In this document: one piece after another, positions 1 through 64,000 of the stretch
Layout of the letters: each line of letters starts with the position of its first letter
How positions within the stretch are numbered: position 1 is the first letter of the stretch
NCBI RefSeq assembly: GCF_002305895.1
Contig: NZ_CP022203.1
Location: 4,008,501-4,072,500, forward strand
From: Corallococcus macrosporus DSM 14697
GTDB lineage: Bacteria; Myxococcota; Myxococcia; Myxococcales; Myxococcaceae
Reading direction: 5' to 3'
DNA length: 64,000 bases
Translations under genes and position numbers: made by a program
The notes under the pieces: model-generated
Told to the model about the DNA's origin: nothing
The model's input: the letters and a program-made list of their open reading frames with translations, nothing else
Database searches by the model: none

Positions 1-813
1 TTCGCTGTGCTTGCAACTGGGTGAATCCGTCAAGTCATCCACCACGGCAGCGGTGAGCAGCGATTCGAGCAGTCCCACGAAGGTGAGGGTGAGCGCATAG
101 GGGAAGATGATGCGCAGGGTGTCGAGGGTGAAGGGCACCTGGGGAACGTGGAAGAAGGGCAGCGCGGTGGGCAGCGCGCCCATGTCCCCCACGGTGCGCA
201 CGGAGGCTCCGCTGAAGAGCGAGACGGCGGTCATGACGATGATTGCAACCAGCGGAGACGGCACGGCCTTCGTGAGTCGCGGCAGCCCGTAGATGATGGC
301 GAGCCCCCCGGCGACCATCGCGTACATCTGCCAGTTCGCGCCCACGAACTGGGGCAGTTGGGCCAGGAAGATGAGGATGGCGAGCGCGTTCACGAAGCCG
401 GTCATCACCGCGCGAGGGACGAACTTCATGTAGCGGCTGAGGCGCAGCAGTCGAAAGGCGAGCTGAAGCACGCCCGTGAGGATGGTGGCCGCGAAGAGGT
501 ACTCAATGCCGTGGTTCTTGACGAGCGTGACCATCACCAGCGCCATGGCCCCGGTGGCGGCGGAGATCATTCCGGGACGGCCTCCGAAGACGGCCGTCAT
601 CACCGCGATGATGAAGGAGGCATAGAGGCCCACCTTCGGGTCCACGCCCGCGATGATTGAGAATGCGATGGCTTCAGGGATGAGCGCGAGCGCCACCACG
701 GCCCCCGCCATCAGGTCGCCGCGAATGTTGGAGAACCATTCTTCTTTCAACCGGGAGAGGTCGAAGAAGGGCGTGCGACCACTCGTGGCCGCGGGAGACG
801 ATACAGTGCTCAT
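1..813 (-). CDS. SulP-family anion transporter, N-terminal part (runs off the window)
   Basis: This is the N-terminal 271 codons of an inner-membrane SulP/SLC26-type transporter, a family that moves sulfate, bicarbonate and related anions. The ATG at 813 is followed by a short cytoplasmic stretch and then near-continuous hydrophobic segments. The family landmarks visible are [20 protein letters not shown] (SulP signature in the first helices), [22 protein letters not shown] and, near the window edge, [17 protein letters not shown]. The rest of the transmembrane domain and any STAS domain lie beyond base 1. It is divergent from a block of secreted sulfur-handling proteins starting at 1445, which favours sulfate or another sulfur oxyanion as substrate; that is inference. 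The family call is firm. Confidence 0.88.
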
Positions 814-1444
814 GGTCAGGCTGCTCTCGTGAGGACGCCGTGTCCCGAACCCATCGGGTCCCGGGCACAGCAAGAGGAAGACGCTCTGAGCCTCGGCGGG
901 CCCATCGGGTCGAGTCGAAGTGACAGGTCAGGGCAAACGCGAGCCGGCCCCTCAGGCGGAAGAAGGTCGCTCTGGGAGGGTGGTTCGGCTTTTCAAGAGC
1001 CTGAACTCAGGGTGGCGTCAGCGACCCGGCCTGGCCACAGCCCGCCCGGTCGCACTGCCGGCGGTCAATTTCGCTCGGCTGTTCCAGGGGGAACCTGTGC
1101 GTCTGAGGGGACGGGCGCATGGCGCAACGGGACAGGCAGCTCCTCATGGAGGGGCTGGACGTGGGCGGCAGATCGCACATCACGGGGCAATCTGCAACCC
1201 ATCCTGCCTCCAACAGAAGGGGCGCAGGAGGAGGGGGCGCGGAGGGGAACATCGGCCAGCCCCCAAGACGTCCCGGGAACGTTCATTGTCTGTTGCGAGG
1301 GCGGTAAGCGACCAGGCCGGCTCTTGTCGGACCTGGGTCTTGGGGCGAGGCCGCTGAATCCTTTTTCCTCCCTCATGGCTCTCACCCGGACGTCGCTCTC
1401 CCCTCGAAGGCCCGTGGGCCTCCGGAATCCGATGGAGCCGCACC
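814..1444. other. Intergenic region between divergent genes, no gene seen
   Basis: These 631 bases separate the SulP gene from the rhodanese gene. Several frames are open because of the base composition, but their translations are Arg/Gly/Pro-rich and show no domain, signal peptide or ribosome binding site. The motif CCCATCGGGTC occurs twice, near 848 and 901. Promoters for both flanking genes presumably lie here, but I cannot pick out convincing -35/-10 boxes. Confidence 0.6.
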
Positions 1445-1786
1445 ATGAAGGCCGTTCTCGTCGTCTCCGCCTTGTTTCTCGGTCTGTTCCTCAGTTCGTG
1501 TGCGCACAACCGCTCCGCCGGGGCGGAGGCCCACCGCCGGGTCGAGGCCGGCGCCACGCTGGTGGACGTCCGTACTCCGGAAGAGTTCGCCGCCGGGCAT
1601 CTCCCAGGCGCGGTGAACCTCCCGGTCGAGGACCTGCCTCGTCGGTTCCCTGAACTCGGGTCGCCGGAGAAGCCCCTCGTCATCTACTGCCGCAGTGGCG
1701 CGCGCAGCAGCCGGGCCGAGCGCCTCCTGAAGGAGCGTGGCTTCCAGGACGTCTTCAACCTTGGCCCCATGTCTGCGTGGCCGTGA
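1445..1786 (+). CDS. Rhodanese-domain lipoprotein
   Basis: A 113-residue exported single-domain rhodanese (sulfurtransferase). Residues 1-18 form a lipoprotein signal ending LSSC, so Cys19 is the likely lipidation site. The domain starts at about residue 32. It has the conserved DVRTPEEFAAGHLPGAVNLP segment (41-60) and the active-site loop CRSGARS, with Cys82 as the persulfide-forming residue. A GGAG lies about eight bases before the ATG. The next three genes run in the same direction and are all envelope proteins, two of them of sulfur-metabolism families, so it probably transfers sulfane sulfur in the periplasm. The acceptor (cyanide, a thiol or a DsrE-like carrier) is not shown by the sequence. 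Confidence 0.9.
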   Translation: MKAVLVVSALFLGLFLSSCAHNRSAGAEAHRRVEAGATLVDVRTPEEFAAGHLPGAVNLPVEDLPRRFPELGSPEKPLVIYCRSGARSSRAERLLKERGFQDVFNLGPMSAWP

Positions 1787-1858
1787 CACGCGAGCCGCGC
1801 GCGCCGCGCCTCGTGTCATCTCCGCTGCCTGCCTTCTCTCCTCGAAAGGTGCTCCTCG

Positions 1859-3457
1859 ATGTCCCGTCTCCTGCCCTTGCTCGGCGCGCTGCTCGTATTG
1901 GCGTGCGGCTGTGCTTCGTCCCGGCCCGTGGCCACCGGCCGTGCACCTGAACCCCGGCGTCAGCAGCTCACCGTCCTCTACGTGGCGGACCTGCACGCCC
2001 AGTTGCGCGCCCACCCCGAGCTCTTCTGGCGCGACGGGGAGGAGCGCATCGAGATGGCGGGCGGCTTTGCCCGCATCGCCGCCGCCATCCGTCAGATTCG
2101 GGCCGAGCGCGGTGGAGACGTGCTCGTGCTCGACGGCGGTGACACGATTCAAGGCTCGGGCGCGGCGGCCCTCACCGAGGGCTCCGTGCTCATCGACCCG
2201 CTCAATGCGCTCGGGTTGGACGGCGCGGTGCCCGGCAACTGGGAGGTGGTGTACGGCCCCGAGGTGCTGCGCCAGCGCGCGCGTGAGCTGAAACATCCGC
2301 TCTTCGCGGCGAACCTGCGCGACGCGGCCAGCGGCGAACGGCTCTTCCCGCCTTACCTGATGAAGGAGGTGGGCGGGGTGAAGGTGGCGGTGGTGGGCTT
2401 CACGGACCCGGATGTGCCGCGTCGTCAGCCGCCGGACTACAGCCAGGGGCTGCGCTACGACGGCCCGGAGGCGTTGCCCGGATTGGTGCGCGAGGTGCGC
2501 GCGCGCGAGGGCGCCCAGGTGGTGTTGTTGATGTCGCACGTGGGGCTCGCCAAGGCCGTGGGGCTGGCCGCCAGGGTGCCCGGCGTGGACGTCCACCTGT
2601 CCAGCGACACGCATGAGCGCACCTATGTCCCCATCGAGCAGGCGGAGAGCTGGGTGGTGGAGCCTGGCGCCTTCGGCTCCTTCCTCGGCCGGTTGGACTT
2701 GTGGTTGGAGGACGGGCAGGTGGTGGACCGCCGCTGGGAGCTCATCGAGCTGACCGCGTCGCGCTTCCCCGAGGACCCCGACGTGGCGCGGCTCGTGGAC
2801 GCCGCGCTCACCCCGTACGATGAGAAGCTGTCCGCTCCAGTGGGGCACACCGACGTGGCGCTCGCGCGCTATGCGGTGGTGGAGAACCCGCTGGACAACG
2901 TGCTGGCCGACGCCATCCGCGCCGCTGGAGGGACGGAGATTGGCCTCTCCAACGGCTTCCGCTTCGGCACGCCGCTGCTGCCCGGCCCCGTACGCGAGGC
3001 GGACCTGTGGAACCTCTTCCCCGTCACCAACATGCTGAAGACGGGCAAGGTGAGCGGGCGCCAGCTCCGCGCCTTCTGGGAGCAGGAATTGGAGAACGTC
3101 TTCGCGAAGGACCCGGAGAAGCGCTTTGGCGGGTGGTTGCCGCGCCCCTCGGGGATGACGCTGCGCTTCCGCGCGGACGCCCCCAAGGGACAGCGCCTCC
3201 TCTCGCTGGAGGTCGGCGGCGAGCCCGTGGTGGACGAGCGCCTCTACACCGTGACGGCCTGCGAGCGGGAAGGGGACGCGCCGGACATGCTCTGCCGCAT
3301 CCCCGGTGTCCAGGAGCCGCGCGTGCTCGACGTGGACGCGCACGAGGCGCTGCGCCGCTTCCTCGCCGGCAAGCCGCGACTGAGCGGCGCCCTGGAGGGG
3401 CGCGCGGTGGGCGAGGACCTCCCGGCCGTGCTCCGCACCCAACGGGTCCAGCCGTGA
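1859..3457 (+). CDS. SoxB/5'-nucleotidase-type metallophosphatase lipoprotein
   Basis: A 532-residue two-domain protein of the UshA/SoxB superfamily. A lipoprotein-type signal (LVLACGC) covers residues 1-18. The N-terminal metallophosphoesterase domain has ADLHAQL (Asp and His metal ligands) and LDGGDTIQG, then GNWE where nucleotidases have GNHE and SoxB thiosulfohydrolases have GHWE. SSDTHERT replaces the usual GHTH. The C-terminal 5'-nucleotidase-type domain starts at about residue 320 and contains NPLDNVLADAIR, SNGFRFG and NLFPVTNMLKTGKVSG. In UshA-like enzymes it hydrolyses nucleotides; in SoxB it cleaves sulfate from a carrier-bound sulfur chain. The surrounding rhodanese, YeiH and DsrE genes favour a SoxB-like role, but no soxXA or soxYZ is seen. 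Superfamily is certain, substrate is not. Confidence 0.8.
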   Translation: MSRLLPLLGALLVLACGCASSRPVATGRAPEPRRQQLTVLYVADLHAQLRAHPELFWRDGEERIEMAGGFARIAAAIRQIRAERGGDVLVLDGGDTIQGSGAAALTEGSVLIDPLNALGLDGAVPGNWEVVYGPEVLRQRARELKHPLFAANLRDAASGERLFPPYLMKEVGGVKVAVVGFTDPDVPRRQPPDYSQGLRYDGPEALPGLVREVRAREGAQVVLLMSHVGLAKAVGLAARVPGVDVHLSSDTHERTYVPIEQAESWVVEPGAFGSFLGRLDLWLEDGQVVDRRWELIELTASRFPEDPDVARLVDAALTPYDEKLSAPVGHTDVALARYAVVENPLDNVLADAIRAAGGTEIGLSNGFRFGTPLLPGPVREADLWNLFPVTNMLKTGKVSGRQLRAFWEQELENVFAKDPEKRFGGWLPRPSGMTLRFRADAPKGQRLLSLEVGGEPVVDERLYTVTACEREGDAPDMLCRIPGVQEPRVLDVDAHEALRRFLAGKPRLSGALEGRAVGEDLPAVLRTQRVQP

Positions 3458-3521
3458 GCACCGCCACTTCAACGCCGCACCTGACCGCCAACGTCCTGTG
3501 TCGTCGCATCGGGCCCCTGAA

Positions 3522-4565
3522 ATGACCGCACCTCTCGCTGCTTCCGAATCGACCGCCGCCTCGTCTCCGCCGGGGAGCTTGTGGCGCCGGCGGCTGCCGG
3601 GCCTCGGGCTCGCCGCAGCGCTGGCGGTGGTCAGCTACGGGCTGGCCATGCTCCCGGGCCTCAAGGTGGTGGGGCCGCTCACGGTGGCCCTGCTCATTGG
3701 CATCTCACTGCGCACGGCCCTGGGGCTGGCCCCAAGCCTGATGGAGGGCACGCGCTACTCGGCGCGCACGGTGCTGCGGTTGGGCATCGTGCTGATGGGG
3801 GCGCGACTCGACTTCGGGCTCGTGGCGCAGGTGGGCCCGCGCGTGCTGCTGCTGTCCCTGGCCGTCATCGTCGGCGGCATTCTCGGCATCGGCTGGGTGG
3901 CGAGGCGCTTCGGCGTGCCGGAGAAGCTGGGCACGCTGTTGGCCGTGGGGACCTCCATCTGTGGCGCCAGCGCGGTGGTGGCCGCCAGCTCCGTCACGCG
4001 CGCGGAGGAGGAGGACACCACGCTGGCGGTGGGGCTGTGCGGAATCCTGGGCACGGTGGGCGTCCTCTTCTACGTCTTCGTGGGGCCGCTGCTGGGGCTG
4101 AGCAGCGCGCAGCTCGCCATCCTCTCGGGGGCGACGTTGCATGAGGTGGCGCAGGTCATGGCCGCCGCCTTCACCTGGGGCACCTCGGCGGGCGACCTGG
4201 GCACGCTGGTCAAGCTCACCCGCGTGGTGCTGCTGGCCCCCGCGCTCGTGGTGCTGGGGCTGGTCTCCGGCGCGGGCGGGCAGGTGCGCTACTCGCTGAA
4301 GGAGCCGCCCATCCCCTGGTTCGTCATCGGCTTCCTCGCGGTGGGCGTGTTGGGCACGGCCGGCGTGGTGCCCGCCGCCGCCAAGGGGTGGCTCTCCACC
4401 GCCAGCGTCTTCCTCATGGTGATGGCCATGGCGGCCATGGGGCTGGGCACCCACCTGAGCATGGTGCGCCGCGCGGGCATGCGAGTCGTCTACGCGGGCC
4501 TCGTGGGCTTCGCCGCCCTGGCGCTGGCCGCCTGGGGCCTCATCCAGTTGCTGTCCATTCAGTAG
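3522..4565 (+). CDS. YeiH/UPF0324-family putative sulfate/sulfite exporter
   Basis: A 347-residue polytopic membrane protein of the YeiH family (Cons_hypoth698), annotated by convention as a sulfate exporter. About ten hydrophobic segments are visible. Family landmarks include LRLGIVLMGARLDF, GTSICGASAVVAASSV (the highly conserved reentrant motif) and SGATLHEVAQVMAAAF. I chose the ATG at 3522; an in-frame GTG at 3498 would add eight unremarkable residues and neither has a strong ribosome binding site. The gene lies 64 bases after the metallophosphatase and 28 bases before the DsrE-like gene, so co-transcription is likely. It could remove sulfite or sulfate made from periplasmic sulfur compounds; that is inference. 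Confidence 0.85.
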   Translation: MTAPLAASESTAASSPPGSLWRRRLPGLGLAAALAVVSYGLAMLPGLKVVGPLTVALLIGISLRTALGLAPSLMEGTRYSARTVLRLGIVLMGARLDFGLVAQVGPRVLLLSLAVIVGGILGIGWVARRFGVPEKLGTLLAVGTSICGASAVVAASSVTRAEEEDTTLAVGLCGILGTVGVLFYVFVGPLLGLSSAQLAILSGATLHEVAQVMAAAFTWGTSAGDLGTLVKLTRVVLLAPALVVLGLVSGAGGQVRYSLKEPPIPWFVIGFLAVGVLGTAGVVPAAAKGWLSTASVFLMVMAMAAMGLGTHLSMVRRAGMRVVYAGLVGFAALALAAWGLIQLLSIQ

Positions 4566-4593
4566 TCCTCAACCGCGTTCGGAGTTCTTCGAG

Positions 4594-5058
4594 ATGAATC
4601 GTTTCCTGCTGTTGCTCGTCACCGCGCTCATCACCGTCCCCCTGGTCTCGTTCGGGGCGCCGCCGTCCCAACCCGCCGAGAAGAAGGAGGTGCCCGCCCG
4701 CCAGGGCAAGCTCGTCTTCGTGGCGACCACGGGGCTGGAGGACATCGGCACGCTCTCCAGTTCCTTGCGGCACGCGAAATCCGCGAAGGCGTCGGGCCAT
4801 CTCTCGGACGTGGTGTGGCTCACCTATGGCCGCGCGGTGGTGGCGCTGGACCCGACGGTGAAGGCCGTTCCGGAGGAGGTCCGCAAGGTGGCCCATGAGG
4901 CGAAGGCCGCTGGTGTGCGGATGGTGGCCTGCGGCCACGCGCTCCAGAAGTTCGACATCGACCCGAAGAAGCTCCAGCCCCAGGCCGACGTGGTGGCCAA
5001 CGGCGTGGCGGAGCTTTCGCGGCTGGTGGCCGAGGGCTATCAGGTCATCCGCTATTAG
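4594..5058 (+). CDS. Exported DsrE/DsrF-like protein
   Basis: A 154-residue protein with a cleavable signal peptide (residues 1-21) followed by a charged linker and a DsrE-like fold from about residue 36. The C-terminal half carries the family pattern: MVACGHALQKFDI, with a Cys at the position used for sulfur binding in DsrE-type carriers, then VVANGVAELSRLVAEGY and a terminal IRY. Cytoplasmic DsrE proteins relay persulfides; exported single-domain versions are common in bacteria but poorly studied. As the last gene of the rhodanese-metallophosphatase-YeiH run, it may be the sulfur acceptor for the lipoprotein rhodanese. The TAG stop lies within a TTAG that borders an IS-end-like sequence. 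Confidence 0.8.
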   Translation: MNRFLLLLVTALITVPLVSFGAPPSQPAEKKEVPARQGKLVFVATTGLEDIGTLSSSLRHAKSAKASGHLSDVVWLTYGRAVVALDPTVKAVPEEVRKVAHEAKAAGVRMVACGHALQKFDIDPKKLQPQADVVANGVAELSRLVAEGYQVIRY

Positions 5059-5156
5059 GTCCTGTTTGCAAAGTCCGTCAGCAGGCATGAGCCGACGGCC
5101 GAGCGCCCATGATCTTGGTAAAGTGAACCGGTTCCTGCCCATTACCGCCACGGCCC

Positions 5157-5612
5157 ATGTCACTCCTGCACGACTTCCTGCTCCGCGAAGAGGGAACCCA
5201 TCGCTACGAGGACCATCGGGCGTGGATGAATGCGCCCCAGGCGCTTCACCTGCACGACGACGTGGTGCAGTACCTCAACGACACCCTGCTGTGGATTCCC
5301 GCGCTCAATCCTGCAACGCGGAAGTGCCCAATGGAGCCCGTTCAGGGGCTTTGTCACTACGGTCCGACCATCATCAACCGGAGCGGCGGACGTATCGCGG
5401 CTCAGATCTTTCAACACTGGGCTGACCTCTTCGCTTGCGGCCCGGAGCAGATGGTCCTCACCGGCGGGTGGTGCACAGAGCCTGACGGGCGACAGCATTA
5501 CAACAAGCTGGAGGTGCAGAGAGACCCGCTCGTCTCCACGCTCCGAACGCTCGCCACGTGGGCGCGTCAGGCCGAAGCGGGGAGCCACTTCATCTACCAC
5601 TGGGGTATTTGA
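5157..5612 (+). CDS. Orphan 151-residue hypothetical protein
   Basis: I do not recognise a characterised family. The protein is soluble, has no signal peptide, and is rich in Trp, His and Tyr (for example LHLHDDVVQYLNDTLLWIP and GLCHYGPTIINRSGG). It ends in a compact HFIYHWGI. Its third codon positions are less G/C-biased than those of its neighbours, and it sits between an IS-end-like sequence at 5057 and a decayed transposase at 5635. This suggests the gene came in on, or was stranded by, mobile DNA. The style resembles small paralogous accessory proteins of myxobacteria, some of which are suspected immunity proteins, but that is only an impression. Confidence 0.6.
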   Translation: MSLLHDFLLREEGTHRYEDHRAWMNAPQALHLHDDVVQYLNDTLLWIPALNPATRKCPMEPVQGLCHYGPTIINRSGGRIAAQIFQHWADLFACGPEQMVLTGGWCTEPDGRQHYNKLEVQRDPLVSTLRTLATWARQAEAGSHFIYHWGI

Positions 5613-5634
5613 GTGGTTGCGCCATGCTCTGTAG

Positions 5635-5847
5635 CTACAGACGCACCGCAGCCAGTAGCACCATGGCGAGGTATCACTGGCCGCGCTTCTCGTAGCGGGG
5701 GCCACGCGCCGGTTGTGCTTCAGCAGGACGATTAGGCGCTCCGCCCGGCTTCTCTGGAGGTACAGGCGGCGGCTGGAGATGACCGTCGGCGCGCACCACT
5801 GTGCCGTCCAGGTTGTGCTTCGCCCAGTCCAGCAGGCGTCGCAGCCG
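5635..5847 (-). pseudogene. Decayed IS5-type transposase fragment
   Basis: Read on the minus strand in one frame, this stretch gives pieces of an IS4/IS5-type transposase: LLDWAKHNLDGTVVRADGH (the segment holding one catalytic Asp), then after an internal deletion PRYEKRGQ, a stop codon, and YLAMVLLAAVRL before a second stop. The string RYEKR..YLAMV.LAA.R is typical of the C-terminal end of these transposases. The N-terminal half and most of the catalytic core are missing, so it cannot be active. It abuts the stop codon of the TlpA-like gene at 5848. Confidence 0.7.
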
Positions 5848-6339
5848 CTATGGCGCGGCGAGCAGCGCCTCCAGGCGCCGCGCGTAGAACGCCCTTGAGC
5901 GCTCGCCGTTGACGGCGGCCACCACCACGCCCTCGCGGTTGATGAAGACGGTGGCGGGCACGGTGGAGATGCGCAGCGGGCCCAGCACCTCGCCCTTCGC
6001 CGTGGCCACGGTCATGTGCACCCCCAGCTCAGCCGCGGTCTGGCGGTTGCGCGCTTCGCTGGGGTTGATGGAGAGCGCGAGGAAGCCGACGCCGCGCGCC
6101 TCGTACTCACTCCTCAGGGCTTCGAGCTCGGGCAACTCCCGAGCGCAGGCGTGTCAGCCTGGGGCCCATACGTTGATGACCCAGGGGCGGCCCAGCAGCG
6201 CCGCCCGGTCGATGCGCACGCCCTCCAGCGTCTCGGCCCGCAGGCGCTCCGGCACCGGCGTGCCGGGGCGGTCATAGCGGTCACACGCGCCCAGCAAGGC
6301 GAGCGCGAGCAGGAGCGGGACGCAGAGGGAACGGCGCAT
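5848..6339 (-). CDS. TlpA-like thiol-disulfide lipoprotein, candidate selenoprotein (UGA at codon 62)
   Basis: Reading through one in-frame TGA (6154-6156) gives a 163-residue TlpA/redoxin-like protein. Residues 1-18 are a lipoprotein signal (ALLGAC, Cys19). The thioredoxin fold starts at about residue 35 and reads WVINVWAPG-UGA-HAC-ARELPELEAL, so the TGA falls exactly at the first Cys of the CxxC pair and the resolving Cys65 is kept. Downstream are ALSINPS and the cis-Pro loop STVPATVFINREG. Codon use and reading frame are normal on both sides of the TGA. A SECIS-like hairpin follows at once (6126-6144). The start ATG at 6339 is preceded by AAAGAAG. The protein would be a periplasmic membrane-anchored oxidoreductase with a U-x-x-C centre. 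The alternative is a recent nonsense mutation; the exact position argues against it. Confidence 0.75.
6126..6144 (-). promoter_or_regulatory. Candidate bacterial SECIS hairpin
   Basis: On the mRNA (minus strand) the 19 bases GCUCGGGAGUUGCCCGAGC form a perfect 7-bp stem with the 5-base loop AGUUG. The stem begins ten bases after the UGA and the loop starts at the 17th base, so 16 bases separate UGA and loop. A G is in the first two loop positions and the loop holds a GU, as in the E. coli fdhF element. These values match the published bacterial SECIS pattern as I remember it. The hairpin lies inside the coding sequence, as bacterial SECIS elements do. Confidence 0.6.
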
Positions 6340-6955
6340 GGGCTTCTTTATGCACACGGAAGCACGCCCGCGCATCTTCTTCCCGCGCGGGCGCTCCGGC
6401 GGCGCCCGCGGTGTCACGCCCGGGACATCGCGGCGGCACACGGAAGGTCCCCTTGTCATGCGGCGTGGAGGTCTCGAAGCGCTCGAGCTGCCCCAGGGCC
6501 ACCTGGGGCGTGTTCGCCCGCGTACTGACCTGGCAGTTCCGCCCGAGGCTCATCCGACGGACGACGCCGAGGACGCGGCATGCGGAACAGGTGCGTCACG
6601 CGCTCACCTTGGAGCACGGTTGGAGGCCGCGCGGTGTGGAGGTGTCGGGTCCGGATGTCACTCTGGCCGCTATCAAGCGGGGGAGAAGACGCGGCGCCTC
6701 GTTGTGCGTACCGCTGCCCCTCGTGACCCAGCCGTGACGCACTCATGGCGCAGCAACGGGGTTTGGACGGACACACTTCAAACGGGCAGAGCGCACGGAA
6801 TGGCAGTTGCGGTGATGCTAGATGCGGGCACTGGAGACGGAACCCGCGCGCGAGAGGATTGTGTGTGAATGTTTATCGTGGCTGCATTGTCATGTGTTGT
6901 TGAGTGTTTGTTTGGATTGTGATTGCCTTTGGGGCATCTCTTACAAGGAGACGTC
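6340..6955. other. Divergent intergenic region, possible gene debris
   Basis: These 616 bases lie between the TlpA-like gene and a lipoprotein gene. The part next to the lipoprotein (about 6855-6945) is clearly more A/T-rich than the surroundings and probably holds its promoter. On the minus strand, 6410-6595 has one frame with coding-like third positions that reads VLGVVRRMSLGRNCQVSTR and onward, but it starts after a stop and has no recognisable domain. It may be the end of a lost gene. Confidence 0.4.
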
Positions 6956-7471
6956 ATGGGGGCTCGGCTTTATCTGGGAATCTTAGTGGCAGTGGGTCTG
7001 GTGGCTTGCGGACCTGCGGCTGATGATGCGCTTGCTTCGCGGGATTCCGCGGAGTTGGAGACCGCGGCGCAGGCCGCTTGCAGTTGCCCGTCTGGCTGGG
7101 ACTGTTCGGACCTGGATTGGGCGAGCACCTGGCACAGCAATGGTACGGTGCCGGCCTACAACAATGAGCCGGGCTACACCCGTTATGCATGGCCCTTCGT
7201 GACACAGCGAAACGCAAGGGAGACGAACAGCACCTTCTGCACCTTCGACAAGGACCACCGCTTCTACTTCAACGCGGCCTACTTCGCGAACAGCGCGAAC
7301 CTGGGCAACCTGCGCGTCCGGTATCAGGGAGGAGGCTGGTGGCCCCTTTGCAATTTCAACGGCGCCGTGGACTACATGACCGGCACCGTGGGTGGCTATA
7401 CCGGCACCTATGTGCGCCTCACCTTGGGAGAGCACTGCCCAAGCAGTGACATCCTGCTCGTGGCTCCCTGA
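6956..7471 (+). CDS. Small Cys-containing lipoprotein, unknown function
   Basis: A 171-residue exported protein with no family I recognise. AAGGAG sits five bases before the ATG at 6956, which fixes the start. Residues 1-17 form a lipoprotein signal with lipobox VACG (Cys18). After an acidic linker comes a compact domain with six Cys (CSCPSGWDCSDLDW, STFCTFDKDH, PLCNFNG, LGEHCPS), many aromatic residues and Gly-rich turns, suggesting a disulfide-stabilised beta fold. It is monocistronic, with a convergent gene downstream. Probably an outer-membrane-attached or surface protein. Confidence 0.75.
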   Translation: MGARLYLGILVAVGLVACGPAADDALASRDSAELETAAQAACSCPSGWDCSDLDWASTWHSNGTVPAYNNEPGYTRYAWPFVTQRNARETNSTFCTFDKDHRFYFNAAYFANSANLGNLRVRYQGGGWWPLCNFNGAVDYMTGTVGGYTGTYVRLTLGEHCPSSDILLVAP

Positions 7472-7495
7472 GTCCTCGGGTTCGTAGGCCCACGT

Positions 7496-8389
7496 TCATG
7501 GAGACTCCAGGGTGTGGCCGATGTTGCGGTCCACCACGGTGAATCCGGCGGACTGGTAGAGGGCAACGGAGGCCGGGTTGCCCTCGAAGGCATAGACGAA
7601 GGCCTGCCTGGCCCCCATCCCGCGCATGCGCTCAAGCCCCTCGTGGAGGAGCGCGCGCCCGAGCCCGCGCCGCCGGTGCTCCGGGGCGCACGTCACCGGC
7701 TCGAACTCGCCCACCGCGTTGGCCTCGTCGAGCCAACCCAGCGCGCAGGCCGCGAGGCTGCCGTCGGGCGCCTCGGCGACGAGGTCCAGCGCGGGCTGGT
7801 AGCGGGGGGCCTCCATGAGCCGTGCGTACACCTCCGTCGTCATCCGTTCTGTGCCGAAGCCGCGCCGGTGCACGAGCGCGCGCGCGGCGACTTCCTCGGG
7901 GCCCCGCACCTGGCGCACCCGATAGCCCACGGGCAGTTCGGGCCGCGGAGCCGGCGCTTGGAGCGGCAGTGCGAGGTGCAGGTAGCACCCGCCCGTGGTG
8001 CGCCGCCAGCCCAGGCTCCGCAACGCCGCGAGCAGCGAGCCGTTGCTCTCCAGCGCCCACACGGTGGTCGGCTGCGGGGTGCGCCCATGTCGCGCGCGCA
8101 CCCAGGGCAGCAGGTCCCGCGCGAAGGCGTCCGCCTGCGCGAGCGGCTGGACGAGCAGGTCCACGTCGCCGTTGCTGTAGGCCCACGCGAAGCCAGCGAG
8201 CTGTCCTGGCGCGCACTCCCACAGGGCGATGTCCTCCTGTGGCCGCACCTGGGCGTTGCGCAGCAGTCGCCAGGTCAGGTCCCCGACCGTGCACTCCACG
8301 TGGGGGCCGCGCTCCGCCCAGGCCTGCGCCACGAGCTGGGCCATGGCCTCCAGGTCGGCCACATCGCGATAGGAGCGGAGGCGGGACAC
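7496..8389 (-). CDS. Tandem GNAT-domain acetyltransferase
   Basis: A 297-residue protein with two GNAT folds, as in mycothiol synthase-like and similar double-GNAT proteins. The N-terminal copy (about 1-140) is degenerate and lacks a clear acetyl-CoA loop. The C-terminal copy (about 155-297) has VTCAPEHRRRGLGRALLHEG, matching the pyrophosphate-binding Q/RxxGxG/A loop, and the typical end AFEGNPASVALYQSAGF followed by a final strand. Myxobacteria are not known to make mycothiol, so the substrate is open; peptide, amino-sugar or antibiotic acetylation are all possible. It ends 24 bases from the convergent lipoprotein gene. Confidence 0.82.
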   Translation of the reverse strand: MSRLRSYRDVADLEAMAQLVAQAWAERGPHVECTVGDLTWRLLRNAQVRPQEDIALWECAPGQLAGFAWAYSNGDVDLLVQPLAQADAFARDLLPWVRARHGRTPQPTTVWALESNGSLLAALRSLGWRRTTGGCYLHLALPLQAPAPRPELPVGYRVRQVRGPEEVAARALVHRRGFGTERMTTEVYARLMEAPRYQPALDLVAEAPDGSLAACALGWLDEANAVGEFEPVTCAPEHRRRGLGRALLHEGLERMRGMGARQAFVYAFEGNPASVALYQSAGFTVVDRNIGHTLESP

Positions 8390-8558
8390 CGCTTCATTCT
8401 ACACCAGACAGGGAGGTGAGCGGATGGGCCCGACATGGCAGGGCGACCGGGTGCTCATCCCTGCCACGTCTGCGAAGCCAGGGTGCCACCGGGGCAAATG
8501 CCCGCATGCTTCATGCGGAAACCATGATGAACCTCGAATTCTGAGTGCCAGGCACAGC

Positions 8559-9821
8559 TCAGTGGCGCGTGCTCCCGATGCTGTGGACGCTTGCTCCGTT
8601 TCGATGCCGAGGCCCCGTCGCTTCCCGGCGCTGCTGAGCTGCCGTGAAGCGGCCAACGTCCTTCCAGAGCGCGATGAAGCGCCTCAGGTTGAAGTCCGCG
8701 GAGGAGTTCAGCAGGTCGTATTGGTGGCATGTGGCGGCAGGGACTCCGTCCTGGGCCCGGTGGCGTCGCGCCTCGAAGTGACCGATGACGTCCGCATGGT
8801 CACCCATGATCCAGTAGCTGCGGGCCGCGTCGGGCCAGACCTGCGAGACGGAATTGACGAAGCCATCATTGTCTTCACCGCGAAGCTGCAGTGGCTCTTG
8901 GTCCGTCAGGAGCGGGTTGATGGTATGCGTGAGACAGAGCCGTCGCGGAGGGTTGAAGGCTGTCAGGGTGTGCAGGATTCTGAAAAGGGTGGGTGGCCAC
9001 GAGCCGCTTGCCGGCGCGAATGTCACGATGGAGCGCACGCTGATTCCATGCTCGTTGATGAAGGAGAACTCCTCCTCGAGCTCGTCACCCTCGGCATGGG
9101 CCGGGCTCGGAGGGGAGCCGGTGGAGGGCTCGGGGTCCAGGTCGGTGATGGCGGTGAGGTCGCTGGCCATGTGGAGCAGCCAGCGCAGCAGGTCGAAGTA
9201 GGCGCCTCGCGCGAGGGCTCGTGGGAGACCTTGCTCCTGGGAGTGACAGCCTTCCATTGTGTCGATGATGGCGTCGATCCAGTTGGCCGTGTTCTGCCGC
9301 GGGCTCAATGGCCTGAGCGCACGGCCGAGGCTCGCCAGGCCCACGCTCCGCAAGCCGCGCACGCCCTCGAACATCAGGCGCAGGAGCAGGCGGGAGGCGA
9401 GCACCTTGGGGACTGCGTTCCCCAGCCGGTGTGCAAGCGCGGTCCCCCGGTGTGGCGTCGAGATGAACTGCACCGAGCGTAGCTGCTGAACCAACCGCGC
9501 GGGGCCCTTCGAAACATTTCCCTCCAGTTGTCTCCGAAGGTCGATGAGCAGTTGGCGGATGTCCAGGCCTCCCGTGGAATGGCCGACCAGGTGGATGTCG
9601 TCTTCCGGCCCTATCGCCCGCCGCGCCTGGAGCTCAGACAGCCACAACTGGAGCCCCTGGGCTCGGGTCTGGACGCTCGCTGTGGGGAAGTTGGGAAAGT
9701 AGTGAATGGGGCACCCGCCGTCACGGGTCCGAAGGACCTCCGTCACGCCGTGGTAGTACCGGAGCGAGCCGAGGGCATCGAAACCGCCGAAGCCAGGCAC
9801 GAGGACGAGATGACGGGTCAT
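8559..9821 (-). CDS. Lipase-like alpha/beta-hydrolase
   Basis: A 420-residue protein starting at the ATG at 9821, with GAGGAG seven bases upstream; the longer open frame lacks a ribosome binding site. The start MTRHLVLVPGFGGFDALGSL gives the first beta strand and the oxyanion loop of lipases, and HLVGHSTGG holds the nucleophile Ser82 in the GxSxG elbow. FISTPHRGTALA (about 120-135) is typical of triacylglycerol lipase and PGAP1-like folds. A His near the C-terminus (MGDHADVIGHFEARRH) could complete the triad. No signal peptide is seen, so it is probably cytoplasmic or exported by another route. It could act on lipid or polymer esters; substrate unknown. Confidence 0.75.
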   Translation of the reverse strand: MTRHLVLVPGFGGFDALGSLRYYHGVTEVLRTRDGGCPIHYFPNFPTASVQTRAQGLQLWLSELQARRAIGPEDDIHLVGHSTGGLDIRQLLIDLRRQLEGNVSKGPARLVQQLRSVQFISTPHRGTALAHRLGNAVPKVLASRLLLRLMFEGVRGLRSVGLASLGRALRPLSPRQNTANWIDAIIDTMEGCHSQEQGLPRALARGAYFDLLRWLLHMASDLTAITDLDPEPSTGSPPSPAHAEGDELEEEFSFINEHGISVRSIVTFAPASGSWPPTLFRILHTLTAFNPPRRLCLTHTINPLLTDQEPLQLRGEDNDGFVNSVSQVWPDAARSYWIMGDHADVIGHFEARRHRAQDGVPAATCHQYDLLNSSADFNLRRFIALWKDVGRFTAAQQRREATGPRHRNGASVHSIGSTRH

Positions 9822-9939
9822 GGGGGCTCCTCTCGTGATTGGAGCTAAGAATGCCTGGGGCGCGGCGCTACCGCCTGCCGGGGCAGGGAGGCAGGGGGCT
9901 GGCGGGGCGCACCGGCGTGCCGTGGTCGACGCCGGCCGC

Positions 9940-10209
9940 ATGCTCGAAAGCGTGCTCGCGTGCTTCGAGTTGACCTTGCAAGCCGGTGAAGTGGCGCCGG
10001 GGCTGGGGGAGGCCATTCAGCACATCCCGGACGAGGACGTGCACCGCTTCCGGGCGGTCATGATGCAACCTCCCTCCGACGCGGAATCGGCCAGCGCCAA
10101 GGCCTTGGCGCTCGTCGAACTCCGTGCGGCGGCGGGTGCCCTGCGTCACGCGTTGTCCTGCACATGTTCGAGGGTTGAGGAAATCGCGACCTCCTTGGCG
10201 CGTTGTTGA
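9940..10209 (+). CDS. Small hypothetical protein, 89 residues
   Basis: The frame from the ATG at 9940 keeps a strongly G/C-biased third codon position and gives a plausible helical protein (MLESVLACFELTLQAGEVAP, then LVELRAAAGALRHAL) ending in CSRVEEIATSLARC. It has no signal peptide and no domain I recognise. There is no clear ribosome binding site, and an upstream GTG at 9919 could be the start instead. It stops 27 bases before the M28 peptidase remnant. Coding status is likely rather than certain. Confidence 0.45.
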   Translation: MLESVLACFELTLQAGEVAPGLGEAIQHIPDEDVHRFRAVMMQPPSDAESASAKALALVELRAAAGALRHALSCTCSRVEEIATSLARC

Positions 10210-10236
10210 TGCAGGCCACCGCCAGGGAGTGCACCC

Positions 10237-11398
10237 ATGTCCCGTCGTCCGCTGTCGTTCATGTTGCTGCTCCTCCTGCCCGCGATGGCCTCCGCCGCAG
10301 CGTCTCCAGAGGCGGAGCGCTGGTGGAGTCACGTTCGCGTGCTCGCGGATGACGCGCTGCAGGGGCGGGAGACGGGCAGCGAGGGCTACAAGAAGGCAGC
10401 GAGCTACGTCGCTGAGCAGCTTGGGGCGATGGGAATCAAGCCAGGGGCGGGGGAGGGCTACCTTCAGGAGGTGAAGCTCGTCTCGCGGCGGCTGGTGAAT
10501 GAGCGCTCACGCCTGGCGTTGGTGCGGGGAGGCCGACGCATTCCGCTGGTCATCGGTCGCGATGCCATCATCGGCTCACGCCTGGGGGAATCAGGGCAGG
10601 TGGAGGCCCCGCTCGTGTTCGTGGGCCACGGCCTCTCCATCCCCGAAGCGGGCCATGACGACTTCGCGGGGCTGGACCTCCAGGGGAAGGTGGCCGTGCT
10701 CCTCTTCGGCGGGCCCGCCCACATCCCTGGCGCGCTCCGGGCCCACCACAGCTCGACCGAGGAGCGCATCAAGGCGCTTCGGAGGGCCGGCGCGGTGGGC
10801 GTCGTGATGTTGCAGAATCCGAAGGCCGAGGAGCTGCCCTGGGCGCGTGTCGCCTCGTCGCGGTTCGAGCCGGCCATGACCTTCGCCGACCCGTCGCTGG
10901 TCGAGCATGAGGGCCTGAAGGTGACTGTCGCCTTCAACGCCCGCCACGCCGAGAAGCTGTTCGCGGGCGCGCGGCACTCCTTCAAGGAGGTGCTGGCGAA
11001 GGCGGATGCGAACCAGCCGCTGCCACGCTTCGAGCTGCCCAGCCGGCTGGAGGCGCGGGCCGAGTGGAAGCTGGCGCCGGTGGAGTCCGCCAACGTCGTG
11101 GGCGTGCTGCCCGGCAGTGACGCCACGCTGGCGAAGGAATACGTCGTGCTCACCGCCGGGCTCCCCCTTGGAGCGCACGATGAAGGCCTGGCACACCCGG
11201 CACTACCACGCGCCCTCGGATGACCTGCGCCAGCCGATGGACCGGGAGGCGGCGGCGAAGTTCGTCCGGCTGCTCTCGGACCTCACCCTCACCGTGGCCA
11301 ACACCCCCGCGCGTCCGCGCTGGAACGACACCAGCTTCTTCCGGCGGTTCGCTGCTCCGGCCGCGCTCGGCGATGCCCGTCCTGAACACCCGCACTGA
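10237..11398 (+). pseudogene. Secreted M28-family peptidase broken by an internal deletion and frameshift
   Basis: The first part is a normal start of a secreted M28 aminopeptidase. It has a signal peptide (1-20), WWSHVRVLADDALQGRETGS, a PA-type insert (about 120-250: LVFVGHGLSIPEAGHDDF, LQGKVAVLLF, VVMLQNP) and then SANVVGVLPGSDATLAKEYVVLTA. Intact members continue with HxDH metal ligands, but here the frame jumps to GLPLGAHDEG and a stop at 11223. The authentic C-terminus appears in another frame from about 11160: TRHYHAPSDDL (the last metal-ligand motif) and AAAKFVRLLSDLTL. The segment with most zinc ligands and the catalytic Glu is gone, so the product cannot be an active peptidase. Confidence 0.85.
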
Positions 11399-11508
11399 CG
11401 CGCTGACCCGCGGCGCCGCTGGAGCCCCCCGCGTTGACGGCCCAGCCCGCCAGGTGCGGGCCCTGGCGCCCCCACCACCGGCCGGATTCGTCTAGACTCC
11501 CGCCCCTT

Positions 11509-12249
11509 ATGGAGCGGACCGGCGCAGCGGCAGTCATCATCGGCAACGAGGTCCTCACGGCGAAGGTCCAGGACCTGAACGGGCCGCACCTCATCCAACG
11601 CCTGCGCGAGGTGGGCATCCCGCTGCTCTCGGTGGAGACCGTCCTCGACGACGTGGACGCCATCGTGGACGCCGTGGCCCGGGCCCGCCGCAAGGCGCGC
11701 TACGTCTTCACCAGCGGCGGCATCGGCCCCACCCATGATGACGTCACCGTGCGCGCGGTGGCCATGGCCCTGGGCCGGAGGGTGGTGCGGCTGCAGGAGA
11801 TGCTGGACCTCATCCTGTCCCGCGCCACCGAGGAGCGGCAGGTGACGCCGGAGGCGCTGCGGCTCGCGGACGCCCCGGAGGGCGCCGTGCTGCTGCAGCA
11901 GTCCAGCACCTGGTTCCCCGTGCTCACCGTGGACGACATCTTCCTGCTGCCCGGCGTGCCGCAGTTGTTCCGGATGCAGTTGGACACGGTGCTCGCGCGG
12001 CTGGGCGGGACGCCCGTGGCCGTGAGCTGCCTCTATCTCCGCCTGGGGGAGAGCGACATCGCCGCCGTGTTGGATCGGGTGGCGCTCGACATGCCGCACG
12101 TGGCCATCGGCTCCTACCCGGAGTTCGACCCGGCCAAGGACTACCGGGTGAAGGTGACGGTGGAGTCCGCCCAGCGTGGGCCCGTGGACGAGGCCCTGGA
12201 GCGCATCGTCACGGGCCTGCCGGAGGACGCGGTGGTGCGGCGGGAGTAG
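11509..12249 (+). CDS. MoaB/CinA-type molybdopterin-binding-fold protein
   Basis: A 246-residue protein with the MoCF_biosynth fold of MoaB, Mog and the CinA N-terminal domain. It opens with AAVIIGNEVLTAKVQDLNGP, as CinA proteins do (IGNELL.G...DTN), and has the diagnostic YVFTSGGIGPTHDDVTVRAV at about residues 64-83. The C-terminal third (SCLYLRLGESDIAAVLDRV, HVAIGSYPEF, YRVKVTVES) matches the second domain of CinA-like and FAD-synthase-type proteins. The amidohydrolase domain of full CinA is absent, so NMN deamidase activity is not expected. The start ATG at 11509 has no clear ribosome binding site. It converges on the TPR gene with a 24-base gap. Confidence 0.82.
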   Translation: MERTGAAAVIIGNEVLTAKVQDLNGPHLIQRLREVGIPLLSVETVLDDVDAIVDAVARARRKARYVFTSGGIGPTHDDVTVRAVAMALGRRVVRLQEMLDLILSRATEERQVTPEALRLADAPEGAVLLQQSSTWFPVLTVDDIFLLPGVPQLFRMQLDTVLARLGGTPVAVSCLYLRLGESDIAAVLDRVALDMPHVAIGSYPEFDPAKDYRVKVTVESAQRGPVDEALERIVTGLPEDAVVRRE

Positions 12250-12273
12250 GCCCCCGCCGCGTCGCCACAGGGC

Positions 12274-15200
12274 CTACAGCCCCAGGCCCAGCCGCTGACG
12301 CAGCCGGAAGAAGTCGTCCGTGAAGGTCCACGCCAGGATTGTGCGCAGCCGCTCACCTTCACGCACGGCCTGGAGCATGGGCTCGGGCGTGTCCAGCCGG
12401 GCGCCCGCGAAGTTCGGGTCCTCGCGCAGCACCATGCCCAGGCCCACCGCCACGTCGCCGCACATCAGCAGGCCCGCGCGGTCCGCCGAGTAGTCAATGG
12501 CCTCCAGCCACGGCGCCAGCTCCACCTTCTGCGCGTCGCCCAGCGAGGTGGCTGGGAGCTCCAGCGCCTTCAGCGCCTTGCGCGGGAAGGCCCGCTTGAG
12601 CTGCTTCACCGACTCGTCGTTGCGCCGGCCCAGCGCGCTGAACTGCGGCGCGTGCAGGCGGATGGCGCTGCCGAAGAGGTCCGCCGTCTCGCCCTGTGAC
12701 AGCTTCTCCAGCACCGCGGACTTGTTGAGCAGCCCCAGCGCCGCGCGGCCCAGGAGGAACTTCTGCTCCCGCGCGTTGAAGCGCCGCACCACGTCCTGGC
12801 CAATGCACACCGACATGGGCTCGGTCGTCTCCAGCACCGTCAGCCCGCGCCGCGCCTGGTAGACCTCGAAGCTCTCCACGCCGAACACCTGCGCCACGGC
12901 GCGGATGGCCTTGTACACGGCCGAGTCCGGCTTGAGGCGGTCCGCCTTCGGGTTGACGCCCACGATGTCGAAGTTGGGCGGGTACACCTTCTCCAGGTGC
13001 TCGCCCATCGCGCGCAGCACCTCAAGCAGCGGACCCCGGGCGCCCGGGTGCATCAGCACCGAGTCCACGTCCGTCTCCGTCAGCGACTCGCGGGCCTCCT
13101 GCGCCAGCCGCGTGCGGGCCTCCATGTAGAAGGCCAGCTCCACCTCGTTGGCGGAGCGCAGGAAGTGCAGCGCCGCCGCCGCGCAGAACGCCTTGTCGAG
13201 CTGCTTCAGGCCCTCCCAGAGCTTGAACAGCGCGTGCAGGCTGTCCACCCGCGTCGGGTCCTGGCGGAGGATCTGCCGGTGCTCCTCGATGGCCAGCGGC
13301 ACGGACGACGAGTCCCGCGCGTACAGGTCCGCGAGCACGGCGCGCGCCTGGAGGTTCGTGCCATCACCGTCCACCACCTGCCGGTACAGCGCGGTGGCGC
13401 GAGCGGGCTCGGACAGCGGGCCCGCGTACAGGTCCGCGGCGCGCATCCGCAACGTCGCGGCGCGCTTGGGCTCCACGGCGAGCTGCCCCGCGGCCTGGGC
13501 CTCCAGGAGCTGCGCCAGCTCCGGCAGGTTGCGCGCCCGCTCGTAGAGGACCACCAGCCGGTCCACCAGCGCGGGGTTGCCGGGAGACAGCTCCAGCGCG
13601 CGGCGGTAGAGCGGGGTGGCCGCGCCGGCGTCGCCCAGCCCTTCGTCGTAGGTCCGCGCCAGGTCCAGCGTGAAGCGCGCCCGCGGCTCCGGGGGCAGCT
13701 CCTGCTGGAGCAGCTTGTGCAGGCAGTCCACCGCGCCCGCATGGTTGCGCGCCTGGGTGTGCAGGCCGGCCAGCCGCTCCAGCGCCTCCAGGTGGCGGGG
13801 CAGGGTGGCGAGCACCGTCTGGTAGTGCGCCGCGGCCCGGCTCGGCTCGTTGAGGTGCGTGGCGTACAGGTTGCCCAGCGTCAGGTGGAGCTGCGCCAGG
13901 ACGCGCGGGTCGCCGCCCAACTGCACGCGCTGGCTCAGCAGGGCCGCGGCCTCGGGGTACTGCTGGGCCTCCAGCAGCAGCGCGCCGCGCAGCTCCAGCG
14001 CCTCCGGGTGCCCCGGCTGCGCCGACAGCGCCTTCTCCAGCAGCGCCAGCGCCCGGTCGCGGTCATTCAGCGCGCCATGGTGCAGCCGCGCCGCGCTGAC
14101 GAACGCCGTGGCCGCGGCCAGGCCGTCCCGCTGCGCCAGCTTCGCCTCGCCGCGCCGCTCCTGGAGCGCCGCCAGGTCCGCGGAGCCTCCGCGCTGCGCC
14201 AGCAGCTCCTCCAGGCCCGCCTGGGCGGCCGGGTGCAGCGGATCCTTCTCCAGCGCCTGCCGGTACAGCGCCGTGGCGCCGTCCACGTCGTTCAGCCGGC
14301 CCGCGGCCAGCTTCGCCGCCGCGACGAACGCGTCAATGGCGCCGCGCGGATCGCGCGACACGCGGGCCTCGGCCTCCAGCGCGGCGCGGGCGTGGGCGAA
14401 GTCGCCACGCTTCAAGGCCACGCGGCGCGCGCCCTGGATCGCGGGCAGGCACTGCGGCTGCAGCTCCAGGGCCTGCCGGTACAGCGCCGCCGCCCGCTCC
14501 AAGTCGTTGAAGCGCGTGTCCGCCAGCTCGGCGGTGCGCAGCAGCATCTCCAGGGCCTCGTCGGCGTCCTGCGCGGACGCCAGGCGCATGGTGTACAGGC
14601 GCGCCAGCCCCGCCGCGTCGCCGGCCTGCCGCAGGCCGCGCTCCAGCACGAAGGCCAGGCGGGCGTCACCCGGGTCGGCCTCGAACGCGCGCTTGTAGGC
14701 CTCCAGCGTGCCCTCGGCGGGGCTGCGGTCCAGGTCCAGCGCGGCGGACAGCCGCAGGGCGGTGGCCAGCCGTGGGTCGTTCACCCGCTCGGCGATGCGC
14801 TGGCGCAGCTCGGCGCGGCGCGGACGGTCCGAGGCGCGGATGCGCTCCAGCAGCGTGAGGGCGGTGAGGTCGCCGGCGTCCAGCGCCAGCACGGCCTCGC
14901 AGCACTGGGCCGCGCGGGACGGCTCCTGGAAGCGGTCCAGGTACAGCCGCGCCAGCTTCAGGTACGCCGTCACCTTGGCCGCGGGCGTGCTGCCCACCTG
15001 CGTCTCGCGGTCCAGGATGCCGACCAGCTCCTTCACGTTGTCCTGCGCCAGGTACAGCCGCTCCAGCGCGCGCAGCGTGGCGGCGTGGCCCGGCGTCAGG
15101 CGCAGCACCTCCTGATACGTGTCGATGGCCAGCTCGGGCCGCAGGAGCTGCTCCTCCCAGATGGCCGCCGCCTGGTAGAGGGCGTTGGCGCGCTCCAGCG

Positions 15201-17346
15201 GGTCGGTGCGGTTGGCGGCCTCGGCGCGCAGCACCTCCACCAGGCTCTCCCATGCGGCCTGCGCGCGGTAGATGCGGGCCAGCGCGCGCAGCGCCGGGAA
15301 GTAGCTGGGCGCCAGCATCAGCGCCTCGTTGTACGAGGCGATGGCTTCGTTGTCCTGGCTCAGCCGCTGCTCGTACAGCTCGCCAATCTTGTAGATGAGC
15401 GCGGCGGCCTGGTCCGTGGAGGTGGAGCTCTCCGACTCCGCCCGGTACATGTCCACCAGCTTCTCCCAGCGGCCCTCCTGCGCGTACAGGCGGCCCAGCG
15501 CCTTGAGCGCGGGCAGGTAGGACGGGGACAGGGCCAGCACGCGCTCGTAGGCGGAGATGGCGCCCGCGCGGTCCTTGAGGTTCTCGTCCAGGATCTCCGC
15601 GTTGCGGTGCAGCAGCGACAGCACCTGCTTGGTGTCACCCGCGAGCGACGCCTCCAGGTCGTGCGTCTCCAGCAGCTCGCGGAAGCGGCCGGCCCGCTCA
15701 TGGAGCCGCGCGAGGTTGCGGATGGTGGGCAGGTGGTCCGACGCCAGGTCGAGGATGCGCTTCATGCACTCGATGGCGTGGTCCAGGTCGCCCAGCCGGT
15801 CCTCGTACACCACCGCCATCTTGTTCAGCGTGGTGATGAGCTGATCCCGGTCGCTCGTCTGGAGCAGGTCCTGCTCGTACATGGCCACCAGCTCCGCGAA
15901 GCGGCCCTGGCGCTCGTAGAGGCGCGTGAGGGCCTTCTGCGCGGGGAGGTAGCCCGGCTGCAACTGGAGGCAGGTGTTGTAGCGGGAGATGGCGTCCTCC
16001 TGCCGTCCCAGCCGCTCCTCCAGGATTTCGGCCGCCTTGTACATGCGCGCGGCCTTCTGCTTCGCGTCCTCGGCGGCGGCGACCTCCGCGTCGAAGACGG
16101 AGACCAGCCGCTCCCAGTCCTGCATGCGGTAGTACAGCTTGCCCAGGCCCGCCAGCGCCGCCGAGTGGCCGGGGATGCGCGCGACAATGGCCTGGTACCG
16201 CGCCGCCGCGTCGGACTCGCGCTTGAGGACCTCTTCGTACAGCGCGGCCAGCCGCAGGTTGGTGGCCACCAGCTCGCTCTCGTCGTTGAGCGAGCCCACG
16301 CGCGCCAGCAGCACGTCGGACAGCTCCTCGAAGCGGCCCTGCGTCTCGTAGATGCCGGCCAGCTCGCTCAGCACCAGCGGCTCGTTGGGGGACACCTGCC
16401 GCGCGGCGAGCAGCGCGGCCAGCGCGTCATCCTTGCGGCCGTTGCGCTCGTAGACCTTGGCGATCTGCAGGTACGCGGGCGCCGCCTGCGCGCCCAGCGC
16501 GGAGGCCTCGGCGCCCAGCGCGGCGAGCAGCTCGTCCACGCGGCCCTCGCGCTCGGCCAGGCGCTTCATGGCCGCCAGGAGCTGGAGGTCGGAGCGGTCC
16601 AGCGCGAAGGCCTCGCGGAACAGGGCCGCGGCGCCTTCCTTCTGCTTCAGCCGCTCTTCCAGCAGCAGGCCCGCGGCGGTGAGGTAGTGCGCGCGCAGCG
16701 ACGGCTGCTGCACGGCGGCGGCCAGCAGCCGGTACACCTCCACCAGCGCGGGCGCGTCGTTGCGCGCGGCGTAGACGGACTCGAGCTGGGTGAGGACGAC
16801 GACGTCCGTGGGCCGGCGTTCCAGGCACTGCCGCAGGCAGGTGGCGGACTCCTCGTCACGCGAGAGGCGCTCCTGGAGGATGATGCCCTTCTCGAAGAGC
16901 AGCGCGGCCTGGTGGCGCGCGTCGTCGGTGGCCGCCAGCTCCGCGTCCATCAACTGGAGCACCATCTGCCAGTTGCCCACGTCCGCGAAGAGCCGGCGGG
17001 CGGCGCGGATGTTGACCAGGTAGCGCGGCGCCAGCTTGTACGCGTTCTGGAACGCCACCGCGGCGTTGCGCGGATTCTTGAGGGGCTCCTCCCAGAGCAG
17101 GCCCACCTCGTGGAAGAGCAGCGCCGCCGTCTGGGGCTCCGAGCCGCTCAGCGCCTTGGCCTCGCGCTCCAGCGACGCGATGCGCTCGCGCGCTTCATCC
17201 TCGGCGCGGGTGCTGGCGGCGGTCGGCTGCGGCGCGGCCTGGGGCGGTGCCTCCGTAGCCGGAGCGTTCGGGCTCGCGGGCGCACCGGGCACGGGCAGGG
17301 GGGCCACGGGAACAGTGGTCCTCGGGACGTCGTTGCGCTCGCTCAT
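12274..17346 (-). CDS. Giant TPR-repeat protein, 1690 residues
   Basis: The protein begins at the ATG at 17346, with a Pro/Ala-rich disordered segment (1-65) followed by more than 1300 residues of tetratricopeptide repeats. Many copies fit W..L...Y......D...A......A.IYE..L, for example WEKLVDMYRAE and YLPALKALGRLYAQEGRWE. From about residue 1430 to the end is a non-TPR domain (HLEKVYPPNFDIVGVNPKADR, PMSVCIGQDVVRRF, REQKFLLGRAALGLL). It recalls the core of metallopeptidase-like helical domains but has no HExxH. There is no signal peptide, so it is probably a cytoplasmic scaffold; such giant TPR proteins are common in myxobacteria. It lies downstream of the NRPS on the same strand across 171 bases, with no evidence of a joint role. 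Confidence 0.85.
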   Translation of the reverse strand: MSERNDVPRTTVPVAPLPVPGAPASPNAPATEAPPQAAPQPTAASTRAEDEARERIASLEREAKALSGSEPQTAALLFHEVGLLWEEPLKNPRNAAVAFQNAYKLAPRYLVNIRAARRLFADVGNWQMVLQLMDAELAATDDARHQAALLFEKGIILQERLSRDEESATCLRQCLERRPTDVVVLTQLESVYAARNDAPALVEVYRLLAAAVQQPSLRAHYLTAAGLLLEERLKQKEGAAALFREAFALDRSDLQLLAAMKRLAEREGRVDELLAALGAEASALGAQAAPAYLQIAKVYERNGRKDDALAALLAARQVSPNEPLVLSELAGIYETQGRFEELSDVLLARVGSLNDESELVATNLRLAALYEEVLKRESDAAARYQAIVARIPGHSAALAGLGKLYYRMQDWERLVSVFDAEVAAAEDAKQKAARMYKAAEILEERLGRQEDAISRYNTCLQLQPGYLPAQKALTRLYERQGRFAELVAMYEQDLLQTSDRDQLITTLNKMAVVYEDRLGDLDHAIECMKRILDLASDHLPTIRNLARLHERAGRFRELLETHDLEASLAGDTKQVLSLLHRNAEILDENLKDRAGAISAYERVLALSPSYLPALKALGRLYAQEGRWEKLVDMYRAESESSTSTDQAAALIYKIGELYEQRLSQDNEAIASYNEALMLAPSYFPALRALARIYRAQAAWESLVEVLRAEAANRTDPLERANALYQAAAIWEEQLLRPELAIDTYQEVLRLTPGHAATLRALERLYLAQDNVKELVGILDRETQVGSTPAAKVTAYLKLARLYLDRFQEPSRAAQCCEAVLALDAGDLTALTLLERIRASDRPRRAELRQRIAERVNDPRLATALRLSAALDLDRSPAEGTLEAYKRAFEADPGDARLAFVLERGLRQAGDAAGLARLYTMRLASAQDADEALEMLLRTAELADTRFNDLERAAALYRQALELQPQCLPAIQGARRVALKRGDFAHARAALEAEARVSRDPRGAIDAFVAAAKLAAGRLNDVDGATALYRQALEKDPLHPAAQAGLEELLAQRGGSADLAALQERRGEAKLAQRDGLAAATAFVSAARLHHGALNDRDRALALLEKALSAQPGHPEALELRGALLLEAQQYPEAAALLSQRVQLGGDPRVLAQLHLTLGNLYATHLNEPSRAAAHYQTVLATLPRHLEALERLAGLHTQARNHAGAVDCLHKLLQQELPPEPRARFTLDLARTYDEGLGDAGAATPLYRRALELSPGNPALVDRLVVLYERARNLPELAQLLEAQAAGQLAVEPKRAATLRMRAADLYAGPLSEPARATALYRQVVDGDGTNLQARAVLADLYARDSSSVPLAIEEHRQILRQDPTRVDSLHALFKLWEGLKQLDKAFCAAAALHFLRSANEVELAFYMEARTRLAQEARESLTETDVDSVLMHPGARGPLLEVLRAMGEHLEKVYPPNFDIVGVNPKADRLKPDSAVYKAIRAVAQVFGVESFEVYQARRGLTVLETTEPMSVCIGQDVVRRFNAREQKFLLGRAALGLLNKSAVLEKLSQGETADLFGSAIRLHAPQFSALGRRNDESVKQLKRAFPRKALKALELPATSLGDAQKVELAPWLEAIDYSADRAGLLMCGDVAVGLGMVLREDPNFAGARLDTPEPMLQAVREGERLRTILAWTFTDDFFRLRQRLGLGL

Positions 17347-17462
17347 GGAAGGCCGGCTCCGGATTGGCCAATACGGGGGAGGAAGGATTGGCCATCGCCG
17401 GTCGTAACATGCGCTTGGCCGGTCCCTCAACTTCCCGTCTTTCTTGGCGATTTGGGTGCCAG

Positions 17463-17478
17463 CCGCCCCAGGGGGCGG
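17463..17478 (-). terminator. Weak hairpin after the NRPS gene
   Basis: CCGCCC-CAGG-GGGCGG forms a 6-bp GC stem with a tetraloop about 40 bases past the NRPS stop codon. There is no T-run, so a role as terminator is only possible. Confidence 0.25.
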
Positions 17479-17517
17479 ACAAGCGGAGCGCCTGGCCGCG
17501 CGGCGCTCGGGCTGGGC

Positions 17518-29646
<12,129 letters not shown>

Positions 29647-29763
29647 GAGACACGTGAAACAGGGCCTGACGCGTGTCTCAGGTTTAGCGGCCTGGACCGA
29701 CGGCGCGCAAGATTGGCCGTCCCCACGCCCCCCTGGCAGGGAGGCTTCGCGCTTGCCGGCCGG

Positions 29764-30306
29764 CTATGCGCGCCGAGCCCGCCACGCGTCTCGGCTTTGC
29801 CCCCACAGGTCCACGCGCACGGAGTCGAGCGGCGGTGGGAGCTGTCCCGGGCCTCGCAGCCGCGAGCCCAGCCGCCGCGCCACCTCCTGGGAGGCCAGGT
29901 TCTCCGGGACGATGCAGTGGATGACGTCCGTCCAGCCGAGGTGCTCGAAGGCCCAGTCCATGGCCGCCTCCGCCGCCTCGGTGGCGTAGCCCTTTCCCCA
30001 GTGGGCGCGGAGCAGGGCCCAGCCAAGCTCCGTTCCGGGCCAGCCCTCCGGCTTCCAGGGGCCCACGCGCCCCACCCACGCGCCCGTCGCTTTCTCCAGG
30101 ACGGAGAACATCGCGAAGCCCTGGAGGGACCACGCGCCCGCCATCACGCACAGGTTGCGCCACGCCATCGTGCGCGGCTGGACGCCGCCAATGAAGCGCG
30201 CCGATTCAGGGTCGGCCATCAGCGCGGCGAACCCCTCCAGGTCCTCCGCCAACGGGGGCCGGAGCAGCAGCCGCGCCGTTTCGAGCACAGGGACGTTGGA
30301 TGTCAT
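29764..30306 (-). CDS. RimJ/RimL-type GNAT acetyltransferase
   Basis: A 180-residue single-domain GNAT. It starts TARLLLRPPLAEDLEGFAAL, the usual RimJ/RimL opening, has WALLRAHWGKGYATEAAEAA (acetyl-CoA loop, about 95-115) and ends with VIHCIVPENLASQEVARRLG, the family's conserved C-terminal block. It is on the same strand as the NRPS, with 117 bases between. It could modify a ribosomal protein, a small molecule or the free N-terminus of the NRPS peptide; context alone suggests the last. Confidence 0.88.
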   Translation of the reverse strand: MTSNVPVLETARLLLRPPLAEDLEGFAALMADPESARFIGGVQPRTMAWRNLCVMAGAWSLQGFAMFSVLEKATGAWVGRVGPWKPEGWPGTELGWALLRAHWGKGYATEAAEAAMDWAFEHLGWTDVIHCIVPENLASQEVARRLGSRLRGPGQLPPPLDSVRVDLWGQSRDAWRARRA

Positions 30307-30550
30307 GTGGCGCCTCCAGGCCAGTCGCGTGTGTGATTGGGTTGTCTGATAGTGAAATCAGGCTCAGTCTGAGTTTGTTTTCAAGCCTGCCCGAACGACG
30401 GCGGCGGCGAGCGAACCGCCAGGCGACGACGGCACACGCCGCCTGGCGGGAACGACGGCTGACGACTACAGGCCAGGCCGGCACACCTTGCCATCGCAGT
30501 AGTAGCCATCCGGACAAGGCTTCGGCACAGGAGAAGCCGTCAAATGGCGC

Positions 30551-32695
30551 CTACCAGATGCGAACGCGCTGCGCTGGCGCCAGGTACAGCGTCTGGCCCG
30601 GCTTGACCTCGAACGCGCCATACCAGGCATCCTGGTTCCGCACGGTGGCGGTGCGGTACGGGCCCGGGGCGTGGCCGTCCGTCATGAGGATGCGGCGCAG
30701 GTACGGCTCGCGGAAGTTGGTGCGCCACACCTGGCCGAAGCCGAGGAAGAAGCGCTGGTCCCCGGTGAACCCGTCGATGACGGGCGCGGGCTTGCCGCCC
30801 AGGGAGAGCTGGTAGGCGTCATGGGCCACGGCGACGCCCGCCATGTCCGCGATGTTCTCGCCCAGCGTCAGCTCGCCATTCACGGACAGGTCCGGCAGCG
30901 GGCGGTAGGCGTCGTACTGCGCCGCCAGCGCCTTGCCGGCGGCCTGGAACCGCGCCTCGTCCTCCTTCGTCCACCAGTTCTCCAGCTTGCCGCGCGCGTC
31001 GAACTTGGCGCCCACGTCGTCGAAGCTGTGGACGATTTCGTGGCCGATGACGGCGCCGATGCCGCCGTAGTTCACGGCCGGGTCCGCGTTCGCGTCGAAG
31101 AAGGGCGGCTGGAGGATGGCGGCCGGGAAGATGATGGAGTTCTGCTGCGGTGAGTTCAGCGCGTTCACCAACTGCGGGACCATGTACCACTCCGTCCGGT
31201 CCACCGGCTGGCCCAGCTTGGCGAGGTTGCGCTGGTACTCGAAGCGGACGGCGCGCTCGGCGTTGCCGTAGGCGTCACCGGCCACGATTTCGAGCCCCGA
31301 GTAGTCCCGCCACTTCTCCGGATGGCCGATGCTGGCCTGGAGCGTGCCCACCTTCTCCTTGGCCTTGGCCCGCGTCTCAGGCGACATCCACGTCAGCGCG
31401 TCGATGCGCTTGTCGAACGCGGTGATGATGTTGCGGACCATGGCCTCCGCTTCCGCCTTCACCTCCGGCGGGAAGTACTTCGCCACGTAGAGCTTGCCCA
31501 CCGCCTCGCCCATCAGGCCGTTGGCGGCGTCCACGCCGCGCTTCCAGCGCTCCCGCATGGCGGGCGTGCCGCTGAGCGTCTTGCCGTTGAAGGCGAAGCT
31601 CTCATCGACGAAGGCCTTGGACAGGACGGGCGCCGCGCGGGCCACCGCGTGGAAGGCCAGGTAGTCCTTCCAGGCCTGGAGGGGCTCGCTCTGGGTGAGC
31701 TTCGACAGGCCCGTCAGCGCGCTCGGCTGCCAGACGATGAACTGCTCCTGCGTCCCCAGGCCCGCGGCGTCGAAGAACGCCTGCCACGCGAGGCCGGGCG
31801 CGCGCTTCGCGAACTCCGCGCGGGGCCAGGGGTTGTTCGCCTTGGACACGTCCCGCGTGTCCACCTGGGACCAGTGCGCCTGGGCAATCTTCTTCTCCAG
31901 CGCGAAGACGCGGGCCGCGCGCGCCTCCACGTCATCGAAGCCGGCCAGCTTCAGCATGGCCGCGATGTGCGCCTGGTACTTCTTGCGCAGCTCCGTGAAG
32001 CGGGGGGTGTCGGCCAGGTAGTAGTCCCGGTCGGGCAGCCACAGGCCGCCTTGCAGCAGGTAGGGCGCGTAGCGCGACGGCTCGTTCAGGTCCTCGGCCA
32101 CCCAGAGCCCGAAGAGCCGGTCCGTGGTGACGTCGCCCATGTTGAGCGCGTCCACGTCCGCGCGCAGGGTGGCGCCCAGCACCGTGGCCAGCGCCTTGCG
32201 CTGGGAGATGGCGGCGATGCGCTCCAGCTCCGGCTCGAGCGGCGCCACGCCCCTGGCCTCGATGGCCGCCTCGTCCATGAAGCTGGCGAAGAGGTCGCCC
32301 ACCTTGCGGGCCTCGCTGCCCTCGGGGGCCTGGCGCTGCGCCTCGATGAGCTCGCGGTTGCGCTGGTCCGCCTGCTCCGCCAGCGTCGTGAACATGCTGT
32401 AGCTGGAGCGGTCCGCCGGAATCTCCGTCCGCTTCACCCAGGTGCCATTGGCGAAGCCGTAGAAGTCATCACCGGGGGCCACGTCGCGGTCCATCCCGTC
32501 GGTGTCGAAGCCGAAGGTTCCATACGTGGGCTTGGGCGCGGGCGCCGGAGCCTCGGCGGGCGCCGCGGCCACGGGGGCAGGGGGCTCCGTCTTCTCCGCG
32601 GAGCTGGAGGAGGCGCACGAGGTGAGCAGGGCGGAGGTGCACGCGGAGACCAGCACATGCCTGGCGCCGGGGAAACGTCGTTGGGGATGTGTCAA
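30551..32695 (-). CDS. pepO: M13-family zinc metallopeptidase, lipoprotein (PepO/neprilysin type)
   Basis: A 714-residue secreted endopeptidase. I place the start at TTG 32695, because AGGAG lies seven bases upstream and it gives a lipoprotein signal with Cys27 (ALLTSC). After an Ala/Pro-rich linker comes the M13 N-terminal domain (GMDRDVAPGDDFYGFANGTWV) and then the catalytic domain. The zinc site is HEIVH (His552, Glu553, His556) with ENIAD (Glu613, Asp617). NALNSPQQNSIIFPAAILQP and the terminal QRVRIW, like the CxxW end of neprilysins, show it is full length. It probably cleaves small peptides at the outer membrane or outside the cell. Confidence 0.93.
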   Translation of the reverse strand: MTHPQRRFPGARHVLVSACTSALLTSCASSSSAEKTEPPAPVAAAPAEAPAPAPKPTYGTFGFDTDGMDRDVAPGDDFYGFANGTWVKRTEIPADRSSYSMFTTLAEQADQRNRELIEAQRQAPEGSEARKVGDLFASFMDEAAIEARGVAPLEPELERIAAISQRKALATVLGATLRADVDALNMGDVTTDRLFGLWVAEDLNEPSRYAPYLLQGGLWLPDRDYYLADTPRFTELRKKYQAHIAAMLKLAGFDDVEARAARVFALEKKIAQAHWSQVDTRDVSKANNPWPRAEFAKRAPGLAWQAFFDAAGLGTQEQFIVWQPSALTGLSKLTQSEPLQAWKDYLAFHAVARAAPVLSKAFVDESFAFNGKTLSGTPAMRERWKRGVDAANGLMGEAVGKLYVAKYFPPEVKAEAEAMVRNIITAFDKRIDALTWMSPETRAKAKEKVGTLQASIGHPEKWRDYSGLEIVAGDAYGNAERAVRFEYQRNLAKLGQPVDRTEWYMVPQLVNALNSPQQNSIIFPAAILQPPFFDANADPAVNYGGIGAVIGHEIVHSFDDVGAKFDARGKLENWWTKEDEARFQAAGKALAAQYDAYRPLPDLSVNGELTLGENIADMAGVAVAHDAYQLSLGGKPAPVIDGFTGDQRFFLGFGQVWRTNFREPYLRRILMTDGHAPGPYRTATVRNQDAWYGAFEVKPGQTLYLAPAQRVRIW

Positions 32696-32940
32696 GGGAT
32701 GCTCCTGGAACAGGGGGCTTCGAGCCGAAGACCGGGGGTATAGACGGTCTGACGTGCGAAGGCGCGGGCCGAACAGCCGAACCCGCGGTTTCATCCCGGC
32801 CAGGCGGACCTTTCGCCTGGACCTGCTCCGCCACAGGCGCCGGACGGCCGGGCCACCCCGAAGGGGGGCGTGACGGACGCCTAGCTTTCCCTGGAGCCGG
32901 TGCCGCGATGTGTCCGCGCCCCGACATCCAGGAGGCTCCC

Positions 32941-33546
32941 ATGCGGCTGTTGTTCCGAATCATCCCCGTGCTGTTGGGGCTGGCGCTGGCGGCCTGCTCG
33001 GGCATCCGCGTCAACACCCACTACGACCCCTCGGCCATTGAACGAATCGAGAGCTTCCGGCGCTACGCCTGGCTGCCGCAGCCCCAGGGCAAGGACCCTC
33101 GCGTCTACAACGACATCGTCGACGTGCGGGTGCGCATGGCGGTGGACCAGGAGCTGAAGTCCCGTGGCTACCAGCGGGTGGACATGAGCGAGGACCCTGA
33201 CTTCCTCGTGGGGTGGCAGGGCGCCATCGACACGAAGATCTCCGTCGACACCGTGGACTCCTTCTACGGCTATCCCTGGGGTCCGTACTGGAGCCCCTGG
33301 AGCTCCTTCTACGGGCCATATGGCTACCCCTACGGCATGGGCGGACCGCGCACCTATGTCCGTGAATACGACGTGGGCACGCTCATCCTCGACGGCGTGG
33401 ACGCCCGGGAGCAGCGGCTCGTCTGGCGGGGCACGGCCCAGGCCGAGCTCGACCAGGACCTGTCCTCCGACGCGCTCCAGAAGAAGATCAACGACGCCGT
33501 GCACAAGATGCTGTCGCGCTTCCCGCCCAGCCCGGAAGCGTCCTGA
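32941..33546 (+). CDS. DUF4136 lipoprotein
   Basis: A 201-residue lipoprotein. GGAGG stands five bases before the ATG, and the signal ends LALAACSG with Cys19. The mature part has the DUF4136 pattern: FRRYAWLPQP, then VRMAVDQELKSRGYQRVD and DPDFLVGWQGAI. A Tyr/Gly/Pro-rich insert (FYGYPWGPYWSPW onward, about 102-140) follows, then YDVGTLILDGVDA, LVWRGTAQAEL and a closing helix INDAVHKMLSRFPP. Proteins of this family are periplasmic or outer-membrane attached and of unknown function. It is divergent from the M13 peptidase gene. Confidence 0.88.
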   Translation: MRLLFRIIPVLLGLALAACSGIRVNTHYDPSAIERIESFRRYAWLPQPQGKDPRVYNDIVDVRVRMAVDQELKSRGYQRVDMSEDPDFLVGWQGAIDTKISVDTVDSFYGYPWGPYWSPWSSFYGPYGYPYGMGGPRTYVREYDVGTLILDGVDAREQRLVWRGTAQAELDQDLSSDALQKKINDAVHKMLSRFPPSPEAS

Positions 33547-33602
33547 GCCGGAGAGCGGGCCACCGCGTTTTCCGTTGCGTGCGCCCCTCCCGCGCGCCAG
33601 TA

Positions 33603-33631
33603 TTAGACCAGTGGTCCAACCATTGGTCTAA
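33603..33631. promoter_or_regulatory. Palindromic operator, probably for the TetR regulator
   Basis: TTAGACCA at 33603-33610 is repeated in inverted form as TGGTCTAA at 33624-33631. Shorter palindromes are nested inside (GACCA-G-TGGTC and CCAA-CCA-TTGG). It ends nine bases before the Rieske gene start and directly precedes its AAGGAG ribosome binding site. The size and symmetry fit a TetR dimer site, and the regulator is encoded by the next gene but one. Confidence 0.75.
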
Positions 33632-33640
33632 AAGGAGCGC

Positions 33641-34639
33641 ATGATGAATGAGGCGACGGGGCTGCCGCACGGCGAGCAGTGGGCGGCGCATTGGTACGCG
33701 GTGGCCCGGAGCCCGGCGCTTGGGAGGGAGCGGCCCCTGGGGCTCCAGCGCCTGGGGCGGCGGCTCGTGCTCTGGCGCGACGCGGCGGGGGAGGCGCACT
33801 GCGCGGACGCGGCGTGTCCGCATCGAGGCGCGGACCTCGGGCTCGGGCGCGTGCGGGAGGGGGCGTTGGAGTGCCCCTACCATGGCTTCCGCTACGAAGG
33901 AGGGGGCGCCTGTCTGGCCATGCCCTGCGAGGGCCGCGACGCGAAGCCCTCACGCGCGCTCGCGCTGCGCGTGCATCCGGTGCGGGAAGCGCATGGGTTC
34001 ATCTGGGCCTGGCTGGGCGGCCAGGCGCGCGCGCCGCTTCCCCCGCTGCCCTGGCTTGCGGGCGCGCCGGAGCCCGCCGCGAACAGCGCGTCCGTGGAGG
34101 AGGTCTGGGGCGCGCGCTTCACGCGGGTCATGGAGGGGATGATGGACCTCCACCACTTCCCCTTCGCGCACCGCCGCTACGTCCCTCCGGGTTACACGCG
34201 GCTGGACCCCTACGAGGTGCAGGTGGAGGAGGGCGCCATCCGGACCGTCGGCTGGCTCCGCAAGGAGGAGCGGCCTCCAGGGACGGGGTTCCGCTTCGAC
34301 ATCCACGTGGGTTACCCAGGGGTGCTGCACCTTCGCTTCACGCCCCGGCTGGAGGCGGCCGTGGTCTGCACGCCCGTGGACGCCGAGCACACGTGGATCG
34401 CCGCGCGCTTCCACCAGGAATACGTGAGGCTGCCAGGTCTGCGGTGGCTCGCCGCCCGGCTGGCCATCGCCTTCGAGTTCCGCGTCATCCAGCCGGACGA
34501 CCACCGGATGGTCCGCTCCAGCCTGCCGCGCTCCGGTGCGCTGACGCATGGCACGCTGGTCCGGGCGGACCGCGCCATCGTGGCGTGGCACCAGCTTCAC
34601 CGCTCGGCGCTCGGCGACGACACCCCCGGCGCATCCTGA
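33641..34639 (+). CDS. Rieske-type ring-hydroxylating oxygenase, large subunit
   Basis: A 332-residue non-haem iron oxygenase. The N-terminal Rieske domain binds the [2Fe-2S] cluster with Cys59/His61 (CPHRGADLG) and Cys78/His81 (CPYHGFRY). The C-terminal catalytic domain has MMDLHHFPFAH, giving Asp169, His172 and His177, the last two as mononuclear iron ligands. Length and layout resemble stand-alone oxygenases of the VanA/KshA type rather than alpha-beta dioxygenases; no reductase or ferredoxin gene is near. AAGGAG precedes the ATG, and a 29-bp operator lies just upstream. The TetR gene begins 17 bases after the stop, so the pair is probably one auto-regulated unit induced by the substrate. 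The substrate is unknown. Confidence 0.88.
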   Translation: MMNEATGLPHGEQWAAHWYAVARSPALGRERPLGLQRLGRRLVLWRDAAGEAHCADAACPHRGADLGLGRVREGALECPYHGFRYEGGGACLAMPCEGRDAKPSRALALRVHPVREAHGFIWAWLGGQARAPLPPLPWLAGAPEPAANSASVEEVWGARFTRVMEGMMDLHHFPFAHRRYVPPGYTRLDPYEVQVEEGAIRTVGWLRKEERPPGTGFRFDIHVGYPGVLHLRFTPRLEAAVVCTPVDAEHTWIAARFHQEYVRLPGLRWLAARLAIAFEFRVIQPDDHRMVRSSLPRSGALTHGTLVRADRAIVAWHQLHRSALGDDTPGAS

Positions 34640-34656
34640 TAGAAGCCAGGCCTGCG

Positions 34657-35307
34657 ATGCCCCGTCCCCGCGCCAGCAGGCTCGACCCCGAGCGCCGCCA
34701 GACCCTCCTCGACGTGGCCGCGGAGGAGTTCGCGGAGCACGGCTTCGACGGGGCGTCATTCAACCGCATCCTGGAGCGCGCGGGGTTCTCCAAGGGCGTC
34801 GCGTACTACTACTTCGAGGGCAAGGACGACCTGTATGCCGCCGTGCTGGCCCTCACGTTGGAGGCGCTGGCGCAGCGCTTCGGCGCGTGGCAACGGCCCC
34901 CGGACGCGGACGGCTTCTGGCGCACGCTGCGCGAGCGCTACTTCGCGCTGACGTCCCACATCATCAACGACGAGCGCTCGGCCCGGCTCCTCCGGAGCAT
35001 GTCGCAGGCGCGCACCCATCCGAAGCTCCAGGAGGCGTGGCTGCGCTTCGAAGGGCCGCTGGTGGCGTGGTTCCAGCGGGTGCTCGAGGACGGGCGCGCG
35101 CTGGGCGCGGTGCGGGCCGATGTGCCGGAGTCCCTGCTGCTGACGTCCCTCATGGGCATTGGCCAGGCCTCGGATGGGTGGCTGCTGGAGCAGTGGGCCC
35201 AGAAGGGGGCGCCCGCGCTCCGGAAGGGCGCGGCGCAGGTGTTCTCCCTCTTCGAGGACCTGCTCACGCCCAGGCCCGTGGGACTGGCGCCCGCGAAGCG
35301 GCGCTAG
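34657..35307 (+). CDS. TetR-family transcriptional regulator
   Basis: A 216-residue repressor. Residues 12-58 form the TetR helix-turn-helix: RRQTLLDVAAEEFAEHGFDG, then FNRILERAGFSKGVAYYYFE and KDDLYAAVL. The C-terminal ligand domain is helical (LRSMSQARTHPKLQEAWLRF, LLLTSLMGIGQASDGWLL). Following the Rieske gene so closely, it most likely binds the palindrome at 33603-33631 and represses both genes until a ligand binds. The TAG stop is part of the CTAG that borders the small inverted-repeat element. Confidence 0.92.
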   Translation: MPRPRASRLDPERRQTLLDVAAEEFAEHGFDGASFNRILERAGFSKGVAYYYFEGKDDLYAAVLALTLEALAQRFGAWQRPPDADGFWRTLRERYFALTSHIINDERSARLLRSMSQARTHPKLQEAWLRFEGPLVAWFQRVLEDGRALGAVRADVPESLLLTSLMGIGQASDGWLLEQWAQKGAPALRKGAAQVFSLFEDLLTPRPVGLAPAKRR

Positions 35308-35416
35308 GAGTGTGTTGGGGTAAGCCGAAAAACGGCATCCGACCCACGAGATCTGGTACCGGGCCTCAAAGCTTGATCCAATCTGTAGTGGGTCATCCGA
35401 TTACTCCAACAGGCTC
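35308..35416. mobile_element. MITE-like element with terminal inverted repeats and CTAG flanks
   Basis: A 109-base non-coding sequence whose ends form an imperfect inverted repeat: 16 of 21 positions match between 35308-35328 and the complement of 35396-35416 (GGAG..TGTTGG.GTAA.C.G). CTAG stands immediately outside both ends (35304-35307 and 35417-35420), like a 4-bp target duplication. CTAG fits the YTAR target of IS5-group elements. It has no coding capacity, so it would be a non-autonomous derivative. The left CTAG supplies the stop codon of the TetR gene. Confidence 0.6.
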
Positions 35417-35447
35417 CTAGACAATCCCACGGAGGGACGCGCCCGCC

Positions 35448-35849
35448 TCAGTACGAGCAGGCGCGGTTGAAGCAGTATCCCTGGGTGCCCTGGCAGACGC
35501 AGTCCGCGTCATCGATGCAGCGCGTGGACGGACAGACCGGTCCACCGCCGCCGCCGCCACCACCGCCGCCGTGCGTGTAGCTGCAGGCGTTGCGCGAACA
35601 CGCCGCCGTCCTCGCGGTGGGGCACGCGTCCCAACAGTCCTGGTCGGAGCTGCACCGGACGCTGATGCAGACCAGGCCCGAGACTTCATCATCCGCGCGG
35701 ACGTCGGAGCTGGACGGCGTGCCTTGCGAGCACACCGCCGCGCTCGCCAGGGTCCGGGTGGATTCAGACGGCTCCGCGCTGGCCGTGGCCGCCGTGAAGG
35801 CCAGCAGGACGGCGACGCTCCACGACAGGCTGGGTCGACGGGAAGACAT
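35448..35849 (-). CDS. Secreted Cys-rich protein with poly-Gly linker
   Basis: A 133-residue protein with a signal peptide (about 1-25, ending TASAEP). It starts at 35849 with GAGGAG upstream. The mature part has two Cys-rich blocks separated by ten consecutive Gly: GLVCISVRCSSDQDCWDACP with CSRNACSY, and VCPSTRCIDDADCVCQGTQG with CFNRACSY. The blocks look like copies of one unit (C...C..D.DC...C ... C....CSY), each probably held by disulfides. I know no named family. It could be a surface or outer-membrane-vesicle protein, or a small toxin-like or protease-inhibitor-like domain pair. Confidence 0.75.
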   Translation of the reverse strand: MSSRRPSLSWSVAVLLAFTAATASAEPSESTRTLASAAVCSQGTPSSSDVRADDEVSGLVCISVRCSSDQDCWDACPTARTAACSRNACSYTHGGGGGGGGGGPVCPSTRCIDDADCVCQGTQGYCFNRACSY

Positions 35850-35992
35850 GGTGACGCTCCTCTCAATCCCCGAAGCGGCCCATGGCGAAGTGCAAGGGTT
35901 CCGGGGAGGTCAAGGCTATCATGGCTGCGGCTGTCCTTACGGCGGGTGCGATTCCTGTTCCCCTGGCGCGCGGGGCCGTGAATCATCCCGGC

Positions 35993-37234
35993 ATGCCCCA
36001 GCCCGCCTGGACTTCTCCCGTGCCTCGCAGCGTGCAGCGCCGGGTCCGAGCGCTCGTCTTCGTCACGGTGTTCCTGGACCTGGTGGGCTTCGGCCTCATC
36101 ATCCCGCTGCTGCCGTTCTACGTGGAGTCCATGGGCGGGTCGGCCACCACGGCGGGCGTGCTGCTGGCGTTGTTCTCCTTCGCGCAGCTCGTGGCGTCAC
36201 CGGTGCTGGGGCGTCTGTCGGACCGGGTGGGGCGCCGCCCCGTCATCCTGTTGAGCCTCCTGGGCAACGCCATCTCCATGGCGCTGTTCGCGTACTCCAC
36301 CCACGTCCAGTGGCTGCCGTGGCTGTTCGCGTCGCGGCTGCTCGCCGGGGCCACCGCGGGCAACCTGGCGGCGTGTCAGGCGGCGGTGGCGGACGTCACG
36401 GAGGAGCACGCGCGGGCCGCGGGCATGGGCCGCGTGGGCGCGGGCATTGGCCTGGGCATGGTGCTGGGGCCCGTCATCGGCAGCGTCCTCCACGTGTACG
36501 GCGCCTGGGCCCCGCCGCTGGCGGGCGCGGTGATGGCGGCCGCGGCGATGCTGGGGGTCTTCTTCTTCTTTCCGGAGACGCATCACCCGCAGGCCGCGTC
36601 GCGGCCGACGCCAGGGCGTCCCCGCGTGCGGCTGGCGGAGGTCCTGGCCCGGCCCGGGTTGGGCGCGGTGCTGGCGCTGACGTTCCTGGTGTTCATCGGC
36701 ATGACGAACCTCCAGGTGTCGCTGGGGCTGCTGGCCCAGGCGCGGTTCGGCTGGGGCGAGCGGGAGATTGGCCGCCTCTTCGCGCTGATGGGCCTGGTCA
36801 CCTTCGTGCTTCAGGCCTTCGGCATCGGCTGGCTGACGCGCCGGGTGCGCGACACGACGCTGGTGCTGGTGGGGGCCTTGAGCATGGGCACCGGGCTCGC
36901 GTGCATCGCCGCCGCGAGCCATGGCGCCATGCTGGTGCTGGCCATGGTGCTGGTGGGGACGGGGACGGGGTTGTTGCAGCCGCTGATGGCCAGCCTCGCC
37001 TCCGGGTTCGCGGGCAGCGAGCTGCGCGGCGGCGTGCTGGGCGTGGTGCAGTCGGCGGGAGGCCTGGCGCGCGTGGTGGGGCCGGTGTGGAGCGGCTTCC
37101 TCTACTCGCGGCTGGGGCCGGGCGCGCCCTTCACCAGCGGCGCCGCGGCGTCCGGCATCGCCTTGTTGGTGGCGGCCTCGCTCCTGCGGCGGCGCGTCCC
37201 GGAGGCACCGCCGCAGTCGAGCATGAAGGCCTGA
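35993..37234 (+). CDS. MFS drug exporter, TetA-like
   Basis: A 413-residue transporter of the major facilitator superfamily with 12 predicted helices. It has GFGLIIPLLPFYVESMGGS in helix 1, GRLSDRVGRRPVILLSLLG (the motif A loop between helices 2 and 3) and GIGLGMVLGPVIGS (motif C of antiporters) in helix 5, as in TetA class proton/drug antiporters. I use the ATG at 35993, since the longer frame adds an unlikely N-terminus. It probably expels a hydrophobic compound; substrate unknown. It lies divergent to the Cys-rich secreted protein and converges on the next gene with a 31-base gap. Confidence 0.88.
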   Translation: MPQPAWTSPVPRSVQRRVRALVFVTVFLDLVGFGLIIPLLPFYVESMGGSATTAGVLLALFSFAQLVASPVLGRLSDRVGRRPVILLSLLGNAISMALFAYSTHVQWLPWLFASRLLAGATAGNLAACQAAVADVTEEHARAAGMGRVGAGIGLGMVLGPVIGSVLHVYGAWAPPLAGAVMAAAAMLGVFFFFPETHHPQAASRPTPGRPRVRLAEVLARPGLGAVLALTFLVFIGMTNLQVSLGLLAQARFGWGEREIGRLFALMGLVTFVLQAFGIGWLTRRVRDTTLVLVGALSMGTGLACIAAASHGAMLVLAMVLVGTGTGLLQPLMASLASGFAGSELRGGVLGVVQSAGGLARVVGPVWSGFLYSRLGPGAPFTSGAAASGIALLVAASLLRRRVPEAPPQSSMKA

Positions 37235-37265
37235 GATACGCGCTCCACCGCGTGCCCCGTGAGGC

Positions 37266-38615
37266 TCACAGGCAGTACTGCGCGAACGTCGGACTGGCGC
37301 AGAGCTTCTGGAAGGCCGTCACGTCGCAGGTGTCGGCCCCGGGCGCGCTGACGCAGGGATTGCCGATGGCGCCGCCGTAGTCCATGCAGGAGAACTCGAC
37401 GCGCTCGCCATGGAGGGTGGTGACCGCCACCACGCGGTTGTCGTACTGGCCGTTGACGACGCAGCGGTCCTCCACGCCCGCGCGGTCCACGGTGTAGACG
37501 CCCTGGGACAGGAGGTTGGGGCACTCCACCGTGCAGCTCGTGGGCGACTCGGGCGGGCGGAAGCCGTACATGAAGGTGTTGGGCTGGCCCGTGACGGCCG
37601 CGTAGGTGCCCGTCGGCGCGCCCGTGGCGCTCAGCGGGTCGCCGGAGCCATTCCAGTTCCCCTTGGCCAGCGAGTACGCGCTCACGCCCACCGCGGCGAG
37701 CGCGTTCAGCGCATCCGCGTGGCTGCCGGCCGCGCCGTAGAAGGTGCGGAAGCCGCGGACCTCCCCCGGGGCCAGCGAGCCCAGCCGGAAGTCGAACTGC
37801 GCGCCCAGGTCGCCCGGGCCCAGGTTCGTGAAGTCGCCCAGGCCGCCCATGACGGGGAAGTCGGGCGCCAGGGGCGACAACGAGACGAAGTTGTTGTCGA
37901 CCGCGCCCACCACCCAGGGGTTGCCCGAGGTGCCCGCGACGGTGACGTACTCGGAGAAGGTGTTGGGCAGGACGTCGTAGTCGATGCCGCGCGTGTAGCG
38001 CAGGTCGGCGACGAAGGCCGTGCCGATGTTCTCGATGAGGACGTTCACCTGGTACAGGAAGGTCGTCACCGGTGACGGCGTGTAGATGTGCGTCACGCGG
38101 AAGGTGTCGCCGACCCGGACCACGGACAGGGTGGAGATGGGGGAGGGCGCGTTGATCTCCACCGTGAGGTTGCTGGAGGAACCGCAGCCGGCGGAGCTGT
38201 GGCCGCTGATGCCCAGGTCGGCGCTCGCGACGCCCCAGCCTTCGCAGGGGCTCCCCGGGGCCGCGGCCTCTCCGTTCGTGGGCAGGTAGCGCAGGCCCAC
38301 CCAGCTCGTGCCGTGCGTGCCGCTGGAGACGGGCTGGGTGGGGCACGGAATGTTCAGGTGGCCCGCGGGGGCGACGCCGAGCCGGACCACCCCGTTGTCA
38401 ATCATCCCCGGACAGTCGGGGAGGGGCGGGGGAATGAGGTGCGTCTCCGGGGCGGGCGAGGGCTTCAGCGCCTTCGCGTTCTGGGGGTGGGGCCGCACCT
38501 TCGCGTCGACGCCGGGCTGAGGCTCCGGAGGGGCGGCCAGGGCCTGTCCGCTCCACGAAAGGGCGCAGAGCAGGGCCGTGTGCAGCAGGCGCTGGGGACT
38601 CATTGAAACGCGCAT
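37266..38615 (-). CDS. Large secreted protein, unknown function
   Basis: A 449-residue exported protein. AGGAG lies seven bases before the ATG at 38615, which encodes MRVSMSPQRLL and a signal peptide ending QALA. The mature part opens with a Pro-rich segment. It continues as a long beta-rich domain (WVGLRYLPTNGEAAAPG, FLYQVNVLIENIGTAFVADL, GIDYDVLPNTFSEYVTV) and closes with a Cys-rich tail (SCMDYGGAIGNPC, CDVTAFQKLCASPTFAQYC). The pattern of conserved turns suggests a secreted adhesin or matrix-type beta-sandwich, but I recognise no family. No enzyme motif is visible. Confidence 0.7.
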   Translation of the reverse strand: MRVSMSPQRLLHTALLCALSWSGQALAAPPEPQPGVDAKVRPHPQNAKALKPSPAPETHLIPPPLPDCPGMIDNGVVRLGVAPAGHLNIPCPTQPVSSGTHGTSWVGLRYLPTNGEAAAPGSPCEGWGVASADLGISGHSSAGCGSSSNLTVEINAPSPISTLSVVRVGDTFRVTHIYTPSPVTTFLYQVNVLIENIGTAFVADLRYTRGIDYDVLPNTFSEYVTVAGTSGNPWVVGAVDNNFVSLSPLAPDFPVMGGLGDFTNLGPGDLGAQFDFRLGSLAPGEVRGFRTFYGAAGSHADALNALAAVGVSAYSLAKGNWNGSGDPLSATGAPTGTYAAVTGQPNTFMYGFRPPESPTSCTVECPNLLSQGVYTVDRAGVEDRCVVNGQYDNRVVAVTTLHGERVEFSCMDYGGAIGNPCVSAPGADTCDVTAFQKLCASPTFAQYCL

Positions 38616-38978
38616 CCAAGCTCTCCTGTGCCCGGGAGCCGGGCATGACGGGGGGGCGATTTCCGACCTGCGGTGCCGTCGCGGTGCCACACCTTGGGGC
38701 GCTGCGAGGGCGCGCGCGCCATGGGGGTGGCCCCGTGGCGCGCCCAGCCTAGTCAGTTGCTGTGCGTATGGGTGGGGTTTTCCCGGCGTCTCGGTGACGC
38801 GGGGTGAAGCGGCGGGTGTCTGGGCGCTACGCTGGCGCGCCGTTTCTCACAGGATGCGCAAGGGGCCCTGAGAGGACGTGTCCGGCGGAATCGACTTTGG
38901 ACTGTCTGGAATTCTCCGCCGAGGGCATCCTCGACGTCCCACCTGCCCCGAGCCCTTGCCAGGCAGACCTTGGTGCTC
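38616..38978. other. Divergent intergenic region with a strong hairpin
   Basis: These 363 bases separate two divergent genes. No open frame looks coding. The notable content is the long hairpin at 38714-38743. Promoters for both genes are expected here but not identified. Confidence 0.6.
38714..38743. repeat. 13-bp inverted repeat, strong GC hairpin
   Basis: The arms 38714-38726 and 38731-38743 pair over 13 positions with one G-U in RNA, around the tetraloop GTGG. No T-run follows on either strand. It may be a regulatory structure or a block between divergent transcripts. Confidence 0.6.
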
Positions 38979-40103
38979 ATGAAACGCAGACCCGAGTTCG
39001 ACAGCTTGCGCGGCGTGTTGCTCGTGCTGATGACGCTGACGCACCTGCCGACGCGCCTGAATACGTTCAGCAACCAGCCCTTCGGCTTCGTCTCCGCGGC
39101 CGAGGGGTTCGTCTTCCTGTCCGCGTTCCTCGTCGGCGTGGTGTACGCCCGGAAGGTCGATGACGCGGACCCGAACGTCCTGTGGCGCGGCCTCTGGCAG
39201 CGGGCGCTCAAGGTCTACGGCTACCACGTGGCGTTGCTGGCGTTCGCGTTCGCCGTCATCGGGACGCTGGGCATGACGACGCACCGTCCCGCCATCCACA
39301 ACCTGCTGGCCTTCTTCCACGAGGACCCCGTCACCGCGCTCTGGGGCAGCCTGTTCCTGCTCTACTGTCCGCCGCTGCTCGACATCCTGCCGCTCTACGT
39401 CTTGCTGCTCCTGGTGACGCCCTTCATCTTCCTGGGCGCGCGCCGGCTGGGGTGGACGAAGGTCCTATGCGTGAGCGGGTTGGTCTGGCTGTCGGCGCAG
39501 TTGGGATTGAAGCGCGCGCTCTACGACTTGCTGGTGTTCATCCCCGTGCTGCCCTGGCCGCCGCTGCGCATCGAGCTGTCGGGGGCCTTCGACTTCTTCG
39601 GCTGGCAGTTCCTCTGGGTGCTGGGCGTGTGGCTGGGCGTGGCCCGGGCCACGGCGCCGGAGGCGCGCGAGCCCGTCTCGCCAGTGCTCCTCACCGGCGC
39701 GCTGGTGGTCAGCGTGGCGCTGCTGCTGCTCCGCTACCAGGTGGGCATCTTCAACATCGACTTCGGGGTGTACGGGGCGCTCATCGACAAGTGGACCCTG
39801 GCCCCGGTGCGGCTGGTGAACTTCCTGGCCATGGCGCTGCTGGTGAGCTGGTTCAGCCCCAAGGTGTTCCGCTGGCTGCGTCCGCGCGTGCTCGAGGCGC
39901 TGGGGCGGGCGTCCCTGCCGGTGTTCTCCGTGCACCTGGTGCTGTGCCTGCTGAGCCTGGCGCTCCTCAATGAGAACGAGGACCCGCTGGCGGACTGGGA
40001 AGAGCTGGCCGTGCTGGTGGCGACCTTCTCCGTGATGCTCCTGGTGGCGTGCCGGCAGGCGGCCGCCGTGCGCGACAGCCACCCCCGCCGAAGGGACGTC
40101 TGA
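38979..40103 (+). CDS. OpgC-domain membrane protein (acyltransferase-like)
   Basis: A 374-residue integral membrane protein with about ten helices, matching the OpgC family. It has RRPEFDSLRGVLLVLMTLTH at the start, then FGFVSAAEGFVFLSAFLVGV (conserved AExFVFLSG-type motif) and LFLLYCPPLLDILPLYVLLL, and a late LGRASLPVFSVHLVLC. In proteobacteria OpgC adds succinyl groups to periplasmic glucans; homologues without opgGH, as here, have unknown acceptors. I use the ATG at 38979; TTG 38970 and GTG 38973 are in frame. It ends 60 bases before the metal-efflux operon. Confidence 0.85.
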   Translation: MKRRPEFDSLRGVLLVLMTLTHLPTRLNTFSNQPFGFVSAAEGFVFLSAFLVGVVYARKVDDADPNVLWRGLWQRALKVYGYHVALLAFAFAVIGTLGMTTHRPAIHNLLAFFHEDPVTALWGSLFLLYCPPLLDILPLYVLLLLVTPFIFLGARRLGWTKVLCVSGLVWLSAQLGLKRALYDLLVFIPVLPWPPLRIELSGAFDFFGWQFLWVLGVWLGVARATAPEAREPVSPVLLTGALVVSVALLLLRYQVGIFNIDFGVYGALIDKWTLAPVRLVNFLAMALLVSWFSPKVFRWLRPRVLEALGRASLPVFSVHLVLCLLSLALLNENEDPLADWEELAVLVATFSVMLLVACRQAAAVRDSHPRRRDV

Positions 40104-40163
40104 GCGTTTTCTCAGGATGCCCTCAAGTGACGCGCGCGTGCCCTCTCTAGGGTGCGCCGCATC

Positions 40164-41372
40164 ATGTGGGCGCTCCTCGTCACGCTTCTCGCCGCGGCCC
40201 CCGCGTTCGGCCACCCCCCGCTGTCCTTCGAGGAGGCGCAGGCCGAGGCCGCGAAGGCCGCGTTACCCGCCAGCCTCGCGCGTGCCGTGGAGGCGCGGCG
40301 TGTCTGGGATGCCCGGCTGCCTGCGCTCGCGGCCAACCCGACGCTCAGCGTGATTCCGGGGCGGCGCGCCCAGCCGGACGGTCCGGGCTTTGAGGTGACG
40401 GTGGCGGTGGAGCAGCCACTCTTCCTGTCGGACCTGGCGGGGGCGCAGCGCGACGCGGCGCGAGCGGAGACCCGCGCCTTGGAGAAGGAGGCCGTGGCCG
40501 CGCTGGTGGAGCGCCGCCTGGAGGTCGCCCGGGCGTGGCTGACGCTGTGGGCCGCGCAGCAGGCCGCCGCTTCGGCCGCGCACGAGGCGGCGCTCGCGGA
40601 GACGCTCCGGAAGTCCATGGCGGAGGCCCTGGCCCTGGGCGGCGCCACCCGCCTGGAGGTGGCGGAGGCCGAGGGCTTCGAGGCGGAGGCGCGGCTCTCC
40701 CACCTGAGCCGGGACGCCGAGGTGATGCATGCGCGCCTCGCCCTGGCCGTGTTGCTGGGCCGTCCACCCGGCGCGCCGTTGACGGCGGCGGAGGCGCTGC
40801 CGGTGGTGGCGCTGCCGCCCGCCGCCGAGGAGCCGCGGTGGTTGGCGCGTGCGGGGGAGCTGCCGGCGGCGGAGGCGCGGCGGCTGCTCGGCGCGGCGGA
40901 GCGGGCGCGCGCGGTGGAGGTCCGGGCCGCGCGAGGCTGGCAGGTGACGCTGGGGGCCCAGGGCGTGCGCGAGTACTACGGCGGCCTCAGTGGGCTGCTG
41001 ACGGTGGGCGTGACGCCGCCGGTGTTCGATTCGGGCCAGCGTGAGCGGGGCGCCCTGCTGGCCTCGGCCGAGCGGCTGGATGGCGAGGCACAGGAAGCCG
41101 CGGTGCGCGCCGCGGCGGAGCTGGCCCAGGCCTTTCACGAGCGCGAGCACACCGGCGCGCAGCTCACCCTCGTCGAGAAGTCCCTGGTGCCCGCGGCGGA
41201 GGAAGCGGCGCGGTTGGCCGACGTGCTGCTGCGCGCGGGCCAGAGCACGCTGCCCGATGTCCTCCGCGCCCGCCGTGCCCGTGCCGCCGCCAACGCGCGG
41301 CTCGCGTTTGCCCGCGGCGAGGCCTCGCTGGCCGCCGCGCGGCTCCACCTCCTCCTCTCCGCCCTGCCATGA
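40164..41372 (+). CDS. czcC: TolC-like outer-membrane factor of a metal RND pump (CzcC type)
   Basis: A 402-residue outer-membrane efflux protein with a signal peptide (about 1-17, ending PAFGH). It has the two-fold OEP pattern of long helices and short beta hairpins: LARAVEARRVWDARLPALAANP, VAVEQPLFLSDLAGAQ and, in the second half, VGVTPPVFDSGQRERG and LRAGQSTLPDVLRAR. ATG 40164 is the most likely start; GTG 40152 is possible. Its stop overlaps the next ATG, so it is the first gene of a CBA efflux operon. It forms the outer-membrane channel for the adaptor and pump encoded next. Confidence 0.85.
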   Translation: MWALLVTLLAAAPAFGHPPLSFEEAQAEAAKAALPASLARAVEARRVWDARLPALAANPTLSVIPGRRAQPDGPGFEVTVAVEQPLFLSDLAGAQRDAARAETRALEKEAVAALVERRLEVARAWLTLWAAQQAAASAAHEAALAETLRKSMAEALALGGATRLEVAEAEGFEAEARLSHLSRDAEVMHARLALAVLLGRPPGAPLTAAEALPVVALPPAAEEPRWLARAGELPAAEARRLLGAAERARAVEVRAARGWQVTLGAQGVREYYGGLSGLLTVGVTPPVFDSGQRERGALLASAERLDGEAQEAAVRAAAELAQAFHEREHTGAQLTLVEKSLVPAAEEAARLADVLLRAGQSTLPDVLRARRARAAANARLAFARGEASLAAARLHLLLSALP

Positions 41373-42484
41373 CGCTCTTCGTCCGACGCCTCGTCTCCGT
41401 GCCGCTGCTCGTCCTGGGGGCGGCCTGCACCTCGAATCCCTCCGCCCCGGCCGCTCCCGCGTCAGAGCCCCCACCGCGCGCCTCGGCGTCCTCCGCCTGG
41501 GTGCCGGTGCGGGCCGCGTCGCGCGTGGCCCTGGCCGAGGCGCCCGCGCTGGTGCTCTCCGGCCCGGACACCACCGCGGCGTTGACGGCGCCGTTTCGCG
41601 CGCGGGTCCAGCGGGTCCGCGCGCGCCCGGGCCAGACGGTGGAGCAGGGGGCCCCGCTCATCGAGGTGCTGATGCCCGAGGTGGTGCAGGCCGCGGGCGC
41701 CGCCAGCGCCGCCGCGCTCCGGCTGGAGGCCTACTCCCGGCAGGTGGAGCGCTTGGAGGCGCTCCATGCCCAGGGCCTGGCGAAGCTGCCCGAGCTGGCG
41801 GAGGCCCAGACGCAGCAGGCGGAGGCCCGCGCCGCCCTGGTGGCCGCGCACGCCGTCCTGCGCGTGGCGGGCATCGCGCCCGGTGAGGCGCGCGCCGTGG
41901 CCGAGCGGGGCACCGTGTGGCTCAAGAGCCCGATTGCCGGCGTCGTCACCGAGGTGCGCGCGGTGCTGGGCGAGGTGCAGCCGGAGGCCAGCGCCGCGTT
42001 GGCGCGCGTGGCCTCGGATGGGCCGGCGCGCCTGGAGGCCCGGCTGTCGGTCCGTCCTCCGGAGGGCGCCAGCTTCGCCTTCGTCTCGTCCCTGGGCGCG
42101 CCGACGCCGGTGCGGCTGGTGGGGCAGTCACCCCAGGTGGACGCGGCGGACGGCACCTTCCGCGCGTGGTTCGAGCCGGAGGAGGGCGTCGTGCTGCGCG
42201 CGGGCCTGGGTGGGCGCCTGCGCATCCACGCCGCGCCGGCCGAGGACACCGTCCTGGTGCCCGCGCGGGCCCTGGCCTTCGAGAACGAGCGGACGCTCGT
42301 CTTCGTGCGCGGCGGGGATGGCAAGGCCGTGCGCCGCGACGTGGAGGTGCTGGCCACGTCGGGGGCCGAGGCGCTGGTGAAGGGCGCGGTGTCCACCCGG
42401 GACTCGGTCGCGGCGGATGGCGCGGTGTTGCTCCTGGAGGCGCGAGGTCAGGAGGACGCGGGTGGGAATGAGGTGGCGCCGTGA
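41369..42484 (+). CDS. czcB: Periplasmic adaptor of a metal RND pump (CzcB type), lipoprotein
   Basis: A 371-residue membrane-fusion protein starting at the ATG that overlaps the previous stop. Residues 1-19 end in a lipobox (LGAACTS, Cys20). The hairpin and lipoyl halves are visible as FRARVQRVRARPGQTVEQGAP and VWLKSPIAGVVTEVRAVLGE around a coiled-coil (about 100-160). The beta-barrel and membrane-proximal parts follow (LPWNRV-like strands are replaced by VLVPARALAFENERTLVFVR). It links the RND pump to the outer-membrane factor. The final codons overlap the pump gene start. Confidence 0.87.
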   Translation: MTLFVRRLVSVPLLVLGAACTSNPSAPAAPASEPPPRASASSAWVPVRAASRVALAEAPALVLSGPDTTAALTAPFRARVQRVRARPGQTVEQGAPLIEVLMPEVVQAAGAASAAALRLEAYSRQVERLEALHAQGLAKLPELAEAQTQQAEARAALVAAHAVLRVAGIAPGEARAVAERGTVWLKSPIAGVVTEVRAVLGEVQPEASAALARVASDGPARLEARLSVRPPEGASFAFVSSLGAPTPVRLVGQSPQVDAADGTFRAWFEPEEGVVLRAGLGGRLRIHAAPAEDTVLVPARALAFENERTLVFVRGGDGKAVRRDVEVLATSGAEALVKGAVSTRDSVAADGAVLLLEARGQEDAGGNEVAP

Positions 42485-45400
42485 TTGAGGCCCTCGTCCG
42501 CCTGTCGGTGCGGCACCGGGGTTGGGTGCTGGCCTTGACGGGGATGCTCGCGCTCGCGGGCCTGGCCGTGTCGCTCCGGTTGGAGCTGGACGCGATGCCG
42601 GACATCACCACCAACCAGGTGCTCGTGCTCACGCGCGCGCCCGGCCTCACGCCCGAGGAGGTGGAGCGCCTGGTGACGCGGCCCGTGGAGGTGGCCCTGG
42701 GCGGCATGCCCGGGCTGGAGGCGCAGCGCAGCCTGTCGCGCTACGGGCTCTCCTCCGTGACGGCGGTGTTCGCCGACGACGTGGACCCCTACCGGGCCCG
42801 GCAGTTGGTGCAGGAGCGCCTCAACGTGTTGGGCGCGTCGCTGCCGCCTGGCGTCGACCCGCCGGAGCTGGGCCCGCTCACCGGCGGCCTGGGCGAGGTG
42901 TTCCACTTCACGCTGTCGTCGCCAGAGCGCACCGGGGCGCAGTTGCTCGAGCTGACGCAGCTCCGGGTGGCGCCCCGCCTGCGCTCCGTGCCCGGAGTGG
43001 TGGAGGTCAATAGCTGGGGCGGCCAGCAGCGCACGCTGGAGATTCGCGCGGACGCGGTCCGGCTGGCCCAGCGGGGCGTGACGCTCGCGCAGCTTCGGGA
43101 CGCCCTGGAGCGCGCCACGGGCAGCGCGCCCGGCGCGAGCCTCCCGGTGGGCGAGCGCCACGTCCTGATTCGCGCGGTGGCGAGGCCTCGGGGGCCGGCG
43201 GACCTGACCGAGGCGCTGATTCCCCGGGCCGGAGCGCAGGCCGTGCGCCTGGGGGACGTGGCCGAGGTGACGGAGGGCGCGCTGCCGCGCATCGGCAGCG
43301 CCACCTCCAACGGCCGCGGCGAGACGGTGTACGTCATGGTGCAGATGCTGCGGGACGCCAACGCGCTCGCGGTGACGGGAGACCTCTCCGCCGCGCTGCC
43401 CGAGGTGCGCGCCCTGCTGCCGGAGGACGTGCGCCTGGACGTCGTCTATGACCGCGCCACGCTGGTGCGAGGCACCGTGAAGACGGTGGGGAAGAACCTG
43501 CTGGAAGGCGGCCTGCTCGTCGTGGGCGTGCTCTTCCTGCTGCTGGGGAGCGTGCGCGCTGGCCTGCTCGTCGCGTCCGCCATCCCCCTGTCCATGCTGG
43601 GCGCCACCTCCGCCATGGTGGCGCTGGACATCCCCGGCAACCTGATGAGCCTGGGTGCCATCGACTTCGGCCTGCTGGTGGACGGCGCGGTGGTGATGGT
43701 GGAGGGCCTGTTCCACCGCCTGGCCCACCTGACCCCGGAGGAGAAGCAGCGCGAGCCGCGGGAGCACGTCGAGGAGACGGCCGTGTCGCTGGCCCGGCCC
43801 GTCTTCTTCTCCGTGCTCATCATCCTGCTGGTGTACCTGCCCATCCTGTCCCTGCGCGGGGTGGACGGGAAGATGTTCCGGCCCATGGCGATGACGGTCG
43901 TCTTCGCGCTGGCCACCGCGCTGGTGCTGTCGCTGACCTTCATCCCCGCCGCCGCGAGCTGGCTCATCCGCCCCGAGCACGTCCCCGCGCGCGAGCCGCT
44001 GCTGGTCCGCTGGTTCGAGCGGCTCTATGCGCCGGTGCTCGGCCGGAGCGTGCGCTCGCGCATCCCCGTGGCGGCCGTCGCGGTGTTCCTGCTGGGCGTG
44101 GGCGGCTGGTTGTTCGCCCGCGCGGGCACGGAGTTCACGCCGCAGTTGGATGAAGGGGACATGGTCATCCAGACGACCCGCGCGCCAGACATCAGCCTGG
44201 AGGCCGCGGTGAGCGAGGCGGGGCGGATGGAGCGGGCGTTGCTGGAGGCCATCCCGGAGGTGCGGCAGGTCGTCTCGCGCGTGGGCAGCCCCGCGGTGGC
44301 CACCGACATCATGGGCCTGGAGATGGCGGACGTCTTCGTGGCGCTGGCGCCGCGTGACGCGTGGCGGCCGGGGCTCACCCGTGAGTCGCTCATCGCGGAG
44401 ATGGAGCAGGTGCTCGAAGCGCGCGCGCCGGGCGGCGAGCCGTCCTTCACCCAGCCCATCCAGATGCGCTTCAACGAGCTGCTGGGCGGCGCGGTGACGG
44501 ACGTGGCGCTGAGCATCTACGGCGAGGACCTGGGCGAGCTGGGCCGGCTGGCGCGCAAGGCGGCGGCGATGTTGAGCGAGGAGGCCGGCGCGGTGGACGT
44601 GCGCGTGCTCGCGCCGCCCGAGGTGCCGCTCTTCGAGGTGGCGCCCCGGCCGCTGGACGCGGCGCGCGCGGGCCTGGGCGCGGTGGACGTGCTGGAGGCG
44701 GTGCGCGCGGTCCGCAGTGGCGTGGAGGTGGGGGCCACCTGGGATGGCGCGGTGCGTGTGCCCCTCGTCTTGCGGCTGATGGGGGCGCAGGACGCCTTCT
44801 CGCTCGCCGAGTTGCCCGTTCCCACCGAGACGGGCGGGCTCGTCCCGCTGTCCCGCGTGGCGGACGTGCGCCTGACGTCCTCGCCCGGGCTGGTGAGCCG
44901 GGAAGGGGGGCAGCGGCGGCTGGTGGTGGGCTTCAACGTGCGCGGCGCGGACCTGGGCTCGGTGGTGGAGCGGGCGCGGGCCCGCGTGGAGCAGTCGCTC
45001 GCTCCGCCTGACGGCTACCGGCTCGAGTGGGGCGGCCAGTACGAGACCTTGACGGAGGCGCGCCAGCGGCTTTCGCTGGTGCTTCCCGCCGTGGCCCTCC
45101 TCATCTTCGCCGTGCTGCTCTTCGCCTTCCGCCGCCTGCGCCCCGCGCTGGCCATCTTCGCCAACGTCCCCTTCGCGTGCGTGGGCGGCATGATGGCGCT
45201 GGCCTCCCGGGAGCTGCCCGTGTCCATCTCCGCCGCGGTGGGCTTCATCGCGCTGTCCGGCATCGCGGTGCTCAACGGCGTGGTGCTGATGTCCCGCGAG
45301 CAGCGGCTCGAGGAGGAGGGCCACCTGCCCGCGGAGGCCGTGGTGCTGGCGGCGCGCGAGCGGGCCCGGCCGGTGTTGATGACGGCGCTGGTGGCGGCGC

Positions 45401-45570
45401 TGGGGTTCATTCCGATGATGCTCGCCCAGGGGGTGGGCGCGGAGGTTCAGCGGCCCCTTGCCACGGTGGTGGTGGGCGGGCTGGTCACCTCCACGCTGCT
45501 GACATTGGTTATCCTCCCCACGCTCTACCCGTGGTTCGCGGGCAGGGCGCGCGCCCAGGCCCGGGCATGA
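42481..45570 (+). CDS. czcA: Heavy-metal efflux RND pump (CzcA type)
   Basis: A 1029-residue inner-membrane proton-driven exporter with 12 helices and two large periplasmic loops. DFGLLVDGAVVMVEGLFHRL near residue 395 is the helix-4 motif with the paired Asp residues typical of the HME group for divalent Co/Zn/Cd/Ni. Cu/Ag pumps (CusA) usually carry a different motif, so divalent cations are favoured. ALDIPGNLMSLGAIDFG and FIALSGIAVLNGVVLMS are other HME signatures. It starts at the GTG overlapping the adaptor stop. The two-component genes that follow presumably sense the metal and control the operon. Confidence 0.93.
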   Translation: MIEALVRLSVRHRGWVLALTGMLALAGLAVSLRLELDAMPDITTNQVLVLTRAPGLTPEEVERLVTRPVEVALGGMPGLEAQRSLSRYGLSSVTAVFADDVDPYRARQLVQERLNVLGASLPPGVDPPELGPLTGGLGEVFHFTLSSPERTGAQLLELTQLRVAPRLRSVPGVVEVNSWGGQQRTLEIRADAVRLAQRGVTLAQLRDALERATGSAPGASLPVGERHVLIRAVARPRGPADLTEALIPRAGAQAVRLGDVAEVTEGALPRIGSATSNGRGETVYVMVQMLRDANALAVTGDLSAALPEVRALLPEDVRLDVVYDRATLVRGTVKTVGKNLLEGGLLVVGVLFLLLGSVRAGLLVASAIPLSMLGATSAMVALDIPGNLMSLGAIDFGLLVDGAVVMVEGLFHRLAHLTPEEKQREPREHVEETAVSLARPVFFSVLIILLVYLPILSLRGVDGKMFRPMAMTVVFALATALVLSLTFIPAAASWLIRPEHVPAREPLLVRWFERLYAPVLGRSVRSRIPVAAVAVFLLGVGGWLFARAGTEFTPQLDEGDMVIQTTRAPDISLEAAVSEAGRMERALLEAIPEVRQVVSRVGSPAVATDIMGLEMADVFVALAPRDAWRPGLTRESLIAEMEQVLEARAPGGEPSFTQPIQMRFNELLGGAVTDVALSIYGEDLGELGRLARKAAAMLSEEAGAVDVRVLAPPEVPLFEVAPRPLDAARAGLGAVDVLEAVRAVRSGVEVGATWDGAVRVPLVLRLMGAQDAFSLAELPVPTETGGLVPLSRVADVRLTSSPGLVSREGGQRRLVVGFNVRGADLGSVVERARARVEQSLAPPDGYRLEWGGQYETLTEARQRLSLVLPAVALLIFAVLLFAFRRLRPALAIFANVPFACVGGMMALASRELPVSISAAVGFIALSGIAVLNGVVLMSREQRLEEEGHLPAEAVVLAARERARPVLMTALVAALGFIPMMLAQGVGAEVQRPLATVVVGGLVTSTLLTLVILPTLYPWFAGRARAQARA

Positions 45571-45592
45571 GGGCGCGGAGGAAGGCGGTGCC

Positions 45593-46273
45593 GTGAGGCT
45601 GTTGCTGGTGGAGGACGAGGAGCGGATGGCGAAGCTTCTCCGGCGAGGGCTCGGAGAAGAGGGCCACCTCGTGGACACCTGCCGCACGGCGGAGGACGCG
45701 CTGGAGCAGGCGGGGGAGGTGGCCTACGACGCCATCATCCTCGACTGGGCGCTGCCCGGCATGGACGGCGTGGCCCTGCTGCGCCGCTGGCGCGAGCGCG
45801 GCTTGATGACGCCGGTGCTGATGCTCACCGCGCGCGGCACGGTGGGGGAGCGGGTGACGGGACTGCGCGCGGGCGCGGACGACTACCTGGTGAAGCCCTT
45901 CGCCTTCGAGGAGCTGCTCGCGCGGCTGGAGGCGCTCCACCGCCGCTCGGAGGGCCAGGCGCAGTCCTGGAGCGTGGGGCCCATCCACATCGACACCCGG
46001 CGGCGCACGCTGACGTGTGGTGAGCGGGAGGTGACGCTGACCGGCCGTGAGTTCGCGCTGCTGGGGGAGTTCGCCTCGCGCGCGGGGGAGGTCCACACCC
46101 GCTCCAGCCTGCTGGCGAAGGTGTGGGGCCCCAGCTTCGACGGGCCGCCCAACATCGTGGACGTCTACGTGGGCTACGTGCGCGCGAAGCTGTCGGACGT
46201 GGGCGCGGAGGGCGTGTCCATCCAGGCGGTGCGTGGCGTGGGCTTCCGCCTGGTGGTCGAGGGCTCGCGATGA
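45593..46273 (+). CDS. OmpR-family response regulator (CzcR/CusR type)
   Basis: A 226-residue regulator starting at GTG 45593, with GGAGGAAGG upstream. The receiver domain has the acidic pocket EDEE, the phosphoacceptor Asp51 (ILDWALPGMDG), Thr and Lys switch residues (LTARG, VKPFAFEEL). The C-terminal winged helix contains LTGREFALLGEFASRAGEV and the recognition region NIVDVYVGYVRAKL. Its stop overlaps the kinase start. Most likely it activates the upstream czcCBA genes under metal stress. Confidence 0.92.
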   Translation: MRLLLVEDEERMAKLLRRGLGEEGHLVDTCRTAEDALEQAGEVAYDAIILDWALPGMDGVALLRRWRERGLMTPVLMLTARGTVGERVTGLRAGADDYLVKPFAFEELLARLEALHRRSEGQAQSWSVGPIHIDTRRRTLTCGEREVTLTGREFALLGEFASRAGEVHTRSSLLAKVWGPSFDGPPNIVDVYVGYVRAKLSDVGAEGVSIQAVRGVGFRLVVEGSR

Positions 46274-47628
46274 GGCTGGTCCGGCGGATGTGGCTGTGGG
46301 GCGCCGTGGTGCCCGTGGTGGCGGTGGCCGCCGCGCTGGGCGTGGCCGTCCAGGTGTGCCGCGTGGTGCTCGAACGCGCCATGGACGAGGCCCTCCTGTC
46401 TCAGGCCGCGGCGGAGAGCGTGAGCCTCTTCGACGCCCCGGACGGGCGCCCACACCTGCACGTGGAGCCGTCCCCGCTGGCGGGCGAGGTGCGCGCCTTC
46501 GTGCCCGCCACCCGGCTCTACGGGCCGGATGGGAGCCTGCTTGGCGTCTTCCCGCCCGAATCACCCACCGTCTCCGAGCGGGTGCTGCCCGAGGCCGGGC
46601 CCACGTCACGGCTGGAGACGCGCAGCGTCGGCACGGGCACGCGGCTGCGCGTGCTGACGGTGCAGGTGCGCTCGCCGGAGGGCGTGCCGCACGTGCTGCA
46701 ACTGGTGGGCTCCCTGGGGGCGGTGGACCAGGCGGTGGGCACCTTCACCTCGGTGGCCACGGTGCTGGCGTTGTTGCTGGGCGGCGTGCTGATTGGCATC
46801 CAGGGCTGGCAGGCGAAGGGGCTGGCGCGGCGGCTGCACGGCATCGCGGAGCAGGTGGCTCGCTCGCGCGACGGCGGTGTGATGGCGCCCGCGCCCGCGG
46901 ATGAGCCTCGGGACGAAATCATGGAGGTGCGTCAGGCGCTGACGGAGGCCGCGCTGCGGGTGCGCATGGCGCGCGAAGCGCAAGAGCGCCTCATCGCGCG
47001 TGCCGCGCACGAGCTGCGCACCCCCCTGGCGCTCATGCGCACCGGCCTGGACCTGGCGCTTCGGCGCGAGCGCGGCGCGGAGGAGCTGCGCACCGTGCTG
47101 GAGGAGAACCGGCGCGAGGTGGACCGGCTGGCCGGCGTGGCCGGTGCGCTGCTCGAGCTGTCGGCGGCGGGCGGCGCGCTCGACATGGCGCAGAGCGACG
47201 CGCGCGTCCTGCTGGAGGAGGCCGCCGCGGGGGCCCGGGCCGAGGCGGACCTTCGCGGCGTGGCGCTGCGCGTGGTGGGCCCCGACGAGGCCGCCTGCCG
47301 GATGGACGCGATGGCGGTGCGTCGCGCGGTGGACAATCTGCTGGCGAACGCCCTGCGCTACGCGCCCCACGGCTCCGAGGTGCGGCTGGAGCTGGCGCGA
47401 CGGGAGGCGCACTGGGAGGTCGCGGTGCAGGACGCGGGGCGGGGCATCCCCGAGGCGCACCGTGAAGACGTCTTCACGCCGTTCCACCGCCTGGAGAAGG
47501 ACGCGGGGGGCGTGGGCCTGGGGCTCAGCCTCGTGCGCGAGGTGGCTCGGGGGCACGGCGGAGACGCACGCGTGGTGGAGAGCCCGGGCCCTGGCGCGCG
47601 GGTGGTGCTGACCCTTCCTCGCCCCTGA
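46270..47628 (+). CDS. Metal-responsive sensor histidine kinase (CzcS/CusS type)
   Basis: A 452-residue membrane kinase. It has an N-terminal helix, a periplasmic sensor domain (about 35-155), a second helix (about 160-180) and a HAMP-like linker (GLARRLHGIAEQVARS). The H box is RAAHELRTPLALMRTG with His247, and the ATP site has DNLLANALRYAPHGSEV (N box), VQDAGRGIPEAHREDVF (G1), VGLGLSLVREVARGHGG (G2) and the closing GARVVLTLP. It overlaps the regulator gene by four bases. Confidence 0.92.
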   Translation: MRLVRRMWLWGAVVPVVAVAAALGVAVQVCRVVLERAMDEALLSQAAAESVSLFDAPDGRPHLHVEPSPLAGEVRAFVPATRLYGPDGSLLGVFPPESPTVSERVLPEAGPTSRLETRSVGTGTRLRVLTVQVRSPEGVPHVLQLVGSLGAVDQAVGTFTSVATVLALLLGGVLIGIQGWQAKGLARRLHGIAEQVARSRDGGVMAPAPADEPRDEIMEVRQALTEAALRVRMAREAQERLIARAAHELRTPLALMRTGLDLALRRERGAEELRTVLEENRREVDRLAGVAGALLELSAAGGALDMAQSDARVLLEEAAAGARAEADLRGVALRVVGPDEAACRMDAMAVRRAVDNLLANALRYAPHGSEVRLELARREAHWEVAVQDAGRGIPEAHREDVFTPFHRLEKDAGGVGLGLSLVREVARGHGGDARVVESPGPGARVVLTLPRP

Positions 47629-47726
47629 GTGCGGAGTGTCACGCCGCGTTCCCGCGTTGCTCCCGCCGCTGTCTCGGGTACAAATCCGCCGCGACTCGTC
47701 CCTTTCGACAACTCAGCGTGGTGCGC

Positions 47727-50279
47727 ATGGCCAGGGCTCGCGGTTCCAAGCAACATCCAGATTCGTCACGTCCCACCGAGCAGGGCTTCGTGGAGGTTCG
47801 AGGCGCTCGCCAGCACAACCTGAAGAACGTCGACGTCAGGCTGCCTCGTGACGCGTTCGTCGTGTTCACCGGCGTGTCCGGTTCCGGCAAGTCGTCGCTG
47901 GCCTTCGGCACGCTCTACGCCGAGGCGCAGCGGCGGTACTTCGAGTCTGTCGCGCCGTTCGCGCGGCGCCTCATCGACCAGGTGGGCGTCCCCGAGGTGG
48001 ACGCCATTGACGGGCTGCCTCCCGCCGTGGCGCTCCAGCAGCACCGGGGCGCGCCCACGACGCGCTCGTCCGTGGGCAGCGTGACGACGCTGGCGAACTC
48101 GCTGCGGCTGCTGTACTCGCGCGCGGGGAAGTATCCACGGGGGCAGCCGCAGCTGGATTCGGATGCGTTCTCGCCCAACACGCCCGCGGGGGCGTGCCCT
48201 ACGTGCCACGGGCTGGGCCGCGTCTACGAGGCCACCGAGCAGTCCATGGTGCCGGATGACTCACTGACCATCCGGGAGCGGGCGATCGCCGCCTGGCCTC
48301 TCTCGTGGCACGGCCAGAACCTGCGCGACATCCTGGTGTCGCTGGGCTACGACGTGGACCGCCCGTGGCGCGAGCTGCCCCAGAAGGACCGGGACTGGAT
48401 TCTCTTCACGGACGAGCAGCCCTCGGTGCCCGTGTACGCGGGCCTCACGCCGGCCGAGACGCAGCGGGCCCTCAAGCGGAAGGCGGCGCCCAGCTACATG
48501 GGCACCTTCACCAGCGCCCGGCGCTACGTCCTTCATACCTTCGCCACCACGCAGAGCGCGCTGCTGAAGAAGCGCGCGTCGCAGTACATGGTGAGCGGCG
48601 ACTGCTCCGAATGCCACGGCAAGCGGCTGCGCCGCGAGTCCCTGTCCGTCACCTTCGCGGGGCTCGACATCGGCGAGCTGTCCCGGCTGCCGCTCGGCGA
48701 ACTCACGGACCTGCTCTCACCGGTGGCGGATGGGACGGCCAAGGACGTGGCCGCGTTGACCCGCGAGCACCCGGAGAAGGCGCTGGTGGCGCAGCGCATC
48801 GCGCAGGACGTGCTGGCGCGCATCGGCGTGCTGACGGAGCTGGGGCTGGGCTACCTCGCGCTGGAGCGGCCCACGCCCACGCTGTCGCCCGGTGAGCTCC
48901 AGCGGCTGCGGCTCGCCACGCAGGTGCGCTCCAACCTGTTCGGCGTGGTGTACGTGCTCGACGAGCCTTCCGCCGGGCTCCACCCCGCGGACACCGCGGC
49001 GCTGCTGCGGGCGCTGGACCAGCTCAAGGGCTCCGGCAACTCCCTGTTCGTGGTGGAGCACGAGGTGGACGTCATCCGTCACGCCGACTGGATTGTCGAC
49101 GTGGGGCCCGAGGCGGGCGAGCACGGCGGACGGATTCTCTACAGCGGTCCGCTCGAAGGGCTGAAGGGTGTGAAGGCGTCCAGGACGCGGCGCTTTCTCT
49201 TCGACGAAGAGAAGCCCTCGCGCGGCGAGCGGCGCTCACCCAAGGGGTGGCTGCGCCTGAAGGGCGTGTCACGCAACAACCTGAAGGACCTGGACGTGGA
49301 CTTCCCGCTGGGCGTGCTCACCACGGTGACGGGCGTGTCGGGCTCCGGCAAGTCGAGCCTGGTGAGCCAGGTCCTGGTGGAGCTGGTGGCGGGCCACCTG
49401 GGCCATGTGATGCCCGAGGACGAGGACGAAGGGGAGGCGCTGGAGCGCGCCGTCGTGCGCACCACCGGCGGCCGGATTGACTCCGGCATGGAGGGCATCA
49501 AGCGCCTGGTCCAGGTGGACCAGAAGCCCATTGGGCGCACGCCACGCTCCAACCTGGCGACGTACACGGGGCTGTTCGACAACGTCCGCAAGCTCTTCGC
49601 CGCCACGCCCGCCGCCAAGGCCCGCCGCTACGACGTGGGCCGCTTCTCCTTCAATGTGGCCAAGGGCCGCTGCGAGCGGTGTGAGGGGGAGGGCTTCGTG
49701 AGCGTGGAGCTGCTCTTCATGCCCAGCGTCTACGCGCCGTGCCCCTCCTGCCAGGGCGCCCGCTACAACGCGAAGACGCTGGAGGTGCGGTACCAGGGGA
49801 AGAACATCGCCGAGGTGCTGGGCATGACGGTGGACGCGGCCCATGACTTCTTCAGCGAAGAGCCCCTGGTGCAGCGCCCCCTCGCCGTCCTGCGGGAGGT
49901 GGGCCTGGGCTACCTGCGGTTGGGGCAGCCCGCCACCGAGCTGTCCGGCGGCGAGGCCCAGCGCATCAAGCTGGCCACGGAGCTTCAGCGCGCCCAGCGG
50001 GGCAGCTCCCTGTACGTGCTGGACGAGCCCACCACCGGCCTGCACCCCTCCGACGTGGACAATCTGATGACGCAGTTGGAGGGCCTGGTGGCCTCCGGCA
50101 ACACCGTCATCCTCATTGAACACGACATCCGCGTGGTGGCCGCCAGCGATTGGGTCATCGACATGGGGCCGGGGGCTGGCGACAAGGGAGGGCGGGTCGT
50201 GGTGGCGGGTCCACCGGAAGTGGTGGTGGACGTGCCCTCCAGCGAGACCGCGCCCTACCTGAAAGCGGCCCTGGGCTGA
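47727..50279 (+). CDS. UvrA2-type excinuclease ATPase (drug-resistance class)
   Basis: An 850-residue UvrA homologue with two ABC ATPase halves. Walker A motifs GVSGSGKSS occur near residues 48 and 534. The first signature is [13 protein letters not shown] (degenerate), the second [13 protein letters not shown] (normal). Zinc-finger cysteines are seen at CPTCHGLGR with [10 protein letters not shown] and at CERCEGEGF with [10 protein letters not shown]. It is shorter than canonical UvrA (about 940) and lacks most of the UvrB-binding region, as in UvrA2/DrrC proteins that protect antibiotic producers from DNA-binding drugs. The ATG at 47727 is chosen over GTG 47718. No uvrB or uvrC is nearby. 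Confidence 0.9.
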
Positions 50280-50298
50280 GCCGCTCCCGGCTCCAGGA

Positions 50299-50341
50299 GC
50301 CTCCGAGCCGTGGCCTCCAGGGGGCCGCCGGGCTCGGAGGC
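50299..50341. terminator. Bidirectional terminator candidate between convergent genes
   Basis: GCCTCCGAGCC at 50299-50309 pairs perfectly with GGCTCGGAGGC at 50331-50341. It lies between the convergent UvrA2 and chemoreceptor genes, 20 bases past the UvrA2 stop. There is no T-run, as is common in high-GC genomes. Confidence 0.45.
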
Positions 50342-50354
50342 GGGGCGCGTGGAC

Positions 50355-52454
50355 TCAGCGCGCCTGGGCCTGCGTGGACGGCACGGAGAGGCCCTCCGCC
50401 TTGAGCGTCTGGCTGGCCATGCCGGACATGCTCTCCGCGAGCGACTGCACGGAGCGGGTGGCTTCCTGCGTCTCCTGCACCGTCTTGAGCGTGCGCTGCA
50501 TCTGCCCGGACAGCTCCTGGATGGCCTGCGCCATCTGGTGGGTGCCCGCGTCCTGCGCGCTGACGGCGGCGGTGATCTGCCGCACGCTGGAGCTGGTGTC
50601 GCCGATGATGTCGGCGAGCTGCTGGAACTGCGCGCTGGAGGTCCGCACGGCGTCCAGGCTCAGCCGCACGCGCTCATCGCCCTTCTCGCTGGAGCGGGCG
50701 GCCTCGCGCATGCTGTTGCTGACGCCGTCGAGCACCTCGCGGATGCGGTGGGTGGCCTGGATGGACTGGTCCGCCAGGCCGCGCATCTCCCGGGCCACCA
50801 CGCCGAAGCCGCGGCCACTCTCGCCGCTGCGGGCCGCCTCGATGGCGGCGTTGATGGCCAGCATGTTGGACTGGTCCGCCAGGTCCTTCACTGAGTCCAC
50901 GATGCCGGAGACCTCGCGCGTGCGCTCGTCGAGCGCGAAGATGCGGCGGGCCATGTCGGAGACCTCGGTGCGGATGGCCGCCAGGTCCGCCAGCGTGCGC
51001 TCCAGGGCGGCCGTGCCCTCGCGGCCCACCTGTTCGGCGCTCTCCGCCGAGGCCGCCAGCGCGCTGGCCTTCTCCGCCGTCATCTGCGAGCTGCGGCGGA
51101 TCTCCTTCACCGTCTGCTCCGCCTCCTGGAGCGCCACGGCCTGACGGCTGACGCCCTCGGTCTGCTCGTCGCTGGACGAGCGGAGCTGCTGCACCACCGT
51201 GGCCAGCTCGCCGGCGCCGTTGCCCATGCGCTCGGCCAGGTTGCGGACCTCCTGCGCGCGCGCCTCCAGTTGGTGCGTGTGCGCCTCCAGCGTGCGCACC
51301 ACCATGATGGAGCGGCGGGTGACGATGCCCAGCAGCGACAGCGTCAGCGCGACGTAGCCCCAGTGCGTGACGTTGCCCAGCGACCAGCCCACCAGGCCGA
51401 TGACGGGGAGGATGGTGAGGACGATGGAGAGCACCAGGCCGGCGAAGCCGCCCACGAAGAGGCGCGCGTCCGGGTTGCCCAGCCACGCCTGGGTGAGGGC
51501 CACTGACAGCACCACCAGCAGCACCACCATGGCCATGGGCAGGAAGGGCACCAGGATGCGCTGGCCAATGCCCAGGTCCAGCAGCGTCGCCAGGGCGAAG
51601 AGGCCGCACAGGGGCGAGAACACCATGGCCGCCTTCTGGAACCAGCCGCGCCGGTTGTCGAGCAGCGCGTCCGAGACGAACTCCATCAGGCCGGCGACGA
51701 GCAGGAAGATGCCCACCGTGGTGCCCAGGGTCGCGGCGGAGGAGGAGCCCCACAGCGCCGTGGGCATGCCGCTCAGGCCCAGGAGGATGGCTCCACCGCT
51801 GGCCGCGGAGACCGCCAGGCCCGCCAGCATCCGGCGCCGCCAGTGCAGCAGGAACGCGCCACCGGAGCCGAGCGCCACCGCCATCAGCAGGCAGCAGATG
51901 ACGAAGGCCGCCTGGCCCTGCCGCGTCACGTAGACGAGCAGGTCATAGCGCGAGCCCACCTGCGCGGCCTGGGCCACGCCGATGTTCGGATTGCTGGACT
52001 GGATGCGCAGCAGCACCCGCTTGCCCTGCAGCTCCCGCGGCAGCGTCACCAGGTGCCAGGAGAGGTTCTCACCAATCTCGTAGCTGTCCGGGCGGATCTT
52101 CCCGCTCGTGTAGATGTGCCTGCCGTCCGCGTACACCTCCATGGCGTGGGTGACCTCGCCCAGGTACAGCGCGGGGTCCGTCCAGCCGCCATCGGGGATG
52201 GGGATGCTGAGCCAGAGGAACTTCTGGTCGCCACGGCCCTCCGGCGCGGTGAGCGCGGCCGTGGGTTTCCAGTCCTTCGAATCCCCCGTCTCCTTCGCCC
52301 ACAGGGGCGTCCCATCCGCGCCCACGGGGGAATCACCCCAGCGGAAGCGCCACCCGTCGAGCACATTCACGGGGGGACCGGCCTCGGCGGCGTGGGCCGC
52401 GGAGGTCATCACAAACATCAGCAAGAGGGCGGAGCAGAAGCGGAAGCCAGCCAT
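50355..52454 (-). CDS. Methyl-accepting chemotaxis protein with 7TMR-DISM-type input
   Basis: A 699-residue chemoreceptor. It has a signal peptide (1-22) and a periplasmic beta-rich domain (about 25-190: FLWLSIPIPDGGWTDPALYL, MEVYADGRHIYTSGKI). About seven hydrophobic helices follow (200-400), then a coiled-coil and the MCP signalling domain. The hairpin tip reads VDSVKDLADQSNMLAINAAIEAARSGESGRGFGVVA, recognisable as VKDLADQSNMLAINAAIEAA and RGFGVVAREM. The input resembles the 7TMR-DISM module normally fused to kinases or cyclases; its fusion to an MCP domain is uncommon. It probably senses an extracellular small molecule or sugar and feeds one of the several Che pathways of myxobacteria. Confidence 0.9.
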   Translation of the reverse strand: MAGFRFCSALLLMFVMTSAAHAAEAGPPVNVLDGWRFRWGDSPVGADGTPLWAKETGDSKDWKPTAALTAPEGRGDQKFLWLSIPIPDGGWTDPALYLGEVTHAMEVYADGRHIYTSGKIRPDSYEIGENLSWHLVTLPRELQGKRVLLRIQSSNPNIGVAQAAQVGSRYDLLVYVTRQGQAAFVICCLLMAVALGSGGAFLLHWRRRMLAGLAVSAASGGAILLGLSGMPTALWGSSSAATLGTTVGIFLLVAGLMEFVSDALLDNRRGWFQKAAMVFSPLCGLFALATLLDLGIGQRILVPFLPMAMVVLLVVLSVALTQAWLGNPDARLFVGGFAGLVLSIVLTILPVIGLVGWSLGNVTHWGYVALTLSLLGIVTRRSIMVVRTLEAHTHQLEARAQEVRNLAERMGNGAGELATVVQQLRSSSDEQTEGVSRQAVALQEAEQTVKEIRRSSQMTAEKASALAASAESAEQVGREGTAALERTLADLAAIRTEVSDMARRIFALDERTREVSGIVDSVKDLADQSNMLAINAAIEAARSGESGRGFGVVAREMRGLADQSIQATHRIREVLDGVSNSMREAARSSEKGDERVRLSLDAVRTSSAQFQQLADIIGDTSSSVRQITAAVSAQDAGTHQMAQAIQELSGQMQRTLKTVQETQEATRSVQSLAESMSGMASQTLKAEGLSVPSTQAQAR

Positions 52455-52803
52455 GGAGTGCGTATGGTCATCCGCTCAGGGGCCGGATGTAAATGGGTCT
52501 TCCCTACCTCTCCCGAGAATCGATTGGCGTTGCTTGGAATTGACGTCCCGAGAGGGCACGAGAGGCATGGAATGCCATGAATTTTCCGCTTCCGTCGAAT
52601 TCGGAGGCGGTTGGCAGGTCGTGGGGAGGGCGGCCGACTGGCCGGGTTGGTCCCGGAAAGGCCGGTTATGCCGCGTGTCGGATCACCGTTCGCTCGGGTT
52701 TGAACGCCGACCCGGTGCGTCATGTTGAGTCCGGGGCGGGCTTGAGCGGTGCGCGGGGCCCTCGCTCTTCCCTTGGGGTGGGCCCAGCGGCGACACTGGG
52801 CCC
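52455..52803. other. Divergent intergenic region
   Basis: These 349 bases lie between the chemoreceptor and acyltransferase genes. I see no coding frame. A small palindromic GGCAT-GGA-ATGCC sits near 52563, and the TGGGCCCA pair described separately lies at the far end. Confidence 0.55.
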
Positions 52804-52804
52804 A
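52779..52804 (+). promoter_or_regulatory. Paired TGGGCCCA boxes covering the start codon
   Basis: The palindromic octamer TGGGCCCA occurs at 52779-52786 and again at 52797-52804, where its last A is the A of the start codon. In RNA the copies can pair (8 bp, 10-base loop) and would tie up the start. There is no ribosome binding site between them. Confidence 0.5.
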
Positions 52805-53667
52805 TGGCGCACCTGGAGTTGATCCCCAAGCGGGACCTGTCGAGCTTTCGCAAGCTTGCGATTGGAAGTTGGAAGACGGCGTATGACCCCACCGTCTACG
52901 GCACGCTGACCGTCCGCATGGACAAGGCGATGGCGTACATCGAGGCGTTCCGTCAGCGCACGGGCGTGCGGCTCACGGTGACGCACCTGGTGGCCAAGGC
53001 GATGGGCGAGGCGCTGCGCCGCTGCCCGGACGCCAACGCCATCCTCCGCTTCAACCGCATCTACCTGCGTCAGCGGGTGACGCTGTCCACGCTCGTGGTC
53101 CAGACGGATGGCGGCAAGGTGGACCTCACGTCGGCGCGCATCGAGGACGCGGACAAGAAGAACCTGAGGGACATCGCCAACGACCTGGAGGAGGCGGTGC
53201 GCCGCGTGCGCGAGCGCCGCGACGTGGCCCTGGAGAAGGGCAAGGGGACCATCCAGAAGATTCCCTACCTCTTCCTCAACACCTTCACCTGGCTGCTGTC
53301 CTTCTTCATGTACACGCTGAACCTGGACATGAGCCGGTTCGGCATGCCGAAGGACGCCTTCGGGTCCGCCATCATCACCAACGTGGGCTCGCTGGGGCTG
53401 GACACGGCCTACGTCCCGCTGGCGCCGTACACGCGCGTGCCCATCTTCGTCGCGCCCGGCGCGGTGAAGGAGGTCCCCGTGGTGGAGGACGGCAAGGTGG
53501 TGCCGGGCAAGGTGATGAACATCAACGCCACGTTCGACCACCGCTTCATCGACGGGTTCCACGCGGGCGTGCTCGCCAACACCCTGCGGGAGATGCTGGA
53601 GAACCCGTTCGAGAACTTCGACGCGCTCCCGGAGACGGACGCGGCGCCTGTCTCCGCCGTGGGGTAG
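52804..53667 (+). CDS. Stand-alone E2-type acyltransferase catalytic domain
   Basis: A 287-residue protein equal to the catalytic core of 2-oxoacid dehydrogenase E2 components. It has RKLAIGSWKTAYDPTVYGTL at the start, VTHLVAKAMGEALRRCPDAN, TLSTLVVQTDGG and the active-site motif FDHRFIDGFHA (His and Asp as in HxxxDG). The lipoyl and E1/E3-binding domains of true E2 proteins are absent. A hydrophobic stretch (YLFLNTFTWLLSFFMYTLN, about 155-173) is unusual for the fold and suggests membrane association. It may transfer acyl groups from CoA to an unknown acceptor. Confidence 0.85.
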   Translation: MAHLELIPKRDLSSFRKLAIGSWKTAYDPTVYGTLTVRMDKAMAYIEAFRQRTGVRLTVTHLVAKAMGEALRRCPDANAILRFNRIYLRQRVTLSTLVVQTDGGKVDLTSARIEDADKKNLRDIANDLEEAVRRVRERRDVALEKGKGTIQKIPYLFLNTFTWLLSFFMYTLNLDMSRFGMPKDAFGSAIITNVGSLGLDTAYVPLAPYTRVPIFVAPGAVKEVPVVEDGKVVPGKVMNINATFDHRFIDGFHAGVLANTLREMLENPFENFDALPETDAAPVSAVG

Positions 53668-53832
53668 GGGGGCCGCTCCACCGGGGCTGATCCGGGCATT
53701 CACGGCATTCCGGCCGGGTGGTGGGTCCAGTGTCGGACAACAGTGGAAATTTGCGCCAGGCGCACGCAACCTGGCCCTCTCCCGTCCGATATTGGCTGAG
53801 ACCCCACACCTCGCACGAACAACGGCCGAGCC

Positions 53833-55893
53833 ATGCCCTCCCGGATCAACCCACCGAGCCGTCCCGCCACCTCCAAGGCCTCCTCCCCCCAGCGCGCCGC
53901 GGATCCGCGCGCCAAGGAGACCTCGGCGCCCAACACCGCGGCCCCCCGGCGCGGCCCGGTGAAGGACTTCTTCGACGACGCCCGCCAGACGCGCAACGCG
54001 GAGTCCCAGCGGCACACCGCCGCGTTGGCGGGAAGCCGCGGGACGGGCGCGCAGGCGCAGGCGCGCACCCACGGCAGCCTGCTGCCGGAGCCCCTGCGCT
54101 CGAGCGCGGCGGCGGTGCCCACGCAGCCCTCCAGCCGCCCCGGCATGGGCGCCATCCCCTACGACGGCGGCACCACGTTCCGCGTGTGGGCGCCCAACGC
54201 GCAGCGCCTGCAGGTGGCCGGAGACTTCAGCAACTGGCAGGCGGTGGAGCTGCAGCGCGAGCCCAGCGGCAACTTCTCGCTGGACGTGCCCGGCGCCAAG
54301 GCGGGGGACCAGTACCAGTTCGTCATCCAGGGCAAGCACGGCGACTGGCGCTGGAAGGGTGACCCGCGCGCGCAGGACGTCACCAACTCCACCGGCAACT
54401 CCATCATCGTCGACCACAAGTCGTACCCGTGGAAGCACGACCACGACTTCCGGATGCCGCCCTGGAACGAGGCGGTCATCTACGAGATGCACGTGGGCAC
54501 CTTCAACGACGAGCCCGGCTGGGGCCCCGGCAACTGGGAGAGCGCCATCCACAAGCTGGACCACCTGAAGGACCTGGGCATCAACGTCATCAAGATGATG
54601 CCCACGGCCGAGTTCGCGGCCGACTTCAGTTGGGGCTACAACCCCGCGTTCCCCTTCGCGCCGGAGAGCGCCTACGGCACGCCGGACGACTTGAAGCGCT
54701 TCGTCGACGAGGCCCACAAGCGTGGCATCGGCGTGGTGATGGACGTTGTCTACAACCACCTGGGCCCCAGCGACCTGCCGCACTGGGACTTCGACGGCGA
54801 GACGTACGGCAAGGGCGGCAGCTACTTCTACACGGACTGGCGCGCCAAGACGCCGTGGGGCGACACCCGGCCGGACTACGGCCGCCACGAGGTCCGCGAC
54901 TACCTGCGCGACAACGCCATGATGTGGCTGCGCGAGTACCACATGGACGGGCTGCGCGTGGACGCCACCAAGGAGATCCGGATGGCGAGCGGCGTGGACA
55001 ACCCGGAAGGGTGGCAGCTCCTGCGCGACATCAACGACGCCGTCAACCGCGAGTTCCCGCAGAAGATCGTCATCGCCGAGGACCTGGGCGGCGACGGGGC
55101 CCTCACGCACCAGGATGGCGCGAACTTCGACAGCCAGTGGGACGCCCACTTCGTCCACCCGATGCGTGAGGCGCTGACGGCGTTCTCCGACAGCGACCGG
55201 GACATGAACGCCGTCGCGGACGCCATCCGCTTCAAGTACAACGGCAGCGCCCTCCAGCGCGTCATCTACACGGAGAGCCACGACGAGGTGGCCAACGGCA
55301 AGCAGCGCCTGCCCAGCGAGGTGGGCGGCTGGGACGCGGGGGGCTACCACGCCAAGAAGCGCTCCATCATCGGCGCGGCCCTCACCATGACGAGCCCCGG
55401 CATCCCGATGATCTTCCAGGGCCAGGAGTTCCTGGAGGACGGCCACTTCCAGGACGCGGATCCGCTCGACTGGAAGAAGAAGGAGACCTACGCCGGCATC
55501 AACCAGGCGTACACGGACCTCATCAAGCTGCGCCGCAACTGGAACGACAACACCGCCGGCCTGCGCGGCGAGAACGTCAATGTCCACCACGTGAACAACA
55601 ACGACAAGGTCGTGGCCTTCCACCGCTGGGACAAGGGCGGCGCGGGGGACGACACCATCGTCGTGGTGAACATGGGCGGCAAGCACCTGTCCAACTACGA
55701 CCTGGGCCTGCCGGCCGATGGCACCTGGAAGGTGCGCTTCAACAGCGACTGGCAGGGTTATTCCGGTGACTTCGGCAACGCCCAGAGCTTCGACGTGGGC
55801 GGCCGGTGGAATGGCAAGGACGGGATGCCGGCCAGCGGCACGCTGAATAACCTGGGGCCCTATAGCGTGCTCATCCTCTCCAAGGACAAGTGA
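53833..55893 (+). CDS. GH13 alpha-glucan-acting enzyme with CBM48 (branching-enzyme-like)
   Basis: A 686-residue alpha-amylase superfamily protein. The first 105 residues are Ala/Pro/Arg-rich and disordered. A CBM48-type domain follows (FRVWAPNAQRLQVAGDFSNW, about 115-190). The GH13 barrel has VVMDVVYNHLG, DGLRVDATKEIRMA (nucleophile Asp377), VIAEDLGGDG (acid/base Glu416) and YTESHDEVANGK (Asp484), and a C-terminal beta domain ends the protein. The order matches glycogen branching enzymes and maltooligosyltrehalose trehalohydrolases; EDLGG rather than EES is unusual. No signal peptide is seen. The GFA gene overlaps its stop codon. Confidence 0.85.
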   Translation: MPSRINPPSRPATSKASSPQRAADPRAKETSAPNTAAPRRGPVKDFFDDARQTRNAESQRHTAALAGSRGTGAQAQARTHGSLLPEPLRSSAAAVPTQPSSRPGMGAIPYDGGTTFRVWAPNAQRLQVAGDFSNWQAVELQREPSGNFSLDVPGAKAGDQYQFVIQGKHGDWRWKGDPRAQDVTNSTGNSIIVDHKSYPWKHDHDFRMPPWNEAVIYEMHVGTFNDEPGWGPGNWESAIHKLDHLKDLGINVIKMMPTAEFAADFSWGYNPAFPFAPESAYGTPDDLKRFVDEAHKRGIGVVMDVVYNHLGPSDLPHWDFDGETYGKGGSYFYTDWRAKTPWGDTRPDYGRHEVRDYLRDNAMMWLREYHMDGLRVDATKEIRMASGVDNPEGWQLLRDINDAVNREFPQKIVIAEDLGGDGALTHQDGANFDSQWDAHFVHPMREALTAFSDSDRDMNAVADAIRFKYNGSALQRVIYTESHDEVANGKQRLPSEVGGWDAGGYHAKKRSIIGAALTMTSPGIPMIFQGQEFLEDGHFQDADPLDWKKKETYAGINQAYTDLIKLRRNWNDNTAGLRGENVNVHHVNNNDKVVAFHRWDKGGAGDDTIVVVNMGGKHLSNYDLGLPADGTWKVRFNSDWQGYSGDFGNAQSFDVGGRWNGKDGMPASGTLNNLGPYSVLILSKDK

Positions 55894-56426
55894 TGAAGCT
55901 TGAAGGCTCCTGCCACTGTCGCGGCGTGCGGTTCAGCGTGGAGACGAAGCATCCGTCTCCCTTCATGCGGTGCTACTGCTCCGTCTGCCGCAAGACGCAA
56001 GGGGGCGGGGGCTTCGCCATCAACCTGTCCGGGGAGGCGAGTTCGTTGAAGGTGCGCGGCCGGCAACACCTCAAGGTGTACCGGGCGCGCATCCAGAACC
56101 CGGAGGACGCGAAGGCGCACAAGAGCAAGGGGCAGCGCCACTTCTGCGGGCGGTGCGGCTCCGCGCTCTGGCTGTTTGATCCGACGTGGCCGGAGCTCAT
56201 CCACCCGTTCGCGTCGGCCATCGACACGCCGCTCCCGGAAGCTCCCGAACTTGTCCACATCATGCTCGAGTTCAAGCCTGACTGGGTTCCGCTCCAGGCC
56301 GGGAAGAAGGACAAGAGGTTCCAGCGCTACCCGAAGGAGTCCATCGCGGAGTGGCACCGCCGCCACCACCACGGAAGTGGACTGACGCGGCGGGCGGGCC
56401 GCCTGGTGTCCGGACGGGCGGCGTGA
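55893..56426 (+). CDS. GFA-family zinc protein
   Basis: A 177-residue protein of the GFA (glutathione-dependent formaldehyde-activating) fold. Zinc-binding pairs are GSCHCRGVRF, RCYCSVCRKTQGG and FCGRCGSALWLF. The substrate-side loop GGGFAINLS follows the second cluster as in the family. The start overlaps the GH13 stop as TGATG, so translation may be coupled. Most members are not true formaldehyde enzymes and their reactions are unknown; a link to glucan metabolism would be new. Confidence 0.85.
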   Translation: MKLEGSCHCRGVRFSVETKHPSPFMRCYCSVCRKTQGGGGFAINLSGEASSLKVRGRQHLKVYRARIQNPEDAKAHKSKGQRHFCGRCGSALWLFDPTWPELIHPFASAIDTPLPEAPELVHIMLEFKPDWVPLQAGKKDKRFQRYPKESIAEWHRRHHHGSGLTRRAGRLVSGRAA

Positions 56427-56501
56427 CGTTGCGCGCCGGATGGGTTGTGGCAGGTGCCTCGGGGGCCCAGCGTGTCTCGTACACGCGGAGGGCATACATC
56501 G

Positions 56502-57617
56502 ATGGCACAGGGCAGCTCGCGGCGGATCCGGTATGCGGTGGTGGGCGCGGGGAATATCGCGCAGGTGGCCGTGCTCCCGGCCTTTCAGCACGCTGGGGAG
56601 AACTCGGAGCTGGTGGCGCTCATCTCCTCCGACGCGGAGAAGCGGGACGTCCTGGGGAAGAAGTACGGCGTCCAACACACCGGCACCTACGACGCGCTCG
56701 AACAGGTGCTGCGGGACGCGGCCGTGGACGCGGTGTACCTCGCGCTGCCCAACACGCAGCACCGCGCCTACACCGAGCGCGCCGCGCGAGCAGGCGTTCA
56801 CGTCCTCTGTGAGAAGCCGATGGCCACCTCGGTGGAGGACTGCGAGGCGATGATTCGCGTCACGGACGCGCATCACGTCAAGCTGATGATTGCCTACCGG
56901 CTCCACTTCGAGGAGGCGAACCTGCGGGCCATCGAGCTGCTTCGCTCGGGGCGCCTGGGCGAGCCGCTGATGATGTCCGCGCTGCTGACGCAGCAGGTGC
57001 GGACCGGCGACATCCGGACGCGCGTGGACGTGGGCGGCGGCGCGCTGCTCGACGAAGGGCCCTATCCCATCAACGCCGCGCGCTACCTCTTCGGCGACGA
57101 GCCCACCGAGGTGTTCTGCTACACCAACGAGGAGCAGGACCCTCGCTTCGAGGGCGTGGACGCCACGGCCTTCGCGTTGATGCGCTTCTCGAAGGGCCGC
57201 GTCGCGCAGTTCGGCATCAGCCACGCCGCGTCGGCGGTGTCGAGCTACCGCGTGGTGGGCGAGAAGGGCGACCTGCTCGTCGAGTCCGCGTTCGGCTACG
57301 AGAAGGAGCGCAAGCACGTCCTCACCGTGGAGGGGAAGACGGAGGCGCGCGTCTTCGCGACGCATGACCAGTTCGCGCCGGAGTTGCTCCACTTCTCGCG
57401 GTGCATCCTGGAGGACCGGGAGCCCGCGCCGTCTGGGCGTGAAGGGCTGGCGGACGTGCGGGTCATCACCGCGATGCAGGAGTCCGCCAGGACCGGGCGC
57501 CCGGTGAAGCTCGCCGCATTCCCGATGCGCCAGCGGCCGTCGCTGGACCAGCTCATCGTCCGCCCAGCGGCCAGGCCGCCGGAGCCGGTGAACGCACCCG
57601 CGCCAACGCAAGGATGA
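56502..57617 (+). CDS. Gfo/Idh/MocA-family oxidoreductase (GFOR-like)
   Basis: A 371-residue NAD(P)-dependent sugar oxidoreductase. The Rossmann half starts RYAVVGAGNIAQVAVLPAFQ and has the VLCEKPMATS motif, where Lys is catalytic. The C-terminal half has GGGALLDEGPYPINAARYLF, similar to glucose-fructose oxidoreductase, including the Tyr in place of the His used by other members. GGAGGG precedes the ATG. It shows no signal peptide, unlike classical GFOR. It lies 135 bases before the biosynthetic operon, but the palindromes between them suggest separate control. Confidence 0.9.
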   Translation: MAQGSSRRIRYAVVGAGNIAQVAVLPAFQHAGENSELVALISSDAEKRDVLGKKYGVQHTGTYDALEQVLRDAAVDAVYLALPNTQHRAYTERAARAGVHVLCEKPMATSVEDCEAMIRVTDAHHVKLMIAYRLHFEEANLRAIELLRSGRLGEPLMMSALLTQQVRTGDIRTRVDVGGGALLDEGPYPINAARYLFGDEPTEVFCYTNEEQDPRFEGVDATAFALMRFSKGRVAQFGISHAASAVSSYRVVGEKGDLLVESAFGYEKERKHVLTVEGKTEARVFATHDQFAPELLHFSRCILEDREPAPSGREGLADVRVITAMQESARTGRPVKLAAFPMRQRPSLDQLIVRPAARPPEPVNAPAPTQG

Positions 57618-57618
57618 A

Positions 57619-57645
57619 GTGACGTCACGCGGAAATATTTCCGCG
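57619..57645. promoter_or_regulatory. Twin palindromes upstream of the PUFA-like operon
   Basis: GTGACGTCAC (57619-57628) is a perfect 10-bp palindrome. It abuts CGCGGAAATATTTCCGCG (57628-57645), a perfect 18-bp palindrome with an A/T core that stands out in this GC-rich DNA. They lie 108 bases before the ATG at 57753 and just after the oxidoreductase stop. Such symmetry suggests operators for dimeric regulators; a transcription terminator is less likely without a T-run. Confidence 0.6.
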
Positions 57646-57752
57646 CGGGACGTCTTCTTTGCACGCTGAATGTGCGGAGACGTCCGCCTCCGCAAGTCGT
57701 GTCAGACCCCTGATGCATTCATTGCCGCGAACCGGAAGACCAGGGGTCGGCA

Positions 57753-59291
57753 ATGACTGCAAATGTATTTCATCAAGGCACGCACGCGGTTGAGCACGTC
57801 CTGACGCGGATTCGCCGCTGTGCCGCGGACGTCACGCGGTACCCCATGGACATCCTGACGGCGGACGCGCAGCTCGAAGACGAGCTGGGCATCGACTCCG
57901 TCAAGCTGGCGGAGATCGCGGCCGTGGTCGGGCGTGAGTTCAACCTTCCGCCAGAACGTCTGCCTCGGGGTGCGCAGGCGCGGACGCTGGGGGCGATGGC
58001 GGAGGTCGTGAGCCAACTGCTCGCAGCCGCGGGACCTGCTGTGGCGCCGGTCTCCGGGCCTCCAGAGGCGCCTTCCGCGCCTCCTGCCGTGTCCACGCGC
58101 CCTCCCGTCGAGAAGCTGGAGGAGCGGGTCCGTGGCGTCTTCGCGCGCGTCACGCGATATCCGGAAGCGCTCCTGACGCCGGAGGCGGACCTGGAGGATG
58201 AGCTGGGCATCGACTCGGTCAAGCAGGCCGAGGTGATGGCCGTGCTCATCAAGGAGCTGGGGCTGACCGATGCGCCTCAGCCCTCGCAGCGGCTGCGGAC
58301 GATTGCGTCGATTTGTGACATGGCGCGTGCCCGGCTGGCGGTCGCGGCGCCGGTCCGTGAGGTCGCGGCGCCCGTGGCCTCCGCGCCCGCGCTGGAGGCG
58401 CGTGCGCCCCGCGAGGTGCCGCCTCCGGTGGTGTTGCCCTTCGAGGGGAAGGTCGCGTTCGTCACGGGCTCGGGGAAGGGGATTGGCAAGGTCATCGCGG
58501 CCCGGCTGGCCAGCGCGGGGGCGACGGTGGTGGTGAACTCGTTCCATTCCCGGGACGAGGGCGAGCGGACGGTCCAGGAGTTGATTGACGCGGGAGGGAA
58601 GGCGGTCCACGTCTGGGGCTCGGTCGCGCAGGAGGAGCACCTGGACCGGATGTTCGCCGCCATCGACGCGCAGCTCGGTGGGTTGGACTTCCTGGTGTGC
58701 AACGCGTCCAACGGGCTCATCGGGCCCTTCGACCGGATTACGCCGCGCGATTGGGACAAGGCGTTCCGGACCTGCATCACGGGCACGTATGAGTGCGCCA
58801 TGCGCGCCAGGCCCCTGATGGCCCGGCGGGGCGGCGGCAGCATCGTGACGATGTCCACGTCCATGTCCCAGCGGTACATGCACGACCTGGGGTGTCAGGG
58901 GGTGGTGAAGGCCGGGGTGGAGTCCTTGACACGCTATCTGGCCGCGGAGCTGGCACCCGATGGCATCCGGACCAACTGCGTGTCCGCGGGTCCGGTGCAT
59001 GGGGAGCTGCTGGGCATGTTCCCCGACGCGGCGGGCCGGGTCGCTCGTTGGGAGGCGGCCACGCCGGGCGGGGAGCTCTGCACCGCCGAGGACGTGGCTG
59101 ATGTCACCGAGCTGCTCCTGGGGCCCAGGACGCGCCGGGTGAACGGCGCCGTCTGGGTGGTGGATGCGGGGCTCTCCGGAACGGTGGACGGGCTGCTGCC
59201 GGGGGCGCCGGAGGCTCGGCGTCCCGTGGAGCGGCGCTGGTCTCAGACCAACGGCCACGACGTGCGGGCGCTGCTCGCGCTCGATTCCTGA
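57753..59291 (+). CDS. Tandem ACP fused to a FabL-like SDR domain
   Basis: A 512-residue protein with two acyl carrier domains (about 15-95 and 115-195). Each has LGIDSVK.AE, with phosphopantetheine sites Ser49 and Ser155. Then come a Pro/Ala linker and an SDR domain (about 231-470). The SDR has VTGSGKGIGKVIAARLASAG, CNASNGLIGPF, TRYLAAELAPDGIRTNCVSA and a closing NGAVWVVDAG, closest to FabL-type enoyl-ACP reductases. The catalytic Tyr of FabL aligns with Leu379, while Lys386 is kept and Tyr375 is a possible substitute. AGGGG lies upstream of the ATG. It stops 23 bases before the AT-KS-CLF gene, so the two form one enzyme system. Confidence 0.88.
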   Translation: MTANVFHQGTHAVEHVLTRIRRCAADVTRYPMDILTADAQLEDELGIDSVKLAEIAAVVGREFNLPPERLPRGAQARTLGAMAEVVSQLLAAAGPAVAPVSGPPEAPSAPPAVSTRPPVEKLEERVRGVFARVTRYPEALLTPEADLEDELGIDSVKQAEVMAVLIKELGLTDAPQPSQRLRTIASICDMARARLAVAAPVREVAAPVASAPALEARAPREVPPPVVLPFEGKVAFVTGSGKGIGKVIAARLASAGATVVVNSFHSRDEGERTVQELIDAGGKAVHVWGSVAQEEHLDRMFAAIDAQLGGLDFLVCNASNGLIGPFDRITPRDWDKAFRTCITGTYECAMRARPLMARRGGGSIVTMSTSMSQRYMHDLGCQGVVKAGVESLTRYLAAELAPDGIRTNCVSAGPVHGELLGMFPDAAGRVARWEAATPGGELCTAEDVADVTELLLGPRTRRVNGAVWVVDAGLSGTVDGLLPGAPEARRPVERRWSQTNGHDVRALLALDS

Positions 59292-59314
59292 ACTTCGTCC
59301 CGGAGCCAATCGCC

Positions 59315-62300
59315 ATGGGTTACTTCGCGGTCCCGTACGACATTCATTTCGACGACACGATGGCCTACGGGAGCCATCACTTCCTCACGAACTTCAAGTT
59401 CCAGTGCGCGGGCCGGGAGCATCTGCTCTTCAGCCCGGACGTGTTCGACGTGCCGGAGTTCCGGCGCGACTTCGACCGGGTGCTGCTGCTCACCTATGAG
59501 GGCTACTCGCGCAACCTGGCCCCCGCCAACCTGGGCGACAGGCTGGTGGTGCTGACGACGCTGGAGGAGCGGGGAGAGGTCTCCCTCCGCTTCTGCTTCC
59601 GGACCCTCAAGAGCGACGGGACGCCGGTGGCGTGCGGCTTCCAGACCGTGCTCTGCGCGGACCGGACGTCAGGCGCGCTGTGTGCGTTTCCCCAGTCCTT
59701 CCTGCGGTGCTTCGACTCCCTGGCTGGCATCTTCGAGCAAGCGGGGGCTCGGAGCTTCAAGGAGTGTGTCCAGCAGGGCGGCTCCGCGCTCAAGGACGTG
59801 TTCCCGGAGCCCGTCCGGGCGCTGGCGAAGTCGCTGCTCGCGGACCCGGCCTCCCTGGGGACCTCGCGCGTCGTTTCAACGGAGTCGGTCCCCGTACAGC
59901 GCCTCGCGGGGGACGCTGGCGCGCTGACGCTGCCTCCGGGCTCCACGGCCTTCCTCTTCGCTGGCCAGGGCTCGTTCGACCCCGGCCTCTTCCTCCGGTT
60001 GAAGGCGCTCCATCCCGACCTGGAGCGTGAACTCGAAGGCGCGGCTGCCGCGTGCCGGGCGGCCGGCGTGGACGCGGAGCCGTTGCTGGCCGCGCGGGAG
60101 GTCGATGACATCCGGCGGGCGCTCGAACAGACGCCCCAACTCGACCAGCTCGGCATCTATCTGTCGGGTGTCCTGGGGGCGCGGTGGATGCAGCGTCAGG
60201 GCGCGAGCCCGGATGTGTTCGTGGGGCACAGCTTCGGTGAGATCGCCGCGATGACGGCGGCGGGGGCCATTGACCTGAGCACCGGCGCGCAGGTGGTCTG
60301 CCAGCGCATCCGGGCGCTCGAGGTCCTGCCGGACGACTTCGGCACCCTGGCGGCGGTGGCGCTGGGGGAAGCCGATGCTGTTCGAGCCATCGCCGAGTGC
60401 GGGGCGGCGGGGCTGCACATCGCGGGACGCAATCACGCGCGGCAGACGGTGGTCGCGGGTGCGCGTGGGGAGCTGGAGCGCCTGCGGGCGCTGCTGGAAG
60501 GCAAGGGGCAGGGCTTCACCTTCGTCGCGAGCCGCTATCCCTTCCACCACCCGGGCATGGCGCCAGCCGCGAAGGACTTCCGCGCGACGCTGGACGGGGT
60601 GCCCATGCAGGCTCCGCGTGGCCGCGTCTATTCACCCATTGAACGGCGCGCCTACGTGGGCGGGCAGCCGGAGCTGGCGGACGCGCTCGCCTCGCATCTG
60701 GTGCGCCCGTTCGACTTCCTCGGGACGGTGGAGTCGCTGACTCGCGGGGGCTGCACGCGGTTCGTGGACTGTGGCAGCACCGGTGTGCTGGCGCGCATCG
60801 TCCAGAAGATCATCCCGGCGGAGGCGGGCGCCGAGGTGAGCGTCATCAGCAAGCTGCTTCCCTCGGAGGAGCCGGCCCCTGCGGCTGGCCCGGGGCCGGA
60901 GGGGGCCCGCGCGGCCGAGGACGGCGGGATCGCCGTGGTGTCGCTGGGGTGCATGCTGCCGGGCGGCGCGAAGGACCCGGAGGCGTACTGGCAGAACATC
61001 CGGAAGGGCATCAGCGGCACCGTCGACCCTGGGCAGTCGCGGCCCGAGCTGGTGACGGACTTCGTGGGGCCCGCCGGTACTCCGGACCGGACGTACACCC
61101 TGCTCACGGGGCAGGTGCGGGACGAGGACCTGGTGCCTCCGCCGGGCGTCGAGCCGGGGCGTTTCCGGCAGTACGTCCGCGAGCAGAAGCTGCTGGCCAT
61201 CGCGCTTGCCCAGGCCATGCAGGGGCTGAAGTCCGTGGCCTCTGATTCACCCGGGCGTGTCCAGTGCCTGCTGGGTTCGACGGCGGAGGGCTCGGCGGAG
61301 TACGACGCGGCCCTGAGCGTCGAGGCCGGGGAGGCGCTGCTGTGCGCCCGGGGCGAGCGGGTTCAGGACGTCTCGTCGCTCGCCAGCGCGGCGCGTGAGG
61401 CGCTGGGCGTGGAGGCCATCTCCAGCGACCTGGCGCCGCATCCCACGCTCCAGGCCGTGGTGACGGACGTGGTGGGGCAGGGGGTCGCCACGACATTGCT
61501 GGACGCCGCCTGTGCGTCGTCGCTGTACGCCATGGCGCTGGGGATGAAGGCGCTTGAACGGGGGGACGCGGACCTCGTCCTGGCGGGAGGCGTGTTCTCC
61601 CCCGGGCCCGGGAACAGTTGCCTGTTCTCGCAGTTCAACGGGCTCTCCGCCACGGGGAGCCGGCCGTTCGACGCGCGAGCGGATGGCGTCATCTTCGGAG
61701 AAGGCGCGGGCGTGGTTGGCTTGATGCGGCTGAAGGACGCCGTGGCGGCGGGCCACCGCGTGCATGCCGTCATTCGCGGCGCGGGGCTCTCCAGTGACGG
61801 ACGGAGCAGCTCGGCGAACGTGCCTCGCTCGGAAGGGCAGGTGGCGGCGATGGAGGCGTGCTACGCGGGAGCGCGGGTCGACCCCGCGAGCGTGCAGTAC
61901 ATCGAGGCGCACGGGACGGCCACGCCCGCTGGCGACGCCACCGAGCTCAAGTCGATTGCCCGCGTCTTCGGGGGCAAGCGAAGCGGCGTCCAGCTCGCCA
62001 GCGTCAAGGCGCTGATAGGCCATGTCGGCTGGGCGGCGGGCGCGGCGTCGGTCATCAAGCTGTGCAAGGCGCTGGAGCACCGGCGCTTCCCCGTGCAATC
62101 CAACTTCGAGGCACCTGGCGCCGCGCTGCGCGCCATGGGACCGGGCTTCGAGGTGAACACGCGCGAGCAGCCCTGGCCGGAGAATGGCGAGCTGCCCCGC
62201 CGCGCCGCCACCAATGGCTTTGGCTTCGGCGGCACCAATGCCCACCTGGTGCTGGAGGAGTACCGCGGTCCTTCGTCAGCGCCTCGGAGGCCCGTGGCGG

Positions 62301-64000
62301 ATGCCTCCACGCTCGTGGTGGTGGCCGCCGAGGGGCTGTTTCCGGATGGTCGAGGGCGGCCCGTCGCGGGAGTGCCGGTCGATGTGGGCACGCGCTTCGA
62401 CCTGGACGCGCTCCGCTTACCGTCCACGGTGCGACTGCTGCCCGACATCTCCGAGGACATGGATGCGACGCAGCTCCTGGGGCTCGTGGCCGCGAGTTCT
62501 CTCGTCCAGAAGCTGGGCGCGTTCGACACCCTTCGCCCGGGGACGGCCATCGTGCTGGGGCTTGAAGGAAAGACGCGCCGAGGTGTCGAGGCGGTCCAGC
62601 GCGTCCTGGACTTCACGCTCCAGCGGCGCCTGCGGGAGAGGGCCCGCCGGGAGCCTGCGTCCGTCGCGGTGCTCCCCCTGGCGGAGAAGCTTCACCTGGC
62701 GGTGATGGAGGGCATTCGTCCATCGGGGCCGTACACGCTCCAGGGAATGATGCCCAACGTCACGCCTGGCCGTGTCGCGGGGGCGCTCGACGTCAAGGGG
62801 CCCAACTTCGTGGTGGATGCTGGCGCGGCGTCTTCCGCGGCGGCACTCCAGGCCGCTCGGGGCCTTCTGGAGAGCGGCTTCAAGCTCGTGCTCGTGGGCA
62901 GTACGCACATCGGGAGGCCCGGAGAGGTTCGGGGTGCCCAGCAGCCGCAGGAGGGCACGGCGCTCTTCGCCGTGACGACGGCGGAGCAGGCACGCGAGCT
63001 GGGCTTGAAGCCCTTGTGCCAGCTCCAGCTCGCCGCCCGTGGTTCTCGGGACATGAAGGCAGGCACCGACCTGCCGCCTCACTCGGCGGCGGAGAGCCTG
63101 GCATTGCTGCGCGCCGTGCAGGCCGCCGAAGTCGGTCGTGCCTCCAGCCTGCGCTTCCACCCGGATGCCGCGACGGGCGTTCGGCTGGAGGTGCAGCTCT
63201 TGCCTGCATCCGAGCGCCCCAGGGAGGCGTCGTCTCTCACGGCTGCTCCGCGAACGCATCCCGATGCCGTGACGGATGGGCGGAGTGAGCTGCCGTCTCG
63301 TCCCGCGGAGGGTAGGCGCCTTGGGGCTCCCATCGCCGAGCCACCGGCGGCGCCGGGAGCGGGCACGGCTGGAGCCGAGACGTCCGAGGCCTCCGGAGGT
63401 TTCGACCATGCCGCGCCCATTCAGTACCTGTCACCCGTGCTGGTGGCGCGTCCCCCTCGGACGACGCGGCCGTCGCACCTCAAGGGTCGGAGGGTGTTGT
63501 TCATCTCGGAGGACGCGTCACTCGCGCGCGAGCTGGCGAGCCATGCGGAGGCCCTGTGTGGACCTGGGCACCTGGTTCTCTGCGCGGGGACGGGGGGCGA
63601 CGGGGAGCGTGTCCGCCACATCGACCTCTCGACCGACGCAACGGCGGAAGCCGGACTGGCCGCGCTCGGCTTCGAGCCGGAGGTCATCCTCGCGGTCAGC
63701 CGCATCGAGGCTGGGGCTCGCGAGGCCGAGGTGGTGGCGGATACGGCATCGAAGCACGGGGCGCTGGAGCTGCTCTTCTTGTCCGCGCGCCGCGCCTACG
63801 AACGGCTGGTCCGTGGCGAGGTGGAGCTTGCGAGCCTGTGCATTGGCGCGGTCGGGGCGCGCCGGTGTCTGCACCCCGTGTCGGGGCTGTTCGCGGGATT
63901 GCTCAAGTCCGTTGGACGGGAGGTGCCCGCTCGCAACGTGCGAGCGATCTCCACCACGGCCATGCCGCTCCCCGAAGCACTCCAACTGACTGAAGCCGAG
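59315..64000 (+). CDS. PUFA-synthase-like iterative PKS: hotdog-AT-KS-CLF-KR (runs off the window)
   Basis: At least 1562 residues, open to the window end. Residues 1-170 form a hotdog domain resembling enediyne-type thioesterases (FDDTMAYGSHHFLTNF, GREHLLF). The AT domain (about 210-510) has AFLFAGQGS and FVGHSFGEIAA, with Ser306. The KS (about 538-975) has DAACASS (Cys733), EAHGTATPAGD (His866) and LIGHVGWAAG (His903). A second KS-like domain (about 990-1260) has DAGAASS, with Ala1171 replacing the active Cys; this is a chain-length-factor-type partner as in PfaC. The last part (from about 1355) looks like the structural half of a KR (LELLFLSARRAYERL, HPVSGLFAGLLKSVGRE). The order AT before KS-CLF is unusual. 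The carrier domains are in the gene upstream. Confidence 0.9.
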   Translation, partial: MGYFAVPYDIHFDDTMAYGSHHFLTNFKFQCAGREHLLFSPDVFDVPEFRRDFDRVLLLTYEGYSRNLAPANLGDRLVVLTTLEERGEVSLRFCFRTLKSDGTPVACGFQTVLCADRTSGALCAFPQSFLRCFDSLAGIFEQAGARSFKECVQQGGSALKDVFPEPVRALAKSLLADPASLGTSRVVSTESVPVQRLAGDAGALTLPPGSTAFLFAGQGSFDPGLFLRLKALHPDLERELEGAAAACRAAGVDAEPLLAAREVDDIRRALEQTPQLDQLGIYLSGVLGARWMQRQGASPDVFVGHSFGEIAAMTAAGAIDLSTGAQVVCQRIRALEVLPDDFGTLAAVALGEADAVRAIAECGAAGLHIAGRNHARQTVVAGARGELERLRALLEGKGQGFTFVASRYPFHHPGMAPAAKDFRATLDGVPMQAPRGRVYSPIERRAYVGGQPELADALASHLVRPFDFLGTVESLTRGGCTRFVDCGSTGVLARIVQKIIPAEAGAEVSVISKLLPSEEPAPAAGPGPEGARAAEDGGIAVVSLGCMLPGGAKDPEAYWQNIRKGISGTVDPGQSRPELVTDFVGPAGTPDRTYTLLTGQVRDEDLVPPPGVEPGRFRQYVREQKLLAIALAQAMQGLKSVASDSPGRVQCLLGSTAEGSAEYDAALSVEAGEALLCARGERVQDVSSLASAAREALGVEAISSDLAPHPTLQAVVTDVVGQGVATTLLDAACASSLYAMALGMKALERGDADLVLAGGVFSPGPGNSCLFSQFNGLSATGSRPFDARADGVIFGEGAGVVGLMRLKDAVAAGHRVHAVIRGAGLSSDGRSSSANVPRSEGQVAAMEACYAGARVDPASVQYIEAHGTATPAGDATELKSIARVFGGKRSGVQLASVKALIGHVGWAAGAASVIKLCKALEHRRFPVQSNFEAPGAALRAMGPGFEVNTREQPWPENGELPRRAATNGFGFGGTNAHLVLEEYRGPSSAPRRPVADASTLVVVAAEGLFPDGRGRPVAGVPVDVGTRFDLDALRLPSTVRLLPDISEDMDATQLLGLVAASSLVQKLGAFDTLRPGTAIVLGLEGKTRRGVEAVQRVLDFTLQRRLRERARREPASVAVLPLAEKLHLAVMEGIRPSGPYTLQGMMPNVTPGRVAGALDVKGPNFVVDAGAASSAAALQAARGLLESGFKLVLVGSTHIGRPGEVRGAQQPQEGTALFAVTTAEQARELGLKPLCQLQLAARGSRDMKAGTDLPPHSAAESLALLRAVQAAEVGRASSLRFHPDAATGVRLEVQLLPASERPREASSLTAAPRTHPDAVTDGRSELPSRPAEGRRLGAPIAEPPAAPGAGTAGAETSEASGGFDHAAPIQYLSPVLVARPPRTTRPSHLKGRRVLFISEDASLARELASHAEALCGPGHLVLCAGTGGDGERVRHIDLSTDATAEAGLAALGFEPEVILAVSRIEAGAREAEVVADTASKHGALELLFLSARRAYERLVRGEVELASLCIGAVGARRCLHPVSGLFAGLLKSVGREVPARNVRAISTTAMPLPEALQLTEAE

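Follow-up and report, generated by a model that had tools for sequence, protein, structure and literature searches.

A predicted TlpA/ResA-like selenoprotein with a lipoprotein signal in Corallococcus macrosporus and its relatives

Comparison with described thioredoxin-fold selenoproteins and reductases

Prokaryotic selenoproteins are arranged in a 2026 catalogue of 119 families and subfamilies, split according to domain and Sec motif (PMC13188914). One of them is the Prx-like thiol:disulfide oxidoreductase selenoprotein (pfam00578, UxxC/UxxU; WP_010940744.1; PMC13188914, PMC1794560). The gene described here, Sec-TlpA, shares with it the PF00578 domain, a single Sec within a UxxC motif and a bSECIS directly downstream. 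In the accessible portions of both sources, the Prx-like protein is listed for Geobacter, Syntrophus and Desulfotalea, and Myxococcus is not mentioned. As judged from its description, it differs from Sec-TlpA by the lipoprotein anchor of the latter, its hairpin encoded by ARELPEL and its suggested linkage to a sulfur gene cluster. A second related group, the ResA-like WAxxUGC protein or UGC-containing TlpA family (NF041054), likewise has Sec in the active site of a TlpA/ResA fold. Yet, Sec-TlpA displayed UxxC instead of UGC and scored 26.8 bits against this model (cut-off 300). With the reductases ResA, TlpA and CcmG it has in common the fold, a probable membrane-anchored periplasmic topology, the cis-Pro and the WxxxCxxC arrangement, but it carries Sec in place of the first Cys as well as a lipoprotein anchor, and its score for the ResA subfamily (NF002854) was 58.6 bits against a cut-off of 170.

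The kind of selenoprotein (thioredoxin fold, PF00578, UxxC) is known, while the lineage-specific lipoprotein subfamily is new. The sequence-only reading, which had announced an unusual addition to the selenoproteome, stood as regards the subfamily and not as regards the kind, since a UxxC selenoprotein with the same domain was already catalogued (PMC13188914). The literature searched contained no earlier report of this subfamily or of selenoproteins from myxobacteria; its coverage was partial and such a report may exist. A selenoprotein subfamily is hereby added to Myxococcus and its relatives, which are soil predators.

Sec-TlpA is located in a window of 64,000 nucleotides from Corallococcus macrosporus DSM 14697, to which the coordinates refer. 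Its 492-nt frame on the minus strand (6339-5848) contains only one in-frame TGA, codon 62 (6156-6154), in the context ...NVWAPG-U-HAC-ARELPEL.... Its features were the following:

5848..6339, minus strand: Sec-TlpA gene, coding for a TlpA/ResA-like thioredoxin-fold lipoprotein of 163 aa with predicted Sec62 (Pfam, fold, orthologues)
6283..6339, minus strand: putative lipoprotein signal peptide with lipobox LLGAC (residues 15-19), read from the sequence
6285-6283, minus strand: codon of Cys19, predicted to be lipidated (lipobox; Cys19 conserved in at least 90% of the column in an alignment of 18)
6154..6156, minus strand: UGA codon, predicted to be read as Sec62, first position of UxxC (TGA/TGC column, Sec machinery)
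6145..6147, minus strand: codon of the presumed resolving Cys65 (TGC), invariant in the alignment
5956..5958, minus strand: codon of Pro128 in TVPAT, the presumed cis-Pro loop proline, invariant in the alignment

The read-through protein matched AhpC-TSA (PF00578) over residues 28-141, on both sides of the TGA, with 42.3 bits for a gathering score of 26, and a Redoxin match (residues 26-148) likewise extended across the TGA. The frame and these matches confirmed the earlier proposal of a single TGA at the first Cys of the CxxC in a TlpA-like gene. ResA structures were matched by phmmer over residues 36-150, and the predicted model (pLDDT 92) found its best PDB matches among ResA structures (TM 0.76, rmsd 1.7 Å). 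In the UxxC motif U62-H-A-C65, which has Sec first, Sec62 and Cys65 corresponded to the active-site cysteines of ResA; E68 sits at the place of ResA Glu80 and was kept in nearly all members of the alignment. Pro128 was assigned its cis-Pro role from established knowledge of the thioredoxin fold, which we take to hold here, and lipidation was predicted from the lipobox rule. A selenoperoxidase, as opposed to a disulfide reductase, would suit the best Pfam match, AhpC-TSA being common to peroxiredoxins; it is nevertheless quite unlikely, because the UxxC motif is that of TlpA/ResA and not the peroxiredoxin PxxxTxxC/U, and because sequence and fold neighbours were ResA, TlpA and CcmG. None of the NCBIfam models reached its cut-off on this lipoprotein subfamily, so that automated pipelines would break the gene in two or omit it.

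The SECIS hairpin and the selenocysteine machinery

A hairpin was found immediately 3' of the TGA:

6126..6144, minus strand: bSECIS hairpin, stem 6144-6138 paired with 6132-6126, loop AGUUG at 6137-6133 (covariation, codons, energy)

The bSECIS model comprises a loop of 3-9 nt, a stem of 4-16 bp, a spacing of 16-37 nt, a G at the first or second position of the loop and an energy of at most -7.5 kcal/mol (PMC13188914). The hairpin at 6144-6126 complied with all these published constraints: it displayed a perfect 7-bp stem, a 5-nt loop and an energy of -12.5 kcal/mol, at 9 nt (stem) and 16 nt (loop) from the TGA. The perfect stem and AGUUG loop noticed beforehand in the bare sequence were found again at these positions. 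Comparable hairpins, i.e. those with at least 7 Watson-Crick pairs, a 3-9 nt loop, a G among the first two bases of the loop and a spacing of 16-37 nt, occurred behind 23 of the 1,286 TGA triplets of the window (1.8%). A TGA arising by chance would rarely be followed by such a hairpin, and the structure was moreover conserved in 26 genomes.

The hairpin was kept in all 26 genomes with a TGA-bearing orthologue, in agreement with the published bSECIS model and at an identical distance from the UGA in every case. The 19 distinct hairpin sequences displayed standard pairs in 97.7% of pair cells, with compensatory changes from C-G to U-A at pair 14-30 and from U-A to C-G at pair 15-29, and five double-sided changes. 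The covariation score was 0.158, compared with 0.094 for shuffled controls and no more than 0.067 for slid versions of the structure. Loop bases AGUU were invariant across the TGA orthologues; one stem mismatch apiece was recorded in two close orthologues (L022 and L025) and in L031.

Codon usage was adapted to the same structure. In tallies that take in related sequences, the loop Leu codon was TTG in 21/21 (elsewhere in the same genes, 9/501 Leu codons), the loop Phe codon was TTT in 5/5 (2/118 elsewhere) and the stem Ala codon was GCT in 18/22 (20/512 elsewhere). When close Myxococcus copies were collapsed to one, TTG or TTT still occupied the loop codon in all 17 rows. The coding sequence is bent to preserve the hairpin, i.e. 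its codons are locked. The perfect 7-bp stem-loop was absent from Cys homologues of other phyla that display the same peptide (C..CVRELPEL); the hairpin was likewise missing from L035 and L042, the closest pair of Cys orthologues. A covariance model of the hairpin scanned over the genome recovered only the Sec-TlpA site, the next match (E 0.9) being at chance level.

The genome searched (one contig of 8.97 Mb) contained selA (545 bits, over cut-off), selB (283 bits, likewise over cut-off, its C-terminal domain being encoded in the same frame), selD (386 bits) and one tRNA-Sec (69.8 bits) whose anticodon was TCA according to ARAGORN. A homologue of the formate dehydrogenase alpha subunit, whose gene has a single in-frame TGA in the motif I-U-HSSTVPGLG, was encountered as a second selenoprotein, and the Sec system consequently has another user:

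G000:C1:4684500-4689500 (L100:981-4400), plus strand: formate dehydrogenase alpha-subunit homologue with in-frame TGA

SelD was considered as a further selenoprotein and rejected, as it displayed Cys at the Sec position and its TGA looked like a normal stop. The plasmid search gave no match.

Orthologues, Sec/Cys exchange and selection

Orthologues with TGA at the same codon occurred in 26 of the 145 genomes searched, that of C. macrosporus DSM 14697 included, all of them from the same genus, family or order as the source genome. These relatives were 31-95% identical to the window protein; among the named records were Myxococcus xanthus, Myxococcus sp., Corallococcus sicarius and a number of Myxococcaceae MAGs. 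A 27th TGA orthologue (L105), from another genus, was added by a second search. Among 29 aligned relatives, the column of codon 62 was composed of 26 TGA and 3 TGC.

Purifying selection acts on the part of the gene that follows the UGA: in a set of ten close Myxococcus orthologues, dN/dS was 0.15 past the SECIS codons, compared with 0.50 upstream of the UGA, where the signal peptide is counted in. The values of 0.47-0.66 obtained after the UGA at larger distances derive from single pairs with constrained GC-rich third positions and are uninformative. These data bear on the reading that attributes the TGA to a nonsense mutation or to faulty sequencing and regards the gene as a pseudogene or as two fragments. 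The listing of open reading frames does give 6154-6459 and 5848-6135 apart, as standard annotation would, and the gene is missing from many species of the genus and is hence dispensable. Against this stand the identical TGA in 26 genomes, some of them just 31-50% identical over the protein, the selection that persists past it and the covarying RNA hairpin; the conserved codon and hairpin rule this reading out.

The sequence-only reading had taken the gene for a candidate selenoprotein and had named beforehand three outcomes that would speak against it, namely a genome devoid of sel genes, close relatives with Cys at this codon and TGA in this strain alone, and a hairpin that is not conserved among TGA-bearing orthologues. 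The opposite was found each time: selA, selB, selD and tRNA-Sec were all present, close relatives carried TGA and not Cys, and the hairpin was conserved and covarying.

A relationship was further observed between the codon and selA, which was present in 26/26 TGA genomes vs 123/145 overall (chance probability 0.009, kinship ignored). The two closest Cys orthologues, both with TGC (L035 in G048 and L042 in G050), came from genomes in which selA had no match; a third and more distant Cys form (L048 in G031) came from a genome with selA. On the tree, three changes are required to account for the three Cys rows, and at least two are forced by starred branches. Sec/Cys exchange tracks selA in the closest orthologues, which provides a natural exchange series tied to selA loss. 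Programmed readthrough or suppression inserting Trp, Cys or another residue, with no selenium involved, would leave the frame equally open. It is, however, highly improbable, as the TGA falls exactly on the catalytic Cys position and swaps with TGC, the hairpin agrees with the bSECIS model (PMC13188914), and selA accompanies every TGA genome while being absent with the two closest Cys orthologues.

On these computational grounds, the gene at 6339-5848 almost certainly encodes a selenoprotein. Under the direction of the hairpin at 6144-6126, SelB and tRNA-Sec(UCA) would insert selenocysteine at the UGA (6156-6154). The resulting protein would be a lipid-anchored TlpA/ResA-type thiol:disulfide oxidoreductase facing the periplasm, with a WxPG-U-x-x-C centre in which Sec62 would attack the substrate and Cys65 resolve the selenenylsulfide. 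Re-reduction might be carried out by a membrane protein of the CcdA/DsbD type, and a CcdA-Trx fusion was encoded near Sec-TlpA in three relatives. Translation as Sec, lipidation, location and reductase activity are all predicted properties of this protein.

Distribution within the genus was patchy, many species having selA and no close orthologue; the gene appears to have been gained or lost often. In one genome (G087), the TGA form (L045) coexisted with a second copy without stop (G087:C5:25942-26385), which is probably a Cys paralogue.

Genomic neighbourhood and possible function

In the window, a sulfur-type cluster (1445-5058, plus strand) lies on the strand opposite to Sec-TlpA and is composed of four genes:

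1445..1786, plus strand: rhodanese-like lipoprotein (PF00581, 72 bits)
1859..3457, plus strand: SoxB-like/5'-nucleotidase-family lipoprotein (best NCBIfam match TIGR04486 SoxB, 281 bits, below the cut-off of 550)
3498..4565, plus strand: YeiH-family putative sulfate exporter (PF03601, 238 bits; TIGR00698, 161 bits, below the cut-off of 232.6)
4594..5058, plus strand: DsrE/DsrF-like protein with signal peptide (PF02635, 36.5 bits)

Homologues of DsrE, the SoxB-like protein and rhodanese were clustered with Sec-TlpA in three relatives (L083, L085 and L086). In L085 and L086 (G053 and G074), Sec-TlpA heads an array on one strand, starting with a YeeE-type sulfur transport gene (PF04143) and DUF6691, followed by an ECF sigma factor and an anti-sigma factor (both named by eye), a CcdA/DsbD-Trx fusion, rhodanese, the SoxB-like protein, YeiH and DsrE. 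In L083 (G076), a cluster of this kind surrounds Sec-TlpA, which is read from the other strand. This is reminiscent of SoxW/SoxV in Sox thiosulfate oxidation, as thioredoxin-like, CcdA-type and SoxB-like proteins are clustered in these three loci. The SoxB-like protein remained below the SoxB cut-off and SoxY (PF13501) had no match in the own genome, a weak negative as control genomes were silent too. The sulfur cluster was not encountered within 8 kb of the gene in other Myxococcus genomes or in deeper lineages, and the functional link between Sec-TlpA and these genes is on that account suggestive only. Conserved neighbours in the deeper lineages (acyltransferase-like and subtilase-like) gave no functional clue.

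Sec-TlpA is likely to act as a periplasmic thiol/persulfide reductase. The linked sulfur cluster (SoxB-like, rhodanese, DsrE) may supply its substrates in the form of disulfides or persulfides, an assignment to which we give somewhat less than an even chance. About evenly balanced is the alternative of a ResA/CcmG-like selenoprotein that works as a general reductase of the periplasm or in cytochrome-c maturation and is not specifically tied to the cluster. The latter accords with ResA as best sequence and fold match, with the retained counterpart of Glu80, and with most genomes, where the cluster is not near the gene and, in deeper lineages, other neighbours take its place. An essential cytochrome-c role is disfavoured by the patchy presence within one genus, and the cluster houses the gene in two arrangements, at the head on the same strand and inside on the opposite one. 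More tentatively, the protein could be the dedicated selenol reductase of an undescribed myxobacterial pathway for periplasmic sulfane sulfur, re-reducing persulfidated or oxidised carriers, a proposal that we regard as rather doubtful. Such a pathway would involve the SoxB-like hydrolase, the rhodanese lipoprotein, DsrE, YeeE-type import, YeiH export and CcdA-Trx, and would operate under an ECF sigma factor and without SoxYZ. Whichever the substrate, the reason why a periplasmic reductase needs selenium can be addressed here in a cultivable model organism.

Just downstream of Sec-TlpA (about 5640-5800, minus strand), a stretch (KHNRRVAPRYEKRGQ) resembles, on visual inspection, the terminal part of a transposase remnant of IS5 type.
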